Shown here piece after piece: positions 1-64,000 of a DNA stretch of 64,000 nucleotides (position 1 is the first letter of the stretch; each line of letters begins with the position of its first letter). Below the pieces are notes generated by a model. That model worked only from the letters and a program-made list of their open reading frames with translations. It ran no database searches and was not told the origin of the DNA. Made by a program: the position numbers and the translations under genes. This stretch comes from Streptomyces sp. XD-27. Its GTDB lineage: Bacteria; Actinomycetota; Actinomycetes; Streptomycetales; Streptomycetaceae. The DNA is taken from the NCBI RefSeq assembly GCF_030553055.1, contig NZ_CP130713.1, forward strand, positions 3,658,001 to 3,722,000, given 5' to 3'.

Positions 1-600
1 ATGGACATCAACACCACTTCCACCACTGCCCCCATCCGCCTCGCCGTCGTCGTCGGCAGCACCCGCGAGGGCCGCTTCGCGCCGACGGTCGCGAACTGGT
101 TCGCCGATCTGGCCCGCGAGCGCGACGACATGACCGTCGACCTCGTCGACCTCGCGGAGACCGAACTCCCCGCCCGGCTCAGCAAGTCGCCCGGCCCCGA
201 GGCGACCGCCGCCCTGGCCGCCGTCACCCCGCGCCTGGACGCCGCCGACGCGTTCGCCGTCGTCACCCCCGAGTACAACCACAGCTACCCGGCGGGCCTG
301 AAGAACGCCATCGACTGGCACTACACGCAGTGGCAGGCCAAGCCCGTCGGCTTCGTCTCCTACGGCGGGATGGCCGGCGGCCTGCGCGCGGTGGAGCATC
401 TGCGCCCGGTCTTCGCCGAACTGCACGCCGTCACGGTCCGGGACACCGTCAGCTTCCACAACGTCGGGGACCGCTTCGGGCCGGACGGCCGCCCGGTCGA
501 CGACGGCGCCGACAAGGCCGCCGCCGCCATGCTCGACCAGATCGTCTGGTGGGCGCGGGCCCTGCGCGAGGCGCGCGCGGTCCGCCCGTACGGCGCCTGA
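1..600 (+). CDS. NADPH-dependent FMN reductase family protein
   Basis: Flavodoxin-like reductase of 199 residues, expected to be cytoplasmic and to use NAD(P)H to reduce FMN or a quinone/azo-type acceptor. The FMN phosphate loop is visible as GSTREGR at residues 19-25 after a hydrophobic beta strand. The second family motif, TPEYNHSYPAGLKNAIDW, lies at residues 89-106, and a YGGMAGG glycine loop at about 121-127. Length fits the family. The ATG is the first base of the window, so the ribosome binding site and any longer start cannot be judged. The GNAT gene downstream follows on the same strand after 22 bases. The physiological substrate cannot be told from sequence. Confidence 0.88.
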   Translation: MDINTTSTTAPIRLAVVVGSTREGRFAPTVANWFADLARERDDMTVDLVDLAETELPARLSKSPGPEATAALAAVTPRLDAADAFAVVTPEYNHSYPAGLKNAIDWHYTQWQAKPVGFVSYGGMAGGLRAVEHLRPVFAELHAVTVRDTVSFHNVGDRFGPDGRPVDDGADKAAAAMLDQIVWWARALREARAVRPYGA

Positions 601-622
601 ACCGGCCCGTATGCTCCGGCAC

Positions 623-1108
623 ATGGTGAGAGTCGAGCGGCTTCGGGCCGACCACGCGGCGCCCCTGCTGGCCTTCGAGCGGGAGAACCGCGCGTACTTC
701 GCGCGTTCCATACCGGACCGGGGGGACGCGTACTTCGCGGAGTTCGACGCCCGCCACCGGGCCCTGCTCGCGGAGCAGGACGCCGGTGTGATCCACTTCC
801 ACGTCGTCATGGACGAGGCCGGGGAGCTGATCGGCCGGGCCAACCTCGTGGACGTCGCGGAGGGCGCCGCCGAACTCGGCTACCGGATCGCCGAGCGCGC
901 CGCCGGCCGGGGCGTCGCGACGGCCGCGGTCCGGGAGATGTGCCGGCTGGCCGCCGCGTCGTACGGGCTGTCGGCGCTGACGGCGGCCACCACCCGCGAC
1001 AATCCGGCGTCGATGGCGGTGCTCGCACGCACCGGCTTCACCGCGGTCGGGGACATCCGGCTCGACGGTCGGCCCGGTGTCCGGTACGAGCGGCGACTCG
1101 TCGCGTAG
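623..1108 (+). CDS. GNAT family N-acetyltransferase (RimJ/RimL-like)
   Basis: Acetyl-CoA-dependent N-acetyltransferase of 161 residues. The core follows the RimJ/RimL-type pattern: ELGYRIAERAAGRGVAT is the acetyl-CoA pyrophosphate loop region, followed by an AAASYGLSALTAAT strand and the usual DNPASMAVLARTGF helix-turn. I chose the ATG at 623; an in-frame ATG at 611 adds only four residues (MLRH) and has no better ribosome site. It probably shares a transcript with the FMN reductase. It may acetylate a protein N-terminus, an amino acid or a small amine; nothing in the context decides this. Confidence 0.86.
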   Translation: MVRVERLRADHAAPLLAFERENRAYFARSIPDRGDAYFAEFDARHRALLAEQDAGVIHFHVVMDEAGELIGRANLVDVAEGAAELGYRIAERAAGRGVATAAVREMCRLAAASYGLSALTAATTRDNPASMAVLARTGFTAVGDIRLDGRPGVRYERRLVA

Positions 1109-1136
1109 CGCCTGAGCGCCATCAGGCTGAGGGCCA

Positions 1137-1880
1137 TCAGCCCGTACGGCGCCGGAACAGCGCCCCGGACAGCGCGACCCCGATCAGCGCAAGGCCGCCG
1201 CACCACGCCAGCGCGAGGGTCGCGCTGTCGCCGACGGGCCGGTCGAGCAGCAGCGCGCGCAGGGACTCGATGACCGGGGTGACGGGCTGGTGGTCGGCGA
1301 AACCGTGCAGCCAGTCCGGCATCGTCTCGATCGGCACGAACGCGCTGCTCGGGTAGGGCAGGAACATCATCAGGAAGGTGAAGCCGCCCGCCGCCTCGGG
1401 TGTCCTGGCGATCAGCCCGAAGGCCGCGGAGAGCCACGAGATCGCGAGGATGAACATCAGCAGGACGCCGCCCGCCGCCGGCCAGGCGGCGGGCGAGGCG
1501 TCCGGCCGGAAGCCGATGAGGAAGGCGACCCCGAGGACCAGGACGGTGGAGACGGCGTTGCGGATGACGCTGGAGACGACGTGTCCGGTGAGGATCGCCG
1601 TGCCGCCGACGTCCATGGACCGGAACCGGTCGATGACGCCGCCGGACATGTCCTGGCTGACGCTGACGGCGGTGGTGGCCGAGCCGTAGCCCGCGCACAG
1701 CAGCAGCACGCCGGGCACCACGTAGGTGACGTAGTCCGTGCCCGTCTCGATGGCGCCGCCGAAGAAGTAGACGAAGACGAGCATCAGCATGACGGGCAGC
1801 ATGAGCGCGGTGAGCAGGGCGTCGAGGTTGCGCCTGCTGAGCCGGACGCTCCGGCCGATCATGGTCATGGCGTCAGACAT
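1137..1880 (-). CDS. ABC-2 type transporter permease (DrrB-like)
   Basis: Membrane component of a drug or lipid exporter, 247 residues, with about six hydrophobic segments and the ABC-2 layout of DrrB-type permeases (N-terminal segment around LLTALMLPVMLMLVFVYFFG, then VVPGVLLLCAGYG and SQDMSGGVIDRFRSM). The start ATG overlaps the stop of the upstream ATP-binding gene by 8 bases, so the two are translationally coupled and form one transporter. The divergent TetR gene beyond the ATPase probably controls the pair. The exported compound is unknown; DrrAB relatives export daunorubicin, but such pairs are common in Streptomyces and often orphan. Confidence 0.9.
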   Translation of the reverse strand: MSDAMTMIGRSVRLSRRNLDALLTALMLPVMLMLVFVYFFGGAIETGTDYVTYVVPGVLLLCAGYGSATTAVSVSQDMSGGVIDRFRSMDVGGTAILTGHVVSSVIRNAVSTVLVLGVAFLIGFRPDASPAAWPAAGGVLLMFILAISWLSAAFGLIARTPEAAGGFTFLMMFLPYPSSAFVPIETMPDWLHGFADHQPVTPVIESLRALLLDRPVGDSATLALAWCGGLALIGVALSGALFRRRTG

Positions 1881-2889
1881 GGAGGTCCTCCTTTGACGAA
1901 GACGAAGCGGGAGAAGCGGGAGACGGTGCGGTGGCGGCGGTCCCGGTGAGGGCCAGGAAGACGTCGTCGAGGGTGGCGCTGTGCAGCGTGAACCGGTCGA
2001 GCGCGCGCCCGCCGGGGTCGACCTCCGCCAGCAGCGCCCGCACGTGGGCGGCGCTCCCGTCGGTCGCCAGCCCCAGCGTCAGCCGCTCGGCGTCGTCCCG
2101 TACGGCCCGCAGGCCGAGGTCGCGGGCGGCGCGCGCGTAGTCGGCGGCACTGGCGAAGACCAGGTCCAGACGGTGGCCCGCCACGCTCCGCTTGAGGTCG
2201 GCGGCGGTGCCCTCGGCGACCACCCGGCCGCCGTCGACCACCGCGATCCGGTCCGCGAGCTGGTCCGCCTCCTCCAGGTACTGGGTGGTGAGGAAGACCG
2301 TGACGCCGTCGCCGACCAGGCCCCTGACGGCCTCCCACATCGCCTGGCGGCTGCGCGGGTCCAGCCCGGTCGTCGGCTCGTCCAGGAAGATGACCTCGGG
2401 GCGGACCACCAGCCCCGCGGCGATGTCCAGGCGGCGGCGCATCCCGCCGGAGTACGTGCCCGCCGTCCGGCCGCCGGCGGCCACCAGGTCGAACTGCTCC
2501 AGGAGTTCCTCGGCGCGGCGGTGCGCGTCCCGCCGGGACAGCCCGCGCAGACGGCCCATCATGCGCAGGTTCTCCACCCCGGTCTGCATCTCGTCGACCG
2601 CCGCGTACTGGCCGGTGAGGCTGATGGCGCGGCGCACGGCGGCGCGCTCCCGTACGACGTCGTGCCCGGCGACCCGGGCGGTGCCGCGGTCCGGCTCGCT
2701 GAGCGTGGCCAGGATCCGGACGGTGGTGGTCTTGCCCGCGCCGTTGGGGCCGAGCAGCGCGAAGACGCTGCCGCGCGCCACCCGCAGATCGACTCCGGTC
2801 AGGACGCGCACCGCCCCGTAGGACTTGTGCAGGCCGTGCGCCTCGACGGCCGCATCGCGGGCCGGTTCGTGGGCCGCTTCGTGGGTCAT
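1873..2889 (-). CDS. ABC transporter ATP-binding protein (DrrA-like, daunorubicin resistance family)
   Basis: ATPase subunit of the exporter completed by the overlapping permease gene. Walker A is GPNGAGKTTTVRIL, the signature is YSGGMRRRLDIAAG, Walker B is VIFLDEPTTGLD, and the DrrA-type region QTGVENLRMMGRLRGLSRRDA is present. The C-terminal 100 residues match the DrrA extension. I place the start at 2889, where the ATG has a GGGGAGCGGGGGC leader on the minus strand. A start at 2925 is open but would place the operator palindrome inside the coding region. Regulation: two direct operator copies lie just upstream, shared with the divergent TetR gene. Confidence 0.92.
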   Translation of the reverse strand: MTHEAAHEPARDAAVEAHGLHKSYGAVRVLTGVDLRVARGSVFALLGPNGAGKTTTVRILATLSEPDRGTARVAGHDVVRERAAVRRAISLTGQYAAVDEMQTGVENLRMMGRLRGLSRRDAHRRAEELLEQFDLVAAGGRTAGTYSGGMRRRLDIAAGLVVRPEVIFLDEPTTGLDPRSRQAMWEAVRGLVGDGVTVFLTTQYLEEADQLADRIAVVDGGRVVAEGTAADLKRSVAGHRLDLVFASAADYARAARDLGLRAVRDDAERLTLGLATDGSAAHVRALLAEVDPGGRALDRFTLHSATLDDVFLALTGTAATAPSPASPASSSSKEDLHV

Positions 2890-2914
2890 GCCCCCGCTCC
2901 CCTCACACTCTTCT

Positions 2915-2950
2915 GCGTATGCCATACGCTTTACTGCGTAAGGTATACAC
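2915..2950. promoter_or_regulatory. Tandem TetR-type operator between exporter and regulator
   Basis: A perfect 15-bp palindrome, GCGTATGCCATACGC (2915-2929), is followed 21 bp downstream by a second, less perfect copy, GCGTAAGGTATACAC (2936-2950). The 21-bp phase is two helical turns, so two repressor dimers would sit on one face of the DNA. The site lies between the divergent exporter and TetR genes and probably controls both. Confidence 0.75.
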
Positions 2951-2976
2951 AGAACTAGGATGGGCGGTCAACCGGA

Positions 2977-3747
2977 ATGAGGGCGGAGGCACGCGAGGCC
3001 ATGGGACACGACAGCGGCACGGGCCTGCCGCCGAGCATCGAAGCGGCCTGGGGCCTGCGCGAACGCCCCACCAAGGGCCCCAAGCGCGGGCTGAGCCTGG
3101 ACCGGATCGTGGCGGGCGCGGTGCGGGTCGCCGCCGCCGAGGGCCTCCCGGCGGTCTCCATGGGCCGGGTCGCCAAGGAGCTCGGCGTCTCCACGATGTC
3201 GCTCTACCGCTATGTGGCCGCCAAGGACGAACTGCTCGCCCTCATGGCCGACGCCGCGTACGGCACGCCCCCGGAGCCGCGGCCGGACCTGGGCTGGCGG
3301 CACGAACTGACCCGCTGGGCCCATGAGATGCGCGCCGCGCTGCTCGACCACCCCTGGGCCCTGCGGATCCCGATCAGTGGCCCGCCCATCACCCCGCACC
3401 AACTCGCGTGGTTCGAGCGGGCGCTCGCCGCCCTGGCCGGCACCCGCCTCGGCGAGGGCGAGAAGGTCTCCGTGGTGATGCTGGTCAGCGGGCATGTGAA
3501 GGCCGACGCGACCCTGTACGCGGAGTTCGGCGCGGCCTTGCGGGCGGCGGACTCCTCCCCGCAGGACTTCATGCGCTCCTACGGCCGCACCCTGTCCCGA
3601 CTGACGGACGCCGAACGCTTCCCCGCCCTGACCGCGGCCCTCGCCGCGGGCGCCGTCGACAAGCCGGACGGCCCGGACGACGAGTTCGTCTTCGGGCTGG
3701 ACCGGATCCTCGACGGCATCGAGGTCCTGATGCGCGACCGCGCCTGA
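2977..3747 (+). CDS. TetR/AcrR family transcriptional regulator
   Basis: Repressor of up to 256 residues. The N-terminal helix-turn-helix is clear: LDRIVAGAVRVAAAEGLPAV then MGRVAKELGVSTMSLYRYVAAKDELLALM, a textbook TetR DNA-binding domain starting about residue 45. The rest is an all-alpha ligand/dimer domain of the TetR_C class, with helices around DHPWALRIPISGPPITPHQLAWFE. Start is 2977 or the in-frame ATG at 3001, which has a purine-rich GGGCGGAG leader. It is divergent from the DrrAB-type exporter with the paired operator between them, so it most likely represses the exporter and itself until a ligand binds. Confidence 0.9.
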   Translation: MRAEAREAMGHDSGTGLPPSIEAAWGLRERPTKGPKRGLSLDRIVAGAVRVAAAEGLPAVSMGRVAKELGVSTMSLYRYVAAKDELLALMADAAYGTPPEPRPDLGWRHELTRWAHEMRAALLDHPWALRIPISGPPITPHQLAWFERALAALAGTRLGEGEKVSVVMLVSGHVKADATLYAEFGAALRAADSSPQDFMRSYGRTLSRLTDAERFPALTAALAAGAVDKPDGPDDEFVFGLDRILDGIEVLMRDRA

Positions 3748-3858
3748 CGCCCGGGCCGGGCGCGACGTGCGGCGGCGCGACGTGCGGCCGCGCCTGACGC
3801 CCGACCGGGCGTGACGTGCGGCCGCGCCTGACGCCCGACCGGGCGTGACGTGCGGCCG
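3741..3858. repeat. 34-bp tandem repeat with internal hairpins
   Basis: Two exact 34-bp units (3791-3824 and 3825-3858) follow a degenerate longer copy (3741-3790) that begins in the last codons of the TetR gene. Each unit contains the inverted repeat ACGCCCG/CGGGCGT separated by two bases, so transcripts can form a row of small hairpins. It sits between convergent genes and may act as a terminator. No spacer separates the units. Confidence 0.7.
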
Positions 3859-3897
3859 CAGCTGAGCCCCGCCGCGCGGTCCCGGACCGCCTGCGCC

Positions 3898-4305
3898 TCA
3901 GCCCAGCTCGTGGCCGGTCGTCGCGTCGACGTGCTCCGGTACGGGGTCGTGCCGGTCGCCCACCGTCGACGTGCCCGACGGCTCGAACAGCAGCAGCGCC
4001 GCCCCGTCGGCGGACGACGGCTTGTGCTCCGTACCGCGCGGAACGACGTACACCGACCCGCGCGGCAGGACGACCTCGCGCTCGTCCGGATCCCGCAGGG
4101 CGATCGTCAGCTCGCCGTCGAGGACCAGGAAGAACTCGTCGGTGGTGTCGTGGGCGTGCCACAGGTGCTCGCCCGCCACCTTGGCGATCCGTACGTCGTA
4201 GTCGTTCACGCGGGTCACGATCCGGGGGCTCCACAGGGCCTCGAAGCTCGCCAGCGCGGTCTGGAGGTCGATCGGTTCGCTGTTCACAGGGCGTTCGCTG
4301 TTCAT
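3898..4305 (-). CDS. Cupin domain-containing protein
   Basis: Small single-domain cupin of 135 residues (128 if the in-frame ATG at 4284 is used). Cupin motif 1 reads HLWHAHDTTDEFFLVLDGE, with the two His and Glu that hold the metal. Motif 2 is GSVYVVPRGTEHKP with the third His. Cupins of this size act as isomerases, dioxygenases or sensors; nothing identifies the substrate. It is divergent from the GlxA-type regulator, with only about 50 bp between, so that regulator is a plausible controller. Confidence 0.87.
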   Translation of the reverse strand: MNSERPVNSEPIDLQTALASFEALWSPRIVTRVNDYDVRIAKVAGEHLWHAHDTTDEFFLVLDGELTIALRDPDEREVVLPRGSVYVVPRGTEHKPSSADGAALLLFEPSGTSTVGDRHDPVPEHVDATTGHELG

Positions 4306-4357
4306 ACGGCGATCATGCGCGGTGACGGGACCGCCGCGTGAGTGCTAGGAATCGCAT

Positions 4358-5341
4358 ATGCCGCAAGATTCCTCGCAGGCGGGCGCGTGCCGTCCGCCGC
4401 ACCGGGTGGCCGTGATCGTCGGCGAGGGCTCCAACCCCTTCGAACTGGGCGTGGCCACCGAGATATTCGGGCTGCGCCGCCCCGAGCTGGGCATCCCCTG
4501 GTACGACTTCGCCCTCTGCGCCGCCTCCCCGGCGGTCGCCGTGCACGCCGGGTTCTTCACCCTCTCCGGCGTCGCCGGACTCGACGCGGCCGACGCCGCC
4601 GACACCGTGATCGTGCCGAACCGCCCCGATCCGCACGTCCCCGCCGACCCGGCGGTACTGGCCGCGATCCGACGCGCGGCGCTGCGCGGTGCCCGGCTGG
4701 TGAGCTTCTGCACCGGTGCGTTCACGCTCGCGGCGGCGGGCGTCCTCGACGGGCGGCGGGCCACCACGCACTGGCGCTGGGCGGAGTCCTTCGCCGCCCG
4801 CCATCCCGCCGTACGCCTCGAACCGGACGTGCTGTTCGTCGAGGACGGCCAGGTGCTGACGGCGGCGGGCAGCGCGGCAGCGCTCGACCTCAGCCTGCAT
4901 CTCGTACGCCGCGACCACGGCGCCGAGGCGGCCAACGCGGTCAGCCGCCGACTGGTGTTCGCCGCCCACCGGGACGGCGGGCAGCGGCAGTTCGTCGAGC
5001 GCCCCGTCCCCGAGGTCCCGGACGAGTCCCTCGCCCCCGTACTGGACTGGGTACGGGAGCGGCTCGACCGGCCGCTGACGGTGCCGGACCTCGCGGACCG
5101 CGCGGCGGTCAGCGCCGCCACGCTGCACCGGCGGTTCCGCGCCCAGTTGGGCACCACCCCGCTGGCGTGGCTCACCGGCGAGCGGGTCGCGCTGGCCTGC
5201 CGACTGATGGAACGCGGGGAGCAGCGGCTGGACCGGGTGGCCCGGCTCAGCGGCCTCGGCACGGCGGCGAACCTGCGGACGCAGCTGCGTCGCAGGACGG
5301 GGCTGAGCCCGACGGCGTACCGGGCGCGGTTCGGCCCGTGA
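4358..5341 (+). CDS. GlxA family transcriptional regulator (DJ-1/PfpI domain + AraC HTH)
   Basis: 327-residue activator with two parts. The N-terminal DJ-1/PfpI-like domain (about residues 10-180) carries the nucleophile-elbow motif FCTGAFTLAAAGVLDGRRATTHW. The C-terminal AraC domain (about 225-325) has both helix-turn-helix units, DLADRAAVSAATLHRRFRAQ and RVARLSGLGTAANLRTQLRR, ending in the usual GLSPTAYRARF. The ATG is preceded by AGTGCTAGGAATCGCAT rather than a strong ribosome site. Divergent from the cupin gene. Family members regulate amine, nicotinate or arginine catabolism or stress genes; the effector here is unknown. Confidence 0.93.
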   Translation: MPQDSSQAGACRPPHRVAVIVGEGSNPFELGVATEIFGLRRPELGIPWYDFALCAASPAVAVHAGFFTLSGVAGLDAADAADTVIVPNRPDPHVPADPAVLAAIRRAALRGARLVSFCTGAFTLAAAGVLDGRRATTHWRWAESFAARHPAVRLEPDVLFVEDGQVLTAAGSAAALDLSLHLVRRDHGAEAANAVSRRLVFAAHRDGGQRQFVERPVPEVPDESLAPVLDWVRERLDRPLTVPDLADRAAVSAATLHRRFRAQLGTTPLAWLTGERVALACRLMERGEQRLDRVARLSGLGTAANLRTQLRRRTGLSPTAYRARFGP

Positions 5342-5442
5342 TCCCGCGCGGTCCGTCGCGCACCGCACACCGGGCCCGCACAACCATTCGGTAGCGTCAG
5401 ACCGTCATCTGTGGTGAATCCACAGGGGAGGGGAAGGCTTTC

Positions 5443-6411
5443 ATGACGCGCTTCCGCATATCCGGAACATCTCGCGTATCCCGCATATCTCGCACGTCCC
5501 GTCGTGCCCGTGGCGCGCTGACCGTCGCGCTGGCCGCGGGCTCGCTCGCGCCGCTGCTCACCGTCGCGGCGGCCCAGCCCGCGGGCGCCACCACCGCGCC
5601 GGTGAGCTGCACTTCGGCGAGGCCGGGGCTGGCCGACAAGCTCGCCAAGGACATCGACGCGGCGCTGCGCGGACGGTCCGCGACCACCGCCGTCTCGCTG
5701 CACGACCGCACCACGAACACGGTGTGCACGCTGCGCGGGGACAAGAAGTACGACTCGGCGAGCGTCGTGAAGGTGACCGTCCTGGCCACGCTGCTGTGGG
5801 ACGCCAAGAACCAGGGCCGCCTCCTCACCGAGCGCGAGTCCCAGCTCGCCACCAAGATGATCACCGCGTCGGACAACGCCTCGACCAGCGCGCTGTGGAA
5901 GCAGCTCGGCATGACCAAGATCAAACGCTTCCTGACGGCGGCCGGGATGACGCAGACCGTGCCGGGCAGCGGCGGCTACTGGGGCCTGACGCAGATCACC
6001 GCGCGCGACGAGCAGAAGCTGATGGACCTGCTGACCGCGCGGAACGCGGTCCTCAGCGACAAGTCCCGCGCGTACGTCCTCAAGCTGATGAACAAGGTCG
6101 TCTCCTCCCAGCGTTGGGGAACCCCGGCGGGCGCGCCGAGCACCGCGAAGATCCACGTCAAGAACGGCTGGCTGTCGCGCGCCACGCACGGCTGGCGGGT
6201 GCACAGCGTCGGCGCGTTCACCGGCGGCGGCCACGACTACACGATCACGGTCCTCACGCACGACAGCCGGACCATGAACGACGGCGTCGCCACGATCCAG
6301 GCCGTCTCCCGCGCGATCCACAAGGACCTCGCCCCGACGGTGTCGGTGACGGAGCGCTACACCCCGACCAGCACGCCGCGGGAGGTACTGCCCGCGCTGC
6401 CTCCGTCGTAG
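5443..6411 (+). CDS. Secreted serine hydrolase (class A beta-lactamase-like)
   Basis: 322-residue exported protein. An Arg-rich N-terminus and a hydrophobic stretch (GALTVALAAGSLAPLLTVAAA) form a signal peptide cleaved near QPAGA-TT. The serine penicilloyl-enzyme motifs are visible: SxxK as SVVK in SASVVKVTVLATLLW, SDN in MITASDNASTSALW, and KNG (a KTG variant) in HVKNGWL. There is no clear Glu166-type omega loop, so a D,D-peptidase or esterase role is at least as likely as antibiotic hydrolysis. The first 20 residues are a short degenerate repeat of (R)ISxTSR. A hairpin terminator follows the stop. Confidence 0.87.
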   Translation: MTRFRISGTSRVSRISRTSRRARGALTVALAAGSLAPLLTVAAAQPAGATTAPVSCTSARPGLADKLAKDIDAALRGRSATTAVSLHDRTTNTVCTLRGDKKYDSASVVKVTVLATLLWDAKNQGRLLTERESQLATKMITASDNASTSALWKQLGMTKIKRFLTAAGMTQTVPGSGGYWGLTQITARDEQKLMDLLTARNAVLSDKSRAYVLKLMNKVVSSQRWGTPAGAPSTAKIHVKNGWLSRATHGWRVHSVGAFTGGGHDYTITVLTHDSRTMNDGVATIQAVSRAIHKDLAPTVSVTERYTPTSTPREVLPALPPS

Positions 6412-6423
6412 GGCTCATCCGAC

Positions 6424-6449
6424 GGCGGCCCCGCGCTCGCGGGGCCGCC
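6424..6449 (+). terminator. Hairpin after the serine hydrolase gene
   Basis: Perfect 11-bp GC-only stem (GGCGGCCCCGC pairing with GCGGGGCCGCC) with a GCTC loop, 12 bases after the stop codon and just before the stop of the convergent GntR gene. No U-run, as is usual in Streptomyces; it may serve both genes. Confidence 0.75.
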
Positions 6450-6479
6450 CGCTCGGGTTCCGCCGTTCGCGTTCCTTCG

Positions 6480-7238
6480 CTAGGCGTCGAAGTCGTACTC
6501 GAGCACGTACGCGGCCGAGTCCAGGATCATCTCGTTGACTTCCACAGCGCGGCCGCCATCCGCGAATGCCGTACGGAAGATGAGGACCACGGGCGTGCCA
6601 ACGCTGAGGCTGAGCCGGTTCGCCTCCTCCTGGGACGGCATGCGACAGCGGATCTCTTCACGGAAGCGAACCGGCTTCTGGCCCAGTTCCGCCAGCCGTG
6701 CGTAGATGCCGCCGGGACCGGTGTCCTCCTGCGTGATCGCCGAGTCGGCCACCAGGTCGGCAGGTAGATAGCTCGTGGCCAGCAGCACCGGCTTGCCTTC
6801 GAGGACAAAGCGGCGGCTGCGCACGCACGCCGGTTGGTCAGCCTCGATACCGAGCACGTTGGCGATGGCCGCGGGCGCCGGTGCCTCGGTGACCGTCACC
6901 TGATCGACGACCAATTCCCGGCCGCCGGTGTCGGCCGACCAGATGGACTGGCCCTCGCCCCACTGCTCCAGTGCGAGCCGCTCGATGCCTCGTCGCCGCA
7001 ACGGCTGGAAGTCACGGACGAAGACGCCCGCGCCCCTCCGCGCCTCCGTGATCCCCTCGCTCTGCAGAACGCCGAGCGCCTGCCGTGCGGTCATGCGGGC
7101 GACCTCGTACGTGGCCATGAGGTCGTTTTCGCCGGGCAGCCGATCACCTGGGCCGTACTCGCCAGCCCTGATCGCCTCCTTCAGCGCCTCAGCAATGCGC
7201 TGGTACTTCGGCTGGCGGCCGTTGCCCTTGGCGGCCAT
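6480..7238 (-). CDS. GntR family transcriptional regulator (HutC/UTRA type)
   Basis: 252 residues. The winged helix is at the N-terminus (KYQRIAEALKEAIRAGEYGPGDRLPGENDL, then VARMTARQALGVLQSEGITEARRGAGVFV), followed by a UTRA ligand-binding domain with the usual RSRRFVLEGKPVLLATSYLPADLV strand pattern. HutC-type regulators sense small metabolites or, in actinomycete integrative plasmids, control transfer genes (KorSA type). It is divergent from a pair of small ORFs of a kind I associate with plasmid-derived or streptomycete-specific modules. No integrase or attachment site is visible, so a remnant is possible but unproven. Confidence 0.9.
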   Translation of the reverse strand: MAAKGNGRQPKYQRIAEALKEAIRAGEYGPGDRLPGENDLMATYEVARMTARQALGVLQSEGITEARRGAGVFVRDFQPLRRRGIERLALEQWGEGQSIWSADTGGRELVVDQVTVTEAPAPAAIANVLGIEADQPACVRSRRFVLEGKPVLLATSYLPADLVADSAITQEDTGPGGIYARLAELGQKPVRFREEIRCRMPSQEEANRLSLSVGTPVVLIFRTAFADGGRAVEVNEMILDSAAYVLEYDFDA

Positions 7239-7331
7239 ACGCCCTCCTCGCTCTGACTACTGCCCTCGTCGGGCCGGCGCCGCGCCACGGCCCCACCCAC
7301 CCCATCCCCTTCGGGGCCCGACGGCACGCCG

Positions 7332-7430
7332 ATGCCGCAGCTCGCCCCGCCTGCGGAGCCGGGCTCAGCGCCGCCGTGGCCCACGGGGTTGGTGCTGGCC
7401 GTGCACGGGCTGGAGGTGGTGGCCCGATGA
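7332..7430 (+). CDS. Possible small ORF overlapping the next gene (32 residues)
   Basis: A 32-residue reading frame from an ATG at 7332 whose stop overlaps the start of the next gene as ATGA, the usual sign of translational coupling. The C-terminal sequence LVLAVHGLEVVAR looks protein-like. There is no strong ribosome site and I recognise no family. It may simply be leader sequence. Reported because the overlap is exact and the frame is open back to about 7257. Confidence 0.3.
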   Translation: MPQLAPPAEPGSAPPWPTGLVLAVHGLEVVAR

Positions 7431-7723
7431 ACGCGCCGCGGCTGCTGCCCTGGGCCAGCCCGGAGGGCAAACCGTGCCGCCTCGCAGGCGACGGCACCGG
7501 CTACGTCTCGCGGCTGGCCGACGACATGGAGGCCGTACAGCTCCGCATGGGCACCGAACTGCTCGGCTACGCCGGAGAGATGCTGGACGACCGCAAGGCC
7601 ACCGCCGACGAGCTGCGCTTCCTCGGCAACCGCCTGTGCGAGTCCCTGCGCGACGCGCTCCGGGTCGCCGAAAGCCGCGGCGAGCGGGTTCCCGCACCCG
7701 ACGACGAAGGGCTGGCCCCCTGA
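7427..7723 (+). CDS. Conserved small hypothetical protein (streptomycete type)
   Basis: 98 residues, starting MNAPRLLPWASPEGKPC. The N-terminal PW.SPEGKPC.L pattern, the amphipathic middle (SRLADDMEAVQLRMGTELL) and the C-terminal LRFLGNRLCESLRDALRVAES resemble small uncharacterised proteins I recall from many streptomycetes, usually beside GntR or HTH regulators; this is memory, not a search. The protein looks cytoplasmic and alpha-helical, with no membrane segment and no catalytic motif. The ATG overlaps the stop of a 32-residue upstream frame. It is divergent from the GntR gene and may be its target. Function unknown. Confidence 0.75.
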   Translation: MNAPRLLPWASPEGKPCRLAGDGTGYVSRLADDMEAVQLRMGTELLGYAGEMLDDRKATADELRFLGNRLCESLRDALRVAESRGERVPAPDDEGLAP

Positions 7724-7748
7724 CCGACCGCTGAGCTGCCGCCACGGG

Positions 7749-7777
7749 CCGTCCGCCCCTCCCCCAGGGGCGGACGG
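7749..7777. terminator. Bidirectional hairpin between convergent genes
   Basis: Perfect 12-bp stem (CCGTCCGCCCCT pairing with AGGGGCGGACGG) around a five-C loop, between the stops of the small hypothetical gene and the convergent MFS exporter gene. It is well placed to end transcription from both sides. Confidence 0.75.
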
Positions 7778-7822
7778 AAGCCCGTCGCGAGCCCGTCCGT
7801 ATCGCCTGTCGCCGCCGCGGCG

Positions 7823-9319
7823 TCAGGGCTGCCGCGCCGCCGCGTCCCGTACTCGCCGTCCCGGTACGAGAACGAGCGCGACCACCGCCGCGACGGCCAG
7901 CAACCCGCCCGCGGCGCCCAGCGCCGCACCGTATCCGTCCGCGAGGTCGGGCCGCGGATCGCCGCCGTGCCCGCCCCCGGCGGCCCCGTGCGCACCGGAC
8001 GCCGTCGCCGCCAGGGTGTCCAGGACCGCCAGGCCGATCGAACCGCCCACCTGGCGTGAGCTGTTGACCAGTCCGGAGGCCATGCCCGCCTCGCGCGGGT
8101 CGACGCCCGCCGTGGCCGCCGTGCCCAGCGGTACGAAGCACATCCCGATGCCGGTGCTCGCCACCAGCGACGGGCCGAGGATCGCGCCCGCGAAGCCGGC
8201 CTGCGCGGCGAACGCGAGGCCGAACCAGGCGAATCCGGCCGCGCCGACCAGACCGCCGGCCACCATCAGGCCGCGCAGCCCGACCCGGGCGACGGTACGG
8301 GAGGCGATCAGCGTCCCGGCCACGATGCCCAGGCAGAACGGCAGGAACGCTACGCCGGCCGCCGCGGTTCCGTAGCCGAGCACCTGGTTCAGGTACAGCG
8401 AGGTGAAGTAGAAGGCGGCGAACTGCCCGGAGCACAGCAGCATCATGAACAGGTTGGCGCCGAGGACGGGTCGGCGGGCCAGCAGGCCCAGGCGCAGCAG
8501 CGGTTCACGCGCCCGGCGTTCGACGGCCGCGAAGGCGGCGAGGAGCACGGCCGCCGCGCCGAGGGTGAGCACGGTGGTGGCCGAGCCCCACGGCACGCTG
8601 TGGGTCCGTACGACGCCGAGCACCAGCACGCCCGCCCCGGCGGTCACCAGCACCGCCCCGGCGAGGTCGAGCCGGGGCGCGGTCCGCTCCCGGCGGTCGG
8701 GTGCCAGCCGGGCCGCGAGGACCAGCGCGAACACCACGATCGGCACGTTGACGAGCATGACCGCCCGCCAGCTCAGCCATTCGGTCAGCACTCCGCCCGC
8801 CAGCACCCCCACGGCGCCGCCGGCGGCCGCCGTGGCGCCCCACAGCCCCAGCGCCCGGGAGAGCGCGGGCCCCGGCGGGAAACCGGTGGTGAGCAGGGCC
8901 AGCGCGACGGGGGTCAGGGCGGCCGCCCCGGCACCCTGGACGGCGCGGGCGGCGATGAGCGCACCGGGCGACTGCACCAGCCCGCCCACCAGACTGGCCA
9001 GGCCGAACAGTGTCAGCCCGGTCAGCAGGGTGCGGCGGCGGCCGACGATGTCGCCGAGCCTGCCGCCGAGCATCATCAGCCCGCCGAAGGTGAGCGCGTA
9101 GGCGTTGACGACCCAGGTCAGGCCCTCGCCGTCGAAGCCGAGTGCCGTGCGGACGTCGGGTAGCGCGACGTTCACCACGGAGGCGTCGAGCGCGACCATG
9201 AACTGCACGGTCAGGACGACGGCGAGCAGCCGCCCGCCGAGGGTCGGCGCGGCGGCGCCCGGCCGGGGCGGCGCGGGGGCCGTCCCGTGCCCGGCCGCCG
9301 ACGCCACGGGGCTGTCCAT
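7823..9319 (-). CDS. MFS transporter, DHA2 family (EmrB/QacA type drug exporter)
   Basis: 498-residue proton-coupled exporter with about 14 membrane segments. The DHA2 motifs are plain: VALDASVVNVALPDVRTALG in helix 1 (motif D1), GRLGDIVGRRRTLLTG between helices 2 and 3 (motif A), and RAVQGAGAAALTPVAL after it. The ATG at 9319 has a GAGAGGAAG leader. It lies 62 bp downstream of the cupin gene on the same strand, so the two probably form an operon under the divergent TetR regulator. Likely substrate: a hydrophobic drug, dye or self-made metabolite. Confidence 0.93.
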   Translation of the reverse strand: MDSPVASAAGHGTAPAPPRPGAAAPTLGGRLLAVVLTVQFMVALDASVVNVALPDVRTALGFDGEGLTWVVNAYALTFGGLMMLGGRLGDIVGRRRTLLTGLTLFGLASLVGGLVQSPGALIAARAVQGAGAAALTPVALALLTTGFPPGPALSRALGLWGATAAAGGAVGVLAGGVLTEWLSWRAVMLVNVPIVVFALVLAARLAPDRRERTAPRLDLAGAVLVTAGAGVLVLGVVRTHSVPWGSATTVLTLGAAAVLLAAFAAVERRAREPLLRLGLLARRPVLGANLFMMLLCSGQFAAFYFTSLYLNQVLGYGTAAAGVAFLPFCLGIVAGTLIASRTVARVGLRGLMVAGGLVGAAGFAWFGLAFAAQAGFAGAILGPSLVASTGIGMCFVPLGTAATAGVDPREAGMASGLVNSSRQVGGSIGLAVLDTLAATASGAHGAAGGGHGGDPRPDLADGYGAALGAAGGLLAVAAVVALVLVPGRRVRDAAARQP

Positions 9320-9381
9320 GCGAAAACTTCCTCTCTTCGAAAAGCCTGTGCTGTCCGGCGCGTCCTCCGGGTGTCCTGGCC

Positions 9382-9768
9382 TCAGCCGTCCCGCCGCTTC
9401 TCCAGCCGGGTGTCGCGGCGCAGAGTGAGGGACATCAGGTCGCCGGGCCCGTCGAGTTCGACGCGGTGCCAGCGCCCGCGCGGCACGATGTACGCCGTCC
9501 CCGGCCCGAGCACCGCCGTCTCCTCGGCGGCGCCGGTGGCCTCATCGGCCCGCAGGATCAGCCGCGCGCCCCCGGCCAGCACGCACACCGCCTCGTCCGC
9601 GGCCGGGTGCATCTCCCAGTGGTCCGCGTGCACGTCCTCGTCGGTCTCGACGTGGAAGGCCGCGAGCGTCCAGCCGTCGAGGTCGCCGGACATCCGGCGC
9701 TCCTCGGCGCGGACGGTGCCGTCGCCGTAGAGCCGGACCGCGGACGAGAACAGGTCGATGAGCGCCAT
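9382..9768 (-). CDS. Cupin domain-containing protein
   Basis: 128-residue single-domain cupin. Motif 1 is HADHWEMHPAADEAVCVLAGG (metal-binding His, His and Glu), motif 2 GTAYIVPRGRWHRVE. The N-terminus (MALIDLFSSAVRLYGDGTVR) is not a signal peptide, so it is cytoplasmic. It starts about 40 bp from the proximal TetR operator and precedes the DHA2 exporter gene, so the small cupin and exporter are probably induced together. A role in modifying or sensing the exported compound is an inference only. Confidence 0.85.
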   Translation of the reverse strand: MALIDLFSSAVRLYGDGTVRAEERRMSGDLDGWTLAAFHVETDEDVHADHWEMHPAADEAVCVLAGGARLILRADEATGAAEETAVLGPGTAYIVPRGRWHRVELDGPGDLMSLTLRRDTRLEKRRDG

Positions 9769-9809
9769 CGGGGCCTCCGTGAGCGTGCGTGCGGGTGAAG
9801 GGCACGTTC

Positions 9810-9861
9810 ACGTACCTCGTACGTAAACGCGTGAGCGCAGTCGAACACGTACGATGTACGC
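9810..9861. promoter_or_regulatory. Two TetR-type operators in the divergent promoter region
   Basis: A perfect 6+3+6 palindrome ACGTAC-CTC-GTACGT (9810-9824) and a near-perfect second copy ACGTAC-GAT-GTACGC (9847-9861) lie 37 bp apart between the cupin-exporter genes and the TetR gene. The distal copy sits just before the ribosome site of the TetR gene, as expected for autoregulation. Confidence 0.75.
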
Positions 9862-9880
9862 GAGTCAAGGAGGAACCGCC

Positions 9881-10546
9881 GTGCCCGCACCCCGCAAGTT
9901 CACCGAGGAGCAGCTGCGGAACGCCGCGCTGTCACTGGTCGATGAGCAGGGCCTCGCCGCCCTGACCATGCGCAACCTCGCCGCCGCCCTCGGCACGGGG
10001 GCCATGACGATCTACAACTACGTGGACGGGCGCGAGGGCCTGGAAGCGCTGCTCGTGGACGCGGTCATGGCCGAGGGCCGGAAGCCGCCGGGCATCCCGT
10101 CGGACGACTGGCGCGCGGACGTCCGGGCCCTGGCCGAGGCCCACTGGCGCGCGGTCCGCGCCCACCCGGACGTGATCCCGCTGATCCTCACCCGCCGCAC
10201 GGTGGACCTGCCGACCCTCGCCACCGCCGAGGACCTGCTGGAGGCCCTGTCCCGCAGCGGCCGCGCGGGCGCCGACCTGCTGGCGGCCTTCCGCATGCTC
10301 ACGGGTTTCATCATGGGCTTCGCCCAGGCCGAGCTCGCCGGACCACTGTCGATCGCCCCCGACGAGGACGTCGACACGCTCACCCAGCGCGTCCGCGCGC
10401 TTCCCCCGGAGCGCTTCCCGCACCTGGTCGAGATCGCCGAGGCCGCGAGCACCAGCACCCCGGAAGCGGAGTTCCGCGCGGGCCTGGACCTCGTCATCGC
10501 CGGCCTGGACGGTCAGACGGGCGCGCGCGTCAGCCCGGCACCGTGA
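9881..10546 (+). CDS. TetR/AcrR family transcriptional regulator
   Basis: 221 residues from the GTG at 9881, chosen because AAGGAGG ends seven bases before it; an upstream ATG at 9854 lies inside the operator. The DNA-binding domain is standard: TEEQLRNAALSLVDEQGLAALTMRNLAAALGTGAMTIYNYVDGREGLEALL. The C-terminal helical domain resembles the TetR_C class found in many exporter regulators. With the two palindromes upstream and the divergent cupin-DHA2 operon, it very likely represses that operon and itself. Confidence 0.92.
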   Translation: MPAPRKFTEEQLRNAALSLVDEQGLAALTMRNLAAALGTGAMTIYNYVDGREGLEALLVDAVMAEGRKPPGIPSDDWRADVRALAEAHWRAVRAHPDVIPLILTRRTVDLPTLATAEDLLEALSRSGRAGADLLAAFRMLTGFIMGFAQAELAGPLSIAPDEDVDTLTQRVRALPPERFPHLVEIAEAASTSTPEAEFRAGLDLVIAGLDGQTGARVSPAP

Positions 10547-10701
10547 TCACGCCGGGTAGCCGGCGGCCTGGCCGAGGACGGATTCCGGCCGGTGATCAGG
10601 TCGCGGTCGATGGCTCCCGGTCACTCCGTCGCTGGCCACTCCGCCCTCGGTATCTCCGTCCCCGGTAACTCCGTTGCCTGCCCGAGACGCGGCCACGCAG
10701 G

Positions 10702-11611
10702 ATGGCGCGCATGGGATGCCATGAGTACGCCGGTCCCGTGGCGCTGCGCGCCATGCAGAGCCTGGGCGCCCGCGTCTTCCCGGTGACGGGCTACCGGCAC
10801 ATCGGCGACCTCGCCTGGAACCACTGCCTGTCCCTCGACCGCGCCGACGCGTGCCCGACGGCGGTCTGGAGCCGCGGGGACCGGACACTGGCCTGGGGCT
10901 GGCTGGAGCTTCCGGACCATCTGACGCTCCAGGTCGACCCGGACCACCCGGAACTGACCGACGACGTCCTCACCTGGGCGGAGCGAACGGCACCCGGCCC
11001 CCTCACGGTCGACGTCGCCGAGACCGAAGCCGACCTGGCCGCGGCACTGGAGCGGCGTGGCTACGTCCGCGCCTCCGACGGCCCGTATCTGGCGTGCCTC
11101 GGCCGTCCGCTCACCGGCCTGCCGGACATGCCGCGCCTGCCGGACGGCTACACCATCCGCGCGCAGCGCGACCCCGCCGACGTGGCGGGCCGGGCGGCAG
11201 CGCACCGCGCCGCGTTCGGCTCCACCCGCGTCACCGCCGAACTCCCCCAGCGCGGCCGCTGGGAGGTGCCCCCTGCCCGCATGCGGGACACCTGGCCCTA
11301 CCGCGCCGAGTTCGACCCCGTCGTGGTCTCACCCGCCGGTGACGTCGCGGCCTACTGCCAGGGCTGGTACGACGAGGTCAACGGCATCGGCGCGTTCGAA
11401 CCGGTCGGCGCCCACCCCGAGCACCGCCGCCTGGGCCTGGCCCGCGCCGCCTGCGTCGCGGTGCTGCACGCGTTCGCCACCGCCGGCGGCCGGCGGGCCG
11501 TCGTCTACGCCCGCGGCGACGCCGGCTATCCCGTGCCCAAGCGGCTCTACGAATCCCTGGGGCTTCACCGCGTACACCCGCACCTACGCCCGGCCCCCGG
11601 CCGGATACTGA
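10702..11611 (+). CDS. GNAT family N-acetyltransferase with a 3' frameshift
   Basis: About 300 residues; the acetyltransferase domain is in the C-terminal half, with GAFEPVGAHPEHRRLGLARA (acetyl-CoA loop) and VVYARGDAGYPVPKRLYESLG. At 11559-11562 (a GGGG run) the frame breaks. The original frame runs on to 11946 as a meaningless Arg/Gly-rich tail over the next gene, while one frame over it reads GFTAYTRTYARPPAGY and stops at 11611, exactly the expected GNAT end. One extra G explains it: a real mutation or a sequence error. The in-frame ATG at 10711 is an alternative start with an AGGATGG leader. The 10550-10700 leader carries several loose ACTCCGT repeats. Confidence 0.8.
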
Positions 11612-11658
11612 GGGGGTACGGCCCATCGGCCGTAAGTGTGGTGCCGGATTCGGGACTT

Positions 11659-11694
11659 GGAGGACGTTATGGGGGACGTTATGGAGGACGTCAT
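11659..11694 (+). promoter_or_regulatory. Triplicated ribosome-site/start module
   Basis: Three 12-bp tandem units of the form GGAGGACGTTAT. Each has a Shine-Dalgarno core five bases before an in-frame ATG, giving starts at 11669, 11681 and 11693. The units differ only by small changes (the middle core is GGGGG, the last has CAT for TAT). Extra starts would add MGDV-MEDV to the protein. Confidence 0.7.
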
Positions 11695-12328
11695 GAGTGC
11701 CATAGACGCGTACCTGGCTGCCGCGGCGCAAGCCGTGGCGCTGTTGGAGCGGCCGGAAGTCGCCGCGGCGTGGGAGCAGCCCAGCGCGCTGGCGGAGATG
11801 ACGGTCGGCGGCCTCGCGGGCCACCTCGCCGCTCAGATCTTCAGCGTCGACTCCGCCCTCGCCGAACCCGCGTCCGCGGAGGCGCCGATTCCGCTGCTGG
11901 AGAACTTCGCGCGTGCCACGTGGATCGACGCGCCGCTCGACGGTGAGGTCAACGCCGGTATCCGGGCGAAGAGCGAGGGCATCGCGGCCGAGGGGCCGCG
12001 GTCGCTGCTGAAGCGCGCCCGCGCGGCACTCGCCGAGCAGCAGACCGAGCTGCCGGGCCTCTCGGGCGGCCGGACCGTGTTCCTCCCGCAGAAGGGTTTC
12101 GCGCTGACCTTCGACGACTTCCTCGTCACGCGGTTGCTGGAGCTCGCCGTGCACATCGACGATCTGGCCGTCAGCGTGGGCCTGCCCCCGCAAGAGCTCC
12201 CGGACGCCGCCTTCGACCCCGTACTCGTGCTGCTGGCCCGGCTCGCCGCCCGGCGGCACGGCCAGGCGGCGCTGCTGCGGGCGCTGGCCCGGGTGGAGCG
12301 GGCGCCGGCGGCGGTCAACGCGATCTGA
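11693..12328 (+). CDS. Maleylpyruvate isomerase family mycothiol-dependent enzyme (DinB-like)
   Basis: 211 residues from the ATG at 11693; in-frame starts at 11669 and 11681 have equally good ribosome sites. The fold is the DinB/YfiT four-helix bundle. The N-terminal metal-binding helix reads MTVGGLAGHLAAQIFS with the His in place, and the later VTRLLELAVHIDDLAVSVGLP supplies the His-x-x-Asp type residues. Members use mycothiol as thiol cofactor in isomerisation or conjugation reactions, which fits an actinobacterium. It is not linked to aromatic catabolism genes here, so a general detoxifying transferase role is as likely. Confidence 0.85.
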   Translation: MSAIDAYLAAAAQAVALLERPEVAAAWEQPSALAEMTVGGLAGHLAAQIFSVDSALAEPASAEAPIPLLENFARATWIDAPLDGEVNAGIRAKSEGIAAEGPRSLLKRARAALAEQQTELPGLSGGRTVFLPQKGFALTFDDFLVTRLLELAVHIDDLAVSVGLPPQELPDAAFDPVLVLLARLAARRHGQAALLRALARVERAPAAVNAI

Positions 12329-12402
12329 CGCCCTGTCCGGCCTCATCCGCCGCGGCCTCGTCCGCTCCGGCCCCCTCCGCTCCGGCCGCACCCGCCCCCC
12401 TC

Positions 12403-12870
12403 TCATGCGCCCCGCTCCGCACCGGCCCCGTCCGCGTCGGTGGCCGTACGGCCGACGAGGCGCTCGTAGCGCTGCCTGGCGGCCTGCGGGGTACGGAGCC
12501 CGAGGCCGAAGGCGATCTCCGGCCAGGTCATGCCGCGGCCCCGCGCCATCTGGAGGAGCCCGGCCTCCAGCTCGTCCATCTCCCCACGAGCCAGTGGCAC
12601 AAGACTCAAGGCGGCGGTGACATCGGACCGGTCCACCTCCGGCTCACCGTCCTGGAGTTGCGCGGCCCCACTGAGCAGGAACGACACGAGCCTGATGGCC
12701 TCGTGCGGCCCGAGGACGGAGGGATGGACCTGCCGCCGCCGCTGCTCGTCGGTGGCCGCGTGCCGCTCGGCGATCCGGAACAGGGAGGTGTACACGCGCT
12801 CCGCCCGGGCCTGGTCCGGGTGCGGGGGCGTGAAGGGGTCGGTGGACCGATCGGGAGTCGAGGCTGCCAT
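12403..12870 (-). CDS. HTH DNA-binding protein, probable regulator of the YcaO locus
   Basis: 155 residues. The N-terminal half is charged and helical (QARAERVYTSLFRIAERHAATDEQRRRQ). The C-terminal part (about 105-140) has a likely helix-turn-helix, GMTWPEIAFGLGLRTPQAARQRYERL, of a type seen in small streptomycete DNA-binding proteins. Start is the ATG at 12870; longer open frames upstream have no support. It is divergent from the peptide-YcaO genes, with a 15-bp palindrome between, so it may control that operon. The partner or ligand is unknown. Confidence 0.75.
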   Translation of the reverse strand: MAASTPDRSTDPFTPPHPDQARAERVYTSLFRIAERHAATDEQRRRQVHPSVLGPHEAIRLVSFLLSGAAQLQDGEPEVDRSDVTAALSLVPLARGEMDELEAGLLQMARGRGMTWPEIAFGLGLRTPQAARQRYERLVGRTATDADGAGAERGA

Positions 12871-12916
12871 GCGACCAGGCTGCCCTGGCACACGACATGG
12901 CATCAACTCAATATTG

Positions 12917-12931
12917 TGAACAATCTGTTCA
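12917..12931. promoter_or_regulatory. Perfect palindrome TGAACA-ATC-TGTTCA
   Basis: A 6+3+6 inverted repeat set in an unusually AT-rich patch (about 12900-12935) between the divergent HTH gene and the peptide-YcaO operon. It is a plausible operator or promoter element. It differs from the actinobacterial SOS box, where GAAC and GTTC are four bases apart; here they are five apart. Confidence 0.6.
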
Positions 12932-13053
12932 TCCGGCGCCCATCGAATGCATCGGTGCGCCCGTGACGCGCCCGGCCTGCCCGCGACGGCCTCCCTAGCG
13001 TGGTGGGAGCGGTCGCCCTGACCGTGTTCCGACAAGATTGGAGGGGATCCACG

Positions 13054-13185
13054 ATGGGTGACGCCAGTGGCGACATGGCGGTCGCGCGGCACCCCGAGGG
13101 CACGGAACTGACGCCCGCGGAAGCGGCCCTGGCCGCTGAGCTGGAGCAGACTCCCACGGCCGATGCGGCGGACGAGGCCGTCTGA
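13054..13185 (+). CDS. Small acidic peptide, putative RiPP precursor
   Basis: 43 residues, MGDASGDMAVARHPEGTELT then PAEAALAAELEQTPTADAADEAV. The ATG has a good GGAGGGG leader, seven bases away. It is acidic and helical in the middle, with no Cys and no signal peptide. The stop is two bases before the next ATG (13188), so it is coupled to what follows, a YcaO enzyme gene. Small peptides directly before YcaO genes are often substrates whose backbone amides are converted to azolines, thioamides or amidines. The C-terminal TPTADAADEAV would be the core; it offers only Thr as a cyclisable residue, so an amidine or thioamide product is easier to imagine. No family recognised. Confidence 0.6.
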   Translation: MGDASGDMAVARHPEGTELTPAEAALAAELEQTPTADAADEAV

Positions 13186-13297
13186 CCATGCGTACGGGCG
13201 GGAGGGGTGACCGCACACCGGGGCCCAAGGGCGCGGTGAAGGCGCCCTTCCCGCCCCCGCCCCCGCCCCCACGGAGTCCACGCGGGCCGTCGCGACC

Positions 13298-14545
13298 TTG
13301 GAGGAATCGGCCCGAGGTCTCGGCACGCGGCCGCGCTGGCGTCGCCAGGCGCGCCTCGACAGCGTCCTGTCTGTGTGGGGGTGCGAGCTCGTCGACACGG
13401 CAGGCGTGTCCGTGGCGGCCGGTACGGGGAAGGCGCGTGCGGACACCGAGGCGCGGGCCCGGGCGCTCGGCGAAGCCCTGGAGCGCCTGCTGGCCGGGCC
13501 GGCCGGCCTCGACCGGGCGGCCGTGCACTTCACCGCCGCCGGCCGGCTGGCCGCCGGTGTGCTGGCCGGCGAGGCGAGCGCCCCGCTGCTGGCACAGCAC
13601 CCGGACCGGGAGCTCGCCTGCCTCACCTACCGGTCCCTCCACGCGGACGAGGACGAGGATGAGGACGCGAACGAGGTCAGCATCCCCCTGTTCCTCGGTG
13701 CTCCTTGGTACGCGGGCCCGGACGGGCAGGCCCATCGGGACGCGCTGGGCGACCGCACCGACTACGGGGCCCTGTCGAGGTACGCCGTCGGTTCGGGATA
13801 CGGCCTGGGGCCCACACGCACCCGGGCGACCGTCCACGCGCTGCTGGAGACGATCGAGCGGGACGCGTGCTCGCTGCTGACCCTCCGCATGTTCCTCGCC
13901 GGCCGACCGCCCGTCGTCCTCGACCCCGCGACCCTGCCCGACGGGCTTGCCGCTCTCCACCGCTGCGCCGAACGCGAGGCATCGGCCCGCGTCCATCTCG
14001 TCGACGCCACCGGCGATCTCGGCGTCCCCACCGTCCTGGCCTACAGCCCGCCCTCCCCTCCGAAGCCCTACGTACGCGGCCAGGCCGCCGCTCTCAGCCG
14101 GCACGACGCCGTCGCGGGGGCGCTCACCGAGCACCTTGAATCGGCCACCGCCCGCCGCCGCGCACCGGCCCGGCCGGTCCCGCTGACGGTCCTCGAGCCC
14201 TACCCGGCGCTGCACCGCTGCGGGCGGTTCGACCTCACCGACGCCCTCCGACAGGCCCGGAGCGCACCGTTCCGCGACCACCCCGCGCCCGACGCGCCCG
14301 CGGACCAACTCACCGAGCTCCTCGTCCGCTTGCGCGCCGGAGGATTCACCGCCTACCAACGCCGCATCGCCCGACTCCCCGGCGGCGCCGACGCCGTCCA
14401 CACCGTCGTACCCGGCCTGGAGCGGTTCTTCGCCGTCGTCAAAGGCGCTCTCATCCTGCCGGGCCCGCGCGGGCGGGCGGTGACCCGTCTCACGTGCGAC
14501 CACGTCAGCGCCGGGCCAGGTGAACCGGCGGGCGCAGAAAACTGA
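13298..14545 (+). CDS. YcaO-domain protein, putative RiPP cyclodehydratase/amide-activating enzyme
   Basis: About 415 residues from a TTG. YcaO enzymes phosphorylate peptide amides with ATP. Family hallmarks: GKARADTEARARALGEALER (residues 44-63), GYGLGPTRTRATVHALLETI then ERDA (to 190), ALTEHLESATARR (275-287, where most have Glu-x-x-Gln-x-Arg), and TVVPGLERFF (369-378). No C-terminal PxPxP motif. The start is uncertain: the frame is open back to 13211 but holds no ATG or GTG. The natural ATG (13188, two bases after the peptide stop) is in another frame, joined across the CCCCCG-repeat tract at 13248-13271. One missing C there would fuse them. An Asp/Glu run lies near residue 118. Confidence 0.8.
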   Translation: MEESARGLGTRPRWRRQARLDSVLSVWGCELVDTAGVSVAAGTGKARADTEARARALGEALERLLAGPAGLDRAAVHFTAAGRLAAGVLAGEASAPLLAQHPDRELACLTYRSLHADEDEDEDANEVSIPLFLGAPWYAGPDGQAHRDALGDRTDYGALSRYAVGSGYGLGPTRTRATVHALLETIERDACSLLTLRMFLAGRPPVVLDPATLPDGLAALHRCAEREASARVHLVDATGDLGVPTVLAYSPPSPPKPYVRGQAAALSRHDAVAGALTEHLESATARRRAPARPVPLTVLEPYPALHRCGRFDLTDALRQARSAPFRDHPAPDAPADQLTELLVRLRAGGFTAYQRRIARLPGGADAVHTVVPGLERFFAVVKGALILPGPRGRAVTRLTCDHVSAGPGEPAGAEN

Positions 14546-14587
14546 ACAAACGTCCACACCCCCTACTTCCTGACGTATGTTGAACGG

Positions 14588-14740
14588 GTGAGCTCACCTG
14601 ACCTGGAGCCCAGACCTCCCTCCACGCTGGCCGACAGAATAGACAGCGTGCTGTCAGTGCTGATCATCATCGGCATCGCCTACGGGTTGTACTGGCTGGC
14701 CTCAAGCCTCGCCTCGTCCTACATAGGGTTCTTCACCTAA
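14588..14740 (+). CDS. Small single-pass membrane protein of the YcaO locus
   Basis: 50 residues from a GTG. The N-terminus is soluble and Pro-rich (SSPDLEPRPPSTLADRID), followed by one membrane segment, SVLSVLIIIGIAYGLYWLAS, and a short tail SSLASSYIGFFT. It begins 42 bases after the YcaO stop and ends seven bases before the stop of the convergent UvrA-like gene. No family recognised. By position it could be an immunity, anchoring or export helper for the YcaO product, or a second peptide substrate. All of this is inference from context. The ribosome site is weak. Confidence 0.55.
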   Translation: MSSPDLEPRPPSTLADRIDSVLSVLIIIGIAYGLYWLASSLASSYIGFFT

Positions 14741-14747
14741 GGCGCCG

Positions 14748-17147
<2,400 letters not shown>

Positions 17148-17233
17148 CGTGTCTCCGTCCGTCTTCCTGGGCTGCGCTCGGTCCGCGGGACGAGATCTCC
17201 GTGTCGATCCAATGTCGATCTCAGTGGCCGATC

Positions 17234-17650
17234 TCAGTGCCCGCGAGGCTGATTGAAGCGCAACATGTTGCCGGAGGGATCACGGAAGGCGCAGTCTCGG
17301 ACGCCGTACGGCTGGTCGACCGGCTCCTGCAGCACCTCGCCGCCCGCGGCGCGGATGCGCTCGAAGGTGGCGTCGACGTCGTCGGTCGAGAAGATGACGC
17401 CGCGCAGCAGGCCCTTGGCCAGCAGTTCCGCCATGGCCTGCCGGTCGGCGGGCGAGGCGTTCGGGTCCGCCAGGGGCGGTTCGAGCACGATCTCCACGTC
17501 GGGCTGCGACGGCGAGCCGACCGTCACCCAGCGCATTCCCTCGAACCCGACGTCGTTGCGTACCTCCAGTCCGAGCACGTCCCGGTAGAAGGCGAGGGCC
17601 TTGTCGTGGTCGTCGACGGCGATGAAGCACGTGGAAAGCTTGATGTCCAT
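17234..17650 (-). CDS. VOC family protein (glyoxalase/bleomycin resistance fold)
   Basis: 138 residues starting [22 protein letters not shown] at 17650; longer open frames upstream run into the AraC gene. Two beta-alpha-beta-beta-beta modules are seen: residues 1-60 with [17 protein letters not shown], and about 80-138 with [20 protein letters not shown] and the closing [13 protein letters not shown]. Such proteins bind a metal or sequester drugs; typical Streptomyces members are dioxygenase-like or of unknown function. The AraC regulator gene ends ten bases upstream on the same strand, so the two form an operon. Confidence 0.88.
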
Positions 17651-17660
17651 GCGCTTTACG

Positions 17661-18086
17661 CTACGGGCGCGGGGCGGGTCCGGCTTCTCCATTCCTGACC
17701 GGTCGCGTGTACATCTTGGCGACGCAGGCCGGGATGGCGGCGCCCTCGTCATGGCGGCGCGCCCGGTACGCGCTCGGGCTCTCGCCCACCAGCTCGGTGA
17801 ACCGCGAGCTGAACGACCCCAGCGACGTGCACCCGACGGCGAAGCAGACCTCCGTCACCGACAGGTCGCCGCGCCGCAGCAGGGCCTTGGCCCGCTCGAT
17901 CCTGCGCGTCATCAGGTAGCTGTACGGCGTCTCCCCGAAGGCGGCGCGGAAACTGCGGGAGAAGTGGCCGGACGACATGTGGGCCGCGCGTGCCAGCGCG
18001 GGGACGTCGAGCGGCTCCGCGTAGTCGCGGTCCATCAGGTCGCGGGCCCGGCGGAGCCGGACCAGGTCCGCAAGCGTCACCGTCAC
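17661..18086 (-). CDS. AraC family transcriptional regulator (HTH only)
   Basis: About 141 residues from a GTG at 18086 (VTVTLADLVRLRRARDLMDRDY). It is essentially just the AraC DNA-binding domain: LDVPALARAAHMSSGHFSRSFRAAFGETPYSYLMTRRIERAKALL then VTEVCFAVGCTSLGSFSSRFTELVGESPSAYR. The C-terminal tail is short. The frame is open to 18137, but that extension crosses the palindrome region. It is co-directional with the VOC gene and divergent from the XRE regulator. No ligand domain is present, so any sensing may come from the co-transcribed VOC protein. Confidence 0.88.
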   Translation of the reverse strand: MTVTLADLVRLRRARDLMDRDYAEPLDVPALARAAHMSSGHFSRSFRAAFGETPYSYLMTRRIERAKALLRRGDLSVTEVCFAVGCTSLGSFSSRFTELVGESPSAYRARRHDEGAAIPACVAKMYTRPVRNGEAGPAPRP

Positions 18087-18128
18087 GGGACCAGCATCGC
18101 AGCGGCGGCACGGCCGACATAAGTGCCA

Positions 18129-18154
18129 CTTTTGCAAGCATGCGCTTGCAAAAG
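18129..18154. promoter_or_regulatory. Long near-perfect palindrome between AraC and XRE regulator genes
   Basis: Eleven-base arms CTTTTGCAAGC and GCTTGCAAAAG around ATGC, in an AT-richer patch. It begins 43 bp upstream of the AraC start and ends 28 bp before the XRE-family start. Arm length and position suggest a high-affinity operator controlling one or both divergent transcripts; the XRE protein itself is the simplest candidate binder. Confidence 0.7.
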
Positions 18155-18182
18155 TTAGCAGCGATGGGGCAGCATCGTCCTC

Positions 18183-18608
18183 ATGGCATCACTGAACGTC
18201 GGCAATCTCGGCGCGTTCCTGCGGGAGCAGCGGCGCACCGCGCAGCTCTCCCTGCGGCAGCTCGCCGACGCCGCAGGGGTGTCCAATCCGTATCTCAGCC
18301 AGATCGAGCGTGGCCTGCGGAAGCCGAGCGCCGAGATTCTGCAGCAGCTCGCGAAGGCGCTGCGGATATCCGCCGAGACGCTGTATGTCCAGGCCGGGAT
18401 CCTCGACGAGCGGGAACGGGACGAGGCGGAGGTGCGCAGCGTGATCCTCGCCGACCCGTCGATCAACGAGCAGCAGAAGCAGGTGCTGCTCCAGATCTAC
18501 GAATCGTTCCGCAAGGAGAACGGACACCCCGCGAGCGGCGAGCGGCCACCCCCCGCCGACAGGGACAGCAGCGACGCCCCCGACGACACCACCCCACCCT
18601 CGAACTGA
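18183..18608 (+). CDS. XRE family helix-turn-helix regulator (Rv0474-like)
   Basis: 141 residues. The XRE domain is at the N-terminus: FLREQRRTAQLSLRQLADAA, GVSNPYLSQIERGLRKPSAE and LRISAETLYVQAGI. The C-terminal half is charged and ends in a disordered Pro/Asp tail. The gene order regulator, HbhA-like protein, DUF2516 protein is the same as around mycobacterial Rv0474-Rv0475 (hbhA), which supports a real functional link. It probably acts on its own promoter and the following gene through the upstream palindrome. Confidence 0.9.
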   Translation: MASLNVGNLGAFLREQRRTAQLSLRQLADAAGVSNPYLSQIERGLRKPSAEILQQLAKALRISAETLYVQAGILDERERDEAEVRSVILADPSINEQQKQVLLQIYESFRKENGHPASGERPPPADRDSSDAPDDTTPPSN

Positions 18609-18626
18609 TCCGGGAGGACCATCGCC

Positions 18627-19349
18627 ATGGCCATCGCCGACGACGTACGCAAGACGCTGACCGACCCCACCCCCCTGTACTTCCTCGCGGGCACGGCCGA
18701 TCTCGCGGCCCAGAAGCTCAAGGAGGTGCCGGCGCTGGTCGAGACGATCCGCGCCGAGGCCCCCGAGCGGCTCGCGGCCGTACGGAACACCGACACGCAG
18801 GCGGTGCAGGAGCGCATCTCCCAGCAGGCCCGGGACGCGCAGGACAAGCTGACCGAGCTGATCGGGTCGCTGGACACCGACCTCAAGAAGCTGCGGGAGT
18901 CCGCGCAGGAACTCGCGCTCCAGGGCGTGGGGCGGGCCGCCGAGCTCGCCGTCCGGGTGCAGGAGAAGTACGACGAGGTCGCCGAGCACGGCCGCGAGGC
19001 CGTGAAGACCTGGCGCGGCGAGGCGGCCGAGGAGATCCAGGAGGCCGGCCGGCGGATCGAGCCGAAGGCCGACGACTCCCAGGGGCCGCGGGGTTCGCAG
19101 GACGCGCAGGGTTCGCAGGCTTCGCAGGGCGAGGGCTCGAAGAGCGCGCCCGCGAAGAACGACACCGCCAAGGGCGACGCGTCGAAGGCGAAGTCCGCGG
19201 CGGCCGCCGGGTCGCGGACCGGCTCCGGAGCGAACGGAGGCAAGTCCTCCCCCGCCGCCGGGCCCGACGCCACGGACAAGCCGGCGGCCCGCAAGGCTCC
19301 CGCCCGCAAGCCCGCCGCGAAGAAGACGGCGGCCAAGCCGGCCGAGTGA
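18627..19349 (+). CDS. HbhA-like helical protein (heparin-binding hemagglutinin homologue)
   Basis: 240 residues, 18 bases after the XRE gene. The N-terminus (DDVRKTLTDPTPLYFLAGTADLAAQKLKEVP) and the long coiled-coil middle (about 30-145) match HbhA of mycobacteria. The last third is low-complexity: repeated GSQ/ASQ turns at about 150-165, then Ala/Lys/Ser/Pro tracts ending in lysine-rich repeats such as KAPARKPAAKKTAAKPA, the counterpart of the heparin-binding tail. In a soil streptomycete the likely role is at the membrane or cell wall rather than host adhesion. There is no signal peptide, as in HbhA. Confidence 0.85.
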   Translation: MAIADDVRKTLTDPTPLYFLAGTADLAAQKLKEVPALVETIRAEAPERLAAVRNTDTQAVQERISQQARDAQDKLTELIGSLDTDLKKLRESAQELALQGVGRAAELAVRVQEKYDEVAEHGREAVKTWRGEAAEEIQEAGRRIEPKADDSQGPRGSQDAQGSQASQGEGSKSAPAKNDTAKGDASKAKSAAAAGSRTGSGANGGKSSPAAGPDATDKPAARKAPARKPAAKKTAAKPAE

Positions 19350-19356
19350 GCGCGCG

Positions 19357-19388
19357 CGGGCCGGACACCAACCGGTGTGTCCGGCCCG
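19357..19388 (+). terminator. Hairpin after the HbhA-like gene
   Basis: Perfect 12-bp stem CGGGCCGGACAC/GTGTCCGGCCCG with an 8-base loop, 8 bases after the stop. It separates the HbhA-like gene from the DUF2516 gene, which therefore may have its own promoter or be reached by read-through. Confidence 0.7.
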
Positions 19389-19436
19389 CCGTGCGGGGTA
19401 CGGTGGCGCGCAGGGTACCCGTGACGGATCGAAGGG

Positions 19437-19856
19437 GTGGTGGGCCGCGTGTTGAGTGCGGGGTTCGGCAGGGCCATGAGCGTGGCCGGCGAGTGGCTGC
19501 CGCGGCTGCTGTGCGTGTTCGCCCTGCTGGCACTCCTCGATGCCGCGACCACCCGCGAGGACGCGTTCCGCGCCACCGACAAGCAGACCAAGCGCTTCTG
19601 GATGACGGTCCTGGGCGTGGCGGCGCTGGTCACGGCGCTTCCCTCGCTCAGCCTGCTCGGCGGCGGCTGGGCCGCGCTGGCCGGCATCCTCGGCCCGCTG
19701 TGGTTCATGTGCGCGCTGGCCTCGCTGGTCGCCACCATCGTCTATTACGTGGACGTGCGCGCCACCCTCAAGCAGATCCGCGGGCGGCGCACCTGGCCCC
19801 GGCGGGGGCCCGGCCGCGGGCACGGCCCGTACGGCCCCTTCAACGGCCGCCGCTGA
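19437..19856 (+). CDS. DUF2516 family membrane protein
   Basis: About 130-139 residues with three to four hydrophobic stretches (LLCVFALLALLDAATT, FWMTVLGVAALVTALPSLSLL, LGPLWFMCALASLVATIVYYVDV). The DAATTREDAFRATDKQTKRFWM segment and the closing YYVDVRATLKQIRGRR are typical of DUF2516. The start is uncertain among GTGs at 19437 and 19449 and a TTG at 19452. Family members sit next to hbhA-like genes in many actinobacteria, consistent with a shared envelope function that is not defined. Confidence 0.85.
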   Translation: MVGRVLSAGFGRAMSVAGEWLPRLLCVFALLALLDAATTREDAFRATDKQTKRFWMTVLGVAALVTALPSLSLLGGGWAALAGILGPLWFMCALASLVATIVYYVDVRATLKQIRGRRTWPRRGPGRGHGPYGPFNGRR

Positions 19857-19977
19857 ACGCCGGGTCCGACTGACGGGACGTCACGCCCCGCCGCCCGTAC
19901 GCCCAGAGGCCCCGGACGGCCCAGGTCCACGGACGCCCCAGGTCCCCGGACGCCCCAGCGCGCTCAGCGCGCCCCGC

Positions 19978-21216
19978 TCAGCCGCGGTCGAGCAGCAGCA
20001 CCGCCAGATCGTCCGTCAGCTCCCCGCCGTTCAGGGAGCGCACCTCCGTGACCATCGCGTCCAGCAGCGCCTCGCCGCGCAGGCCCTCCGCCATCTGGCG
20101 GGAAACGATGTCAACCATGCCGTCCTGCCCCAGGCGCTGCTTGCTGCCCGCCCCGACGCGCCCCTCGATCAGGCCGTCGGTGTACATCATCAGGCTCCAG
20201 GCGGGCCCGAGTTCGACCTGGCGGCGCGGCCAGCGCGCGTTCGGGAGCAGGCCGAGCGCCGGTCCGGCGTTGTCCTCGTACGGCAGCACCCGCGGCGGCA
20301 GGCCCGCCCGTACCGCCAGCGGCGAGGGGTGGCCCGCCAGGCAGACCCCGGCCCGCCGCCCGTCCGGCGCGATGTCCACCGTGCAGACCGTCGCGAAGAT
20401 CTCGTCATCGGCCCGTTCGTGCTCCAGCACCTGCTGGAGCGTGCCGAGCAGCTGGTCGCCGCAGAGCCCGGCGAAGGTCAGCGCGCGCCACGCGATCCGC
20501 AGCTCGACGCCGAGCGCCGCCTCGTCCGGGCCGTGCCCGCACACGTCGCCGATCATCGCGTGCACGGTGCCGTCCGGGGTGCGGACGGTGTCGTAGAAGT
20601 CACCGCCGAGCAGCGCGCGGCTGCGGCCGGGCCGGTAGCGGGCAGCGAACCGCAGGTCCGAGCCCTGGAGCAGCGGGGTGGGCAGCAGTCCGCGCTCCAG
20701 CCGGGCGTTCTCCTGGGCGCGCAGCCGGGACTCGGTCAGCTGGCGCTGGGCCAGGTCGGCGCGTTTGCGTTCCACCGCGTAGCGGATGGCGCGGCTGAGC
20801 ACCCGGCCGTTGAGCTCGTCGCGGAAGAGGTAGTCCTGGGCGCCGACCCGCACCGCCTCGGCGGCGCGCTCCGCGTCGCCCTCGGAGGTGAGCGCGAGGA
20901 CGGCGTGCGCGGGGGCGAGCCGCAGCACCTGGCGCAGGGCGTCCAGGGCGTCGCCGGAGCCGCGCCCGGGGCCGGGCAGGGCCAGGTCGAGGAGGATGCA
21001 CTGGACGTCGTCGGTGAGCAGCCGGGTCGCCTCGGTGAGATTGCGGGCCGTACGGATACGGACCCGGTTGCCGTCGGCGTCCAGCAGTTCCGGCACGGAG
21101 AGGGAGCCGACCGGGTCGTCCTCGATGACCAGCAGCGTCAGCCCGCCGTCGGACAGGGCGACGGGCCGGGCGTGTGGGGTCGACGCCTCCCGCTGCCGTG
21201 GCACGGGTACGGACAT
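19978..21216 (-). CDS. Response regulator fused to SpoIIE-type PP2C phosphatase
   Basis: About 412 residues from the ATG at 21216. Residues 20-150 form a receiver domain (LLVIEDDPVGSLSVPELLDA, then the phospho-acceptor strand CILLDLALPGPG, a switch Thr in AVLALTSEGDAE and the K-position replaced in QDYLFRDEL). A short coiled linker leads to the PP2C/SpoIIE domain, with metal-binding GGDFYDTV, IGDVCGHGPDEAA and the terminal LTDDLAVLLLDRG. Such proteins dephosphorylate anti-sigma factor antagonists in response to a histidine kinase. No kinase gene is nearby. The frame continues upstream to 21375, but the leader there is not protein-like. Confidence 0.9.
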   Translation of the reverse strand: MSVPVPRQREASTPHARPVALSDGGLTLLVIEDDPVGSLSVPELLDADGNRVRIRTARNLTEATRLLTDDVQCILLDLALPGPGRGSGDALDALRQVLRLAPAHAVLALTSEGDAERAAEAVRVGAQDYLFRDELNGRVLSRAIRYAVERKRADLAQRQLTESRLRAQENARLERGLLPTPLLQGSDLRFAARYRPGRSRALLGGDFYDTVRTPDGTVHAMIGDVCGHGPDEAALGVELRIAWRALTFAGLCGDQLLGTLQQVLEHERADDEIFATVCTVDIAPDGRRAGVCLAGHPSPLAVRAGLPPRVLPYEDNAGPALGLLPNARWPRRQVELGPAWSLMMYTDGLIEGRVGAGSKQRLGQDGMVDIVSRQMAEGLRGEALLDAMVTEVRSLNGGELTDDLAVLLLDRG

Positions 21217-21491
21217 GCCTCGCTTCCTTCCCTCCCCCCGAGGGCACAGCGTCCCGCCCACGTGGCGGGCCACCCGTGCTGGCACACACCAACCGGTCGG
21301 TTTCGCGGTGTGCACCCGGTCACTGCCTGGCGACCCTAGCGGTAGGGCGCGCCGTAACGGAATGACCTTTGGCAATCAACTTCTGTCATATGCCGAAGCC
21401 GTCCGAAAACCTGGCACACATAAGAGGGCGGCGCGATGACGAACATCACGTGCGCAACGGCGCGCGGCCGCTCCTTGTACGGGCCGTACGA

Positions 21492-22559
21492 CTACTTGTC
21501 GGGCCGTACGACACCCAGAATCGGCATCGAGCCCGCCCCCGCCAGCGTGATCTGCCGACCGGGCCGCGGCGCGTGCACGATCATGCCGTCGCCCACGTAC
21601 ATCCCGACATGGCTGGCGTCCCCGAAGTAAATGATCAAGTCGCCCGGGCGCATCTCCTCGATCTCCACCCGCGACAACTGCTTCCACTGCTCCTGCGAGG
21701 TACGCGGTATCGCGCGGCCGCCCGCCGCCCACGCCTTGAGCGTCAGCCCTGAGCAGTCGTACGTGTCGGGGCCCTCGGCGCCCCACACGTAGTCCTTTCC
21801 TATCTGCGCCGTCGCGAAGTTCACCGCCCGCCCGCCCGACGGCGACGCCTTTCCCTTGACGTCGTCGAGAATTCCCGAGCTCAGCCACTTGGACTGCGCC
21901 GACCGGGCCTTCTCCTCCTCCAGCTTCCGCAGCCGCTCCAGCTCGTCCTTCTTGAGCTTCGACTCCAGCCTCTCGGCCTTCTTGAGCTTCTCCTTGATCT
22001 GCTTGCTGGCAGCCGCCTTCTTCGCCCGGCTCTGGTCCAGGCGCTGCCATTCCCGCGACGCGGAGTCGGCGCTCTGGTCGAGCAGGGCCTGCGTCGCCGC
22101 CAGCCGGTTGATCAGCCCGCTGGTGGCGTGCCGCCCCTTGCGCGCGAGGGACACGCCGTCGAGGAACTCCTGCGGGTCGTCGGAGAGGAGCAGCTGGGCC
22201 TCGGGCGGCATGGCACCGTTGCGGTACTGCGCGCGGGCCATCGCCCCCGCCTGCTTCTTGAGCTCGGCCATGTCCCCCCTGGCCTTGACCACCTGCCGCG
22301 CGATCTTGGTGATCGTCTTCTCCTGGCGGGTCTGCTTGTCGCGCGCGAGGTTGTACGCGTCCGTGGCCGCCTCGGCCTGCCGGTACAGCGCCTCGACCTG
22401 CTTGTGGACCTCTTCCAGGCTCGGCCGCCCGTCCCGGGACGGCTCCGGGTCGCCGGGCGCGGCGTACGCCACCTCCGGGACCGCCAGCACGCCGAGCGCG
22501 CACACCAGCGCGGTCGCCGTGACGACTCCCGCACCCCTCCCCCTGCCGTCACGCCTCAC
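21492..22559 (-). CDS. Secreted NlpC/P60 (C40) peptidoglycan hydrolase with coiled coil
   Basis: 355 residues. A signal peptide (GVVTATALVCALGVLAVPEVAYAAPG) is followed by a long Lys/Glu/Ala coiled coil (about 45-225) and a C-terminal NlpC/P60 domain. The catalytic Cys is in DTYDCSGLTLKAW, the His in DASHVGMYVGDG, and the third polar residue region is IVHAPRPG. This RipA-like layout is typical of actinobacterial D,L-endopeptidases that cut peptidoglycan stems during growth and septation, with the coiled coil holding the enzyme inactive or tethered. It is divergent from pstS. Confidence 0.92.
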   Translation of the reverse strand: MRRDGRGRGAGVVTATALVCALGVLAVPEVAYAAPGDPEPSRDGRPSLEEVHKQVEALYRQAEAATDAYNLARDKQTRQEKTITKIARQVVKARGDMAELKKQAGAMARAQYRNGAMPPEAQLLLSDDPQEFLDGVSLARKGRHATSGLINRLAATQALLDQSADSASREWQRLDQSRAKKAAASKQIKEKLKKAERLESKLKKDELERLRKLEEEKARSAQSKWLSSGILDDVKGKASPSGGRAVNFATAQIGKDYVWGAEGPDTYDCSGLTLKAWAAGGRAIPRTSQEQWKQLSRVEIEEMRPGDLIIYFGDASHVGMYVGDGMIVHAPRPGRQITLAGAGSMPILGVVRPDK

Positions 22560-22736
22560 CGGTCAGCCTCCGCTCTCCCCGCACGCGGGCCCCCGCTTCA
22601 CTCGCTTCACTCGCCGACGATCGCCTACTGGCGCGTAGGAACGGATGGTGGCACGACACACCGCAAACCGGTAGAGCGGTGCGCGAAGCCGACGCCTCCG
22701 CCCGCCCCGCGCAAGGCCACCACCCTGACGGCCGAG

Positions 22737-22780
22737 GTTCACCCGCCGTTCACTCTTCCCCATCGGCGGCTTCACCTGTC
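22737..22780 (+). promoter_or_regulatory. PHO box repeats (PhoP binding) upstream of pstS
   Basis: Four consecutive 11-base units: GTTCACCCGCC (22737), GTTCACTCTTC (22748), a degenerate CCCATCGGCGG (22759) and CTTCACCTGTC (22770). The first two match the Streptomyces PHO-box direct-repeat unit closely. A TAATTT hexamer just after (about 22785) is a reasonable -10. The remaining 360-bp gap (22560-22919) is otherwise an untranslated leader; I see no gene in it. Confidence 0.85.
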
Positions 22781-22919
22781 CTGCCTAATTTCGGCCCTAC
22801 GGAAGCGAGCCGTGCCCTCAATCCGGCCTCGGCACCGCATAGCTGAATCCACAGATCCGCACCATTCCTCTTCTCCCACGCCGTCCCCACCGGCGGCTCC
22901 CGGAAGGAACTCCCGAAAA

Positions 22920-24041
22920 GTGAAGCTTCAGCGCAAGAACCGGCTTCGCGCCATCGCCGCCGGTACTCTCGCCGTCTCCAGCGCCCTCGTCCTCACCGCC
23001 TGCGGCTCGGACGACAACAGCAAGACGAACGGCGGAGAGTCGCAGGCCGCCGGCAACATCAAGTGCGAGGGCAAGGGCAACCTGCTCGCCTCCGGCTCCT
23101 CCGCCCAGAAGAACGCCATGGACCTGTGGATCCGCAACTACACCGCGGCCTGCGACAGCACCAAGGTCAACTACAAGGCGACCGGCTCCGGCGCCGGCAT
23201 CCAGGAGTTCCTCCAGGGCAAGACCGCCTTCGCCGGCTCCGACTCGGCGCTCAAGGACGAAGAGGTCGCTTCCTCCAAGAAGGTCTGCAAGGACAGCCAG
23301 GCCATCAACATGCCGATGCTCGGCGGCCCGATCGCGGTCGGCTTCAACGTCAACGGCGTGGACAAGCTGACCCTGGACGCCGAGACCCTGGCCAAGATCT
23401 TCAACTCGGACATCAAGAACTGGAACGACGAGGCGATCAAGAAGCTGAACCCGGACGCCAAGCTTCCTGACCTCAAGATCCAGGCGTTCCACCGCTCCGA
23501 CGAGTCCGGCACCACCGACAACTTCACCAAGTACCTCAAGGCCGCCGCCCCGTCGGCGTGGCCGCACGAGCCGGGCAAGGCGTGGGAGGGCGAGGGCGGC
23601 CAGTCCGCGGACGGCTCCTCCGGCGTCTCCTCCCAGGTCAAGCAGGTCAACGGCGCGATCTCGTACTTCGAGCTCTCGTACGCCACCTCCGGTTCGCTCA
23701 AGACGGTCGACCTGAAGACCGGCGCCGCCGCCCCGGTCCAGGCCACCACGGACAACGCCTCCAAGGCGATCGCCGAGGCCAAGGTCGTCGGCAAGGGCAA
23801 GGACCTCGCCCTGGAGCTGGCCTACGACACCAAGGCCGAGGGCGCCTACCCGATCACCCTGGTGACGTACGAGATCGCCTGCGAGAAGGGCAACAGCGCC
23901 GACACGCTCGAGGCCACCAAGTCCTTCCTGACCTACCTGTCCAGCGAGGACGGCCAGAAGGTCCTCAAGGAGCGCGGCTACGCCCCGCTGCCCGCCGAGA
24001 TCGCCACCAAGGTCCGCTCGACCGTGACCAGCCTGTCCTGA
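22920..24041 (+). CDS. pstS: Phosphate ABC transporter substrate-binding lipoprotein PstS
   Basis: 373 residues from a GTG, with GGAAGGA 11 bases upstream. A lipoprotein signal ends in the lipobox LVLTACGS. The mature protein shows the PstS phosphate-binding signatures: LLASGSSAQKNAMDLWIRNY, YKATGSGAGIQEFLQGK, FAGSDSAL and FHRSDESGTTDNFTKYL. It captures phosphate outside the membrane and passes it to PstC/PstA. It heads pstSCAB and is expressed under phosphate limitation through the PHO boxes upstream; the hairpin after it should make pstS mRNA more abundant than the rest. Confidence 0.97.
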   Translation: MKLQRKNRLRAIAAGTLAVSSALVLTACGSDDNSKTNGGESQAAGNIKCEGKGNLLASGSSAQKNAMDLWIRNYTAACDSTKVNYKATGSGAGIQEFLQGKTAFAGSDSALKDEEVASSKKVCKDSQAINMPMLGGPIAVGFNVNGVDKLTLDAETLAKIFNSDIKNWNDEAIKKLNPDAKLPDLKIQAFHRSDESGTTDNFTKYLKAAAPSAWPHEPGKAWEGEGGQSADGSSGVSSQVKQVNGAISYFELSYATSGSLKTVDLKTGAAAPVQATTDNASKAIAEAKVVGKGKDLALELAYDTKAEGAYPITLVTYEIACEKGNSADTLEATKSFLTYLSSEDGQKVLKERGYAPLPAEIATKVRSTVTSLS

Positions 24042-24050
24042 CCCCGGTAC

Positions 24051-24077
24051 GGCCGGCCCCGCGCCCCGGGGCCGGCC
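24051..24077 (+). terminator. Attenuating hairpin between pstS and pstC
   Basis: Perfect 11-bp stem GGCCGGCCCCG/CGGGGCCGGCC with a 5-base loop, 10 bases after the pstS stop and 65 before pstC. It is likely a partial terminator or mRNA-stabilising stem that sets the excess of PstS over the membrane subunits. Confidence 0.7.
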
Positions 24078-24141
24078 GCCCCCTCATCCGGTGCACCGCC
24101 GCGCCAGGAGCCGTGACCGGCTCCGCAGACCGGAGAACCCC

Positions 24142-25194
24142 ATGAGTGACATCCCTGACATAGCATCCCCGGACCCCAGCGGTCCGCCATCGCCCGACGG
24201 CGACCACTCCCCGCTCGACGCCTCGTCGCTCGAGAAGTCCCCGCTCGGGAAGCCCCAGCAGAAGAGCACCGGCCGCTTCGGCGACAGGATCTTCGTCGGC
24301 CTCTCCCGGGGCGCCGGCATCACCCTGCTGGTGATCATGGCCGCCATCGCCGCCTTCCTGGCCTACCGGGCCAGCGGTGCGCTCTCGGCCAACGAGGGCA
24401 ACTTCTTCACGACCTTCGAGTGGGAGCCCAACACCGACCCGCCGGTCTTCGGCATCGCGGTCCTGGCGTTCGGCACCATCGTCAGCTCGATCATCGCGAT
24501 GGCCCTCGCCGTGCCGGTCGCCGTCGCTATCGCGCTGTTCATCACCCACTACGCGCCGCGCCGGCTGTCCGGCCCCATCGCGTACGTGATCGACCTGCTC
24601 GCCGCGATCCCCAGCATCGTCTACGGCCTGTGGGGCGCGCTCTTCCTCGTCCCGCACCTCGAGGGCTTCTACAAGTGGCTCGACGACTACCTCGGCTGGA
24701 CGGGGATCTTCGAGTACCACGACGGCGCGGCCCGCTCGCTGTTCACCGTCGGCATCCTGCTCGCGATCATGATCCTGCCGATCATCACCAGCGTCAGCCG
24801 TGAGGTCTTCCGGCAGGTCCCCCGGATGCACGAGGAGGCCGCGCTGGCCCTCGGCGCCACGCGCTGGGAGGTCATCCGGATGTCGGTCCTGCCGTTCGGC
24901 CGCTCCGGCGTCATCAGCGCCTCGATGCTCGGCCTCGGCCGCGCGCTCGGCGAGACCATGGCCGTCGCCACCGTGCTCTCCACCAGCTGGGACATCGTCC
25001 CCAGCCTGCTCGACGCGGGTGGCGGCACGTTCGCCCAGAACATCGCCAGCAGCTTCAAGGAGGCCTCCGGCGACATGGGCAAGGACGCGCTGATCGCCTC
25101 CGGCCTGGTTCTGTTCGTGATCACCCTCGTGGTGAACGGCGCGGCCCGCCTGGTCATCGCGCGCCGCAAGGAGTACTCGGGGGCCAACGCATGA
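24142..25194 (+). CDS. pstC: Phosphate ABC transporter permease PstC
   Basis: 350 residues with a soluble N-terminus of about 50 residues (DIPDIASPDPSGPPSPDGDH) and six membrane segments. The EAA loop that contacts PstB reads EEAALALGATRWEVIRMSVL. The PAYV-like KWLDDYLGWTGIF loop is of PstC type. The stop overlaps the pstA start (ATGA), so the two permease subunits are coupled. With PstA it forms the channel through which phosphate enters, powered by PstB. Confidence 0.96.
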   Translation: MSDIPDIASPDPSGPPSPDGDHSPLDASSLEKSPLGKPQQKSTGRFGDRIFVGLSRGAGITLLVIMAAIAAFLAYRASGALSANEGNFFTTFEWEPNTDPPVFGIAVLAFGTIVSSIIAMALAVPVAVAIALFITHYAPRRLSGPIAYVIDLLAAIPSIVYGLWGALFLVPHLEGFYKWLDDYLGWTGIFEYHDGAARSLFTVGILLAIMILPIITSVSREVFRQVPRMHEEAALALGATRWEVIRMSVLPFGRSGVISASMLGLGRALGETMAVATVLSTSWDIVPSLLDAGGGTFAQNIASSFKEASGDMGKDALIASGLVLFVITLVVNGAARLVIARRKEYSGANA

Positions 25195-26273
25195 GCAGCA
25201 ACCTGACCAAGGCCCCGTCGGCCACCAACGGCGGCGCCCCGCGCCCCACCACGCTCAAGCAGCCGCGGCTGCCGCGTTGGGCCCCTGCCGCGTTCGCCGC
25301 AGTCTCGGCGCTCGCGGGCGCCGGGATCGGGTTCGGCGCCGGGCTGAACAGCAAGGTCCAGTCGGGCCTGATCGCCGTGCTGATCTTCATCGTCGGCTCG
25401 TACCTGGTCGCGGCCAAGGTCGAGGGCCGGCGGCAGGCGAAGGACCGGCTGGCCACCAGCGTGGTGTGGGTGGCGTTCCTGCTCGCGGTGATCCCGCTGG
25501 TCTCCCTCCTCTCGGAGACGATCAAGCGCGGCTCCAAGGTGCTCGACGGCTACTTCCTGAGCCACTCGATGGCCGGAATGCTCGACGACCAGCCCGGCGG
25601 CGGCGTCTACCACGCGATCATCGGCACGCTGGAGCAGGTCGGCATCGCCACCGCGATCGCCGCCCCGATCGGCCTGCTGACCGCCATCTACCTGGTGGAG
25701 TACGGGCGCGGCGCGCTCGCCAAGGCCGTCACGTTCTTCGTCGACGTCATGACCGGCATCCCGTCGATCGTGGCCGGTCTGTTCATCCTCAGCTTCTGGA
25801 TCCTGTGGCTGGACAACGACTACTCCGGCTTCGCGGGCGCGATGGCGCTGGCGATCCTGATGATGCCGGTCGTCGTCCGCTCCACGGAGGAGATGCTCAA
25901 GCTCGTCCCCAACGAGCTGCGCGAGGCGTCGCTGGCGCTCGGCGTGCCGAAGTGGCGCACCATCCTCAAGGTCGTGCTGCCGACCGCGATCGGCGGTATC
26001 GCCACCGGTGTGATGCTCGCCATCGCCCGTATCGCGGGTGAGACCGCTCCGATCGTGCTGCTGGTGTTCGGCGAGCGGGTCATCAACAGCAACCCGTTCG
26101 ACGGCCCGCAGTCCTCACTGCCGTACTACGTCTTCGAGCAGTGGTCCAACGGCAATGACGCGTCCTACGACCGCGCCTGGGCGGCGGCGCTCGTGCTGAT
26201 CGCCTTCGTCATGATCCTCAACCTGGTGGCCCGCGGCATCGCCCGCTGGAAGGCTCCCAAGACCGGCCGCTGA
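25191..26273 (+). CDS. pstA: Phosphate ABC transporter permease PstA
   Basis: 360 residues, overlapping pstC by four bases. Two extra N-terminal hydrophobic segments (about 25-75) precede the six-helix permease core. The EAA loop is [20 protein letters not shown], and a [15 protein letters not shown] helix is typical of PstA. It forms the phosphate channel with PstC. A 65-base gap then leads to pstB, with a ribosome site GAGAAG close to that start. Confidence 0.96.
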
Positions 26274-26338
26274 GCCGCCAAGACCTGATGTGCGACCCCG
26301 CTCCACGGGGCGTACACCTGAGAAGAGAAGTGATTTCC

Positions 26339-27115
26339 ATGGCCAAGCGCATCGACGTCAGCGGCCTCACCGCGTACTACGGCAACCACAAGGCCATCGA
26401 GGACATCTCGATGACCGTCGAGCCCCGCTCCGTGACGGCCTTCATCGGCCCCTCCGGCTGCGGGAAGTCCACCTTCCTGCGCACCCTCAACCGCATGCAC
26501 GAGGTCACCCCCGGCGGCCGGGTCGAGGGCAAGGTGATGCTGGACGACGAGAACCTCTACGGCTCCGGGGTCGACCCGGTGGCCGTACGCCGCACCGTCG
26601 GCATGGTCTTCCAGCGCCCGAACCCGTTCCCGACCATGTCGATCTTCGACAACGTCGCGGCGGGCCTGCGGCTCAACGGCTCGTACAAGAAGTCCCAGCT
26701 CACCGAGGTCGTCGAGAAGTCCCTCAAGGGCGCCAACCTCTGGAACGAGGTCAAGGACCGGCTCAACAAGCCGGGCGCGGGCCTGTCCGGTGGCCAGCAG
26801 CAGCGGCTGTGCATCGCGCGGGCGATCGCGGTCGAGCCGCAGGTGCTGCTGATGGACGAGCCGTGCTCGGCGCTCGACCCGATCTCGACCCTCGCCATCG
26901 AGGACCTGATCGGCGAGCTCAAGGAGCGCTTCACGATCGTCATCGTGACGCACAACATGCAGCAGGCGGCGCGGGTCTCGGACCGTACGGCGTTCTTCAA
27001 CCTGGCGGGCGTCGGCCAGCCGGGCAAGCTCATCGAGATCGACGAGACCGAGCGGATCTTCTCCAACCCCTCGGTCCAGGCGACGGAGGACTACATCTCC
27101 GGCCGCTTCGGCTGA
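26339..27115 (+). CDS. pstB: Phosphate ABC transporter ATP-binding protein PstB
   Basis: 258 residues. Walker [14 protein letters not shown]-loop [17 protein letters not shown] (PstB-specific), signature [14 protein letters not shown], Walker [14 protein letters not shown], and switch His in [16 protein letters not shown]. It energises PstCA-mediated phosphate uptake. Last gene of pstSCAB; it is followed by two strong hairpins and the convergent Pit gene. No phoU follows, as usual in Streptomyces where phoU lies elsewhere. Confidence 0.97.
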
Positions 27116-27140
27116 TCGGCCACGGCACTACGGGAGCTGC

Positions 27141-27207
27141 CTTGCGGCGCTGCATGGCGGTGCCGCCGCAAGGCGAAGGGCCCGCCCCCCTTGAGGGGGG
27201 CGGGCCC
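27141..27207. terminator. Double hairpin terminator between pstB and pit
   Basis: The main hairpin (27178-27207) has a perfect 13-bp stem, GGGCCCGCCCCCC pairing with GGGGGGCGGGCCC around TTGA. A weaker 9-bp stem (27141-27149 with 27164-27172) lies just before it. Both strands can use the main stem. A third small hairpin near 27230-27246 contains the CCGGGGC/GCCCCGG pair often seen between Streptomyces genes. Confidence 0.85.
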
Positions 27208-27257
27208 GTCCGTGCGTCTGAGCCGGGGTCCGGGGCGGAGCCCCGGAGAGGCGGCCG

Positions 27258-28256
27258 TCAGCCGAAGACCAGATTCACCACGCCATAGCTCGCCGCGGCG
27301 ACAAGCGCGGCCGCCGGCATCGTAATGAACCAGCCCATGATGATGTTCTTCGCGACGCCCCAGCGCACCGCGTTCACCCGCTTCGTCGCCCCGACGCCCA
27401 TGATCCCCGAGGTGATCACATGCGTCGTGGAGATCGGCGCGTGGAACATGAACGACGCCGTGTACATCACGGACGCCGCCGTCGTCTCGGCCGCGAAGCC
27501 CTGCGGCGGGTCCAGCTCGATGATCCGGCGGCCCAGCGTCCGCATGATGCGCCAGCCGCCCGCGTACGTACCGAGCGACAGCATCAGCGCGCAGACGATC
27601 TTGACCCACACCGGGATCGGGTCGCCCGCGTCCTCGACATCGGCGATGACCAGGGCCATCACCACGATGCCCATCGTCTTCTGGGCGTCCTGCAGACCGT
27701 GACCGAGCGCCATGCCCGCCGCCGAGACGGTCTGCGCTATCCGGAAGCCGCGCTTGGCCTTGTGCGGGTTGGACTTCCGGAACATCCACATGATCGCGAC
27801 CATCACCAGATAGCCGAGGATCAGGCCGACGAACGGCGAGACGAACATCGGGATGACGACCTTCTCGATCACCCCGGACCAGATGACGTCGATGCCGCCC
27901 GCGAGCGCCGCGCCCACCATGCCGCCGAAGAGGGCGTGCGAGGAGGAGGACGGCAGGCCGAAGTACCAGGTGACCAGGTTCCAGACGATCGCGCCGATCA
28001 GCGCCGCGAAGAGGATGCCCATCCCCTTGTCGCCGGTCGGTGTCTCGATCAGGCCCTCGCTGACCGTCTTGGCGACCCCGCTGCCCATGAAGGCACCCGC
28101 GAGGTTCATCACCGCGGCCATCGCGAGCGCCGCCCGCGGGGTCAGCGCCCGCGTGGAGACCGAGGTCGCGATGGCGTTCGCGGAATCGTGGAACCCGTTG
28201 GTGTACGTGAAGAAGAGCGCGACCCCGATGGTCACGACAAGCGCGAAGGTGTCCAC
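27258..28256 (-). CDS. Low-affinity inorganic phosphate transporter (Pit family)
   Basis: 332 residues, about 10 membrane segments. The two PiT signature repeats are present: N-terminal TNGFHDSANAIATSVSTRAL (about residue 18) and C-terminal FHAPISTTHVITSGIMGVG (about 270), plus LPSSSSHALFGGMVG. It moves metal-phosphate with cations at high phosphate, complementing the Pst system encoded beside it. The DUF47 gene is 6 bases upstream on the same strand, the standard accessory pairing. Corresponds to the Pit gene adjacent to pst in other streptomycetes (from memory). Confidence 0.95.
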   Translation of the reverse strand: MDTFALVVTIGVALFFTYTNGFHDSANAIATSVSTRALTPRAALAMAAVMNLAGAFMGSGVAKTVSEGLIETPTGDKGMGILFAALIGAIVWNLVTWYFGLPSSSSHALFGGMVGAALAGGIDVIWSGVIEKVVIPMFVSPFVGLILGYLVMVAIMWMFRKSNPHKAKRGFRIAQTVSAAGMALGHGLQDAQKTMGIVVMALVIADVEDAGDPIPVWVKIVCALMLSLGTYAGGWRIMRTLGRRIIELDPPQGFAAETTAASVMYTASFMFHAPISTTHVITSGIMGVGATKRVNAVRWGVAKNIIMGWFITMPAAALVAAASYGVVNLVFG

Positions 28257-28262
28257 CGGGGG

Positions 28263-28883
28263 TCAGGACTCCTTGACCGCGATGGTCTCGACGGTGTTCG
28301 CCACGTGCTCGAAGGCGTCGGCGGCCTCTTCCAGGACGTCCACGATCTGCTTGAGCTTGAGCACCTCGATGGCGTCGTACTTCCCGTTGAACAGGTGCGC
28401 CAGGAGCTTGCGGTGGATCTGGTCGGCCTGGTTCTCCAGCCGGTTGACCTCGATCCAGTACTCCGTGAGGTTCGTCATCGTGCGCAGGTTCGGCATGGCC
28501 TCGGCGGTCAGCTCCGCCGCCCGGGCCAGCACCTCGATCTGCTGCTCGACGCCCTTCGGCAGCTCCTCGACCTGGTAGAGGACGACCAGGTCGACGGCCT
28601 CCTCCATGAAGTCCATGATGTCGTCGAGCGACGACGCGAGGGCGTAGATGTCCTCGCGGTCGAACGGGGTGATGAAGGAGGAGTTCAGCTGGTGGAAGAT
28701 CGCGTGTGTCGCGTCGTCCCCCGCGTGCTCCGCGGCCCGCATCCGTTCGGCAATCTCGGCCCGAGCGGAGGAGTCCGCCCCGAGCAGTTCCATCAGGAGC
28801 TTGGAGCCGGTGACGATGTTGTCCGCGGACGCGGCGAACATGTCGTAGAAGCTCGTCTCCCTGGGGGTCAGACGAAAGCGCAC
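28263..28883 (-). CDS. DUF47 family Pit accessory protein (PhoU-like)
   Basis: 206 residues, GTG start with GAGGATC leader. All-helical, with the PhoU-like metal-binding EXXXD patterns in FDREDIYALASSLDDIMDFMEEAVDLV and DQIHRKLLAHLFNGKYDAIEVLKLKQI then DVLEEAADAFEHVANTVETI. Proteins of this family are needed for or regulate the adjacent Pit transporter. The stop is six bases before the pit start, so both are made from one transcript. A single PHO-box-like GTTCATCCAGT lies at about 28960 on the other strand; I do not regard it as proven. Confidence 0.93.
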   Translation of the reverse strand: MRFRLTPRETSFYDMFAASADNIVTGSKLLMELLGADSSARAEIAERMRAAEHAGDDATHAIFHQLNSSFITPFDREDIYALASSLDDIMDFMEEAVDLVVLYQVEELPKGVEQQIEVLARAAELTAEAMPNLRTMTNLTEYWIEVNRLENQADQIHRKLLAHLFNGKYDAIEVLKLKQIVDVLEEAADAFEHVANTVETIAVKES

Positions 28884-29025
28884 TGGGGATCCTCGGGGTA
28901 CAGCGGATTCGGTCTCGTTGATGCTAGGCGCATCATCCGGCCACGGCTAACCGGCGTTCATCCAGTGTCGCCCATCGGGCAACGTGCTCATGACCGGGTC
29001 AGGACTCAGTCGGACATATGGGGTA

Positions 29026-29050
29026 CGGTATACCCACCCGGGGTATACCG
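29026..29050 (+). promoter_or_regulatory. CsoR operator palindrome
   Basis: Ten-base arms CGGTATACCC and GGGTATACCG separated by five bases, 27 bp before the CsoR start. The GTATACCC...GGGTATAC core has the G-tract/TATA form known for CsoR-family operators. The site should give copper-dependent autoregulation. Confidence 0.85.
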
Positions 29051-29076
29051 ATCGATCGCGAACAACGGAGGACGCC

Positions 29077-29457
29077 ATGACCACCACGGCAGCCGACAGC
29101 GGCACCGCCGGCGGTGACCAGCCGACCGGAGCGCGCGAGGAGCACCACGGACCGCACGGGTACGCCCAGCAGAAGGATCAGCACCTCAAGCGACTGCGCC
29201 GCATCGAAGGCCAGATCAGGGGCCTTCAGCGCATGGTCGACGAGGACGTCTACTGCATCGACATACTCACCCAGGTGTCCGCGAGCACCAAGGCACTCCA
29301 GTCCTTTGCCCTGCAACTGCTCGAAGAACACCTCCGGCACTGTGTCGCCAGTGCGGCCGTGGAGAGCGCCGCGCACGAGGGCGACGACGCCGGCGAGGGG
29401 ATCGACGCCAAGGTCGCCGAGGCCACCGCGGCCATCGCCCGCCTGCTGAGGACCTGA
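29077..29457 (+). CDS. csoR: CsoR-type copper-sensing transcriptional repressor
   Basis: 126 residues, ATG with CGGAGG leader; longer open frame upstream runs through the operator and is rejected. The conserved core is HLKRLRRIEGQIRGLQRMVD. The Cu(I) ligands of the family are present: Cys in DEDVYCIDILTQ, and His and Cys in LEEHLRHCVASA. Copper binding releases the repressor from DNA. No copper ATPase or CopZ gene is in the window, so it must act on distant targets as well as itself. A csoR beside the pit/pst genes is also what I remember for S. lividans and S. coelicolor. Confidence 0.92.
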   Translation: MTTTAADSGTAGGDQPTGAREEHHGPHGYAQQKDQHLKRLRRIEGQIRGLQRMVDEDVYCIDILTQVSASTKALQSFALQLLEEHLRHCVASAAVESAAHEGDDAGEGIDAKVAEATAAIARLLRT

Positions 29458-29517
29458 CCCGGCCCGGCGATCGGCGCCCGGCAGCCGCGGGATCATGGCC
29501 GAAACCGATCGCTCCAC

Positions 29518-29572
29518 GCTCCAGGGGTGGTCCCGGCTCCAGGGGTGGTCCCGCGCTCTAGGGGTGGTCCCG
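29518..29572. repeat. 18-19-bp tandem triplication at a gene end
   Basis: Three copies of GCTCCAGGGGTGGTCCCG (29518, 29536, 29555; the last has one change). The last copy contains the stop and final codons (GRDHP) of the small minus-strand gene, so its 3' end has been duplicated outward twice. No function is evident. Confidence 0.7.
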
Positions 29573-29752
29573 CCCGACCGCACCGTCCGCCCGTTCGGCG
29601 CCGACGCCGAGGATCTCGTCGATCCGGTCCGGGCTGAGCCGGTCCTCATCCGCGCTCGACGCGGCGATCATCAAGTCACCGTAGAGATCGATCTCGATCA
29701 GGGCCACGGAGTCCGGGCCCGAAGAGCCACGACGCGCCACCACGTGCTTCAC
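29558..29752 (-). CDS. Conserved small hypothetical protein (64 residues)
   Basis: Starts MKHVVARRGSSGPDSVALIEIDLYGDLMIAASSADEDRLSPDRIDEILGV. The sequence has the character of a real, conserved protein and I recall closely similar small proteins in many streptomycetes, without a known role. Acidic C-terminal half, no membrane segment, no Cys. The ATG is preceded on the minus strand by AAGGGGAGGTGAAGC, an excellent ribosome site. It stands alone, convergent with csoR. Confidence 0.8.
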   Translation of the reverse strand: MKHVVARRGSSGPDSVALIEIDLYGDLMIAASSADEDRLSPDRIDEILGVGAERADGAVGRDHP

Positions 29753-29876
29753 CTCCCCTTACGAGCACATGCGAGCACTTACGAGCAGCGACTTCCCAGG
29801 GTAGGGAGCGGTGCACACGCCGCGCATGGCACGGACGGACCATTTCGCAGGCTCAGGCGGTCCGGCGGCACCAGGG

Positions 29877-30851
29877 TCACGGTGACCCGACCGTGCCCGT
29901 ATAGATGTCCGCGGGCTCCGGTAGCCGGACCGTCACCGGAGCCCCGAAGTCGTACAGCTCGGTCGTGGAGGCGACGTCCTGCCGCCCGCCCGACCCGGCC
30001 CAGCCGTTGGTCACCGAGAACCGGTGCCGGATCTTCCGCAGCCTCCCCTGCTCGTCGAGGTACGCGTCGAAGGCCACGGCGTGCTCGGTGAACCCCTTGG
30101 CCGCCGCCCCCAGCGCCTCCCGCACCCCCGGCGACGCGACCCGCGCCGCCCGCCCGATGTCGGTGAGGCCGCGGTAGTGCCGCACGGCCGTGCCGCGCAG
30201 CCGCTCATCGCCGATCACGCTCACATGCCGCGCCGCCCGCAGCAGCTCCGCGGCCGTCAGCGGATCGGTCGCCCCGCCGGTGACCAGGTTCCCGTCCGAG
30301 ACCCCCGCGGTGTCCACCCGCACCCACTTGTCGGCCGGCACGCCCTCGCCCCGGTTCCGCATGAACAGGGCGCCCGTCGCCAGCAGTTCCGTGACGGGCT
30401 CGTGCTCGGCCACCCCCGCCGCGTCCTTCGGCAGCACCACCTTCAGCCGCCCGCGCTGGGCGACGAAGTCGTAACCCCCGTGGCCCCGCACGGCCACCCG
30501 GGTCCCGCCCGTGGCCATCTCCACCGTCGTACGGACCCGGGAACTCCCCGACCGCACCAGCACATCGGCCGCGCCGCGCAGCTCGGCCACCGCGTCGCCG
30601 GCGGCCTGCCCGGCCACCACCACACGCTCCGACGAGCACCCGGCGCCCGTCACCATCAGCCCGACGGCCAACCCACCCGCCACCGCCGTCGCCACCGCCG
30701 TCTCCGCCCGTCTGCCGCCGCTCCCGGCGGAGGCGCCCCCGGACCCCCTTCGGGGGGACCACCCGCGCGCCGCTGCCGCACCCGTGCGTCCGCGCTGCCG
30801 GCTCACCATCGGCCCTGACCCCCTGGCCACCCTCGGGCTCACGCTGCTCAT
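29877..30851 (-). CDS. LppX/LprG-like lipoprotein
   Basis: 324 residues from 30851, or 310 from the ATG at 30809. A long Arg/Gly-rich leader is followed by a hydrophobic segment and the lipobox VTGAGC at about residue 71, so the protein is a lipoprotein. The mature part (about 250 residues) has the pattern of the LppX_LprAFG fold: ADVLVRSGSSRVRTTVEMATGG, HGGYDFVAQRGRLKVVLP and LATGALFMRNRG. LprG/LppX carry lipids in mycobacteria; in streptomycetes the cargo is unknown. The leader is unusually long for a lipoprotein, so the true start may be nearer the hydrophobic stretch. Confidence 0.8.
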   Translation of the reverse strand: MSSVSPRVARGSGPMVSRQRGRTGAAAARGWSPRRGSGGASAGSGGRRAETAVATAVAGGLAVGLMVTGAGCSSERVVVAGQAAGDAVAELRGAADVLVRSGSSRVRTTVEMATGGTRVAVRGHGGYDFVAQRGRLKVVLPKDAAGVAEHEPVTELLATGALFMRNRGEGVPADKWVRVDTAGVSDGNLVTGGATDPLTAAELLRAARHVSVIGDERLRGTAVRHYRGLTDIGRAARVASPGVREALGAAAKGFTEHAVAFDAYLDEQGRLRKIRHRFSVTNGWAGSGGRQDVASTTELYDFGAPVTVRLPEPADIYTGTVGSP

Positions 30852-30918
30852 GACGTGAGTACTCGCTCCTTCAACGACCCGGCACCGAAGCCCGTCACGG
30901 TCCCGGTAGCGTGGTCAT

Positions 30919-31167
30919 GTGCTCGATCCAGGCGCCTCAGACCACCCCGGCCCGCCGCCCGGCCGGCCCAGCGGGCCGCGCGCCCCCGGCCCGCCGCCTC
31001 CGCCGGACGGGCCCCACGCCGTCCCGCACGTGGTGACCACCGTGGAGAAGGGCGCCTTCTGCAGCGCCCACTGCTCCTGCGGCTGGAGGGGACCCGCACG
31101 CCGGGCGCGCGCCCGCGCGCGCGAGGACGCCGTGGACCATTCCGCCGGCGGCGGTCCGGACACGTAA
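30919..31167 (+). CDS. Small protein with Cys-rich C-terminal motif
   Basis: 82 residues from a GTG. The first 35 residues are Pro/Gly-rich and variable; the conserved part is HVVTTVEKGAFCSAHCSCGW followed by RGPARRARARAREDAVDH. The CxxxCxC-GW pattern and basic helix look like a small metal-binding or structural fold seen in uncharacterised streptomycete proteins. The leader contains CGGTAGC but no clear ribosome site. Function unknown. A later start near residue 30 is possible. Confidence 0.65.
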   Translation: MLDPGASDHPGPPPGRPSGPRAPGPPPPPDGPHAVPHVVTTVEKGAFCSAHCSCGWRGPARRARARAREDAVDHSAGGGPDT

Positions 31168-31228
31168 GGAACCAGGAACCTCCGTTCGCCCTCTGCCTAG
31201 AAGAGAGCACAGAGCAACGGAGGCCGCC

Positions 31229-32800
31229 ATGGACAGGCGCACACTGCTGGCCGCGAGCACCGGGATCGCGGCCGGCGCCGCATGGACCGTCGGATGCGAC
31301 AGCGGGACCGGGAACGCCGCCCCCGGCCGCGGCACCGCCACGTCCGGCGCGTCGATCACCACCCGCGCGGGCAAGCCCGCCGGCGCGGACTGGAACGCGC
31401 TCGGCAAGGGCCTCCAGGGCCGCCTGATCCGCCCCGGCGACGCCGACTACGGCACCGCCCGCCAGCTGTACAACACCCGCTTCGACGCGCTGCGCCCCGC
31501 CGCCGTCGCGTACGTCGGGAACACCGCCGACATAGCCGAGTGCCTGGCCTTCGCCCGCCGCCACGGCACCCGCGTCGCCATCCGCAACGGCGGCCACAGC
31601 TACGCGGGTTGGTCCAGCGGCGACGGGCGCCTCGTCATCGACGTCTCCTCGCTCAAGTCCGTCCGTACCGGCTCCGGCAGCGCCACCATAGGCGCGGGCG
31701 CCAAGCTCATCGACGTCTACACCCAGCTCGGCGCCCACGGCGTCACCATCCCGGCCGGCTCCTGCCCCACCGTGGGCGTCTCCGGGCTCACCCTCGGCGG
31801 CGGCCACGGCGTCGTCTCCCGGGCGTACGGGCTCACCTCCGACAGCCTCACCGGCGCCAGGATCGTCACCGCCGACGGCAAAACCCTGGACGTCTCCAAG
31901 GACCGCGAGTCCGACCTGTTCTGGGCGCTGCGGGGCGCCGGGAACGGCAACTTCGGCGTCGTCACCGAACTGCGCTTCCGCACCCACAAGGCGGCTCCCG
32001 GCGTCACCGCGTACCTGACCTGGCCGTGGTCGAAGGCGGCGGCCGTGCTCCGCGCCTGGCAGGAGTGGGGCCCCGCCCAGCCGGACGAGATCTGGTCGTC
32101 CCTCCACCTGTCCGCCACGCCCGGCCGCACCCCGCGGATCTCCGTGGCCTGCTTCTCGCTGGGGACGTACGGAGCGCTGCAGAACGCCGTCGACCGGCTC
32201 GCCGACCGCGCGGGCGCGCCGGCCACCAGCGTCTCACTGCGCCGCCGTACCTACCTGGACGCGATGCGGATGTACGCGGGCTGCAGCTCGTACTCCACCA
32301 GCCAGTCCCACCTGCCGGGCAAGACGCCGGGGCGCACGCCGAACGGCGCGCTCCAGCGCGAGACGTACGCGGCGCGCTCCGACTTCTTCGACCGCTCGCT
32401 GAGCACCGCGGGCATCAGGGCGCTGCTGGACCAGCCGGAGCGGTACGGCCGCCGGACCAGCGGCGGCGGGGCGGTCTCCATCGCGCTGACCGCGCTGGGC
32501 GGGGCGGTCAACCGGGTCGCGCCGCTGGCCACCGCGTTCGTCCACCGGCGCTCGCGCTTCCTCGCCCAGTACATGGCCTCGTGGCCGGCGAGCGGCTCGG
32601 GCGGCGTGCAGACGGCGTGGCTGGACGGCGCGCACACGGCGATGCGGCGGTACGCGTCGGGTGCGGCGTACCAGAACTACACCGACGCGGGCCTCAAGGA
32701 CTGGCGCAAGGCGTACTACGGCGACGCCGCCGGCCGGCTCACGAAGCTGAAGAAGCAGTACGACCCGAACCGGCTCTTCGACTTCCCGCAGGCGCTGTGA
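31229..32800 (+). CDS. FAD-binding oxidoreductase, BBE (berberine bridge enzyme-like) family
   Basis: 523 residues. The N-terminus MDRRTLLAASTGIAAGAAWTVGCDSG looks like an export signal with a twin-Arg pair and a lipobox-like TVGC, so the enzyme is probably secreted or membrane-anchored. The FAD domain follows: VAIRNGGHSYAG supplies the 8-alpha-linked His, and GSCPTVGVSGLTLGGGHG the Cys used for a second bond in bicovalent members. The C-terminus QKNYTD-like AAYQNYTDAGL and YDPNRLFDFPQAL is the BBE motif. It would oxidise sugars, alcohols or polyketide-like substrates. A ribosome site (ACGGAGG) precedes the ATG. Confidence 0.92.
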   Translation: MDRRTLLAASTGIAAGAAWTVGCDSGTGNAAPGRGTATSGASITTRAGKPAGADWNALGKGLQGRLIRPGDADYGTARQLYNTRFDALRPAAVAYVGNTADIAECLAFARRHGTRVAIRNGGHSYAGWSSGDGRLVIDVSSLKSVRTGSGSATIGAGAKLIDVYTQLGAHGVTIPAGSCPTVGVSGLTLGGGHGVVSRAYGLTSDSLTGARIVTADGKTLDVSKDRESDLFWALRGAGNGNFGVVTELRFRTHKAAPGVTAYLTWPWSKAAAVLRAWQEWGPAQPDEIWSSLHLSATPGRTPRISVACFSLGTYGALQNAVDRLADRAGAPATSVSLRRRTYLDAMRMYAGCSSYSTSQSHLPGKTPGRTPNGALQRETYAARSDFFDRSLSTAGIRALLDQPERYGRRTSGGGAVSIALTALGGAVNRVAPLATAFVHRRSRFLAQYMASWPASGSGGVQTAWLDGAHTAMRRYASGAAYQNYTDAGLKDWRKAYYGDAAGRLTKLKKQYDPNRLFDFPQAL

Positions 32801-32819
32801 CCTTGACCGGAAAACGGCT

Positions 32820-32856
32820 ACGGCCCGCTGCTCCCGGGAGGGGAGCGGCGGGCCGT
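32820..32856. terminator. Hairpin between FAD oxidoreductase and PAP2 genes
   Basis: A 16-bp stem with one G-U type position (32820-32835 with 32841-32856) and a 5-base loop lies 20 bases after the oxidoreductase stop and 62 before the stop of the convergent PAP2 gene; likely bidirectional. Confidence 0.8.
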
Positions 32857-32917
32857 TCGCTGTGGGCCTGGTGACGGTGTGCGACCTGGTAGCGGAGTGA
32901 CACGACCGGACGGCCGG

Positions 32918-33658
32918 TCAGGCGGCGAGGTCCTCGTCCCGCCCGTCGCGGCGCGGCTCGGGCACCGGCGGCGAAGCCGCGGCCTCCCGGCGCGTGCCCG
33001 CCCGGCCGCCGTCGGGCCCGGCGCGGACCAGCCAGGCCGCCCGGGAGCCCGCGATCGAGGTCATCAGCGGGGTCAGCAGCATCATGGCGAGCGGTGCGAG
33101 GAGCAGGGCGACCGCGGTGCCCAGGGCGAAGCCGCCGATCACGTCCGTCGGGTAGTGCACGCCCATGTAGACGCGGCAGAAGCCTTCGAGGAGCGCGAGC
33201 GCGATGGCGCCCACGCCGTACTTCCGGCTGGCCATGAAGACGCCGACGGCCAGCGCCATGGTCAACGTGGCGTGGTCACTGACGAAGGAGTAGTCGTCCT
33301 TGCCCGTCACGAGGACGGCGACCGGATGGTCCTTGAAGGGCCGGGGCCGTTCGACGAAGCCACGGATCGGGATGTTGGCCAGCAGGGCGAGCCCTGCGGC
33401 GAGCGGCGCCCAGACCAGCCCGGCGACGGCGCTCGGCGCGTCCCTCGGCCGCTTGCGCACGCTCCACCAGGCGCCGAACATCACCAGCGCCAGGCCGAAG
33501 ACGATGCCGTACTCGCCGACGAACTCCATGACCCGGTTGAACCAGTGCGGGGCGTCCTTGGCGAGTCCGTTGATGTCGTAGAGCAGGCTGACATCGGGGT
33601 TCGAGTCGGACTCCCCCCTCAGCTCCGCCAAGGGGGACCCCAGTGCGAGTCCAGCCAT
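32918..33658 (-). CDS. Phosphatase PAP2 family membrane protein
   Basis: 246 residues, five to six membrane segments. The three phosphatase motifs are present in the PAP2 order: RGFVERPRP (motif 1, about residue 112), YSFVSDHATLTMA (motif 2 with the catalytic His) and CRVYMGVHYPTDVIGG (motif 3, Arg and His-x3-Asp). The C-terminal 40 residues are a charged tail. It would dephosphorylate a lipid phosphate such as undecaprenyl pyrophosphate or phosphatidic acid on the outer face. Start ATG at 33658. Confidence 0.92.
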   Translation of the reverse strand: MAGLALGSPLAELRGESDSNPDVSLLYDINGLAKDAPHWFNRVMEFVGEYGIVFGLALVMFGAWWSVRKRPRDAPSAVAGLVWAPLAAGLALLANIPIRGFVERPRPFKDHPVAVLVTGKDDYSFVSDHATLTMALAVGVFMASRKYGVGAIALALLEGFCRVYMGVHYPTDVIGGFALGTAVALLLAPLAMMLLTPLMTSIAGSRAAWLVRAGPDGGRAGTRREAAASPPVPEPRRDGRDEDLAA

Positions 33659-33833
33659 ATGCCGCGGCCCCTTATCTCTTGCCTGTCGCTACGTGCAGCT
33701 GCCGGCCCCCGCTCGATGCTGCTTCCTCACCCCTAGCAAACGCCCTGATCACGCTGTGCGTTCCACGCTCAACCCAAAGATCACCGGGACGTTATCGAAG
33801 GGTGACCCATCGTCGCAGCTCAGGCCCGATGCC

Positions 33834-34838
33834 TTACACAGAGTTCGCGCGGCGCGCCGCATTCGCGCCATCCTGCGTCACCCGCGTCGCGCCGATGTAG
33901 TCAGGCGTGTCGATCTTGTCGAAACGGATCACCGCGCCGGTGTAGGGCGCGTTGATCATGTATCCGCCGCCGACGTAGATACCCACATGGTGGATGGAGC
34001 GGGGGTCGCCGAGATCGTAGGCGAAGAACACCAGGTCGCCGGGGAGCAGTTCACTCCGCTTCGGGTGCGGCCCGGCGTTCCACTGGTCGTTGGCCACCCG
34101 CGGCAGCTCGATGCCCACCGAGTGGTACGCCGCCTTGGTCAGCCCCGAGCAGTCGAACCGCCCGTTCTGCTCCGGGGTGCCGTTGCCGCCCCACAAGTAG
34201 GGCGTGCCGAGCTTGTCCTGCGCGAAGTAGATCGCCCCGGCCGCCTGCTGAGACGACGCCACGGGTTGGACCGGCGCCTCGAAGCTCTTGGCGAGCGTGG
34301 TGATCCGCTTCACGTAGTTCTGCGTCTCGCGATACGGCGGCACGCCGCGGTACTTGATCACCGCGTACGCGCCCGCGTTGTACGACGCCAGCATGTTGTG
34401 CGTGGCATTGCCGGGAACGTCCTTGACGTACCGGGCGAGTGAGCAGTCGTAGGCGGCCGCGGAGGGGATCGCGTCCTCGGGATCCCAGATGTCCCGGTCG
34501 CCGTCCTTGTCCCCGTCCACGCCGTGGGTAGCCCATGTGCCGGGGATGAACTGCGCTATCCCCCGGGCGTTGGCGGGACTCTGCGCCTTGGGGTTCCAGC
34601 CGCTCTCCTGGTAGAGCTGGGCGGCGAGCAGGGCGGGGTTGATGGCGGGGCAGAGGTTGCCCCAGCGCTGCACGAGGCCCTGATAGGCGGCGGGCACGGC
34701 ACCCTGGGCGAGCCCGACGGTCCTGCCGGCACCGGACGCCAGGTTTCCGGCCACCATGTAGGTGCCGAGGACGAGCAGCGCCACGAATGAAAGGCACAGC
34801 ACGACACCGACACTGACGCTCAGCCAGACCTTACGCAC
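33834..34838 (-). CDS. Bifunctional wall hydrolase: lytic transglycosylase + NlpC/P60 (CwlT-like)
   Basis: 334 residues from a GTG at 34838 with GGAGG eight bases upstream; an ATG at 34856 lacks a ribosome site. One N-terminal membrane anchor (VWLSVSVGVVLCLSFVALLVLGTYMV) is followed by an SLT domain, catalytic Glu in LLAAQLYQESGWNPKAQSP with GIAQFIPGTWATHG, and then an NlpC/P60 domain with Cys in GRFDCSGLTKAAYHSVG and His in IHHVGIYVGG. This SLT-then-P60 order is that of CwlT and the Tn916/pCW3 hydrolases that open peptidoglycan for conjugation machines. It is divergent from and next to the type IV secretion-like genes, so it is probably their wall-opening enzyme. Confidence 0.9.
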   Translation of the reverse strand: MRKVWLSVSVGVVLCLSFVALLVLGTYMVAGNLASGAGRTVGLAQGAVPAAYQGLVQRWGNLCPAINPALLAAQLYQESGWNPKAQSPANARGIAQFIPGTWATHGVDGDKDGDRDIWDPEDAIPSAAAYDCSLARYVKDVPGNATHNMLASYNAGAYAVIKYRGVPPYRETQNYVKRITTLAKSFEAPVQPVASSQQAAGAIYFAQDKLGTPYLWGGNGTPEQNGRFDCSGLTKAAYHSVGIELPRVANDQWNAGPHPKRSELLPGDLVFFAYDLGDPRSIHHVGIYVGGGYMINAPYTGAVIRFDKIDTPDYIGATRVTQDGANAARRANSV

Positions 34839-35024
34839 CCGTTCATCCTCCCCCATTTGGGGAGTGTACGAACGCACTTTTGCGGGGTGCGGCGCGAATT
34901 GGCCGCCGCCGTGGACCGGGCCGACGGTCCTGAGCCCGGAGCCCGCGTAGAGTCCGCCCCGCTGACGGCCGACCGACACCGGCAGCGACACCAGCACCAG
35001 CACCAGCACTGAGGAGCGAGACCG

Positions 35025-35273
35025 ATGGAGCTCAACTGGCAGCGGCCCGACCCCCTGGAAGGGGACGACCCGGACGAGCCGTACCTGGAGGTGGCCGCCG
35101 GCCCGGACGGCCGCGTCTACATGCGGGAGAGCCGCGACCCGGACAACATCGTCGTCACGACCCAGGCCAAGTGGGAGGCGTTCCTCAAGGGCGTCAAGGC
35201 AGGGGAGTTCGACGACTTCGCGGAGGAGCCGCCGCGGGGGACGGAGCACGGGACGGAGCACGGGGGAAGCTGA
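35025..35273 (+). CDS. DUF397-like small protein
   Basis: 82 residues, ATG with GAGGAGCGAG leader. The middle matches the DUF397 pattern: EVAAGPDGRVYMRESRDPDN, then IVVTTQAKWEAFLKGVKAGEFDDF. The C-terminus is a short GTEH repeat. DUF397 proteins usually sit beside an XRE regulator and form bald-like regulator/anti-regulator pairs; no such partner is encoded here. It stands between the divergent wall hydrolase and the secretion genes, so it may belong to their control. Confidence 0.8.
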   Translation: MELNWQRPDPLEGDDPDEPYLEVAAGPDGRVYMRESRDPDNIVVTTQAKWEAFLKGVKAGEFDDFAEEPPRGTEHGTEHGGS

Positions 35274-35534
35274 GGAACGTCGCGCACAGCGGCCGTCCCC
35301 AGGAACCGCGAACCGTTGCCCAACGTCACAACTGATGATACACAGAGTGACGATAGGTCGTACGTTCGCTCGCGCGGCGGCCCGCGCGGCGCACGTGGCC
35401 TACAACACGTACGAGATCCAGCAAGAAATGCGGCCGTGGCGGCGTGCGGGGGCGGCTTCGTCGGCGAAGATAGAAGCCGACGTGTGCCGCGCGGCAGACG
35501 CACACAACCATCCATAAGGGGCGGTGAGTTCACA

Positions 35535-35846
35535 ATGTTTCTGGCAGCCGGCGACAAGGGCGACATCAACCTCATCATCGGCGGAATCGCCCCAAACTGG
35601 GGGCCGTTCGGCAGCCTGGGCCAGGAGGCCAGGGTGATGGTCGAGGTCGTGATGGCCGTGTCCATCCTCCTCTGCCTCGGCATCGCGATCTGGGGCGCGG
35701 CCAAACAGCGCATCGGCGCGACCGCTCTGCGCGACACGTTCAGCGCCGAGCAGGGCAAGGGGTTGATCGTGGCGGGCCTGACCGGCGTGTTCATCATCGG
35801 CTCACTGGGCACGCTGTTCACGATCGTGTACGGGATGGCCATCTAG
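35535..35846 (+). CDS. Small two-helix membrane protein, VirB2/TrbC-like
   Basis: 103 residues with two membrane segments (VMVEVVMAVSILLCLGIAIWGAA and LIVAGLTGVFIIGSLGTLFTIVYGMAI) separated by a short charged loop AKQRIGATALRDTFSAEQGKG. This size and layout is that of VirB2/TrbC pilin-like subunits and their Gram-positive counterparts. It is the first gene of the run leading to TrbL-, VirB4- and VirD4-like genes. The N-terminus is polar, with no cleavable signal evident. The 260 bases before it contain no convincing gene. Confidence 0.75.
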   Translation: MFLAAGDKGDINLIIGGIAPNWGPFGSLGQEARVMVEVVMAVSILLCLGIAIWGAAKQRIGATALRDTFSAEQGKGLIVAGLTGVFIIGSLGTLFTIVYGMAI

Positions 35847-36418
35847 CCGGGCGCCCCGGCCCCGGGCGAACACCGCCTGGAGCCGGACCTGGCAGGCCGA
35901 CCCCGGGTGGCCGGGGCGCGAACCGCCGCCGGGCGCCGCGGGGGCGTGCGCCCCCCGTACGCCGGGAACCGGCATCACGCGGACGCACCTGGATGCACCT
36001 GAACGCACCGCCAACGCGGGGGCCACCGGGACGCCTACGCGGACCGGAACCCCACGCCACCGGGGCCACAGGTCGGGAACACCCAGGACGACCGCGCGGA
36101 CCAGAACGCCCACGTACCCGGCGAGGCCACACGAACCGGAACGCCTGGACGCCAGCAATGCCCAGGACACCATCCGGGGCAACCGCGACGACCGGGGCCC
36201 GGGCCCGCACTCACCCCACGCCCCACGTACCACTCCCTCTCCTCTACTCCCCCGCCCGCCTCCTCCCTCCCATCCGCTCAGTCCACTTGCTGAGGTTGTG
36301 TCAGCCTGATGTGCAATCACCCTGCCGCCCCCGTTCCGCGGCCCGCGCCGCTACCGTCATATGTGGGCGGCATGAGAGCTACACCGGTGTACGACACAGC
36401 TGAAGGGGCGTGCAGGCG
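35847..36418 (+). other. 572-bp non-coding stretch with degenerate repeats
   Basis: No convincing gene on either strand; open frames here are low-complexity. The plus strand is rich in C and A (GGAACNCC/GGACGCC words). Two degenerate copies of about 57 bases, each starting GCGGACC (36039 and 36096), lie in tandem. From about 36220 the composition turns C/T-rich, ending in a leader for the next gene. It sits inside the secretion locus. Confidence 0.5.
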
Positions 36419-37339
36419 ATGAGTCTCGGCGGCGACGACGGATACGGGGACGGCTACGGCGGTCAGGACCCGGCCCGCACGGGCGGTACGGGCAGAGGCG
36501 GCGGCGACGCCCATCTGACCCGTACCCATCTCCCGGAAGGCGACGGAGACGGCTACGGCTCCCCCCGCCGCCCCACCCGCACCAAGCCAAGCCGCAACCT
36601 CATCACCGTGGTGAGCGTCGTCGTCATCCTCATCGCGGCCATCGCCTTCGCCAACCGCGGCGGCAACGACGACTCCGACGACACCTCCACCAGCTCTTCC
36701 TCCGGCAGTAACGGCGATGGCAACGGGAACGGCCCCAAGGCAGAAGCCACAGCCCCGACGGGCGAACGCCCGGTGAACGGGAAGAACGAGGTCACGGGGA
36801 TCGCCTCGGGCTTCCCGAGGACGGAACAGGGGGCGCAGAGCGCGGCGGCGAATTACGCGGTGGCGCTGGGGTCCGACGGCATGTTCAAAGCCGATCGCCG
36901 CCATGCGATCGTGAACGCCATTTACGCGCCGGAAAGCGCGCCTGGCCGACAGGCCGAGCTGGACAACGCCTTCACCAGCGAGAAGGTTCTCGCAAACGCC
37001 GGCCTCGATGCCAAGGGCAATGCTCCGGACGGCATGACCTTCGTATCCCGGGCAAACCCTGTGGGCACGAAGGTGGAGAAGTACGAGAACGGCACGGCTC
37101 AAGTCGCCGTCTGGAGCTCAGTCCTTTTTGGGCTCGCCGGGGAGGGCTCGAAGAATCCGGTCACAGAGGCGTGGTACACAGACACATTCGATCTGAAGTG
37201 GGTCAGGGGCGACTGGAAGGTCGTCAAGCACGCGCAGAAGAATGGCCCGGCACCCGTCGGCCGTGACCAGGCCGCGTCTTCGGCTAAGGAAATCAGCGAC
37301 GCTGTCCAAGGGTTCGGAGGGTTCACCTATGCTCGCTAA
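36419..37339 (+). CDS. Single-pass membrane protein, VirB8/TcpC-like
   Basis: 306 residues. A Gly/Asp-rich cytoplasmic N-terminus (about 1-55) precedes one membrane segment, LITVVSVVVILIAAIAFANR, a Ser/Asp/Gly-rich linker and an outer domain of about 190 residues (from NEVTGIASGFPRTEQGAQSAAANYA) ending in FDLKWVRGDWKVVKH. The topology and alpha+beta outer domain fit VirB8/TcpC scaffold proteins. Codon use in the second half has more A/T third bases than the neighbours. It overlaps the next gene by 11 bases. Assignment rests on topology and position, not clear sequence identity. Confidence 0.7.
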   Translation: MSLGGDDGYGDGYGGQDPARTGGTGRGGGDAHLTRTHLPEGDGDGYGSPRRPTRTKPSRNLITVVSVVVILIAAIAFANRGGNDDSDDTSTSSSSGSNGDGNGNGPKAEATAPTGERPVNGKNEVTGIASGFPRTEQGAQSAAANYAVALGSDGMFKADRRHAIVNAIYAPESAPGRQAELDNAFTSEKVLANAGLDAKGNAPDGMTFVSRANPVGTKVEKYENGTAQVAVWSSVLFGLAGEGSKNPVTEAWYTDTFDLKWVRGDWKVVKHAQKNGPAPVGRDQAASSAKEISDAVQGFGGFTYAR

Positions 37340-38645
37340 TCGCCGCCGTGCCCTCTGGCTGTCAGGGGCGGTCGTGCTCGCTCAAGGCACAATCGTCCTG
37401 CTGGCACCGCACGCCATGGCTGACCCAACACCGACTCGTTCGCCCAGCGAAGACAAATGCGAGGGCCTCGAAGGCCGATACAAGGACCTGTGCGAGGGCG
37501 ACAGTTCCCCTGGTGGCACACCCGACCCCTCCGCCCCCCTAGACCCCGCCGCCTCCCTAGCCCACAACTGCGCCGAAGCCGCCGCCTGGCTAGTAGGCAA
37601 AGTCTCCAAGCTCGTCAAAGAGACCTCCAACGTCGACTTCACCAACGAGTCCTTCCTCCGCCAGTACGCCGTCGTCTTCGCCGCCTCCACCATCCTCACC
37701 CTCATCCTCTGGCTCCTCGCCGTCGCCAAGCGAGCCATCCGCGGCGTCCCCTTCGTCCAAGCCTTCACCGAAGCCATCGGCTTCCTCTGGCTGACCGTCC
37801 TCGCCTCCGCCTTCACCCCCCTGGTGCTCTACACCGTCGTCTCCGCCACCGACGCCGTCAGCGACGTCATCGCCTCCGGCACCGGCGCCGACAACGCCGC
37901 CTTCTTCAACTCCTTCTCGAAGGCCCTCAAGCAGGACGACGACATCGGCGGCGGCCCCATCATGCTGATCGTCGTCTCCCTCGTGACCATCCTGGCCGCC
38001 GGCGTCCTGTGCCTGGAGCTCGCCATCCGCGCCGCCCTGCTCTACGTCGGCGCCCTCCTCGGCACCGCCGTCTACGCCGGCCTGGTCGACAAGAACATGT
38101 GGCGCCACGTGCGCCGCTGGGTGGGGCTGATGGTCGCCATCATCCTCATCAAGCCGGTCATCGTCATCGTGCTCGCCCTCGCCGGAGCGCTGTCCTCCAA
38201 CGGCGACGAGCCCGACGCCTTCTCCGCCGTCGTCTCCGGCCTGTCGATCATCATCCTCGCCATCTTCGCCAGCGCGATGATCTACCGCTTCGTGCCCGGC
38301 TTCGGCGACGAGATCATCCAGTCCCGCAGCGCCAGTTCCGACCCGGCCTCCCGCCAGGCCGCCGCCATCATCCGCTCGCCCGCCTCCCTCGTGAAGCAGG
38401 GCATCAACACCCACAGCGCCCGCGGCACCGGCGGCGAGGGCGGAGGCGGCGCAGGCGCCGCCGGCGGCGCGCCCAAGCCCGCCAACCCCGTCTCCGGCGG
38501 TGTGGCCGCCCACAGCACACGTAACGCGCCCGCCGCCCCAGGCGGCTCGGGCGGCGGCGGCAGCGCCAAGCCCGCCACCCCCGCGCCCCGCAACCCGAGC
38601 AACCGCTCCAGCACCAGCACCAATCCGGGAGGTGACCGGCGTTGA
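37329..38645 (+). CDS. TrbL/VirB6-like polytopic membrane protein
   Basis: 438 residues from the ATG at 37329. A signal peptide (ALWLSGAVVLAQGTIVLLAPHAMA) and a periplasmic stretch are followed by six to seven membrane segments (about 115-355, for example VVFAASTILTLILWLLAVAK and IMLIVVSLVTILAAGVLCLE). A Gly/Ala/Pro-rich cytoplasmic tail makes up the last 90 residues. This is the layout of TrbL/VirB6 translocation-channel proteins. It overlaps both neighbours, giving tight coupling within the operon. Confidence 0.85.
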   Translation: MLANRRRALWLSGAVVLAQGTIVLLAPHAMADPTPTRSPSEDKCEGLEGRYKDLCEGDSSPGGTPDPSAPLDPAASLAHNCAEAAAWLVGKVSKLVKETSNVDFTNESFLRQYAVVFAASTILTLILWLLAVAKRAIRGVPFVQAFTEAIGFLWLTVLASAFTPLVLYTVVSATDAVSDVIASGTGADNAAFFNSFSKALKQDDDIGGGPIMLIVVSLVTILAAGVLCLELAIRAALLYVGALLGTAVYAGLVDKNMWRHVRRWVGLMVAIILIKPVIVIVLALAGALSSNGDEPDAFSAVVSGLSIIILAIFASAMIYRFVPGFGDEIIQSRSASSDPASRQAAAIIRSPASLVKQGINTHSARGTGGEGGGGAGAAGGAPKPANPVSGGVAAHSTRNAPAAPGGSGGGGSAKPATPAPRNPSNRSSTSTNPGGDRR

Positions 38646-40204
38646 CGATTGAGGCCCAGTCCCACCCCATCGCGCCCCGCCGCACATATCTGATCGGCCG
38701 CGCCCGCCCCACCGCGATCGTCGGCAAGAACCGCGAAACCGGCGAGATCGCGCTGATCATCGGGGGCGCCTTCGTCGGCATGATGTGCGGCCTGCTGGTG
38801 CCCGTGCTGGCGCTCCGCATCGTCACCCTCGTCGGCTTCCCCACGCTCGCCCTGGCCGCGGTCTACGTCCCGTACAACGGCCGCACCTTCTACAAGTGGT
38901 TCGAGATCAACCGCTCGTACAAGCGCATCACCCGCAAGGGCGGCGCCGCCTACCGTTCCGCCGCCGCCGAGGCCGGCACGCGGATCGACGGCCGCGAGAT
39001 CGAGATCGGCCCGCCCCCCGGCATCGGCCGCATCAGCTGGCTCGCCGCGCCCTTCGGCCCCGACGAGATCGCCGTCCTGCTGCACGCCGACCGCCGCACC
39101 GTCACCGCCGCCATCGAGATCGAGGGCCCCGGCGTCGGCCTGCGCGACTCCGAGGACCAGGAGGCCCTCGTCGACCGGTTCGGCACCCTCCTCAAGCACG
39201 TGGCCAACGGCGACGGGTTCGTGACCCGACTGCAGATGCTGGCCCGTACCCTCCCCGCCGACCCCGACGCGCACGCCAAGGACGTCGAACGGCGCGGCGA
39301 CCGCGAGGCCCCCGACTGGCTGAAGGACTCCTACGACCAGCTCCAGTCCATGGTGTCCACCTCCTCCGAACAGCACCGCGCCTACCTCGTGGCCTGCATG
39401 CACTACACACGCGACCTCGCCACCGAGGCCCAGGTCATCGCCCGCGCCACCCGGCAGAGCACCGGTGGCCGCAAGATCGACAAGGACGCGGGCCTCGCCG
39501 TCGTCATGGCACGCGAGCTGACCGACATCTGCGCCCGCCTCGCCGAGGCCGACATCCGCGTACGGCAGCCCCTCGGCCAGGGCCGCCTGTCGTCCCTCAT
39601 CCACTCCATGTACGACCCGGACCACCCCATCGACCACATCCAGGCCATGACCCAGCGCAACGCCTGGCCCGCCGAGCTGGACGCGATGGAACCCACCTAC
39701 CTCCAGGCCAAGACCCGCGAGTCCACCACCCGCGAGCCCTGGTGCCACGCCACCGCGTGGGTGAAGGAGTGGCCCATGACGCCCGTCGGCGTCAACTTCC
39801 TGGCCCCCCTGCTCGTCCACACCCCGGATGTGATCCGTACGGTCGCGGTCTGCATGGACCTGGAGCCGACCGAGGTCGCCATCGAACGGATGCTGACCGA
39901 GAAGACCAACGACGAGGCCGAAGCCAGCCGCGCCGCCAAGATGAACCGCACCGTCGACCCGCGCGACATCGCCGCGCACGGCCGGCTGGACCAGCGCGGC
40001 GAGGACCTGGCCAGCGGCGCCGCGGGCGTCAACCTCGTCGGCTACATCACCGTCTCCTCCCGCTCCCCCGAGGCACTCGCCCGCGACAAGCGCACCATCC
40101 GCGCCTCCGCCGGCAAGAGCTACCTGAAACTGGAGTGGTGCGACCGCGAACACCACCGGGCCTTTGTGAACACCTTGCCGTTCGCGACCGGCATCCGCCG
40201 CTAG
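38642..40204 (+). CDS. SCO6880 family protein (VirB3/PrgI-like with VirB4 N-terminal-like domain)
   Basis: 520 residues. Two membrane helices near the N-terminus (IALIIGGAFVGMMCGLLVPVLALRIVTLVGFPTLALAAVY region, residues 38-77) resemble VirB3/PrgI. The long remainder has IGPPPGIGRISWLAAPFG, DRFGTLLKHVANGDGFVTRLQM and SSEQHRAYLVACMHYT, the kind of content seen in the N-terminal domain of VirB4 proteins. No Walker motifs. The next gene encodes only the ATPase half of VirB4, so the two probably work as a split VirB3-VirB4. I recall the family name SCO6880 from streptomycete annotations. Confidence 0.8.
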   Translation: MTIEAQSHPIAPRRTYLIGRARPTAIVGKNRETGEIALIIGGAFVGMMCGLLVPVLALRIVTLVGFPTLALAAVYVPYNGRTFYKWFEINRSYKRITRKGGAAYRSAAAEAGTRIDGREIEIGPPPGIGRISWLAAPFGPDEIAVLLHADRRTVTAAIEIEGPGVGLRDSEDQEALVDRFGTLLKHVANGDGFVTRLQMLARTLPADPDAHAKDVERRGDREAPDWLKDSYDQLQSMVSTSSEQHRAYLVACMHYTRDLATEAQVIARATRQSTGGRKIDKDAGLAVVMARELTDICARLAEADIRVRQPLGQGRLSSLIHSMYDPDHPIDHIQAMTQRNAWPAELDAMEPTYLQAKTRESTTREPWCHATAWVKEWPMTPVGVNFLAPLLVHTPDVIRTVAVCMDLEPTEVAIERMLTEKTNDEAEASRAAKMNRTVDPRDIAAHGRLDQRGEDLASGAAGVNLVGYITVSSRSPEALARDKRTIRASAGKSYLKLEWCDREHHRAFVNTLPFATGIRR

Positions 40205-40250
40205 CGCCGCCAGGACCGGACAAGGACATAGGGACGAGAGGGGCTTGGCC

Positions 40251-41720
40251 GTGGTCGATCCGATGGGCGCCATCACCGACGCCTTCACCAGTTTTGTCTT
40301 CGGGAAGGTGGAGACGACCCGGCTGCCGGTCCGTACCTCCACGGGGCAGGCGCAGGCCGTCTACCTGCCCACCGCCGCCCCCGGACTCGGCGACTCCGGC
40401 GTGATCATCGGCCGGGAGGTGTATTCGGGGAAGGGCTACATCTACGACCCGTTCCAACTCTACGGTCAGCAACTGCCCGCCCCCCACTGGCTGGTGCTCG
40501 GCGAGTCCGGAAACGGCAAATCGGCCCTGGAGAAGACGTACGTCCTGCGCCAGCTGCGCTTCCGCGACCGCCAGGTCGTCGTCCTCGACGCCCAGGGCGA
40601 GGACGGCGTGGGCGAATGGAACCTCATCGCCCAGGAGCTGGGCATCACGCCCATCCGCCTGGACCCGATGGCCGCGCTCGACGGCGGGATCCGCCTCAAC
40701 CCGCTCGACCCGACGATCACCACCACCGGCCAGCTCGCCCTCCTGCGCACCATCATCGAAGTCGCCCTGGGGCACGGCCTCGACGAACGCTCCGGCTTCG
40801 CGCTCAAGGTCGCGCACGCCGCCGCGCTGAACCAGTTCGGCTCCGCGGAGAAGAGCGAGACCGACCGGCAGCCGGTGCTCACGGACATCGTCGAGCAGCT
40901 GCGCCACCCCAAGCCGGAGTCCGCGGAGTCGATGAACGTCGACCTGGACGACGTACGGGCCTGGGGACTGGACGTCGCCCTGGTTCTGGACCGGCTGGTC
41001 GACGGTGACCTGCGCGGCATGTTCGACGGCCCGACGACCGTCGGCATCGACCTCGACGCGCCCCTGATCGTCTTCGACCTGTCGCACATCGACCGCAACT
41101 CCATCGCCATGCCGATCCTCATGGCGATCGTCGGCGTCTGGCTGGAGCACACCTGGATCCGGCCCGACCGCAAGAAGCGCATCTTCCTGGTCGAAGAGGC
41201 CTGGCACATCATCAACAGCCCCTTCGTCGCCCAGCTCTTCCAGCGACTGCTGAAGTTCGGCCGCCGACTGGGACTGTCCTTCGTCGCCGTCGTCCACCAC
41301 CTGTCGGACGTGGTCGACGGCGCGGCGGCGAAGGAGGCCGCCGCCATCCTCAAGATGGCATCGACCCGGACCATCTACGCGCAGAAGGCCGACGAGGCAC
41401 GCGCCACCGGCCGGGTGCTCGGCCTGCCCCGCTGGGCCGTCGAGATCATCCCCACCCTGACCCCCGGCATCGCCGTCTGGGACGTCAACGGCAACGTCCA
41501 GGTGGTCAAGCACCTGATCACCGAAGCCGAGCGCCCGCTGGTCTACACCGACCGGGCCATGACCGAGGACGGGCTCGCGCTGGAACTCGCCGCCCGAGCG
41601 GAGGCCGAGGCCGAGGAACGGGCCGCCGCCGTGGTGGAGCAGCACCTCGCCGAAGAGGCGGAAGCGGCGTACGGCGGCCCCTCCTACGGAGGGTCGTCGT
41701 ACGGGTCGACGGTGGCGTGA
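40251..41720 (+). CDS. VirB4-like conjugation ATPase
   Basis: 489 residues from the GTG at 40251, chosen over the TTG at 40245 because GAGAGGGG is then seven bases upstream. Walker A GESGNGKSALEKTYVLRQ at about residue 80, VLDAQGEDGVGEWNLIA after it, Walker B IFLVEEAWHIINSPFVAQLF and the VirB4 motif FQRLLKFGRRLGLSFVAVVHHLSDV. It powers assembly or substrate transfer in type IV secretion systems. Members are normally 650-850 residues, so the N-terminal domain is missing and apparently encoded by the preceding gene. The C-terminal tail is Ala/Glu- and Tyr/Gly/Ser-rich. Confidence 0.92.
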   Translation: MVDPMGAITDAFTSFVFGKVETTRLPVRTSTGQAQAVYLPTAAPGLGDSGVIIGREVYSGKGYIYDPFQLYGQQLPAPHWLVLGESGNGKSALEKTYVLRQLRFRDRQVVVLDAQGEDGVGEWNLIAQELGITPIRLDPMAALDGGIRLNPLDPTITTTGQLALLRTIIEVALGHGLDERSGFALKVAHAAALNQFGSAEKSETDRQPVLTDIVEQLRHPKPESAESMNVDLDDVRAWGLDVALVLDRLVDGDLRGMFDGPTTVGIDLDAPLIVFDLSHIDRNSIAMPILMAIVGVWLEHTWIRPDRKKRIFLVEEAWHIINSPFVAQLFQRLLKFGRRLGLSFVAVVHHLSDVVDGAAAKEAAAILKMASTRTIYAQKADEARATGRVLGLPRWAVEIIPTLTPGIAVWDVNGNVQVVKHLITEAERPLVYTDRAMTEDGLALELAARAEAEAEERAAAVVEQHLAEEAEAAYGGPSYGGSSYGSTVA

Positions 41721-41721
41721 C

Positions 41722-43581
41722 ATGACAGGAGATCCTCGACGAGGGGGGAGCGGAGGCACCGGACGGCCCGGACGAGGCAGCGGAGGCGGCGGCGGCAGCG
41801 CGCGGGGCCCCGAGGGCTCGCCGGAACGCGGCATCCCGGACAGCCTGCTCGTCGGCGTCATCGGCTTCCTGGTCGGGGTGACGCTGCTGATGTGGTCGGC
41901 GGCCGGCCTGGCAGGGCTGCTCGCCAAGGGCGCCTGGCCGGACAACGTGACCTTCCTCCGTACACCGATAGCGCTGCGCAGCCTCATCTCCGAGCCCCAC
42001 GACCTGGCCGCGGCCTGGCCGGAGACACCGGCGGACCAGCTCTCCGGGTACGGGCTGTTCTGGGGCCTCTTCATCGGCCAGTTGATGGTCCTCTTCGTCC
42101 TGACGGTCTTCGCGATCGGTACGACGGCCCGCTACCGGATCGTGCGGGCCCGCCGCCGCGAGGAGGCCGTCGACCGCCGGGCGGCGGCCAAGGACGCGGC
42201 CGTGACCGGTGCTCCGGACGGCGGCGTGACCGGGTACGAGAAGCCCTCCGGCCGGTACGACAGGACCCCGGGCCGGTACGAGACCACCGCCGCGGACGAC
42301 GAGGACGCCACAGGCGGCCTCGCGGACACCCGCCACGGCACAGGGCCAACGCCCGGTCGGGGGATGGCCAATGGGGCCGCGCCGCCCCCAGGCCCGGTCC
42401 CGGCGGCCCCGGCCGCCGGTGTACCCCCACAGCCCGCGAACGGCTCTCCTGCGGCCTCGTACGGGCCATCAGCCGCGTACGGCGGCCAGGCGGAGCCGAT
42501 GATGGCCCAGGCGCCCGCCGCGCCTCAAGCGGCCGGGCAGCAGCCTCCGCACGCGGCAGGTACCTCCGTCGCGCCGCCGATGGAGGCGCCCACGCCGTCC
42601 ATGGCACCGGGGACGCCCGACGCGGCGGCACGCGCCGCGTCGTTCCCGTCGCCCGAACCGCCCCTGCCGCGCGTGCTCTACGGCGCCCAGCGCGGCGACG
42701 CGGCCGTCCGCACCGTGCTGGACGCCGAGGGGCCGGTCCTGGTCGTGACCAGCGCCCCGGAGGTGTGGTCCGCCACGAAGGACGCGCGGGCCAAGCTCGG
42801 CGCCGTGCACGTCTTCGACCCCGCCCACCTTCTCGACACCCCGGCCCGGCTGCGCTGGAATCCCGCGACCGGGTGCGAGGTGCGGGACGTGGCGGCGGCG
42901 CGGGCCGCCGCTCTGCTCGCGCCGGTGCGACCCGCGCACGCGCTCGACCGGCCGACCGCCGAGGCGGCCGAGACGCTGATGCGCTGCTGGCTGCACGCCG
43001 CGGCCGTCGACGGCCGGCCGTTCCGGCAGGTGCACCGGTGGGCGCAGGGCGGCTCGGCCCACGAGCCGGTCCGTATCCTCCGTACCCACCCGAAGGCGCT
43101 CGGCGGCGTTGCGGGCGAGCTGGAGGCCACGCTCACCGCGCATCCCGAACGCCGCGACCTGGCCCGTGAGCTGACGGCGCGTGCCCTCTCTGCGCTGTCC
43201 TCGATCCACATCAGGGACGCGTGCAACCCCGGGCGGGCCGATGCGCTCGCGCTGGAGTCATTCATCGCCGAAGGGGGAACGCTTTACCTTGTGGGCGAAT
43301 CCATCGAGGATCCGCGGGCCCACCCGGGTGCGATGCCCTTGCTCACCGCACTCGCATCAAGCGTGGTCGAGCACGGCCGGCGCATGGCCGAACGGTCATC
43401 CTCCGGTCGGCTCGACCCACCAGTCACCCTGGTCCTCGACGATGTCGCCGCGGTCGCCCCGATCCCGGCCCTTCCCGACCTGATCGCGCAGGGCGCGGCC
43501 CAGGGGCTGCTGACGCTGGCCCTGATGCGTTCTCAGGAGCAGGCCCGCGCCCGCTGGCCGCACCGCGCGCTCGTCCGCTAG
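41722..43581 (+). CDS. VirD4/TraG-like coupling protein lacking a visible Walker A
   Basis: 619 residues, 1 base after the VirB4 stop. Two membrane segments (LLVGVIGFLVGVTLLMWSAAGLAGLL and GLFWGLFIGQLMVLFVLTVFAI) are followed by a 170-residue Pro/Ala/Gly-rich linker and a cytoplasmic domain. That domain matches the second part of TraG proteins: GPVLVVTSAPEVWSATKDAR, VHVFDPAHLL, LRWNPATGCEV and the Walker B-like VTLVLDDVAAVAPIPALPDLI. Where canonical coupling proteins have GxGK(S/T), this one shows no P-loop. It may be an inactive paralogue or a structural adapter that relies on VirB4 for energy. Confidence 0.85.
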   Translation: MTGDPRRGGSGGTGRPGRGSGGGGGSARGPEGSPERGIPDSLLVGVIGFLVGVTLLMWSAAGLAGLLAKGAWPDNVTFLRTPIALRSLISEPHDLAAAWPETPADQLSGYGLFWGLFIGQLMVLFVLTVFAIGTTARYRIVRARRREEAVDRRAAAKDAAVTGAPDGGVTGYEKPSGRYDRTPGRYETTAADDEDATGGLADTRHGTGPTPGRGMANGAAPPPGPVPAAPAAGVPPQPANGSPAASYGPSAAYGGQAEPMMAQAPAAPQAAGQQPPHAAGTSVAPPMEAPTPSMAPGTPDAAARAASFPSPEPPLPRVLYGAQRGDAAVRTVLDAEGPVLVVTSAPEVWSATKDARAKLGAVHVFDPAHLLDTPARLRWNPATGCEVRDVAAARAAALLAPVRPAHALDRPTAEAAETLMRCWLHAAAVDGRPFRQVHRWAQGGSAHEPVRILRTHPKALGGVAGELEATLTAHPERRDLARELTARALSALSSIHIRDACNPGRADALALESFIAEGGTLYLVGESIEDPRAHPGAMPLLTALASSVVEHGRRMAERSSSGRLDPPVTLVLDDVAAVAPIPALPDLIAQGAAQGLLTLALMRSQEQARARWPHRALVR

Positions 43582-43605
43582 CCCCGGGGCCACCGCGAGC
43601 CCCGG

Positions 43606-44175
43606 CTACCGCGCGCCGCCACCGTCCGGCCGCCGCAGCGCCAACTCGAACTCGGTCCTGGACGGATCCTTGGGAGCGGTCGCCGAGACACCGGTCCGTA
43701 CGAAGCCGAGCTTGCGGTAGAAGCCTTCGGCGCGGACGTTGTCCTCGTGCACCCAAAGACGCACGCGTTCGATGCGGGGCGCCTCCAGGTCCCAGCTCCA
43801 TCGGATGGCGGCGTCGAAGAGCTGACGGGCGAGACCTGTGCCCCTGTGCTCGGGTCGCACATAGACGGCGACGAGGTGGGCGGTGTCCAGCCCCCTGTCC
43901 GCGCCTTCGGGCTCGCCCTGTCCGCTCGGCTCGACCAGGACGACGACCATCCCGGCCCAGACGCCCTCTTCGGTCTCGCCGATGTACGTCGTCGTATCCG
44001 TCCCGGCCGCACTGCGCTCGGCCCGGTCCCGCCATACGTCGTCGGCATAGCGGGAGGCGTTGAGCCGCGTCTCGTGGAACGCGATACGGGCGATGGGGTC
44101 GGCGAGCGCGGCGAGCCGCAACTCCTTGGCCTGCTGCCACTCATCGGCCTTGACGGTCCGTATCTGGTAACCCAT
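43606..44175 (-). CDS. GNAT family N-acetyltransferase
   Basis: 189 residues beginning MGYQIRTVKADEWQQAKELR. Core motifs: AHLVAVYVRPEHRGTGLARQLFDAAIRW (acetyl-CoA loop) and VRLWVHEDNVRAEGFYRKLGFVRTG. The start at 44175 is followed upstream by the rRNA terminator hairpin; longer open frames crossing the 5S gene are spurious. It is convergent with the coupling-protein gene. Substrate unknown. Confidence 0.9.
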   Translation of the reverse strand: MGYQIRTVKADEWQQAKELRLAALADPIARIAFHETRLNASRYADDVWRDRAERSAAGTDTTTYIGETEEGVWAGMVVVLVEPSGQGEPEGADRGLDTAHLVAVYVRPEHRGTGLARQLFDAAIRWSWDLEAPRIERVRLWVHEDNVRAEGFYRKLGFVRTGVSATAPKDPSRTEFELALRRPDGGGAR

Positions 44176-44190
44176 CAGCTGAGGATACGC

Positions 44191-44238
44191 AAAAAAACGC
44201 CGTGTCTCTCTGAGTTTCCTCAGAGAGACACGGCGTTT
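44191..44238 (-). terminator. Intrinsic terminator of the rRNA operon
   Basis: Perfect 20-bp stem (44195-44214 pairing with 44219-44238) with a TTTC/GAAA tetraloop. On the minus strand it is followed by a T-run matching the seven A at 44191-44197. It lies 11 bases beyond the 5S gene and is the strongest classical terminator in the window. Confidence 0.93.
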
Positions 44239-44248
44239 CTCACAATTT

Positions 44249-44367
44249 GTTCGGCGGCGTCCTACTCTCCCACAGGGTCCCCCCTGCAGTACCATCGGCG
44301 CTGAAAGGCTTAGCTTCCGGGTTCGGAATGTAACCGGGCGTTTCCCTAACGCAATAACCACCGAAAC
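44249..44367 (-). rRNA. rrf: 5S ribosomal RNA
   Basis: About 119 nt on the minus strand, reading GTTTCGGTGGTTATTGCGTT at the 5' end and closing with CGCCGCCGAAC. The conserved CCGAACCCGGAAGCTAAGCC loop and GGGAGAGTAGGACGC segment are present. Ends are estimated from the pairing of the terminal helix. Confidence 0.93.
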
Positions 44368-44454
44368 ACTATGAAGATGACACAACCGGAACCCACACAG
44401 GGGCTCAAAACGGTTCGCAACTTCAGAACCAACACAGTGGACGCGAGCAACTGA

Positions 44455-49386
<4,932 letters not shown>

Positions 49387-49900
49387 ATGTTTTCCCGTAA
49401 TCGGGATGCACACTCGCGTTGAGCGGAACCATCGGGAGGAATAATCCCGACGATTCACAGCGTCCTCGCTGTGTTTTGTTTCTTCAAAGGAACCTCGTCC
49501 CAGACCATCAGGCCCGGAGACGGGGTATCAACATATCTGGCGTTGACTTTTGGCACGCTGTTGAGTTCTCAAGGAACGGACGCTTCCTTCGGCTTCCCTC
49601 TCGGGCTTCCTCCGGGCGCTTCCCTTCGGTCTTGCGTTTCCAACCTTACCAGATCCGTTTCGCGTTTCCGCTCTTCGTTTCCGGCCCCCTGTTTGGAGCG
49701 GGGCGGCCTTCCTGCTTTCGCTTTCCGGCCTTTCCGACTCTATCAGACCCTTGTTCGTTCCGTTCCCGGCCCGAATTCGTTTCCGATTCCCCGTCGGAGG
49801 GGGTTGCGCCTTCCGGCGTGTTCACTACTTTAGCGGGTTTTCCTGGCGACTCATAATCAAGTCATTCGGTCCGAATTTCGGCATGCCGAAATTGATCCCG
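49387..49900 (-). promoter_or_regulatory. rRNA operon promoter and leader region
   Basis: The 630-base gap up to the MarR gene holds no protein gene. On the minus strand the leader has the conserved processing/antitermination segment TTGAGAACTCAACAGCGTGC near 49560-49580. Candidate -10 hexamers are TAGAGT (49737-49742) and TAAAGT (49827-49832), consistent with multiple tandem rrn promoters. The leader is markedly AT-richer than the surrounding DNA. Exact start sites cannot be assigned from sequence. Confidence 0.65.
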
Positions 49901-50022
49901 ATCAGGGGCCGTGCAGTAGTGGTTTGCCGCCGGTCGCGGCGCGAGTGGCTGCCGAAGAACCGTTACGGCTCCGTGGCAACTCGGAGAACACTACGGATCC
50001 GTTCGACCCGTGTCAACCTCGG

Positions 50023-50631
50023 TCAGCCGAGGTCGTTGAGGCGGCCACCGGCGTCCGGCTGGGTCTCCTCCACCCGGCGCAGCACGCGCGTCAGCACCTG
50101 GCCCAACATCCCGCGCTCCGTGGGGGAGAGGTCCTGGAGGAGCTCCTCCTCGAAGACGGTCGCCATCCGCATCGCCTCGAGCCACTTCTCCCGGCCCTCG
50201 TGGGTCAGCTCCACGATGACGCGCACCCTGTTGTGCTCGTCGCGCTCGCGCGTGACCAGTCCGTCGCTCGCCATCCGGTCGATCCGGTGGGTCATCGCCG
50301 CCGGCGTGAGCCCGAGCCGCTTGGCGAGTTCGCCCGGGCCCAGGCGGTACGGGGCGCCGGCGAGGACCAGAGCCTTGAGGACCTCCCACTCGGCGTTGCT
50401 GATGCCGAGGGTCGCGGTCTGGCGTCCGTACGCCACGTTCATCCGGCGGTTGAGCCGCTGGAGGGCGGAGACGACCTGTTCGACCTGGGGGTCGAGGTCC
50501 TGGAACTCGCGCTGGTAGGCCGCGATCTGTTCCTCAAGGCTCGGCTCGGCCGGCGTGGGGGCCGGCTCGGGGGTGTCGGGCATGCCGCGAAGTATGGCAC
50601 GTAACTCATTGGCGTTGAAGTCCTTCGCCAT
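50023..50631 (-). CDS. MarR family transcriptional regulator
   Basis: 202 residues starting MAKDFNANELRAIL. The winged helix is clear: ISNAEWEVLKALVLAGAPYRLGPGELAKRLGLTPAAMTHRIDRMASDGLVTRERDEHNRVRVIVELTHEGREKW, with helix-turn-helix at about residues 105-160. The N-terminal 45 residues are a Pro/Glu/Ala extension. Divergent from the MFS exporter gene with an inverted repeat between, the standard arrangement for a MarR-controlled efflux pump. Confidence 0.93.
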   Translation of the reverse strand: MAKDFNANELRAILRGMPDTPEPAPTPAEPSLEEQIAAYQREFQDLDPQVEQVVSALQRLNRRMNVAYGRQTATLGISNAEWEVLKALVLAGAPYRLGPGELAKRLGLTPAAMTHRIDRMASDGLVTRERDEHNRVRVIVELTHEGREKWLEAMRMATVFEEELLQDLSPTERGMLGQVLTRVLRRVEETQPDAGGRLNDLG

Positions 50632-50659
50632 GTAGTCTTTAGCTTCGAACTTTAGGGTT

Positions 50660-50675
50660 GAAGTCTTCAGACTTC
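50660..50675. promoter_or_regulatory. MarR-type operator
   Basis: Inverted repeat GAAGTCT-TC-AGACTTC, 28 bases upstream of the MarR start and 46 before the MFS start. The MarR-side leader also contains two CTTTAG words flanking TTCGAA. The patch is AT-rich relative to the region and covers both likely promoters. Confidence 0.75.
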
Positions 50676-50720
50676 GACTGTCCGTCCTCTTCTTCTTCGA
50701 GCTTGCTTCGACCTAGGTAG

Positions 50721-52028
50721 GTGAGTGTGACCACCGCGATGGGCGCCGCGCTGCGCCGGATCCAGCTGGGCAACGCGCTGAGCGCGTTCGGCAACGGCTT
50801 CACGGTTCCGTTCCTGTTCATCTATGTGGCACAGGTGCGGGATCTTGGTTCGGGCACCGCGGGTGTGGTGCTCGCGACGCTCGCCGTGGCCGCGCTCGTC
50901 GTGCTGCCCTTCACCGGTCGCGTGATCGACCGGCGGGGGCCGCTGCCCATCGTCCTCGCGGGTTCCGTCGCGGCCGCCGTGGGCTCCCTCGGGCTCGGGC
51001 TGGCGCAGAGCGAACCGCTGGTCATCGCGGCGGCCGGAGTGCTAGGCGCTGGTATAGCGGTGGTGCAGCCCGCGCTGGCCACCATGATCGTCTGGTGTTC
51101 GACGACGCAGACGCGGTCGCGGGCCTTCGCGATGCAGTTCTTCCTCAGCAACCTGGGGCTCGGCATAGGCGGCCTCTGCGCCGGGCTGCTGGTCGACACC
51201 TCGCACCCGTCGAGCTTCGTCCGGCTCTTCGCGATCGAGTCCGTGATGTTCCTGGTGCTGGGTGCTGCGGTCGCCACCGTACGGCTGCCCAAAGCGCCGA
51301 AGGTCGAGGACGCGGTGCCGACCGGGGAACGTGCCGCGTCGGGTTCCCGAGCGCTGCTCGCGGACCGGGCGATGGTGCAGTTGTGCGTGCTGGGCTTCGT
51401 GATGTTCTTCGCCTGCTACGGACAGTTCGAGTCCGGCCTGTCCGCGTTCGCTGTCGAGGTCGCCCGGATATCGCCGGCGACGCTCGGTATCGCGCTGGCC
51501 GCGAACACGATGGCCATCGTCCTCGCCCAGTTCGTGGTGCTGAAACTGGTCGAGGGGCGGCGGCGGAGCCGGGTCATCGCGCTGGTCGGGCTGATATGGA
51601 CGGTGGCCTGGCTGGCCGCCGCAGCCTCGGGGCTGGTGCACGGCAGCCACGCCATCGCGACCGCCGCGATCATTTCCACGTACGCGATGTTCGGAATCGG
51701 CGAGGCGATGCTGTCGCCCACGATCGCGCCGCTGGTGGCCGATCTCGCTCCGGCCTCCCGTATCGGGCAGTACAACTCGGCGTTCGCCCTGGTGAAGCAG
51801 CTGGCACTCGCCGTCGGTCCGGCGGTGGGCGGCGTACTGGCCGGTGCCGGTCTGTACACGCCGTACATCGTGATGCTCGTCGTCTGCTCGCTGGGCATCA
51901 CCGCGCTCGCCCTCCGGCTCGGCCGTCATCTGACGGCCGCCCAGGACAACCCGCTGCGGGCGGTCCCGGCGCCGCTGCCCGCGCGGCGGACGGCCGCCGA
52001 CGCGGAGCAGGTGACCGCTGCGGCCTGA
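50721..52028 (+). CDS. MFS transporter (12-helix exporter)
   Basis: 435 residues, GTG start at 50721 (an alternative GTG at 50727 is in frame). About 12 membrane segments. Family motif A-like loop VIDRRGPLPIVLAGS and a helix-5-type region are visible, with IGLGIGGLCAGLLVDTSHPSSF in the middle. Near the centre is a charged loop KAPKVEDAVPTGERAASGS. Substrate unknown. It is probably induced when a ligand displaces the divergent MarR repressor. Confidence 0.9.
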   Translation: MSVTTAMGAALRRIQLGNALSAFGNGFTVPFLFIYVAQVRDLGSGTAGVVLATLAVAALVVLPFTGRVIDRRGPLPIVLAGSVAAAVGSLGLGLAQSEPLVIAAAGVLGAGIAVVQPALATMIVWCSTTQTRSRAFAMQFFLSNLGLGIGGLCAGLLVDTSHPSSFVRLFAIESVMFLVLGAAVATVRLPKAPKVEDAVPTGERAASGSRALLADRAMVQLCVLGFVMFFACYGQFESGLSAFAVEVARISPATLGIALAANTMAIVLAQFVVLKLVEGRRRSRVIALVGLIWTVAWLAAAASGLVHGSHAIATAAIISTYAMFGIGEAMLSPTIAPLVADLAPASRIGQYNSAFALVKQLALAVGPAVGGVLAGAGLYTPYIVMLVVCSLGITALALRLGRHLTAAQDNPLRAVPAPLPARRTAADAEQVTAAA

Positions 52029-52078
52029 CGGCTCGCAGTTCCCCGTCGCACCGGGGTAGCGGACCGGCTCCCCTTCGG

Positions 52079-54118
52079 CTAGCCCGCGGGAAGGGCGAAC
52101 TCGCACCACACGGCCTTGCCGCCGCCCGGCGTGCGCCGCGAGCCCCACGACGAGGCGATGGTGGCGATGATCGAGATGCCCCGGCCTGCCTCGTCCGCGG
52201 GCTCGGCGCGGCGGCGGCGCGGCAGGTGGTCGTCGCCGTCCGTCACCTCGACGATCAGTCGGCGGTCCGTGCGCCGCAGCCGCAGCCGCATGGGCGGGGT
52301 GCCGTGTTGGAGGGAGTTGGCGACGAGTTCGCTGGCGGCCAGGACGCCCAGGTCGCGCAGCTCGGTCGGGAAGCGCCAGCTGGCGAGGACGCCGGAGGCG
52401 AAGGCACGCGCGCGCGGTGCGGCCTCGACTCCCCCGAGGAGTTCCAGCGCGGCGTTGTGGAACAGCTCGGCGTCGTGCCCCGTGCGTTCCGGGTGCTGCA
52501 CCACGAGGACGGCCACGTCGTCGTCGTGTTCCTCCGTGATGCCGAGGGCGCGGATGAGGCGGTCGCACATCACCTGGGGCGTGCCGGTCGCACCGGTGAA
52601 GGCCCGCTCCAGTTCGGCGACGCCGTCGTCGATGTCCTTGTCGCGCCGCTCCACCAGGCCGTCGGTGTAGAGGACCGCGCTGGAACCGGGGCCGAGCGGC
52701 ACGGACCCGGAGGTGTGCAGCCAGCCACCGGTCCCCAGGGGTGGCCCGGTGGGTTCGGCGGCCCGCCGGACCGTACCGTCAGGATCGCGGACCAGGATGG
52801 GCAGGTGGCCCGCCGAGGCGTACACCAGGCGGCCCTCGTTGGGGTCGTGGACGGCGTAGACGCACGTGGCGATCTGACTGGCGTCGATCTCGGCCGCGAG
52901 GCCGTCGAGGAGCTGGAGCACCTCGTGCGGGGGCAGGTCGAGGCGGGCGTAGGCGCGCACGGCGGTGCGCAGCTGGCCCATGACCGCGGCCGCGCGAACG
53001 CCGCGGCCCATGACGTCACCGATGACGAGGGCGGTACGGCCCGCGCCGAGGGTGATCACGTCGTACCAGTCGCCGCCCACCGCGGCGTCCTCCCCGCCCG
53101 GCCGGTAGGTCGCGGCGATCCGCAGATCGTCCGGCTGCTCCAGCTCTTGGGGCAGGAGGCTGCGCTGAAGGGTGACCGCCGCGTCGCGCTGGCGGCGCTC
53201 GCTGGCGCGCAGCCGCTCGGCCGCCTCGACCTGGTCGGTGACGTCGGCTCCGAAGACGAGGACGCCCCGGTGGGTGACAGCGCGCGGTGCGACGGCTTCG
53301 GCGTCGGTGCCGCCGTCGGTGCCGGGGCCGCCGTCAGTGCCGGAATCCGTGGCGGTGCCGCTGTCCGCGGCGGACGCCGGCGCCGGCGGTGCCGGGGCCA
53401 CGGGCGCCGGTGCCGTGACCTCGATCGGCGTGCAGGTGAAGGTGTAGTACCCGTCGCGGTTCCGGCCGCCGGTGCAGACGGTCTCCTGGTTCGGCCCGGC
53501 GGGAGCCTGCGCGCCGGCGTCCGCGGTGCCCGTCGGCGCGGTGTCCCGCGGGGACTCGGAGAGGTGCGCGGCCCGCCCTTCCCCGTGGGGGCGGGCACGG
53601 TGATTCCCGTCGGAGTGGGCGCCCTGCTGGTGCGCCGCCTCCGTGGCCGCGGCGAAGCCGCCGCTCGGGATCCGGCGGGACTTGACCGTACGCGGTTTGC
53701 CGCTGCGCAGCACCTGGTCCATCAGGGGCAGGAGACCCAGCTCGCCGAGCTCGGGGAGCGCCTGCCGGGCCGGGGTGCCGGGTGTGCGGGCGCCGAAGAG
53801 GGCCGCGTACGCCTCGTTGACGTACGCGATGCGGTGCTCCGGTCCGTACACGACGGCCACCAGCGCCGGGACCTGCCCGAGGATGTCGTGGACGGTCGTC
53901 CCTCCGAGCGTCGGCGCAGGCTGCCCGTGGGCGCCGCCGTCAGCGACCCCGGGCGGTTCCACCGCCGAGCCGGACGCCGACGCCGCCGCGGCCTGGCGCG
54001 CGGAGTCGGGGCGCTCGCCCCGAGCCGTCGGCACGGAGCCGCCCGCGGTGCGGTCGGACCGCGCGGCGGCGCGTCGCTGTGTTCCGGGGAGCCGAGCGCT
54101 CCAGCGCGTGAAGTTCAC
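52079..54118 (-). CDS. PAS-SpoIIE phosphatase-HATPase_c multidomain regulator
   Basis: 679 residues. Residues 1-75 are low-complexity; a PAS domain (DILGQVPALVAVVYGPEHRIAYVNEAYAALFG) runs to about 150. A 150-residue disordered Gly/Thr/Pro insert splits the PAS region. The SpoIIE/PP2C domain (about 300-520) has GGDWYDVITL, IGDVMGRGVRAAAVM and LYTDGLVERR. The C-terminus is an anti-sigma HATPase (ELVANSLQHGTPPMRLRLRR, DEAGRGISIIATIASSWG). It would both dephosphorylate and phosphorylate anti-sigma antagonists, setting sigma factor activity. Start ATG at 54118. Confidence 0.9.
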   Translation of the reverse strand: MNFTRWSARLPGTQRRAAARSDRTAGGSVPTARGERPDSARQAAAASASGSAVEPPGVADGGAHGQPAPTLGGTTVHDILGQVPALVAVVYGPEHRIAYVNEAYAALFGARTPGTPARQALPELGELGLLPLMDQVLRSGKPRTVKSRRIPSGGFAAATEAAHQQGAHSDGNHRARPHGEGRAAHLSESPRDTAPTGTADAGAQAPAGPNQETVCTGGRNRDGYYTFTCTPIEVTAPAPVAPAPPAPASAADSGTATDSGTDGGPGTDGGTDAEAVAPRAVTHRGVLVFGADVTDQVEAAERLRASERRQRDAAVTLQRSLLPQELEQPDDLRIAATYRPGGEDAAVGGDWYDVITLGAGRTALVIGDVMGRGVRAAAVMGQLRTAVRAYARLDLPPHEVLQLLDGLAAEIDASQIATCVYAVHDPNEGRLVYASAGHLPILVRDPDGTVRRAAEPTGPPLGTGGWLHTSGSVPLGPGSSAVLYTDGLVERRDKDIDDGVAELERAFTGATGTPQVMCDRLIRALGITEEHDDDVAVLVVQHPERTGHDAELFHNAALELLGGVEAAPRARAFASGVLASWRFPTELRDLGVLAASELVANSLQHGTPPMRLRLRRTDRRLIVEVTDGDDHLPRRRRAEPADEAGRGISIIATIASSWGSRRTPGGGKAVWCEFALPAG

Positions 54119-54505
54119 TGAGGTTTGCCTCGCGGTGTCGTTTCGGGGCGGCCCGTCGGGGTGGCCGCCCCGCGCCAGCGGCTGCGGTGACGGTCGGCGG
54201 CAGTGCTGCGGTCACGTCTGAGGGTGCGGGGGCCGGCCCCAGAGGAATACAGCAAGCGTCCGGATCCTCGCGGTTGTCACTCTTAGCAGGATTGTCACTC
54301 TTCGTAGATGCGAGCCCACCCATGGTCACACGCCCAGTGTGACGGACTGGACTGACATCCGTCAGACGTCGGCCACTCGGAGGGAGTTCCCCGCTCCGCC
54401 GCGGCGGCCCGAACCTACTCAAACGAGCGTCGTGGGGCTGCCGGAGCCGGTCGGCAGCGGGCGCCCCGGGGGCCGCCGGCGGCCGGGCCGCGGGCGGCGG
54501 GGCGC
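54119..54505 (-). other. Intergenic region with paired direct repeats
   Basis: A 387-base gap between the phosphatase start and the flavoprotein stop. On the minus strand the word AAGAGTGACAA occurs twice 18 bases apart (54292-54302 and 54274-54284), a pattern like a dimeric activator or repressor site about 155 bases before the phosphatase gene. No gene is evident; a 111-residue frame at 54339-54674 overlaps the flavoprotein and is rejected. Confidence 0.5.
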
Positions 54506-55849
54506 TCAACTCGCCTCGGGGTGGCGCCCCGTCCCCGCCGCGAGTTCGAACTCGGCCCGCGGGTTCTCCAGGGAGCCGAGCGAGACGATCTCACGTTTGA
54601 AGAGTCCGGCGAGCGTCCACTCGGCCAGCACCCGCGCCTTGCGGTTGAAGGTCGGCACCCGGCTGAGGTGGTAGACGCGGTGCATGAACCAGGCGGGATA
54701 GCCCTTGAACTTCCGGCCGTAGACGTGCGCGACCCCCTTGTGGAGGCCGAGGGAGGCGACGGACCCGGCGTAGCTGTACTTGTACTCCCTCAGCGGCTGC
54801 TCACGCAGCGCGGCGAGGATGTTCCCGGCCAGCACCTTGGCCTGGCGGACCGCGTGCTGCGCGTTGGGGGCGCACTCCTTGCCCGGCTCCTGCGCCGTGA
54901 GGTCCGGGACGGCGGCGGCGTCCCCGGCGGCCCACGCGTGCTCGACGCCTTCGACGCGCAGCTCGGGGGTGCAGACCAGCCGGCCGCGGCCGTCCCTCGG
55001 CAGATCGGTGGCGGCGAGCACGGGGTGCGGCTTGACGCCCGCGGTCCACACCAGGGTGCGGGTGGGGAAGCGGGAGCCGTCGCTCAGCACGGCGATCCGG
55101 TCCTCGCACGTCTCCAGGCGGGTTTCGAGGCGTACGTCGATGTTCCGGCCGCGCAGCTCGCGGACCGCGTACCGGCCCATCTCCTCTCCGACCTCGGGGA
55201 GGATGCGTCCGGTCGCCTCCACGAGGATCCATTTGAGGTCGTCCGGCGCGATGTTGTGGTAGTAGCGCACGGCGTAGCGGGCCATGTCCTCCAGCTCGGC
55301 GAGCGCTTCGACCCCCGCGTATCCGCCACCGACGAAGACGAAGGTGAGCGCGGCGTCGCGGACGTCCGGATCGCGGGTGGAGGAGGCGATGTCGAGCTGC
55401 TCCAGCACGTGGTTGCGCAGGCCGATGGCCTCTTCCACGGTCTTGAAGCCGATGCCGTAGTCGGCCAGACCGGGGATCGGGAGGGCGCGGGAGATGGAGC
55501 CGGGAGCCAGCACGAGTTCGTCGTAGTGGATCGCGATCGCGCCGGTGCCCTCCTCCTCGGAGGCGAGGGTCTTGATGCTCGCGGTGCGTTTGGCGTGGTC
55601 GATCGAGGTGGCCTCGCCGATGACGACCTGGCACTTGGGCAGGACGCGGCGCAGCGGTACGACGACGTGCCGCGGTGAGATGGATCCGGCAGCCGCCTCG
55701 GGCAGGAACGGCTGGTAGGTCATGTACGGCTCGGGGTCGACCACGATGACCTGTGCCTCGCCGCGCTTCAGCTGCCGCTGAAGGCGCAGCGCGGTGTACA
55801 TCCCGACGTAGCCACCGCCGACAACGAGAATGCGCGCAGGTTCCTTCAC
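54506..55849 (-). CDS. NAD(P)/FAD-dependent oxidoreductase (type II NADH dehydrogenase-like)
   Basis: 447 residues from the GTG at 55849, which places the FAD motif ILVVGGGYVGMYTALRL next to the start; homologues I recall begin at the same point. Two Rossmann folds: the second is FVFVGGGYAGVEALAELEDM, for NADH. VWTAGVKPHP and HAWAAGDAAAVPD are the conserved flavin-contact motifs. It would pass electrons from NADH to menaquinone at the membrane, without pumping protons. A GTG at 55861 is an alternative start; neither has a well-spaced ribosome site. Confidence 0.92.
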   Translation of the reverse strand: MKEPARILVVGGGYVGMYTALRLQRQLKRGEAQVIVVDPEPYMTYQPFLPEAAAGSISPRHVVVPLRRVLPKCQVVIGEATSIDHAKRTASIKTLASEEEGTGAIAIHYDELVLAPGSISRALPIPGLADYGIGFKTVEEAIGLRNHVLEQLDIASSTRDPDVRDAALTFVFVGGGYAGVEALAELEDMARYAVRYYHNIAPDDLKWILVEATGRILPEVGEEMGRYAVRELRGRNIDVRLETRLETCEDRIAVLSDGSRFPTRTLVWTAGVKPHPVLAATDLPRDGRGRLVCTPELRVEGVEHAWAAGDAAAVPDLTAQEPGKECAPNAQHAVRQAKVLAGNILAALREQPLREYKYSYAGSVASLGLHKGVAHVYGRKFKGYPAWFMHRVYHLSRVPTFNRKARVLAEWTLAGLFKREIVSLGSLENPRAEFELAAGTGRHPEAS

Positions 55850-56172
55850 CCTCCCATGACGCACCTGTGACCGGAGTTTGTCCACAGGCCCGACGAATTG
55901 TGTGACCGGAGGCGGTCGCGGGCCGGCGGACCGGTCGTCGGCGGTATGTGGCGAATGCGTGCAGGTCAGCGCCGGGAACCGGGCCGACGGACGAGGGCGC
56001 AAAGCGGAGAGATCGGGCTCGTACTCCGATCGGGGGGCGGGATGTGCCGAACTACCCCCTTCTTTCTTGACCTGGGCTCAACTATGTTCGTACTTGGTCG
56101 GGGTTGAGACTGCCCGACCAGTCAGGGCGGGGAGTCTCCGGGGGGAGACGCGTCATTACCGGGGGAACACAT

Positions 56173-56889
56173 ATGCATATCCAGGGTTCTCATTGGGCCG
56201 CTGCTGTCGCTTCGGCGGACGGGACCGGCGGTCGTCATGCTCCGCTGCGCGTGGACGCGCAGCGCAATCTCGAGCACGTTCTACGCGCGGCGCGCGAGGT
56301 CTTCGGCGAGCTGGGCTACGGCGCGCCGATGGAGGACGTGGCACGGCGGGCGCGGGTCGGTGTCGGCACCGTGTACCGGCGCTTCCCCAGCAAGGACGTG
56401 CTGGTGCGGCGCATAGCCGACGAGGAGACGGCCCGGCTGACCGACCAGGCGCGGGCCGCGCTGGGGCAGGAGGACGAGCCGTGGTCGGCGCTGTCCCGCT
56501 TCCTGCGTACGTCCGTGGCGTCCGGTGCCGGGCGGCTGCTGCCGCCGCAGGTGCTGCGGGTCGGCGTCGAGGTGGAGGCGGAGGAGCCCGCTCGGGTGCC
56601 GCACCAGCGGCAGCCGGGTTCGAACCAGCCGGAGCTGCGGCTGGTCGAGCAGCGTCCGGCGCCGCGCCAGGAGCGCGACGACGCGGGCGTGGCGGCGCTG
56701 CTGGAGGTCGTCGGGCAGCTCGTCGAGCGGGCGAGGGCAGCGGGTGAGCTGCGGGCGGATGTGACGGTCGCGGACGTGCTGCTGGTGATAGCGACGGCGG
56801 CGCCTTCGCTCCCGGACGCGGCGCAGCAGGCGGCGGCATCGGCACGGCTGCTGGACATCCTGCTGGACGGGCTACGGTCGCGCCCGTAG
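56173..56889 (+). CDS. TetR family transcriptional regulator
   Basis: 238 residues from the ATG at 56173 with a GGGGGAA leader. The N-terminal HTH is standard: RNLEHVLRAAREVFGELGYGAP then MEDVARRARVGVGTVYRRFPSKDVLVRRI. The C-terminal domain carries an odd Gln/Arg/Pro-rich insert (about 140-175: ARVPHQRQPGSNQPELRLVE) before the usual closing helices. It stands alone between divergent genes. The target may be the divergent flavoprotein or its own gene. Confidence 0.88.
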   Translation: MHIQGSHWAAAVASADGTGGRHAPLRVDAQRNLEHVLRAAREVFGELGYGAPMEDVARRARVGVGTVYRRFPSKDVLVRRIADEETARLTDQARAALGQEDEPWSALSRFLRTSVASGAGRLLPPQVLRVGVEVEAEEPARVPHQRQPGSNQPELRLVEQRPAPRQERDDAGVAALLEVVGQLVERARAAGELRADVTVADVLLVIATAAPSLPDAAQQAAASARLLDILLDGLRSRP

Positions 56890-56893
56890 GACT

Positions 56894-56994
56894 GATCGGC
56901 TGCTCTCGGCGGAGCTGGTCGGCTGTTGTCGGCGGAGACGGTCGGCTGCTCCCGGCGGAGTTGGCCGGTTGTTCTCGGCAGAGACGGTCGGCCG
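56894..56994. repeat. 23-bp tandem repeats (4.4 copies)
   Basis: Four 23-base units of the pattern GGTCGGCTGYTSTCGGCGGAG plus two variable bases, starting at 56894, 56917, 56940 and 56963, and a partial fifth to 56994. The copies differ at a few positions each. They lie just after the TetR gene and before the 240-base leader of the sigma factor gene. Origin or role unknown. Confidence 0.8.
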
Positions 56995-57230
56995 CCGACT
57001 GCGACTCGGCCGGCTCCGTCACCCCCGGCCTGCCTCTGCCTCGTGGACAGGCCGCGGGCAGGCAGGTCTCCGATGGCCGACCTTTCGCCCGTATGGGTGA
57101 ACGGTAGCGTCGCCGTACGGCAACCCCGCCCCGGAAGAGTGGTTGCGGGTTGTACGGGGTGGCGCCGTGGGGCGGCTGTGGCACTCTTACCCGGTGTTCG
57201 AGTGCGTCGGTCGGGTCGGGGGCTTCCGCT

Positions 57231-59366
57231 ATGGGTGGTGTTGACGGGCGAGGAGAGCCGCGCGACCGCAACGAGCGGGACACGGGCGGGCAGGGGACCG
57301 AGGCAGCGGAGACGTCCGGGGCCGGAACGAGCGGCGCCGGAACGGGCGGAGCGGACGAGGCCCGGCCCGTCGGCACCGGGGCTCCTGGTGGGGGTGAAGC
57401 CGGCAGAGGCGCCCCCTCGCCTCAGGTGCCGGCGCAAGGGGGCCGGCACCGCCGCGTCAAGGGCATGTCCCGGCCGAACCCGAGCGTGCCATCGCAGCGC
57501 GACCGCGCCGGCGGGGCCACCGGTGCGGCCGGCGAGGCGGAGGGCGGGACGGCACCGTCGGACGCCGACCTGGTCACGCGGCTGCGCGACGGTGACGACA
57601 CCGCGTACGAGGAGTTGTACCGCCGTCATGCCGGCTCGGTGCGGCGGTACGCCCGTAGCTGCTGCCGGGACGCCGACACCGCGGACGACCTCACCGCCGA
57701 GGTGTTCGCACGGACGCTGCAGGCGGTACGGGGCGGGGCGGGCCCGGATTCGGCGGTCCGCGCCTACCTGCTCACCACCGTGCGACGGGTTGCGGCGACG
57801 TGGGGCAGGACGGCCAAGCGGGAGCAGCTCGTCGAGGATTTCGCCGCGTTCGCGTCCGACGCGGCACGGCCCGCGGCCGAGGCCCGCACGCATGACCAGG
57901 GCGCGGACGTCAAGGCGATGCACGCCGCCGAGCGGACCCTGGCCGTCAAGGCGTTCCGCAGCCTGCCGGAGCACTACCAGGCGGTGCTGTGGCACACCAC
58001 GGTCGAGGAGGAGTCGCCGCGTGAGGTGGCACCACTGCTCGGTCTGTCGGACAACGCCACGGCGGTGCTGGCGCACCGGGCCCGGGAGAAGCTCAAGCAG
58101 GCGTACCTCCAGGCCCATGTGAGCACCGCCCTGACCGAGGGCGGGGACTGCGCGCGGTACGCCGACCGGCTGGGCGCGTACGCACGCGGCGGTCTGCGGA
58201 CGCGGGCGGAACTCGGACTGCGCAAGCACCTGGAGAACTGCCCGAAGTGCCGTATGGCGGCCCTGGAGGTCGCCGACGTGAACGCGCGGCTGCGCGCCGT
58301 GCTGCCGCTCGCGGTCATCGGCTGGTTCGCGGGCGGCTACGTGCTCAAGGCGGCGGCAGGTGCCGCCGCGGGCGCGGCCGGAGCAGGGGCCGCGGCGGCG
58401 GGTCTGAGCGCGGGGGCGACCGCCACGGCGGGCGGCGCTGGAGCTGGAGCTGGAGCTGGAGCTGGAGCTGGAGGCGGAACGAGCGCTGCGGGCGCGGGGG
58501 CCGCGGCGGAAGGTCTGGCGGCCCCGGTGAAGGTGGGTATCGCGGCGGGCGTCATCGTCACGGCCGCCGCCACCGCGCTGGCCCTCACCACCGGTGGCGG
58601 CGGGCAGCCGAAGCAGGTCGCCGCCAAGCCGTCGGCGTCACCCGCCGTTCCGGCGAAGCCGACGCCGGAGTCCAGCCCGCCGTCGGAGGCGAAGGCCACG
58701 CCTGTGCCCGCGGAGGCGAAGCCCAAGCCGCGGACCTCCCCTCCCGCCGCGAAGCCGAGCCCGACCGCGCCCCGGCCGACGCCCACCACGCCCGCGCCGA
58801 AGCCCACCACGGCCGCCCCGCGCCCGACTCCCACCCCCACCCCGCCGAAACCGACGTCGAAACCGACGTCGAAGCCGACACCGCAGCCGACGCCGACGTC
58901 GCCCCGGCCCACGTCCACTCCCCCGCAGGCCCCGACGGCGTACCAGCTCAACCGCCTGGAGTTCGGCGGTGCGGGCGATGGCACGGAGCCGGAGCTGCGG
59001 CAGGGCGAGAGCAGCTGGCTGTGGCAGCGCTGGGGGCTGTCCACAGGCGGCACCCCTTACCCCCACGGTGTGACCGTGCGGGAACCGTCGTCGTTGACGA
59101 TCGACCTCAACCGCTCCTGTGTCTCCTACAGCGCGTACGTCGGCATCGACGACCTGATGCTGGGGTTCGGCGCCGCGCGCTTCTCCGTCTACGCGGACGG
59201 GGTGCGGCTGTGGCGCTCCCCGGTGATCCACGGCGGCGACCCGGCCGTGCCCGTCCAGGTGCCGCTGTCCGGGCGAAAGACGCTCCGGCTGGTGGTCGAA
59301 CGACACGGTTCGCTGAGCAAGGTGGCTCTGGCGGACTGGGCGCAGTCCGTCATCAATTGCACATAA
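57231..59366 (+). CDS. ECF sigma factor fused to anti-sigma-like and NPCBM-like membrane domains
   Basis: 711 residues in one chain. After a low-complexity N-terminus come sigma region 2 (about 109-175: DADLVTRLRDGDDTAYEELY, ADDLTAEVFARTLQAV) and region 4 (about 235-290: FRSLPEHYQAVLWHTTVEEE then SPREVAPLLGLSDNATAVLA). Next is a zinc-binding HxxxCxxC (KHLENCPKC, about 335-343) as in ZAS anti-sigma factors, one membrane segment (about 358-385), a Gly/Ala then Pro/Thr-rich linker, and a C-terminal NPCBM/carbohydrate-binding-like domain with SAYVGIDDLMLGFGAARFSV. Binding outside could release or modulate the sigma part inside. ECF groups with fused C-terminal domains are known in actinobacteria. 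Start 57231 or 57465. Confidence 0.88.
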   Translation: MGGVDGRGEPRDRNERDTGGQGTEAAETSGAGTSGAGTGGADEARPVGTGAPGGGEAGRGAPSPQVPAQGGRHRRVKGMSRPNPSVPSQRDRAGGATGAAGEAEGGTAPSDADLVTRLRDGDDTAYEELYRRHAGSVRRYARSCCRDADTADDLTAEVFARTLQAVRGGAGPDSAVRAYLLTTVRRVAATWGRTAKREQLVEDFAAFASDAARPAAEARTHDQGADVKAMHAAERTLAVKAFRSLPEHYQAVLWHTTVEEESPREVAPLLGLSDNATAVLAHRAREKLKQAYLQAHVSTALTEGGDCARYADRLGAYARGGLRTRAELGLRKHLENCPKCRMAALEVADVNARLRAVLPLAVIGWFAGGYVLKAAAGAAAGAAGAGAAAAGLSAGATATAGGAGAGAGAGAGAGGGTSAAGAGAAAEGLAAPVKVGIAAGVIVTAAATALALTTGGGGQPKQVAAKPSASPAVPAKPTPESSPPSEAKATPVPAEAKPKPRTSPPAAKPSPTAPRPTPTTPAPKPTTAAPRPTPTPTPPKPTSKPTSKPTPQPTPTSPRPTSTPPQAPTAYQLNRLEFGGAGDGTEPELRQGESSWLWQRWGLSTGGTPYPHGVTVREPSSLTIDLNRSCVSYSAYVGIDDLMLGFGAARFSVYADGVRLWRSPVIHGGDPAVPVQVPLSGRKTLRLVVERHGSLSKVALADWAQSVINCT
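58441..58473 (+). repeat. GAGCTG hexamer microsatellite in the sigma factor gene
   Basis: Five exact GAGCTG copies plus a partial sixth, coding an Ala-Gly run just beyond the membrane segment. Being a multiple of three, slippage would change the length of the linker without breaking the frame. Confidence 0.85.
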
Positions 59367-59370
59367 GCCA

Positions 59371-62300
59371 TCAATCGGCAGTGACCGAAGGGGGCGGCGG
59401 AGGCGTGGCGATCGAGTCCAGCAGCGCGACGCACTCGTCGGCGGTCAGTCGCGTGCCCTCGGCGCGCAGTTCCTCGAACGCGCCCTCGCCCAGCGCCTCG
59501 CACGCGGCCTTCGCCACGTCCGTGACGTGCTCCTCCAGCGACGGCGTGCGCGGCTGTCCCGCGCGCCATGCCCCGGCCGCGCCCAGCAGCCGGGCGGCCG
59601 GGGCGTGGCGCGCGAGCTGGAGGAGGATGTAGGCCGCGGTCTCCGCCTGCAGGGCCAGCAGCCCCTCCGTACTGTGCGACTCGATGCCCGTGCGCAACGC
59701 GTCACGGATCTTGCGCAGGCCGCCCGGCGCGTCCCCGCTGTCCGCCGTGATCCGGGCGTCGATGCCGCCGAGCACCGTCCAGAACTGCGGTGGCGGGGTG
59801 GCGGCTCTCGCCGCCTCCCGCAGCGCCTCGTCGCACCGTGCCCGCGCGGCGTCGAGGTCGCCGCCGCGCAGTGCGATCGACGCGCGCAGCATGCGGTTGA
59901 AGGCCTGTGCGTCCCGCGCGCCGTGGCGCTCGGCTTCGGCCTCGGACTCGTCCAGCAGCCGCACCGCCTCCGGCAGATCGCCGCATTGGAAGGCGAGGTC
60001 GGCGAGCCGTGTGATGAGGAACGGGGTCTCGGTGTGGGCGCCGATCTCGCGCGCGAGCCGCAGTGCCTCCTCGTGCGACGCCCGAGCGTCGGCGTAACGG
60101 CCGTGCGCCATGGCCATCTCGCCGTTGGCCTCCTCCACCTGCGCGAGTATCCAGCGGTCTCCGACGCGTCGGCTCAGCTCGCGCAGTTCCGGCCAGCCGC
60201 GCTCGGCGCGGGCCATGCCGCCGGGCAGGTCGATCTCCAGGTGCGTACGCAGCATCAGCAGGGCGCCGAGCGCCCATTCGTCGCCGTACCGACGGCAGTT
60301 GGCGACCGCCTCGTCCAGCATGGGCACCACGCTCGTGTGCCCGTCGATGAGGTATCCGCAGAACGGCCACAGAAGGCCGGGGAAGCGGGCACCGCGCGGG
60401 CCGGAGTGACCGGCGTAGGCGGCCCGTATGGCGCGTGCGGCGGCCATGGTTTCGGGGCTCCGCAGCTCCTGTTCGGAACGCTGCTCGGCGATCAGGAAGT
60501 AGCGGAGGAGGCGGAGGTCGACCACATCCTCGTGGCGGGAGGAGGGGACGGGATCCGAGACCGGAGCGATGAGCGTCAGCGCTCGCGCCGCCCACGAAGC
60601 CCCCTCGTCACGGTAATTGCGCAGCCACCAGAACCACCCCATGTCGAAGACGAGGGCGATCGCGCTGTCCTCGTCCCGGCACTCGATGGCACGGTGCAGC
60701 GCCGCGCGGATGTTGTCCAGGTCGGCCTCGACGCGGCGCAGCCACGGAAGCTGCTCCGCCGAGCGCACCAGCGGATCGGCGGTGTGGGCGAACGCCCTGA
60801 AGTGCGCGGTGTGGCGGCGGAGCGCGGCGGCGTGGTCCCGGCGGGTGGCCGGGGTCTCGGCGGCACGCTCGTTGACGTACTCATGAATGGTTTCCAGCAT
60901 GCGGAAACGGACTTCATCATCTCGCCCTTGGGGATGGTCGACCACGAGCAGGGACTTGTCGGCCAGCGCACCGAGCAGATCGAGGACATCCCCCTGCCCG
61001 ATGCGTACGGACGGCTCCGGCGCGTCGGCGCACCCGTGCCGGACCGGGTCGGCGCCCCCTTGCTGTGCCGCGTCGAGGCGCTCCTGCTGTGCCGCGTCGA
61101 GGCGCTCCTGCCGCACCGGATCCGCGCACACCGACTCCGCCGCGTCCAGGGTCCAGCCGCCCGCGAACACCGACGCGCGCCGCAGCAGCGCGCGTTCGCG
61201 GTCGTCGAGCAGGTCCCAGGACCAGTCCACGACGGCGCGCAGCGTCTGTTGCCGCGGCAGTACGGTCCTGCTGCCGGTGGTCAGCAGCCGGAAGCGGTCG
61301 TCCAGACGGCCCGCGATCTGCCGTGGGGTGAGCAGCCGGAGGCGTGCCGCGGCGAGTTCGATGGCCAGCGGCAGGCCGTCGAGGCGGCGGCAGATCTCGG
61401 CGACCGCGGCTTCGGTCGCCGGGTCCCGCGCCGGGTCGAACCCGGGGCGTACGGCAGCGGCGCGCTCGGCGAACAGCTGGTGCGCGGGGGCCGGAAGCAG
61501 CGGTTCCACCGGGCGTACGGTCTCGCCGGGCACCCCGAGCGGCTCACGGCTGGTGGCGAGGATGGTGACCCCCGGGCAGGCCGCGAGCAGCGCCTCGGCC
61601 AACTGGGCGGCGGCATCGATGACGTGCTCGCAGTTGTCGAGGAGGAGCAGCAGGCGGCGAGGGCCGCAGTACTCAATGAGCCGCGCGGTCGGGTCCGCGG
61701 CATCCGCGCCGCTCGTACGGCCTTCGAGCCCCGAGCCGAGAAGGGCCGTCTCACGGCGGCCGAGCGCGCTGAGCACGGTGCCGGGGACGGCGCGCGGATC
61801 GTCGAGCGGGGCGAGCTCGGCGGCCCAGACCCCGTCGCGGTGGGCGGCGCCGAGGGTCGCGGCGGTCTCCTCGGAGAGCCGGGTCTTGCCGGAACCACCG
61901 GGTCCGGTCAGCGTGACGAGGCGGGCGGAGCTCAGGTCGTCGCGGAGCGCGTCGATCTCGGCCTGGCGGCCGACGAAGCTGGTGAGGCGGGCGCGCAGGT
62001 TGCCACGAGCCGGGCGGGCGGCGGAGGCGGGGCCGGGGCGGGCGGCAGAGCCGGGGCTGAGGCGGGCAGCGGAGGCGGGTCCCGGACGGGCGGTGGCGGT
62101 GTGCCCTGGAGCCGCGGTGCGGTCCGTGGCCGTAGCCGCGTTCGTGACCGCAGCCGCGTCCGTGGCCGTAGCCGTCCGCGGCCCGCCGCCGTCCAGCAGC
62201 AGGCGGTAGAGCCGCTGAAGCTCCGGTCCCGGCTCCGTACCGAGCCTGTCCGCGAGTCCGCGGCGCACGTCCTCGTACGCCGCGAGCGCGTCCGCCGACC

Positions 62301-62910
62301 GCCCGATCGCACGCAGCGCCTGGATCAGCTGGGCGTGGAACGTTTCGTCAAGCGGGTGGTCGGCGACCAACTCGCGGAGTTCCGGAACCAGGGCGACGGC
62401 CTGCCCGCGCGCCAGATCGGCCGCCACCCGCTGGTGCAGGGCGGTCAGCCGCAGCGCCTCGGGCCTTGCGGCCGCCGCCTCCCGGTCCGGCAGGTCGGCG
62501 AGCGCCGGTCCACGCCAGAGCCCGAGCGCCGTACGGAGCGTGGCGGCCGCCGTCTCCGGGTCCCCGGCGTCGAGGGCGCGTCCGCCGACGTCCACCAGGC
62601 GCTCGAAACGCAGCAGGTCGATGTCGTCGGGGGTGGCGTCGAGGCGGTAGCCGCCGGGTGCGGAGAGCACCGCGTCCCGCCCGAGGGCGCGCCGTAGCCG
62701 GCCGACGAGCGCCTGGAGCGCGGCCAGGGCGTCGTGCGGTGGTTCGTCGCCCCAGACCTCGTCGATCAGGACGTCGACGGGGGTCGGGGTGGCGCGTGCG
62801 GCGCGCAGCGCGAGCGCGGCGAGAAGCGCGCGGAGCCGGGCTCCGCCGACGGGGAGCGGCTGCCCGTCGGCGGCACGCGCTTCGGTGGGGCCGAGTATCA
62901 GATACCGCAC
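59371..62910 (-). CDS. AfsR/SARP family regulator (BTAD + NB-ARC + TPR)
   Basis: 1,179 residues from the GTG at 62910 with AAGGA upstream. N-terminal OmpR-like winged helix (LRALLAALALRAARATPTPVDV, then GRLRRALGRDAVL) and BTAD helices (to about 260), a low-complexity Ala/Thr/Arg linker, an NB-ARC domain (Walker A LTGPGGSGKTRLSEE about residue 337, LLLLDNCEHVIDAAAQLAEA and GLPLAIELAAARLR), and a C-terminal TPR-like region. An internal ERLDAAQQ duplication lies near nucleotide 61080. Such SARPs activate antibiotic clusters; the lasso-type cyclase gene next to it is a natural target. Convergent, four bases from the sigma factor gene. Confidence 0.93.
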   Translation of the reverse strand: MRYLILGPTEARAADGQPLPVGGARLRALLAALALRAARATPTPVDVLIDEVWGDEPPHDALAALQALVGRLRRALGRDAVLSAPGGYRLDATPDDIDLLRFERLVDVGGRALDAGDPETAAATLRTALGLWRGPALADLPDREAAAARPEALRLTALHQRVAADLARGQAVALVPELRELVADHPLDETFHAQLIQALRAIGRSADALAAYEDVRRGLADRLGTEPGPELQRLYRLLLDGGGPRTATATDAAAVTNAATATDRTAAPGHTATARPGPASAARLSPGSAARPGPASAARPARGNLRARLTSFVGRQAEIDALRDDLSSARLVTLTGPGGSGKTRLSEETAATLGAAHRDGVWAAELAPLDDPRAVPGTVLSALGRRETALLGSGLEGRTSGADAADPTARLIEYCGPRRLLLLLDNCEHVIDAAAQLAEALLAACPGVTILATSREPLGVPGETVRPVEPLLPAPAHQLFAERAAAVRPGFDPARDPATEAAVAEICRRLDGLPLAIELAAARLRLLTPRQIAGRLDDRFRLLTTGSRTVLPRQQTLRAVVDWSWDLLDDRERALLRRASVFAGGWTLDAAESVCADPVRQERLDAAQQERLDAAQQGGADPVRHGCADAPEPSVRIGQGDVLDLLGALADKSLLVVDHPQGRDDEVRFRMLETIHEYVNERAAETPATRRDHAAALRRHTAHFRAFAHTADPLVRSAEQLPWLRRVEADLDNIRAALHRAIECRDEDSAIALVFDMGWFWWLRNYRDEGASWAARALTLIAPVSDPVPSSRHEDVVDLRLLRYFLIAEQRSEQELRSPETMAAARAIRAAYAGHSGPRGARFPGLLWPFCGYLIDGHTSVVPMLDEAVANCRRYGDEWALGALLMLRTHLEIDLPGGMARAERGWPELRELSRRVGDRWILAQVEEANGEMAMAHGRYADARASHEEALRLAREIGAHTETPFLITRLADLAFQCGDLPEAVRLLDESEAEAERHGARDAQAFNRMLRASIALRGGDLDAARARCDEALREAARAATPPPQFWTVLGGIDARITADSGDAPGGLRKIRDALRTGIESHSTEGLLALQAETAAYILLQLARHAPAARLLGAAGAWRAGQPRTPSLEEHVTDVAKAACEALGEGAFEELRAEGTRLTADECVALLDSIATPPPPPSVTAD

Positions 62911-62925
62911 GGGAACATGGTCCTT

Positions 62926-62983
62926 GGGGAAGGGGACGGGGACAGGGAGGGGACGGGGACGGGGAGGGGACGGGGACGGGGAG
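62926..62983 (+). repeat. G-rich repeat tract just upstream of the SARP gene
   Basis: Ten runs of three or four G within about 56 bases on the plus strand (GGGGACGGGGAC type repeats, 18-base period), beginning 16 bases before the SARP start codon. It can form G-quadruplexes in the template strand and encodes only a Pro/Ser/Arg repeat if translated, supporting the GTG start at 62910 over any longer one. Confidence 0.8.
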
Positions 62984-63082
62984 CAGGCTTCCATGCGCCT
63001 GCCGCAACGCGCCTGCTTCGAAGCGCCGCTTCAACGCGCTTCTTTTAAAGAGCCTGCTGCAATGCGTCTGACTCCGCGATTC

Positions 63083-64000
63083 TCACAGGCTGGGGCGCGG
63101 GACCACGCCGCCCGCGACCGCCCGCTGGCGCGGTGCCGCCGTGCCCGTCCAGCATGTTCCGCGCCGGGCCAGCAGGCGGCGCAGCCACAGTTCCGTGGCG
63201 ACCAGCTCGGCCAGGCCGTCCAGCGGGAGCCGTTCGCCCTCCGCCGCCGCTCGCAGGGCCTTGCGGACGACGCGCGCCTCGACCAGCCCCGCGTCCGCCA
63301 GCAGCGGTGCCTCGAAGAGGTCGATGAGGTCGCTCGCGTACGTGCGCAGTCCGGCGCGTACGGCGGCGTTGTGGGCGGCGTGGGACGTGGCGCCCCAGCC
63401 GGGTGGCAGGTCGCGGATGCCCGCGCCCGCGAGTACGGCGCGCAGGACCGCGGCGCGCGCCCCCGGTTGCACGCGGAGTGCCTCGGGGAGCGCGCGGCAG
63501 GCGCGGACGACCTGGTTGTCCAGAAAGGGCGCGTGCAGTCGCTGGCTGCGTACCTCCGCGGCCTGTTCGAAGACGCGCTGGTCGGCGGCGTAACGGGCAA
63601 GCGCGGCATCGGCACGGCGCTCGCCGGGGCGGCGGAGCGCGGCCGGTCGGGCGGCCGCCGCTTCCAGGCGAACCGATACCTCTGCCAGCGCCTCGCCGGT
63701 CAGCCACCGCGCGGCGGGCCCGGGGCGGCACCAGGTGAGCGCGGCGAGGGAGGCGGAGACCACACCGGTGGCGCCCGGCCCGGCATCGCCGGCGAAGCGG
63801 CGTTCCATCAGGCGGTGTGCGGCGTCCTCCAGACCGTCCTTGTACGGCGTACGGGCCAGTCTGCGGGCGGCGCGGTAGACGGTGAAGGGGACGAAGAAGG
63901 AGTGCGCGGACGGCCCGTCGGCACGGGCGAGGGCCGTGGCGGGCCGCAGCAGGTGCCTGCGGCGCCGGTCGAGCAGCAGATCCGCGAGGCGGGCGGGATG
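63083..64000 (-). CDS. Asparagine synthase-related protein, lasso peptide cyclase-like (partial, 5' end outside)
   Basis: The gene enters from the right edge; the frame is open through 64000, so only the last 305 residues are seen. The region matches the C-terminal half of Asn-synthase-like lasso cyclases: HAARL-type start, RLHAPFLDNQVVRACRALP, a leading RVFEQAAEVRSQ helix, LLADAGLVEARVVRKALR and LVATELWLRRLL. The ATP-binding SGGxDS motif would lie beyond the edge. In place of the family's R(T)TKG motif it has GWGATSHAAHN. Lasso cyclases join the peptide N-terminus to an Asp/Glu side chain. No B1/B2 genes follow on this side. Confidence 0.8.
   Translation of the reverse strand, partial: HPARLADLLLDRRRRHLLRPATALARADGPSAHSFFVPFTVYRAARRLARTPYKDGLEDAAHRLMERRFAGDAGPGATGVVSASLAALTWCRPGPAARWLTGEALAEVSVRLEAAAARPAALRRPGERRADAALARYAADQRVFEQAAEVRSQRLHAPFLDNQVVRACRALPEALRVQPGARAAVLRAVLAGAGIRDLPPGWGATSHAAHNAAVRAGLRTYASDLIDLFEAPLLADAGLVEARVVRKALRAAAEGERLPLDGLAELVATELWLRRLLARRGTCWTGTAAPRQRAVAGGVVPRPSL

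Follow-up and report, generated by a model that had tools for sequence, protein, structure and literature searches.

Introduction

Bottromycin biosynthesis employs two stand-alone YcaO enzymes, of which BtmE forms an azoline on Cys8. The other, BtmF, closes the bottromycin macroamidine together with BtmI (PMC5103208). According to the same source, Met-Gly-Pro is a poor substrate for endogenous aminopeptidases, and the pathway needs a special peptidase. The bottromycin amidohydrolase is described as removing the follower and making ring closure irreversible (PMC10885120). As of 2021, RiPP amidine rings were known only from bottromycin, klebsazolicin and streptamidine, as stated in the streptamidine study, which itself mined stand-alone actinobacterial YcaOs (PMC8442711). 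Streptamidine (ami) combines a stand-alone actinomycete YcaO with a precursor poor in Cys, Ser and Thr and an amidine product; its core lies inside the precursor, which has motifs A/B with ALV, and amiB, C, E and F are needed (PMC8442711). A survey from 2015 states that peptides with few heterocyclisable residues escape its own precursor search (PMC4603692).

The unit described here belongs to Streptomyces sp. XD-27, whose genome is a single contig of 7.55 Mb. Coordinates refer to the window, the whole stretch of 64,000 nucleotides that was analysed, unless another locus is named; handles beginning with L and G denote loci and genomes. The unit pairs one short peptide gene with a single YcaO gene. 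It resembles the ring-closing step of bottromycin, yet differs from bottromycin in several features by which membership was tested. The best explanation, whose chances we judge to be about even, is a minimal RiPP unit with kinship to bottromycin, in which a single YcaO, guided by a follower, would make an N-terminal (macro)amidine on Gly1. A first-pass annotation, made from the letters alone, had called the locus a candidate undescribed RiPP system. No description of the family was found in the literature searched, supplements apart (those of PMC8442711 may list such peptides), but the layout is that of bottromycin and hence not new.

Layout of the unit

The ribosome-binding site GGAGGGG (13040..13046, + strand) is the best Shine–Dalgarno match among the in-frame starts of the putative precursor gene (13054..13185, +), which encodes the 43-residue peptide MGDASGDMAVARHPEGTELTPAEAALAAELEQTPTADAADEAV; the short gene with a strong ribosome site noted at first pass is thus present. 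The candidate core GDASGDMAVARHPEGT, with Gly1 first, spans 13057..13104 (+) and is the variable part ahead of a conserved motif, xL[TSA]xxE, which marks the candidate follower ELTPAEAALAAELEQTPTADAADEAV (13105..13182, +). The YcaO gene (13298..14545, +) was likewise called correctly; its product matches PF02624 (E 2e-33), has the YcaO fold in a structural model and groups with bottromycin BtmF in trees (see below).

The start of the YcaO gene is not simple. An ATG does stand at 13188, two bases past the stop of the 43-residue ORF, where the first-pass annotation, allowing for a frameshift, had the YcaO gene begin, but its frame is not that of the YcaO. The latter is open from 13211 to 14545, after a TGA at 13208–13210, and its first ATG, GTG or TTG is the TTG at 13298, TTG being the sole start type. 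From this ATG up to the TTG (13188..13297, +) the frames disagree, and the stretch contains C-rich repeats. Since most of the YcaO relatives extend further upstream in a single open frame, the window frames probably parted in the C-rich stretch, be it by mutation or by sequencing error.

Where bottromycin has two stand-alone YcaOs, the unit has one. The genome contains two YcaOs, 1.04 Mb apart. The other one (L017, 8580–11287) is encoded within an ORF of 821 residues that comes immediately after an 80-codon ORF ending PPPGICICTVGDR, and resembles an ordinary fused azoline cluster. A search for matches to PHROGs gave none.

Relatives and gene pairing

Thirteen YcaO relatives were found, in Streptomyces, one other Streptomycetaceae genus, Saccharopolyspora and Nonomuraea, which makes 14 loci with the window. 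Five of 294 other genomes of the genus carry one, and the GTDB r220 contigs hold a single relative locus, that of Saccharopolyspora aridisoli (L009, 60% identical). A larger draw added two genomes; 10 of its 392 genomes matched, eight with family members (the window's own included) and two with bottromycin BtmF. Three more came from a Streptomycetaceae draw, where the 10 matches among 335 genomes comprise five family members (including the window's own and G172), two BtmF and three weak ones. Two named records, Nonomuraea gerenzanensis and Streptomyces sp. NBC_01707, also have YcaO relatives. In a phylum sample, with few candidates scored per genome, one of 396 genomes matched at E 1e-30, namely the window's own. 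The family count leaves out matches in G791, G968 and G980.

A related short ORF lies upstream of the YcaO in all 14 loci, always with xL[TSA]xxE and at a distance that varies among loci. The number of independent loci is below 14, because L130 and L131 are alike, as are L013 and L014. The pairing of peptide and YcaO is well supported, in agreement with the original suggestion that the two belong together; homologues of the 43-residue peptide, which were to be sought beside related YcaO genes, are present there. That the pairing recurs with quite different peptides in other actinomycetes suggests a simple route to ring-closed peptides. Distant YcaO matches (plasmid hits H3 and H6–H13) occur on plasmids of Mycobacterium ulcerans, Vibrio, Rhizobium, Pantoea and Acinetobacter.

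The precursor peptide

Thirteen of the 14 peptides start with Met-Gly, and the exception, Met-Ser at L134, rules out a strictly invariant Gly2. Among control ORFs of at least 150 codons led by a ribosome site, Gly occupies residue 2 in 3 of 58. The Gly start is the best Shine–Dalgarno match in all nine loci tested, two of which have no other start. Met-Gly ORFs with a ribosome site were found at four of five family YcaO genes versus 2 of 29 other YcaO genes, in a control scan whose narrow pattern missed the L010 peptide; by eye, the two ORFs at other YcaO genes are low-complexity or implausible.

All 14 peptides have 14–19 variable residues ahead of the conserved motif (L102 has two candidate motifs, the first of which was taken for core length). 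This pattern of conservation marks the C-terminal part as a follower, whereas the first-pass annotation had looked for the core in the last third. As read from the alignment, the core is N-terminal and the follower C-terminal, which is the layout of bottromycin: BtmD of G228 also has the Met-Gly start, an N-terminal core and a follower with L[ST]xxE. A low-confidence model of the window peptide has a helix at residues 21–31, with a pLDDT of about 87 in the block.

A leave-one-out profile ranked the right ORF top in its own locus in eight of nine cases, and top among all untrained loci (6,734 small ORFs) in six of nine; L013 and L014 were left out together, and L014 was the failure. With the follower alone the right ORF came out best in three of nine, so this part is only weakly conserved in sequence. 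The likeness to BtmD is architectural, because the family profile does not pick out BtmD; kinship in sequence is therefore not supported by the profile. The cores are unrelated as well, and the peptides of the window, L009, L012 and L014 gave no match to NF033414, whereas BtmD of G228 scores 116 bits.

By simple counts, the peptide genes of the window and L009 differ with a pN of 0.23 and a pS of 0.61 (tail pN 0.45), and those of L013 and L014 with 0.13 and 0.28 overall and 0.15 and 0.19 behind residue 18. With pN below pS in both pairs, the peptide is constrained at the amino-acid level. This bears on whether the short ORF is no substrate but a leader that serves to couple translation of the YcaO or to control it, with the enzyme acting on something else. 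Its position directly upstream of the YcaO would fit such a role; so would its surroundings, in which no dedicated protease or transporter was noticed. Constraint on the amino acids, the Met-Gly start and shared motif around a variable middle, the changing distance to the YcaO and the same layout in BtmD all speak for a substrate, and make a mere leader highly improbable.

The YcaO enzyme

Outside the family, the best match of the window YcaO is BtmF (E 9e-18). Support for the family, the family plus BtmF, and both plus BtmE was 64/76, 89/91 and 100/97 in a tree of 35 YcaOs, 98/93, 97/90 and 99/96 in one of 40, and 93/86, 96/92 and 99/97 in one of 47 rows. In the last, the family forms the sister branch to BtmF (96/92) and lies outside BtmF itself. 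L082 and L083 were dropped from the trees, proteins of more than 520 residues were cut to the last 480, and L130 was cut to its YcaO part. The tree proposed at first pass as a check against non-RiPP enzymes accordingly has the window YcaO adjoining the RiPP enzymes BtmF and BtmE, in trees built without E. coli and archaeal YcaOs. An AlphaFold2 model (pLDDT 87.8) has the YcaO fold, with MJ1094 as best PDB match.

The streptamidine YcaOs of L061, L074 and L081 form a separate branch in the 47-row tree. The HLSATH sequence is present at L074 and L081, and no HLSATH-type core occurs in the unit; together with the separate branch this rules out kinship with streptamidine. What the unit has in common with streptamidine is a stand-alone actinomycete YcaO, a precursor poor in Cys, Ser and Thr and, as predicted here, an amidine product.

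Two peculiarities of the enzyme were noted correctly at first pass. The PxPxP tail is missing from the window YcaO, and the third ATP motif ends in Glu in the window, L009 and L010 (3 of the 14 members), where the other 11 members, BtmF, MJ1094, TruD and LynD have Gln. A connection between this Glu and loss of Cys or Ser from the core fitted the first members but does not hold, as L130, L131 and L102 have Gln and no Cys or Ser at positions 8–10.

A backbone thioamide, which likewise requires no Cys, Ser or Thr in the core, is a quite improbable product. The NCBIfam thioamidation model TIGR03266 does match the YcaO, weakly and far below cut-off, but the TfuA partner of TfuA–YcaO thioamide RiPPs is absent from the genome (0 matches at E 0.001), the kinship of the YcaO is with BtmF, and thioamidation does not call for a near-invariant N-terminal Gly.

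Core composition and accessory genes

The cores and the extra genes vary between loci. Cys or Ser stands at core positions 8–10 in 7 of the 14 peptides and in none of the other seven. Ahead of the follower, Cys, Ser and Thr are all missing from L130 and L131, and L009 has Thr16 only; the window core has Ser4 and Thr16 alone, and Ser4 is missing from L009 and L010. A SagB/ThcOx-type dehydrogenase gene lies near the YcaO at four of the 14 loci, namely L013 (on the opposite strand), L014, L119 and, more distantly, L102.

Such dehydrogenases, along with the YcaO fold, are what the family shares with azoline TOMMs. The YcaOs of the family could thus make azolines from Cys or Ser at positions 8–10, in the way that BtmE modifies Cys8 in bottromycin; the window branch, with Glu in its third motif and its frame problem, would then have diverged or be decaying. 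As an account of the whole family this is unlikely: seven cores have no Cys or Ser at these positions, L009 and L010 share the Glu yet have full open frames, and the sister branch is BtmF, not BtmE. Because L130 and L131 have no azoline residue in the core and L009 has Thr16 only, the product common to the family is unlikely to be an azoline, whereas an amidine on Gly1 is possible as such. The unit also differs from azoline TOMMs in the missing PxPxP tail and in the window-branch cores poor in Cys, Ser and Thr; a Pfam scan of six window ORFs and six relatives' ORFs recognised no C (E1-like) partner protein. The seven cores with Cys or Ser at 8–10 and the four SagB-type loci nevertheless make azole chemistry likely in some members, instead of or in addition to the amidine.

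The window and the 13 relatives were searched (tblastn, E 1e-5) with nine of the bottromycin proteins encoded by G228, BtmF not among them, and the only match was a P450 at L012. From gene order, we take the nine to include the radical SAM methyltransferases, amidohydrolase, alpha/beta hydrolase, M17 peptidase, O-methyltransferase and MFS exporter; BtmG was left out. Genes may be unseen at L011, which stops 318 bases past its YcaO where the contig ends, and at L012, a contig of 7.1 kb.

At L012, a P450 and an O-methyltransferase are present; precursor, YcaO, P450 and O-methyltransferase follow in a row (1082–4831), the richest version of the family seen. L119 (8398–11587) lies on a linear Streptomyces plasmid with a MobF relaxase gene; here the unit is accompanied by a SagB-type gene, and its precursor is annotated only as a hypothetical protein. 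An acetyltransferase-like ORF follows the YcaO in both L130 (5044–6042) and L131 (4869–6113), perhaps by chance.

Proposed mode of action

The peptide would carry its core at the N-terminus and, behind it, a follower that the YcaO would read. The enzyme would activate a backbone amide with ATP, and attack by the free amine of Gly1 would give the N-terminal (macro)amidine. Residue 3 is never Pro (0 of 14), so host methionine aminopeptidase should be able to remove Met and free Gly1; host enzymes may also remove the follower. The peptide as substrate, follower binding, amidine chemistry and ring size are all predictions from comparison of sequences.

In favour of this explanation count the pairing and shared motif at all 14 loci, the Met-Gly start of 13 peptides, the constraint on the peptide, the cores of L130, L131 and L009, the absence of TfuA from the genome and the position of BtmF as best outside match and sister branch. 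Against it count the seven cores with Cys or Ser at positions 8–10 and the four loci with a SagB-type gene; the participation of BtmI in the BtmF reaction (PMC5103208); the amidohydrolase credited with irreversible closure (PMC10885120), for which neither the window nor the surroundings of the relatives gave a match; the peptide profile, which misses BtmD; the Met-Ser start of L134; the support for the family, 93/86 in the largest tree and 64/76 in the first; and TTG as the sole start in the window YcaO frame.

A broader proposal, which we rate somewhat below an even prospect, is a class of one-enzyme follower-guided macroamidine RiPPs, in which a single BtmF-type YcaO, with no help from an amidohydrolase, a special peptidase or a partner protein, would form N-terminal amidine rings on hypervariable cores that can do without Cys, Ser and Thr. 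If this is true, bottromycin would be one complex side branch of a lineage that is simpler and more widespread. A family consisting of hardly more than a precursor and a BtmF-type YcaO, with almost completely different natural cores, makes it testable what a stand-alone YcaO needs for amidine closure, including the requirement for an amidohydrolase and the mode in which the follower is read. It could also yield a compact peptide-cyclising tool.

Neighbouring genes

The first-pass annotation had counted a divergent HTH regulator, a membrane peptide and a perfect palindrome as parts of the locus. All three exist, but the regulator and the membrane peptide lie outside the unit. The divergent ORF (12403–12870) matches a Myb-type HTH weakly, below cut-off; 13 of 100 other Streptomyces have ORFs at least 69% identical to it but no YcaO match, and no such ORF was found beside the 13 YcaO relatives, which rules it out as part of the unit. 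The same holds for the 50-residue single-pass membrane peptide (14588–14740) as an immunity factor or second substrate: it occurs on its own in 4 of 100 other Streptomyces (one weak), none of them with a YcaO match, and is absent beside the 13 relatives. The palindrome, TGAACA-ATC-TGTTCA, lies at 12917–12931, where by our own estimate chance alone would give about 0.4–0.5 such repeats; no palindrome with arms of at least 8 was found. The membrane peptide is a family of its own. By eye, a UvrA-like ABC protein (14748–17147, − strand) adjoins the unit, and an MFS-like transporter (7823–9319, −) lies 3.7 kb upstream of it.
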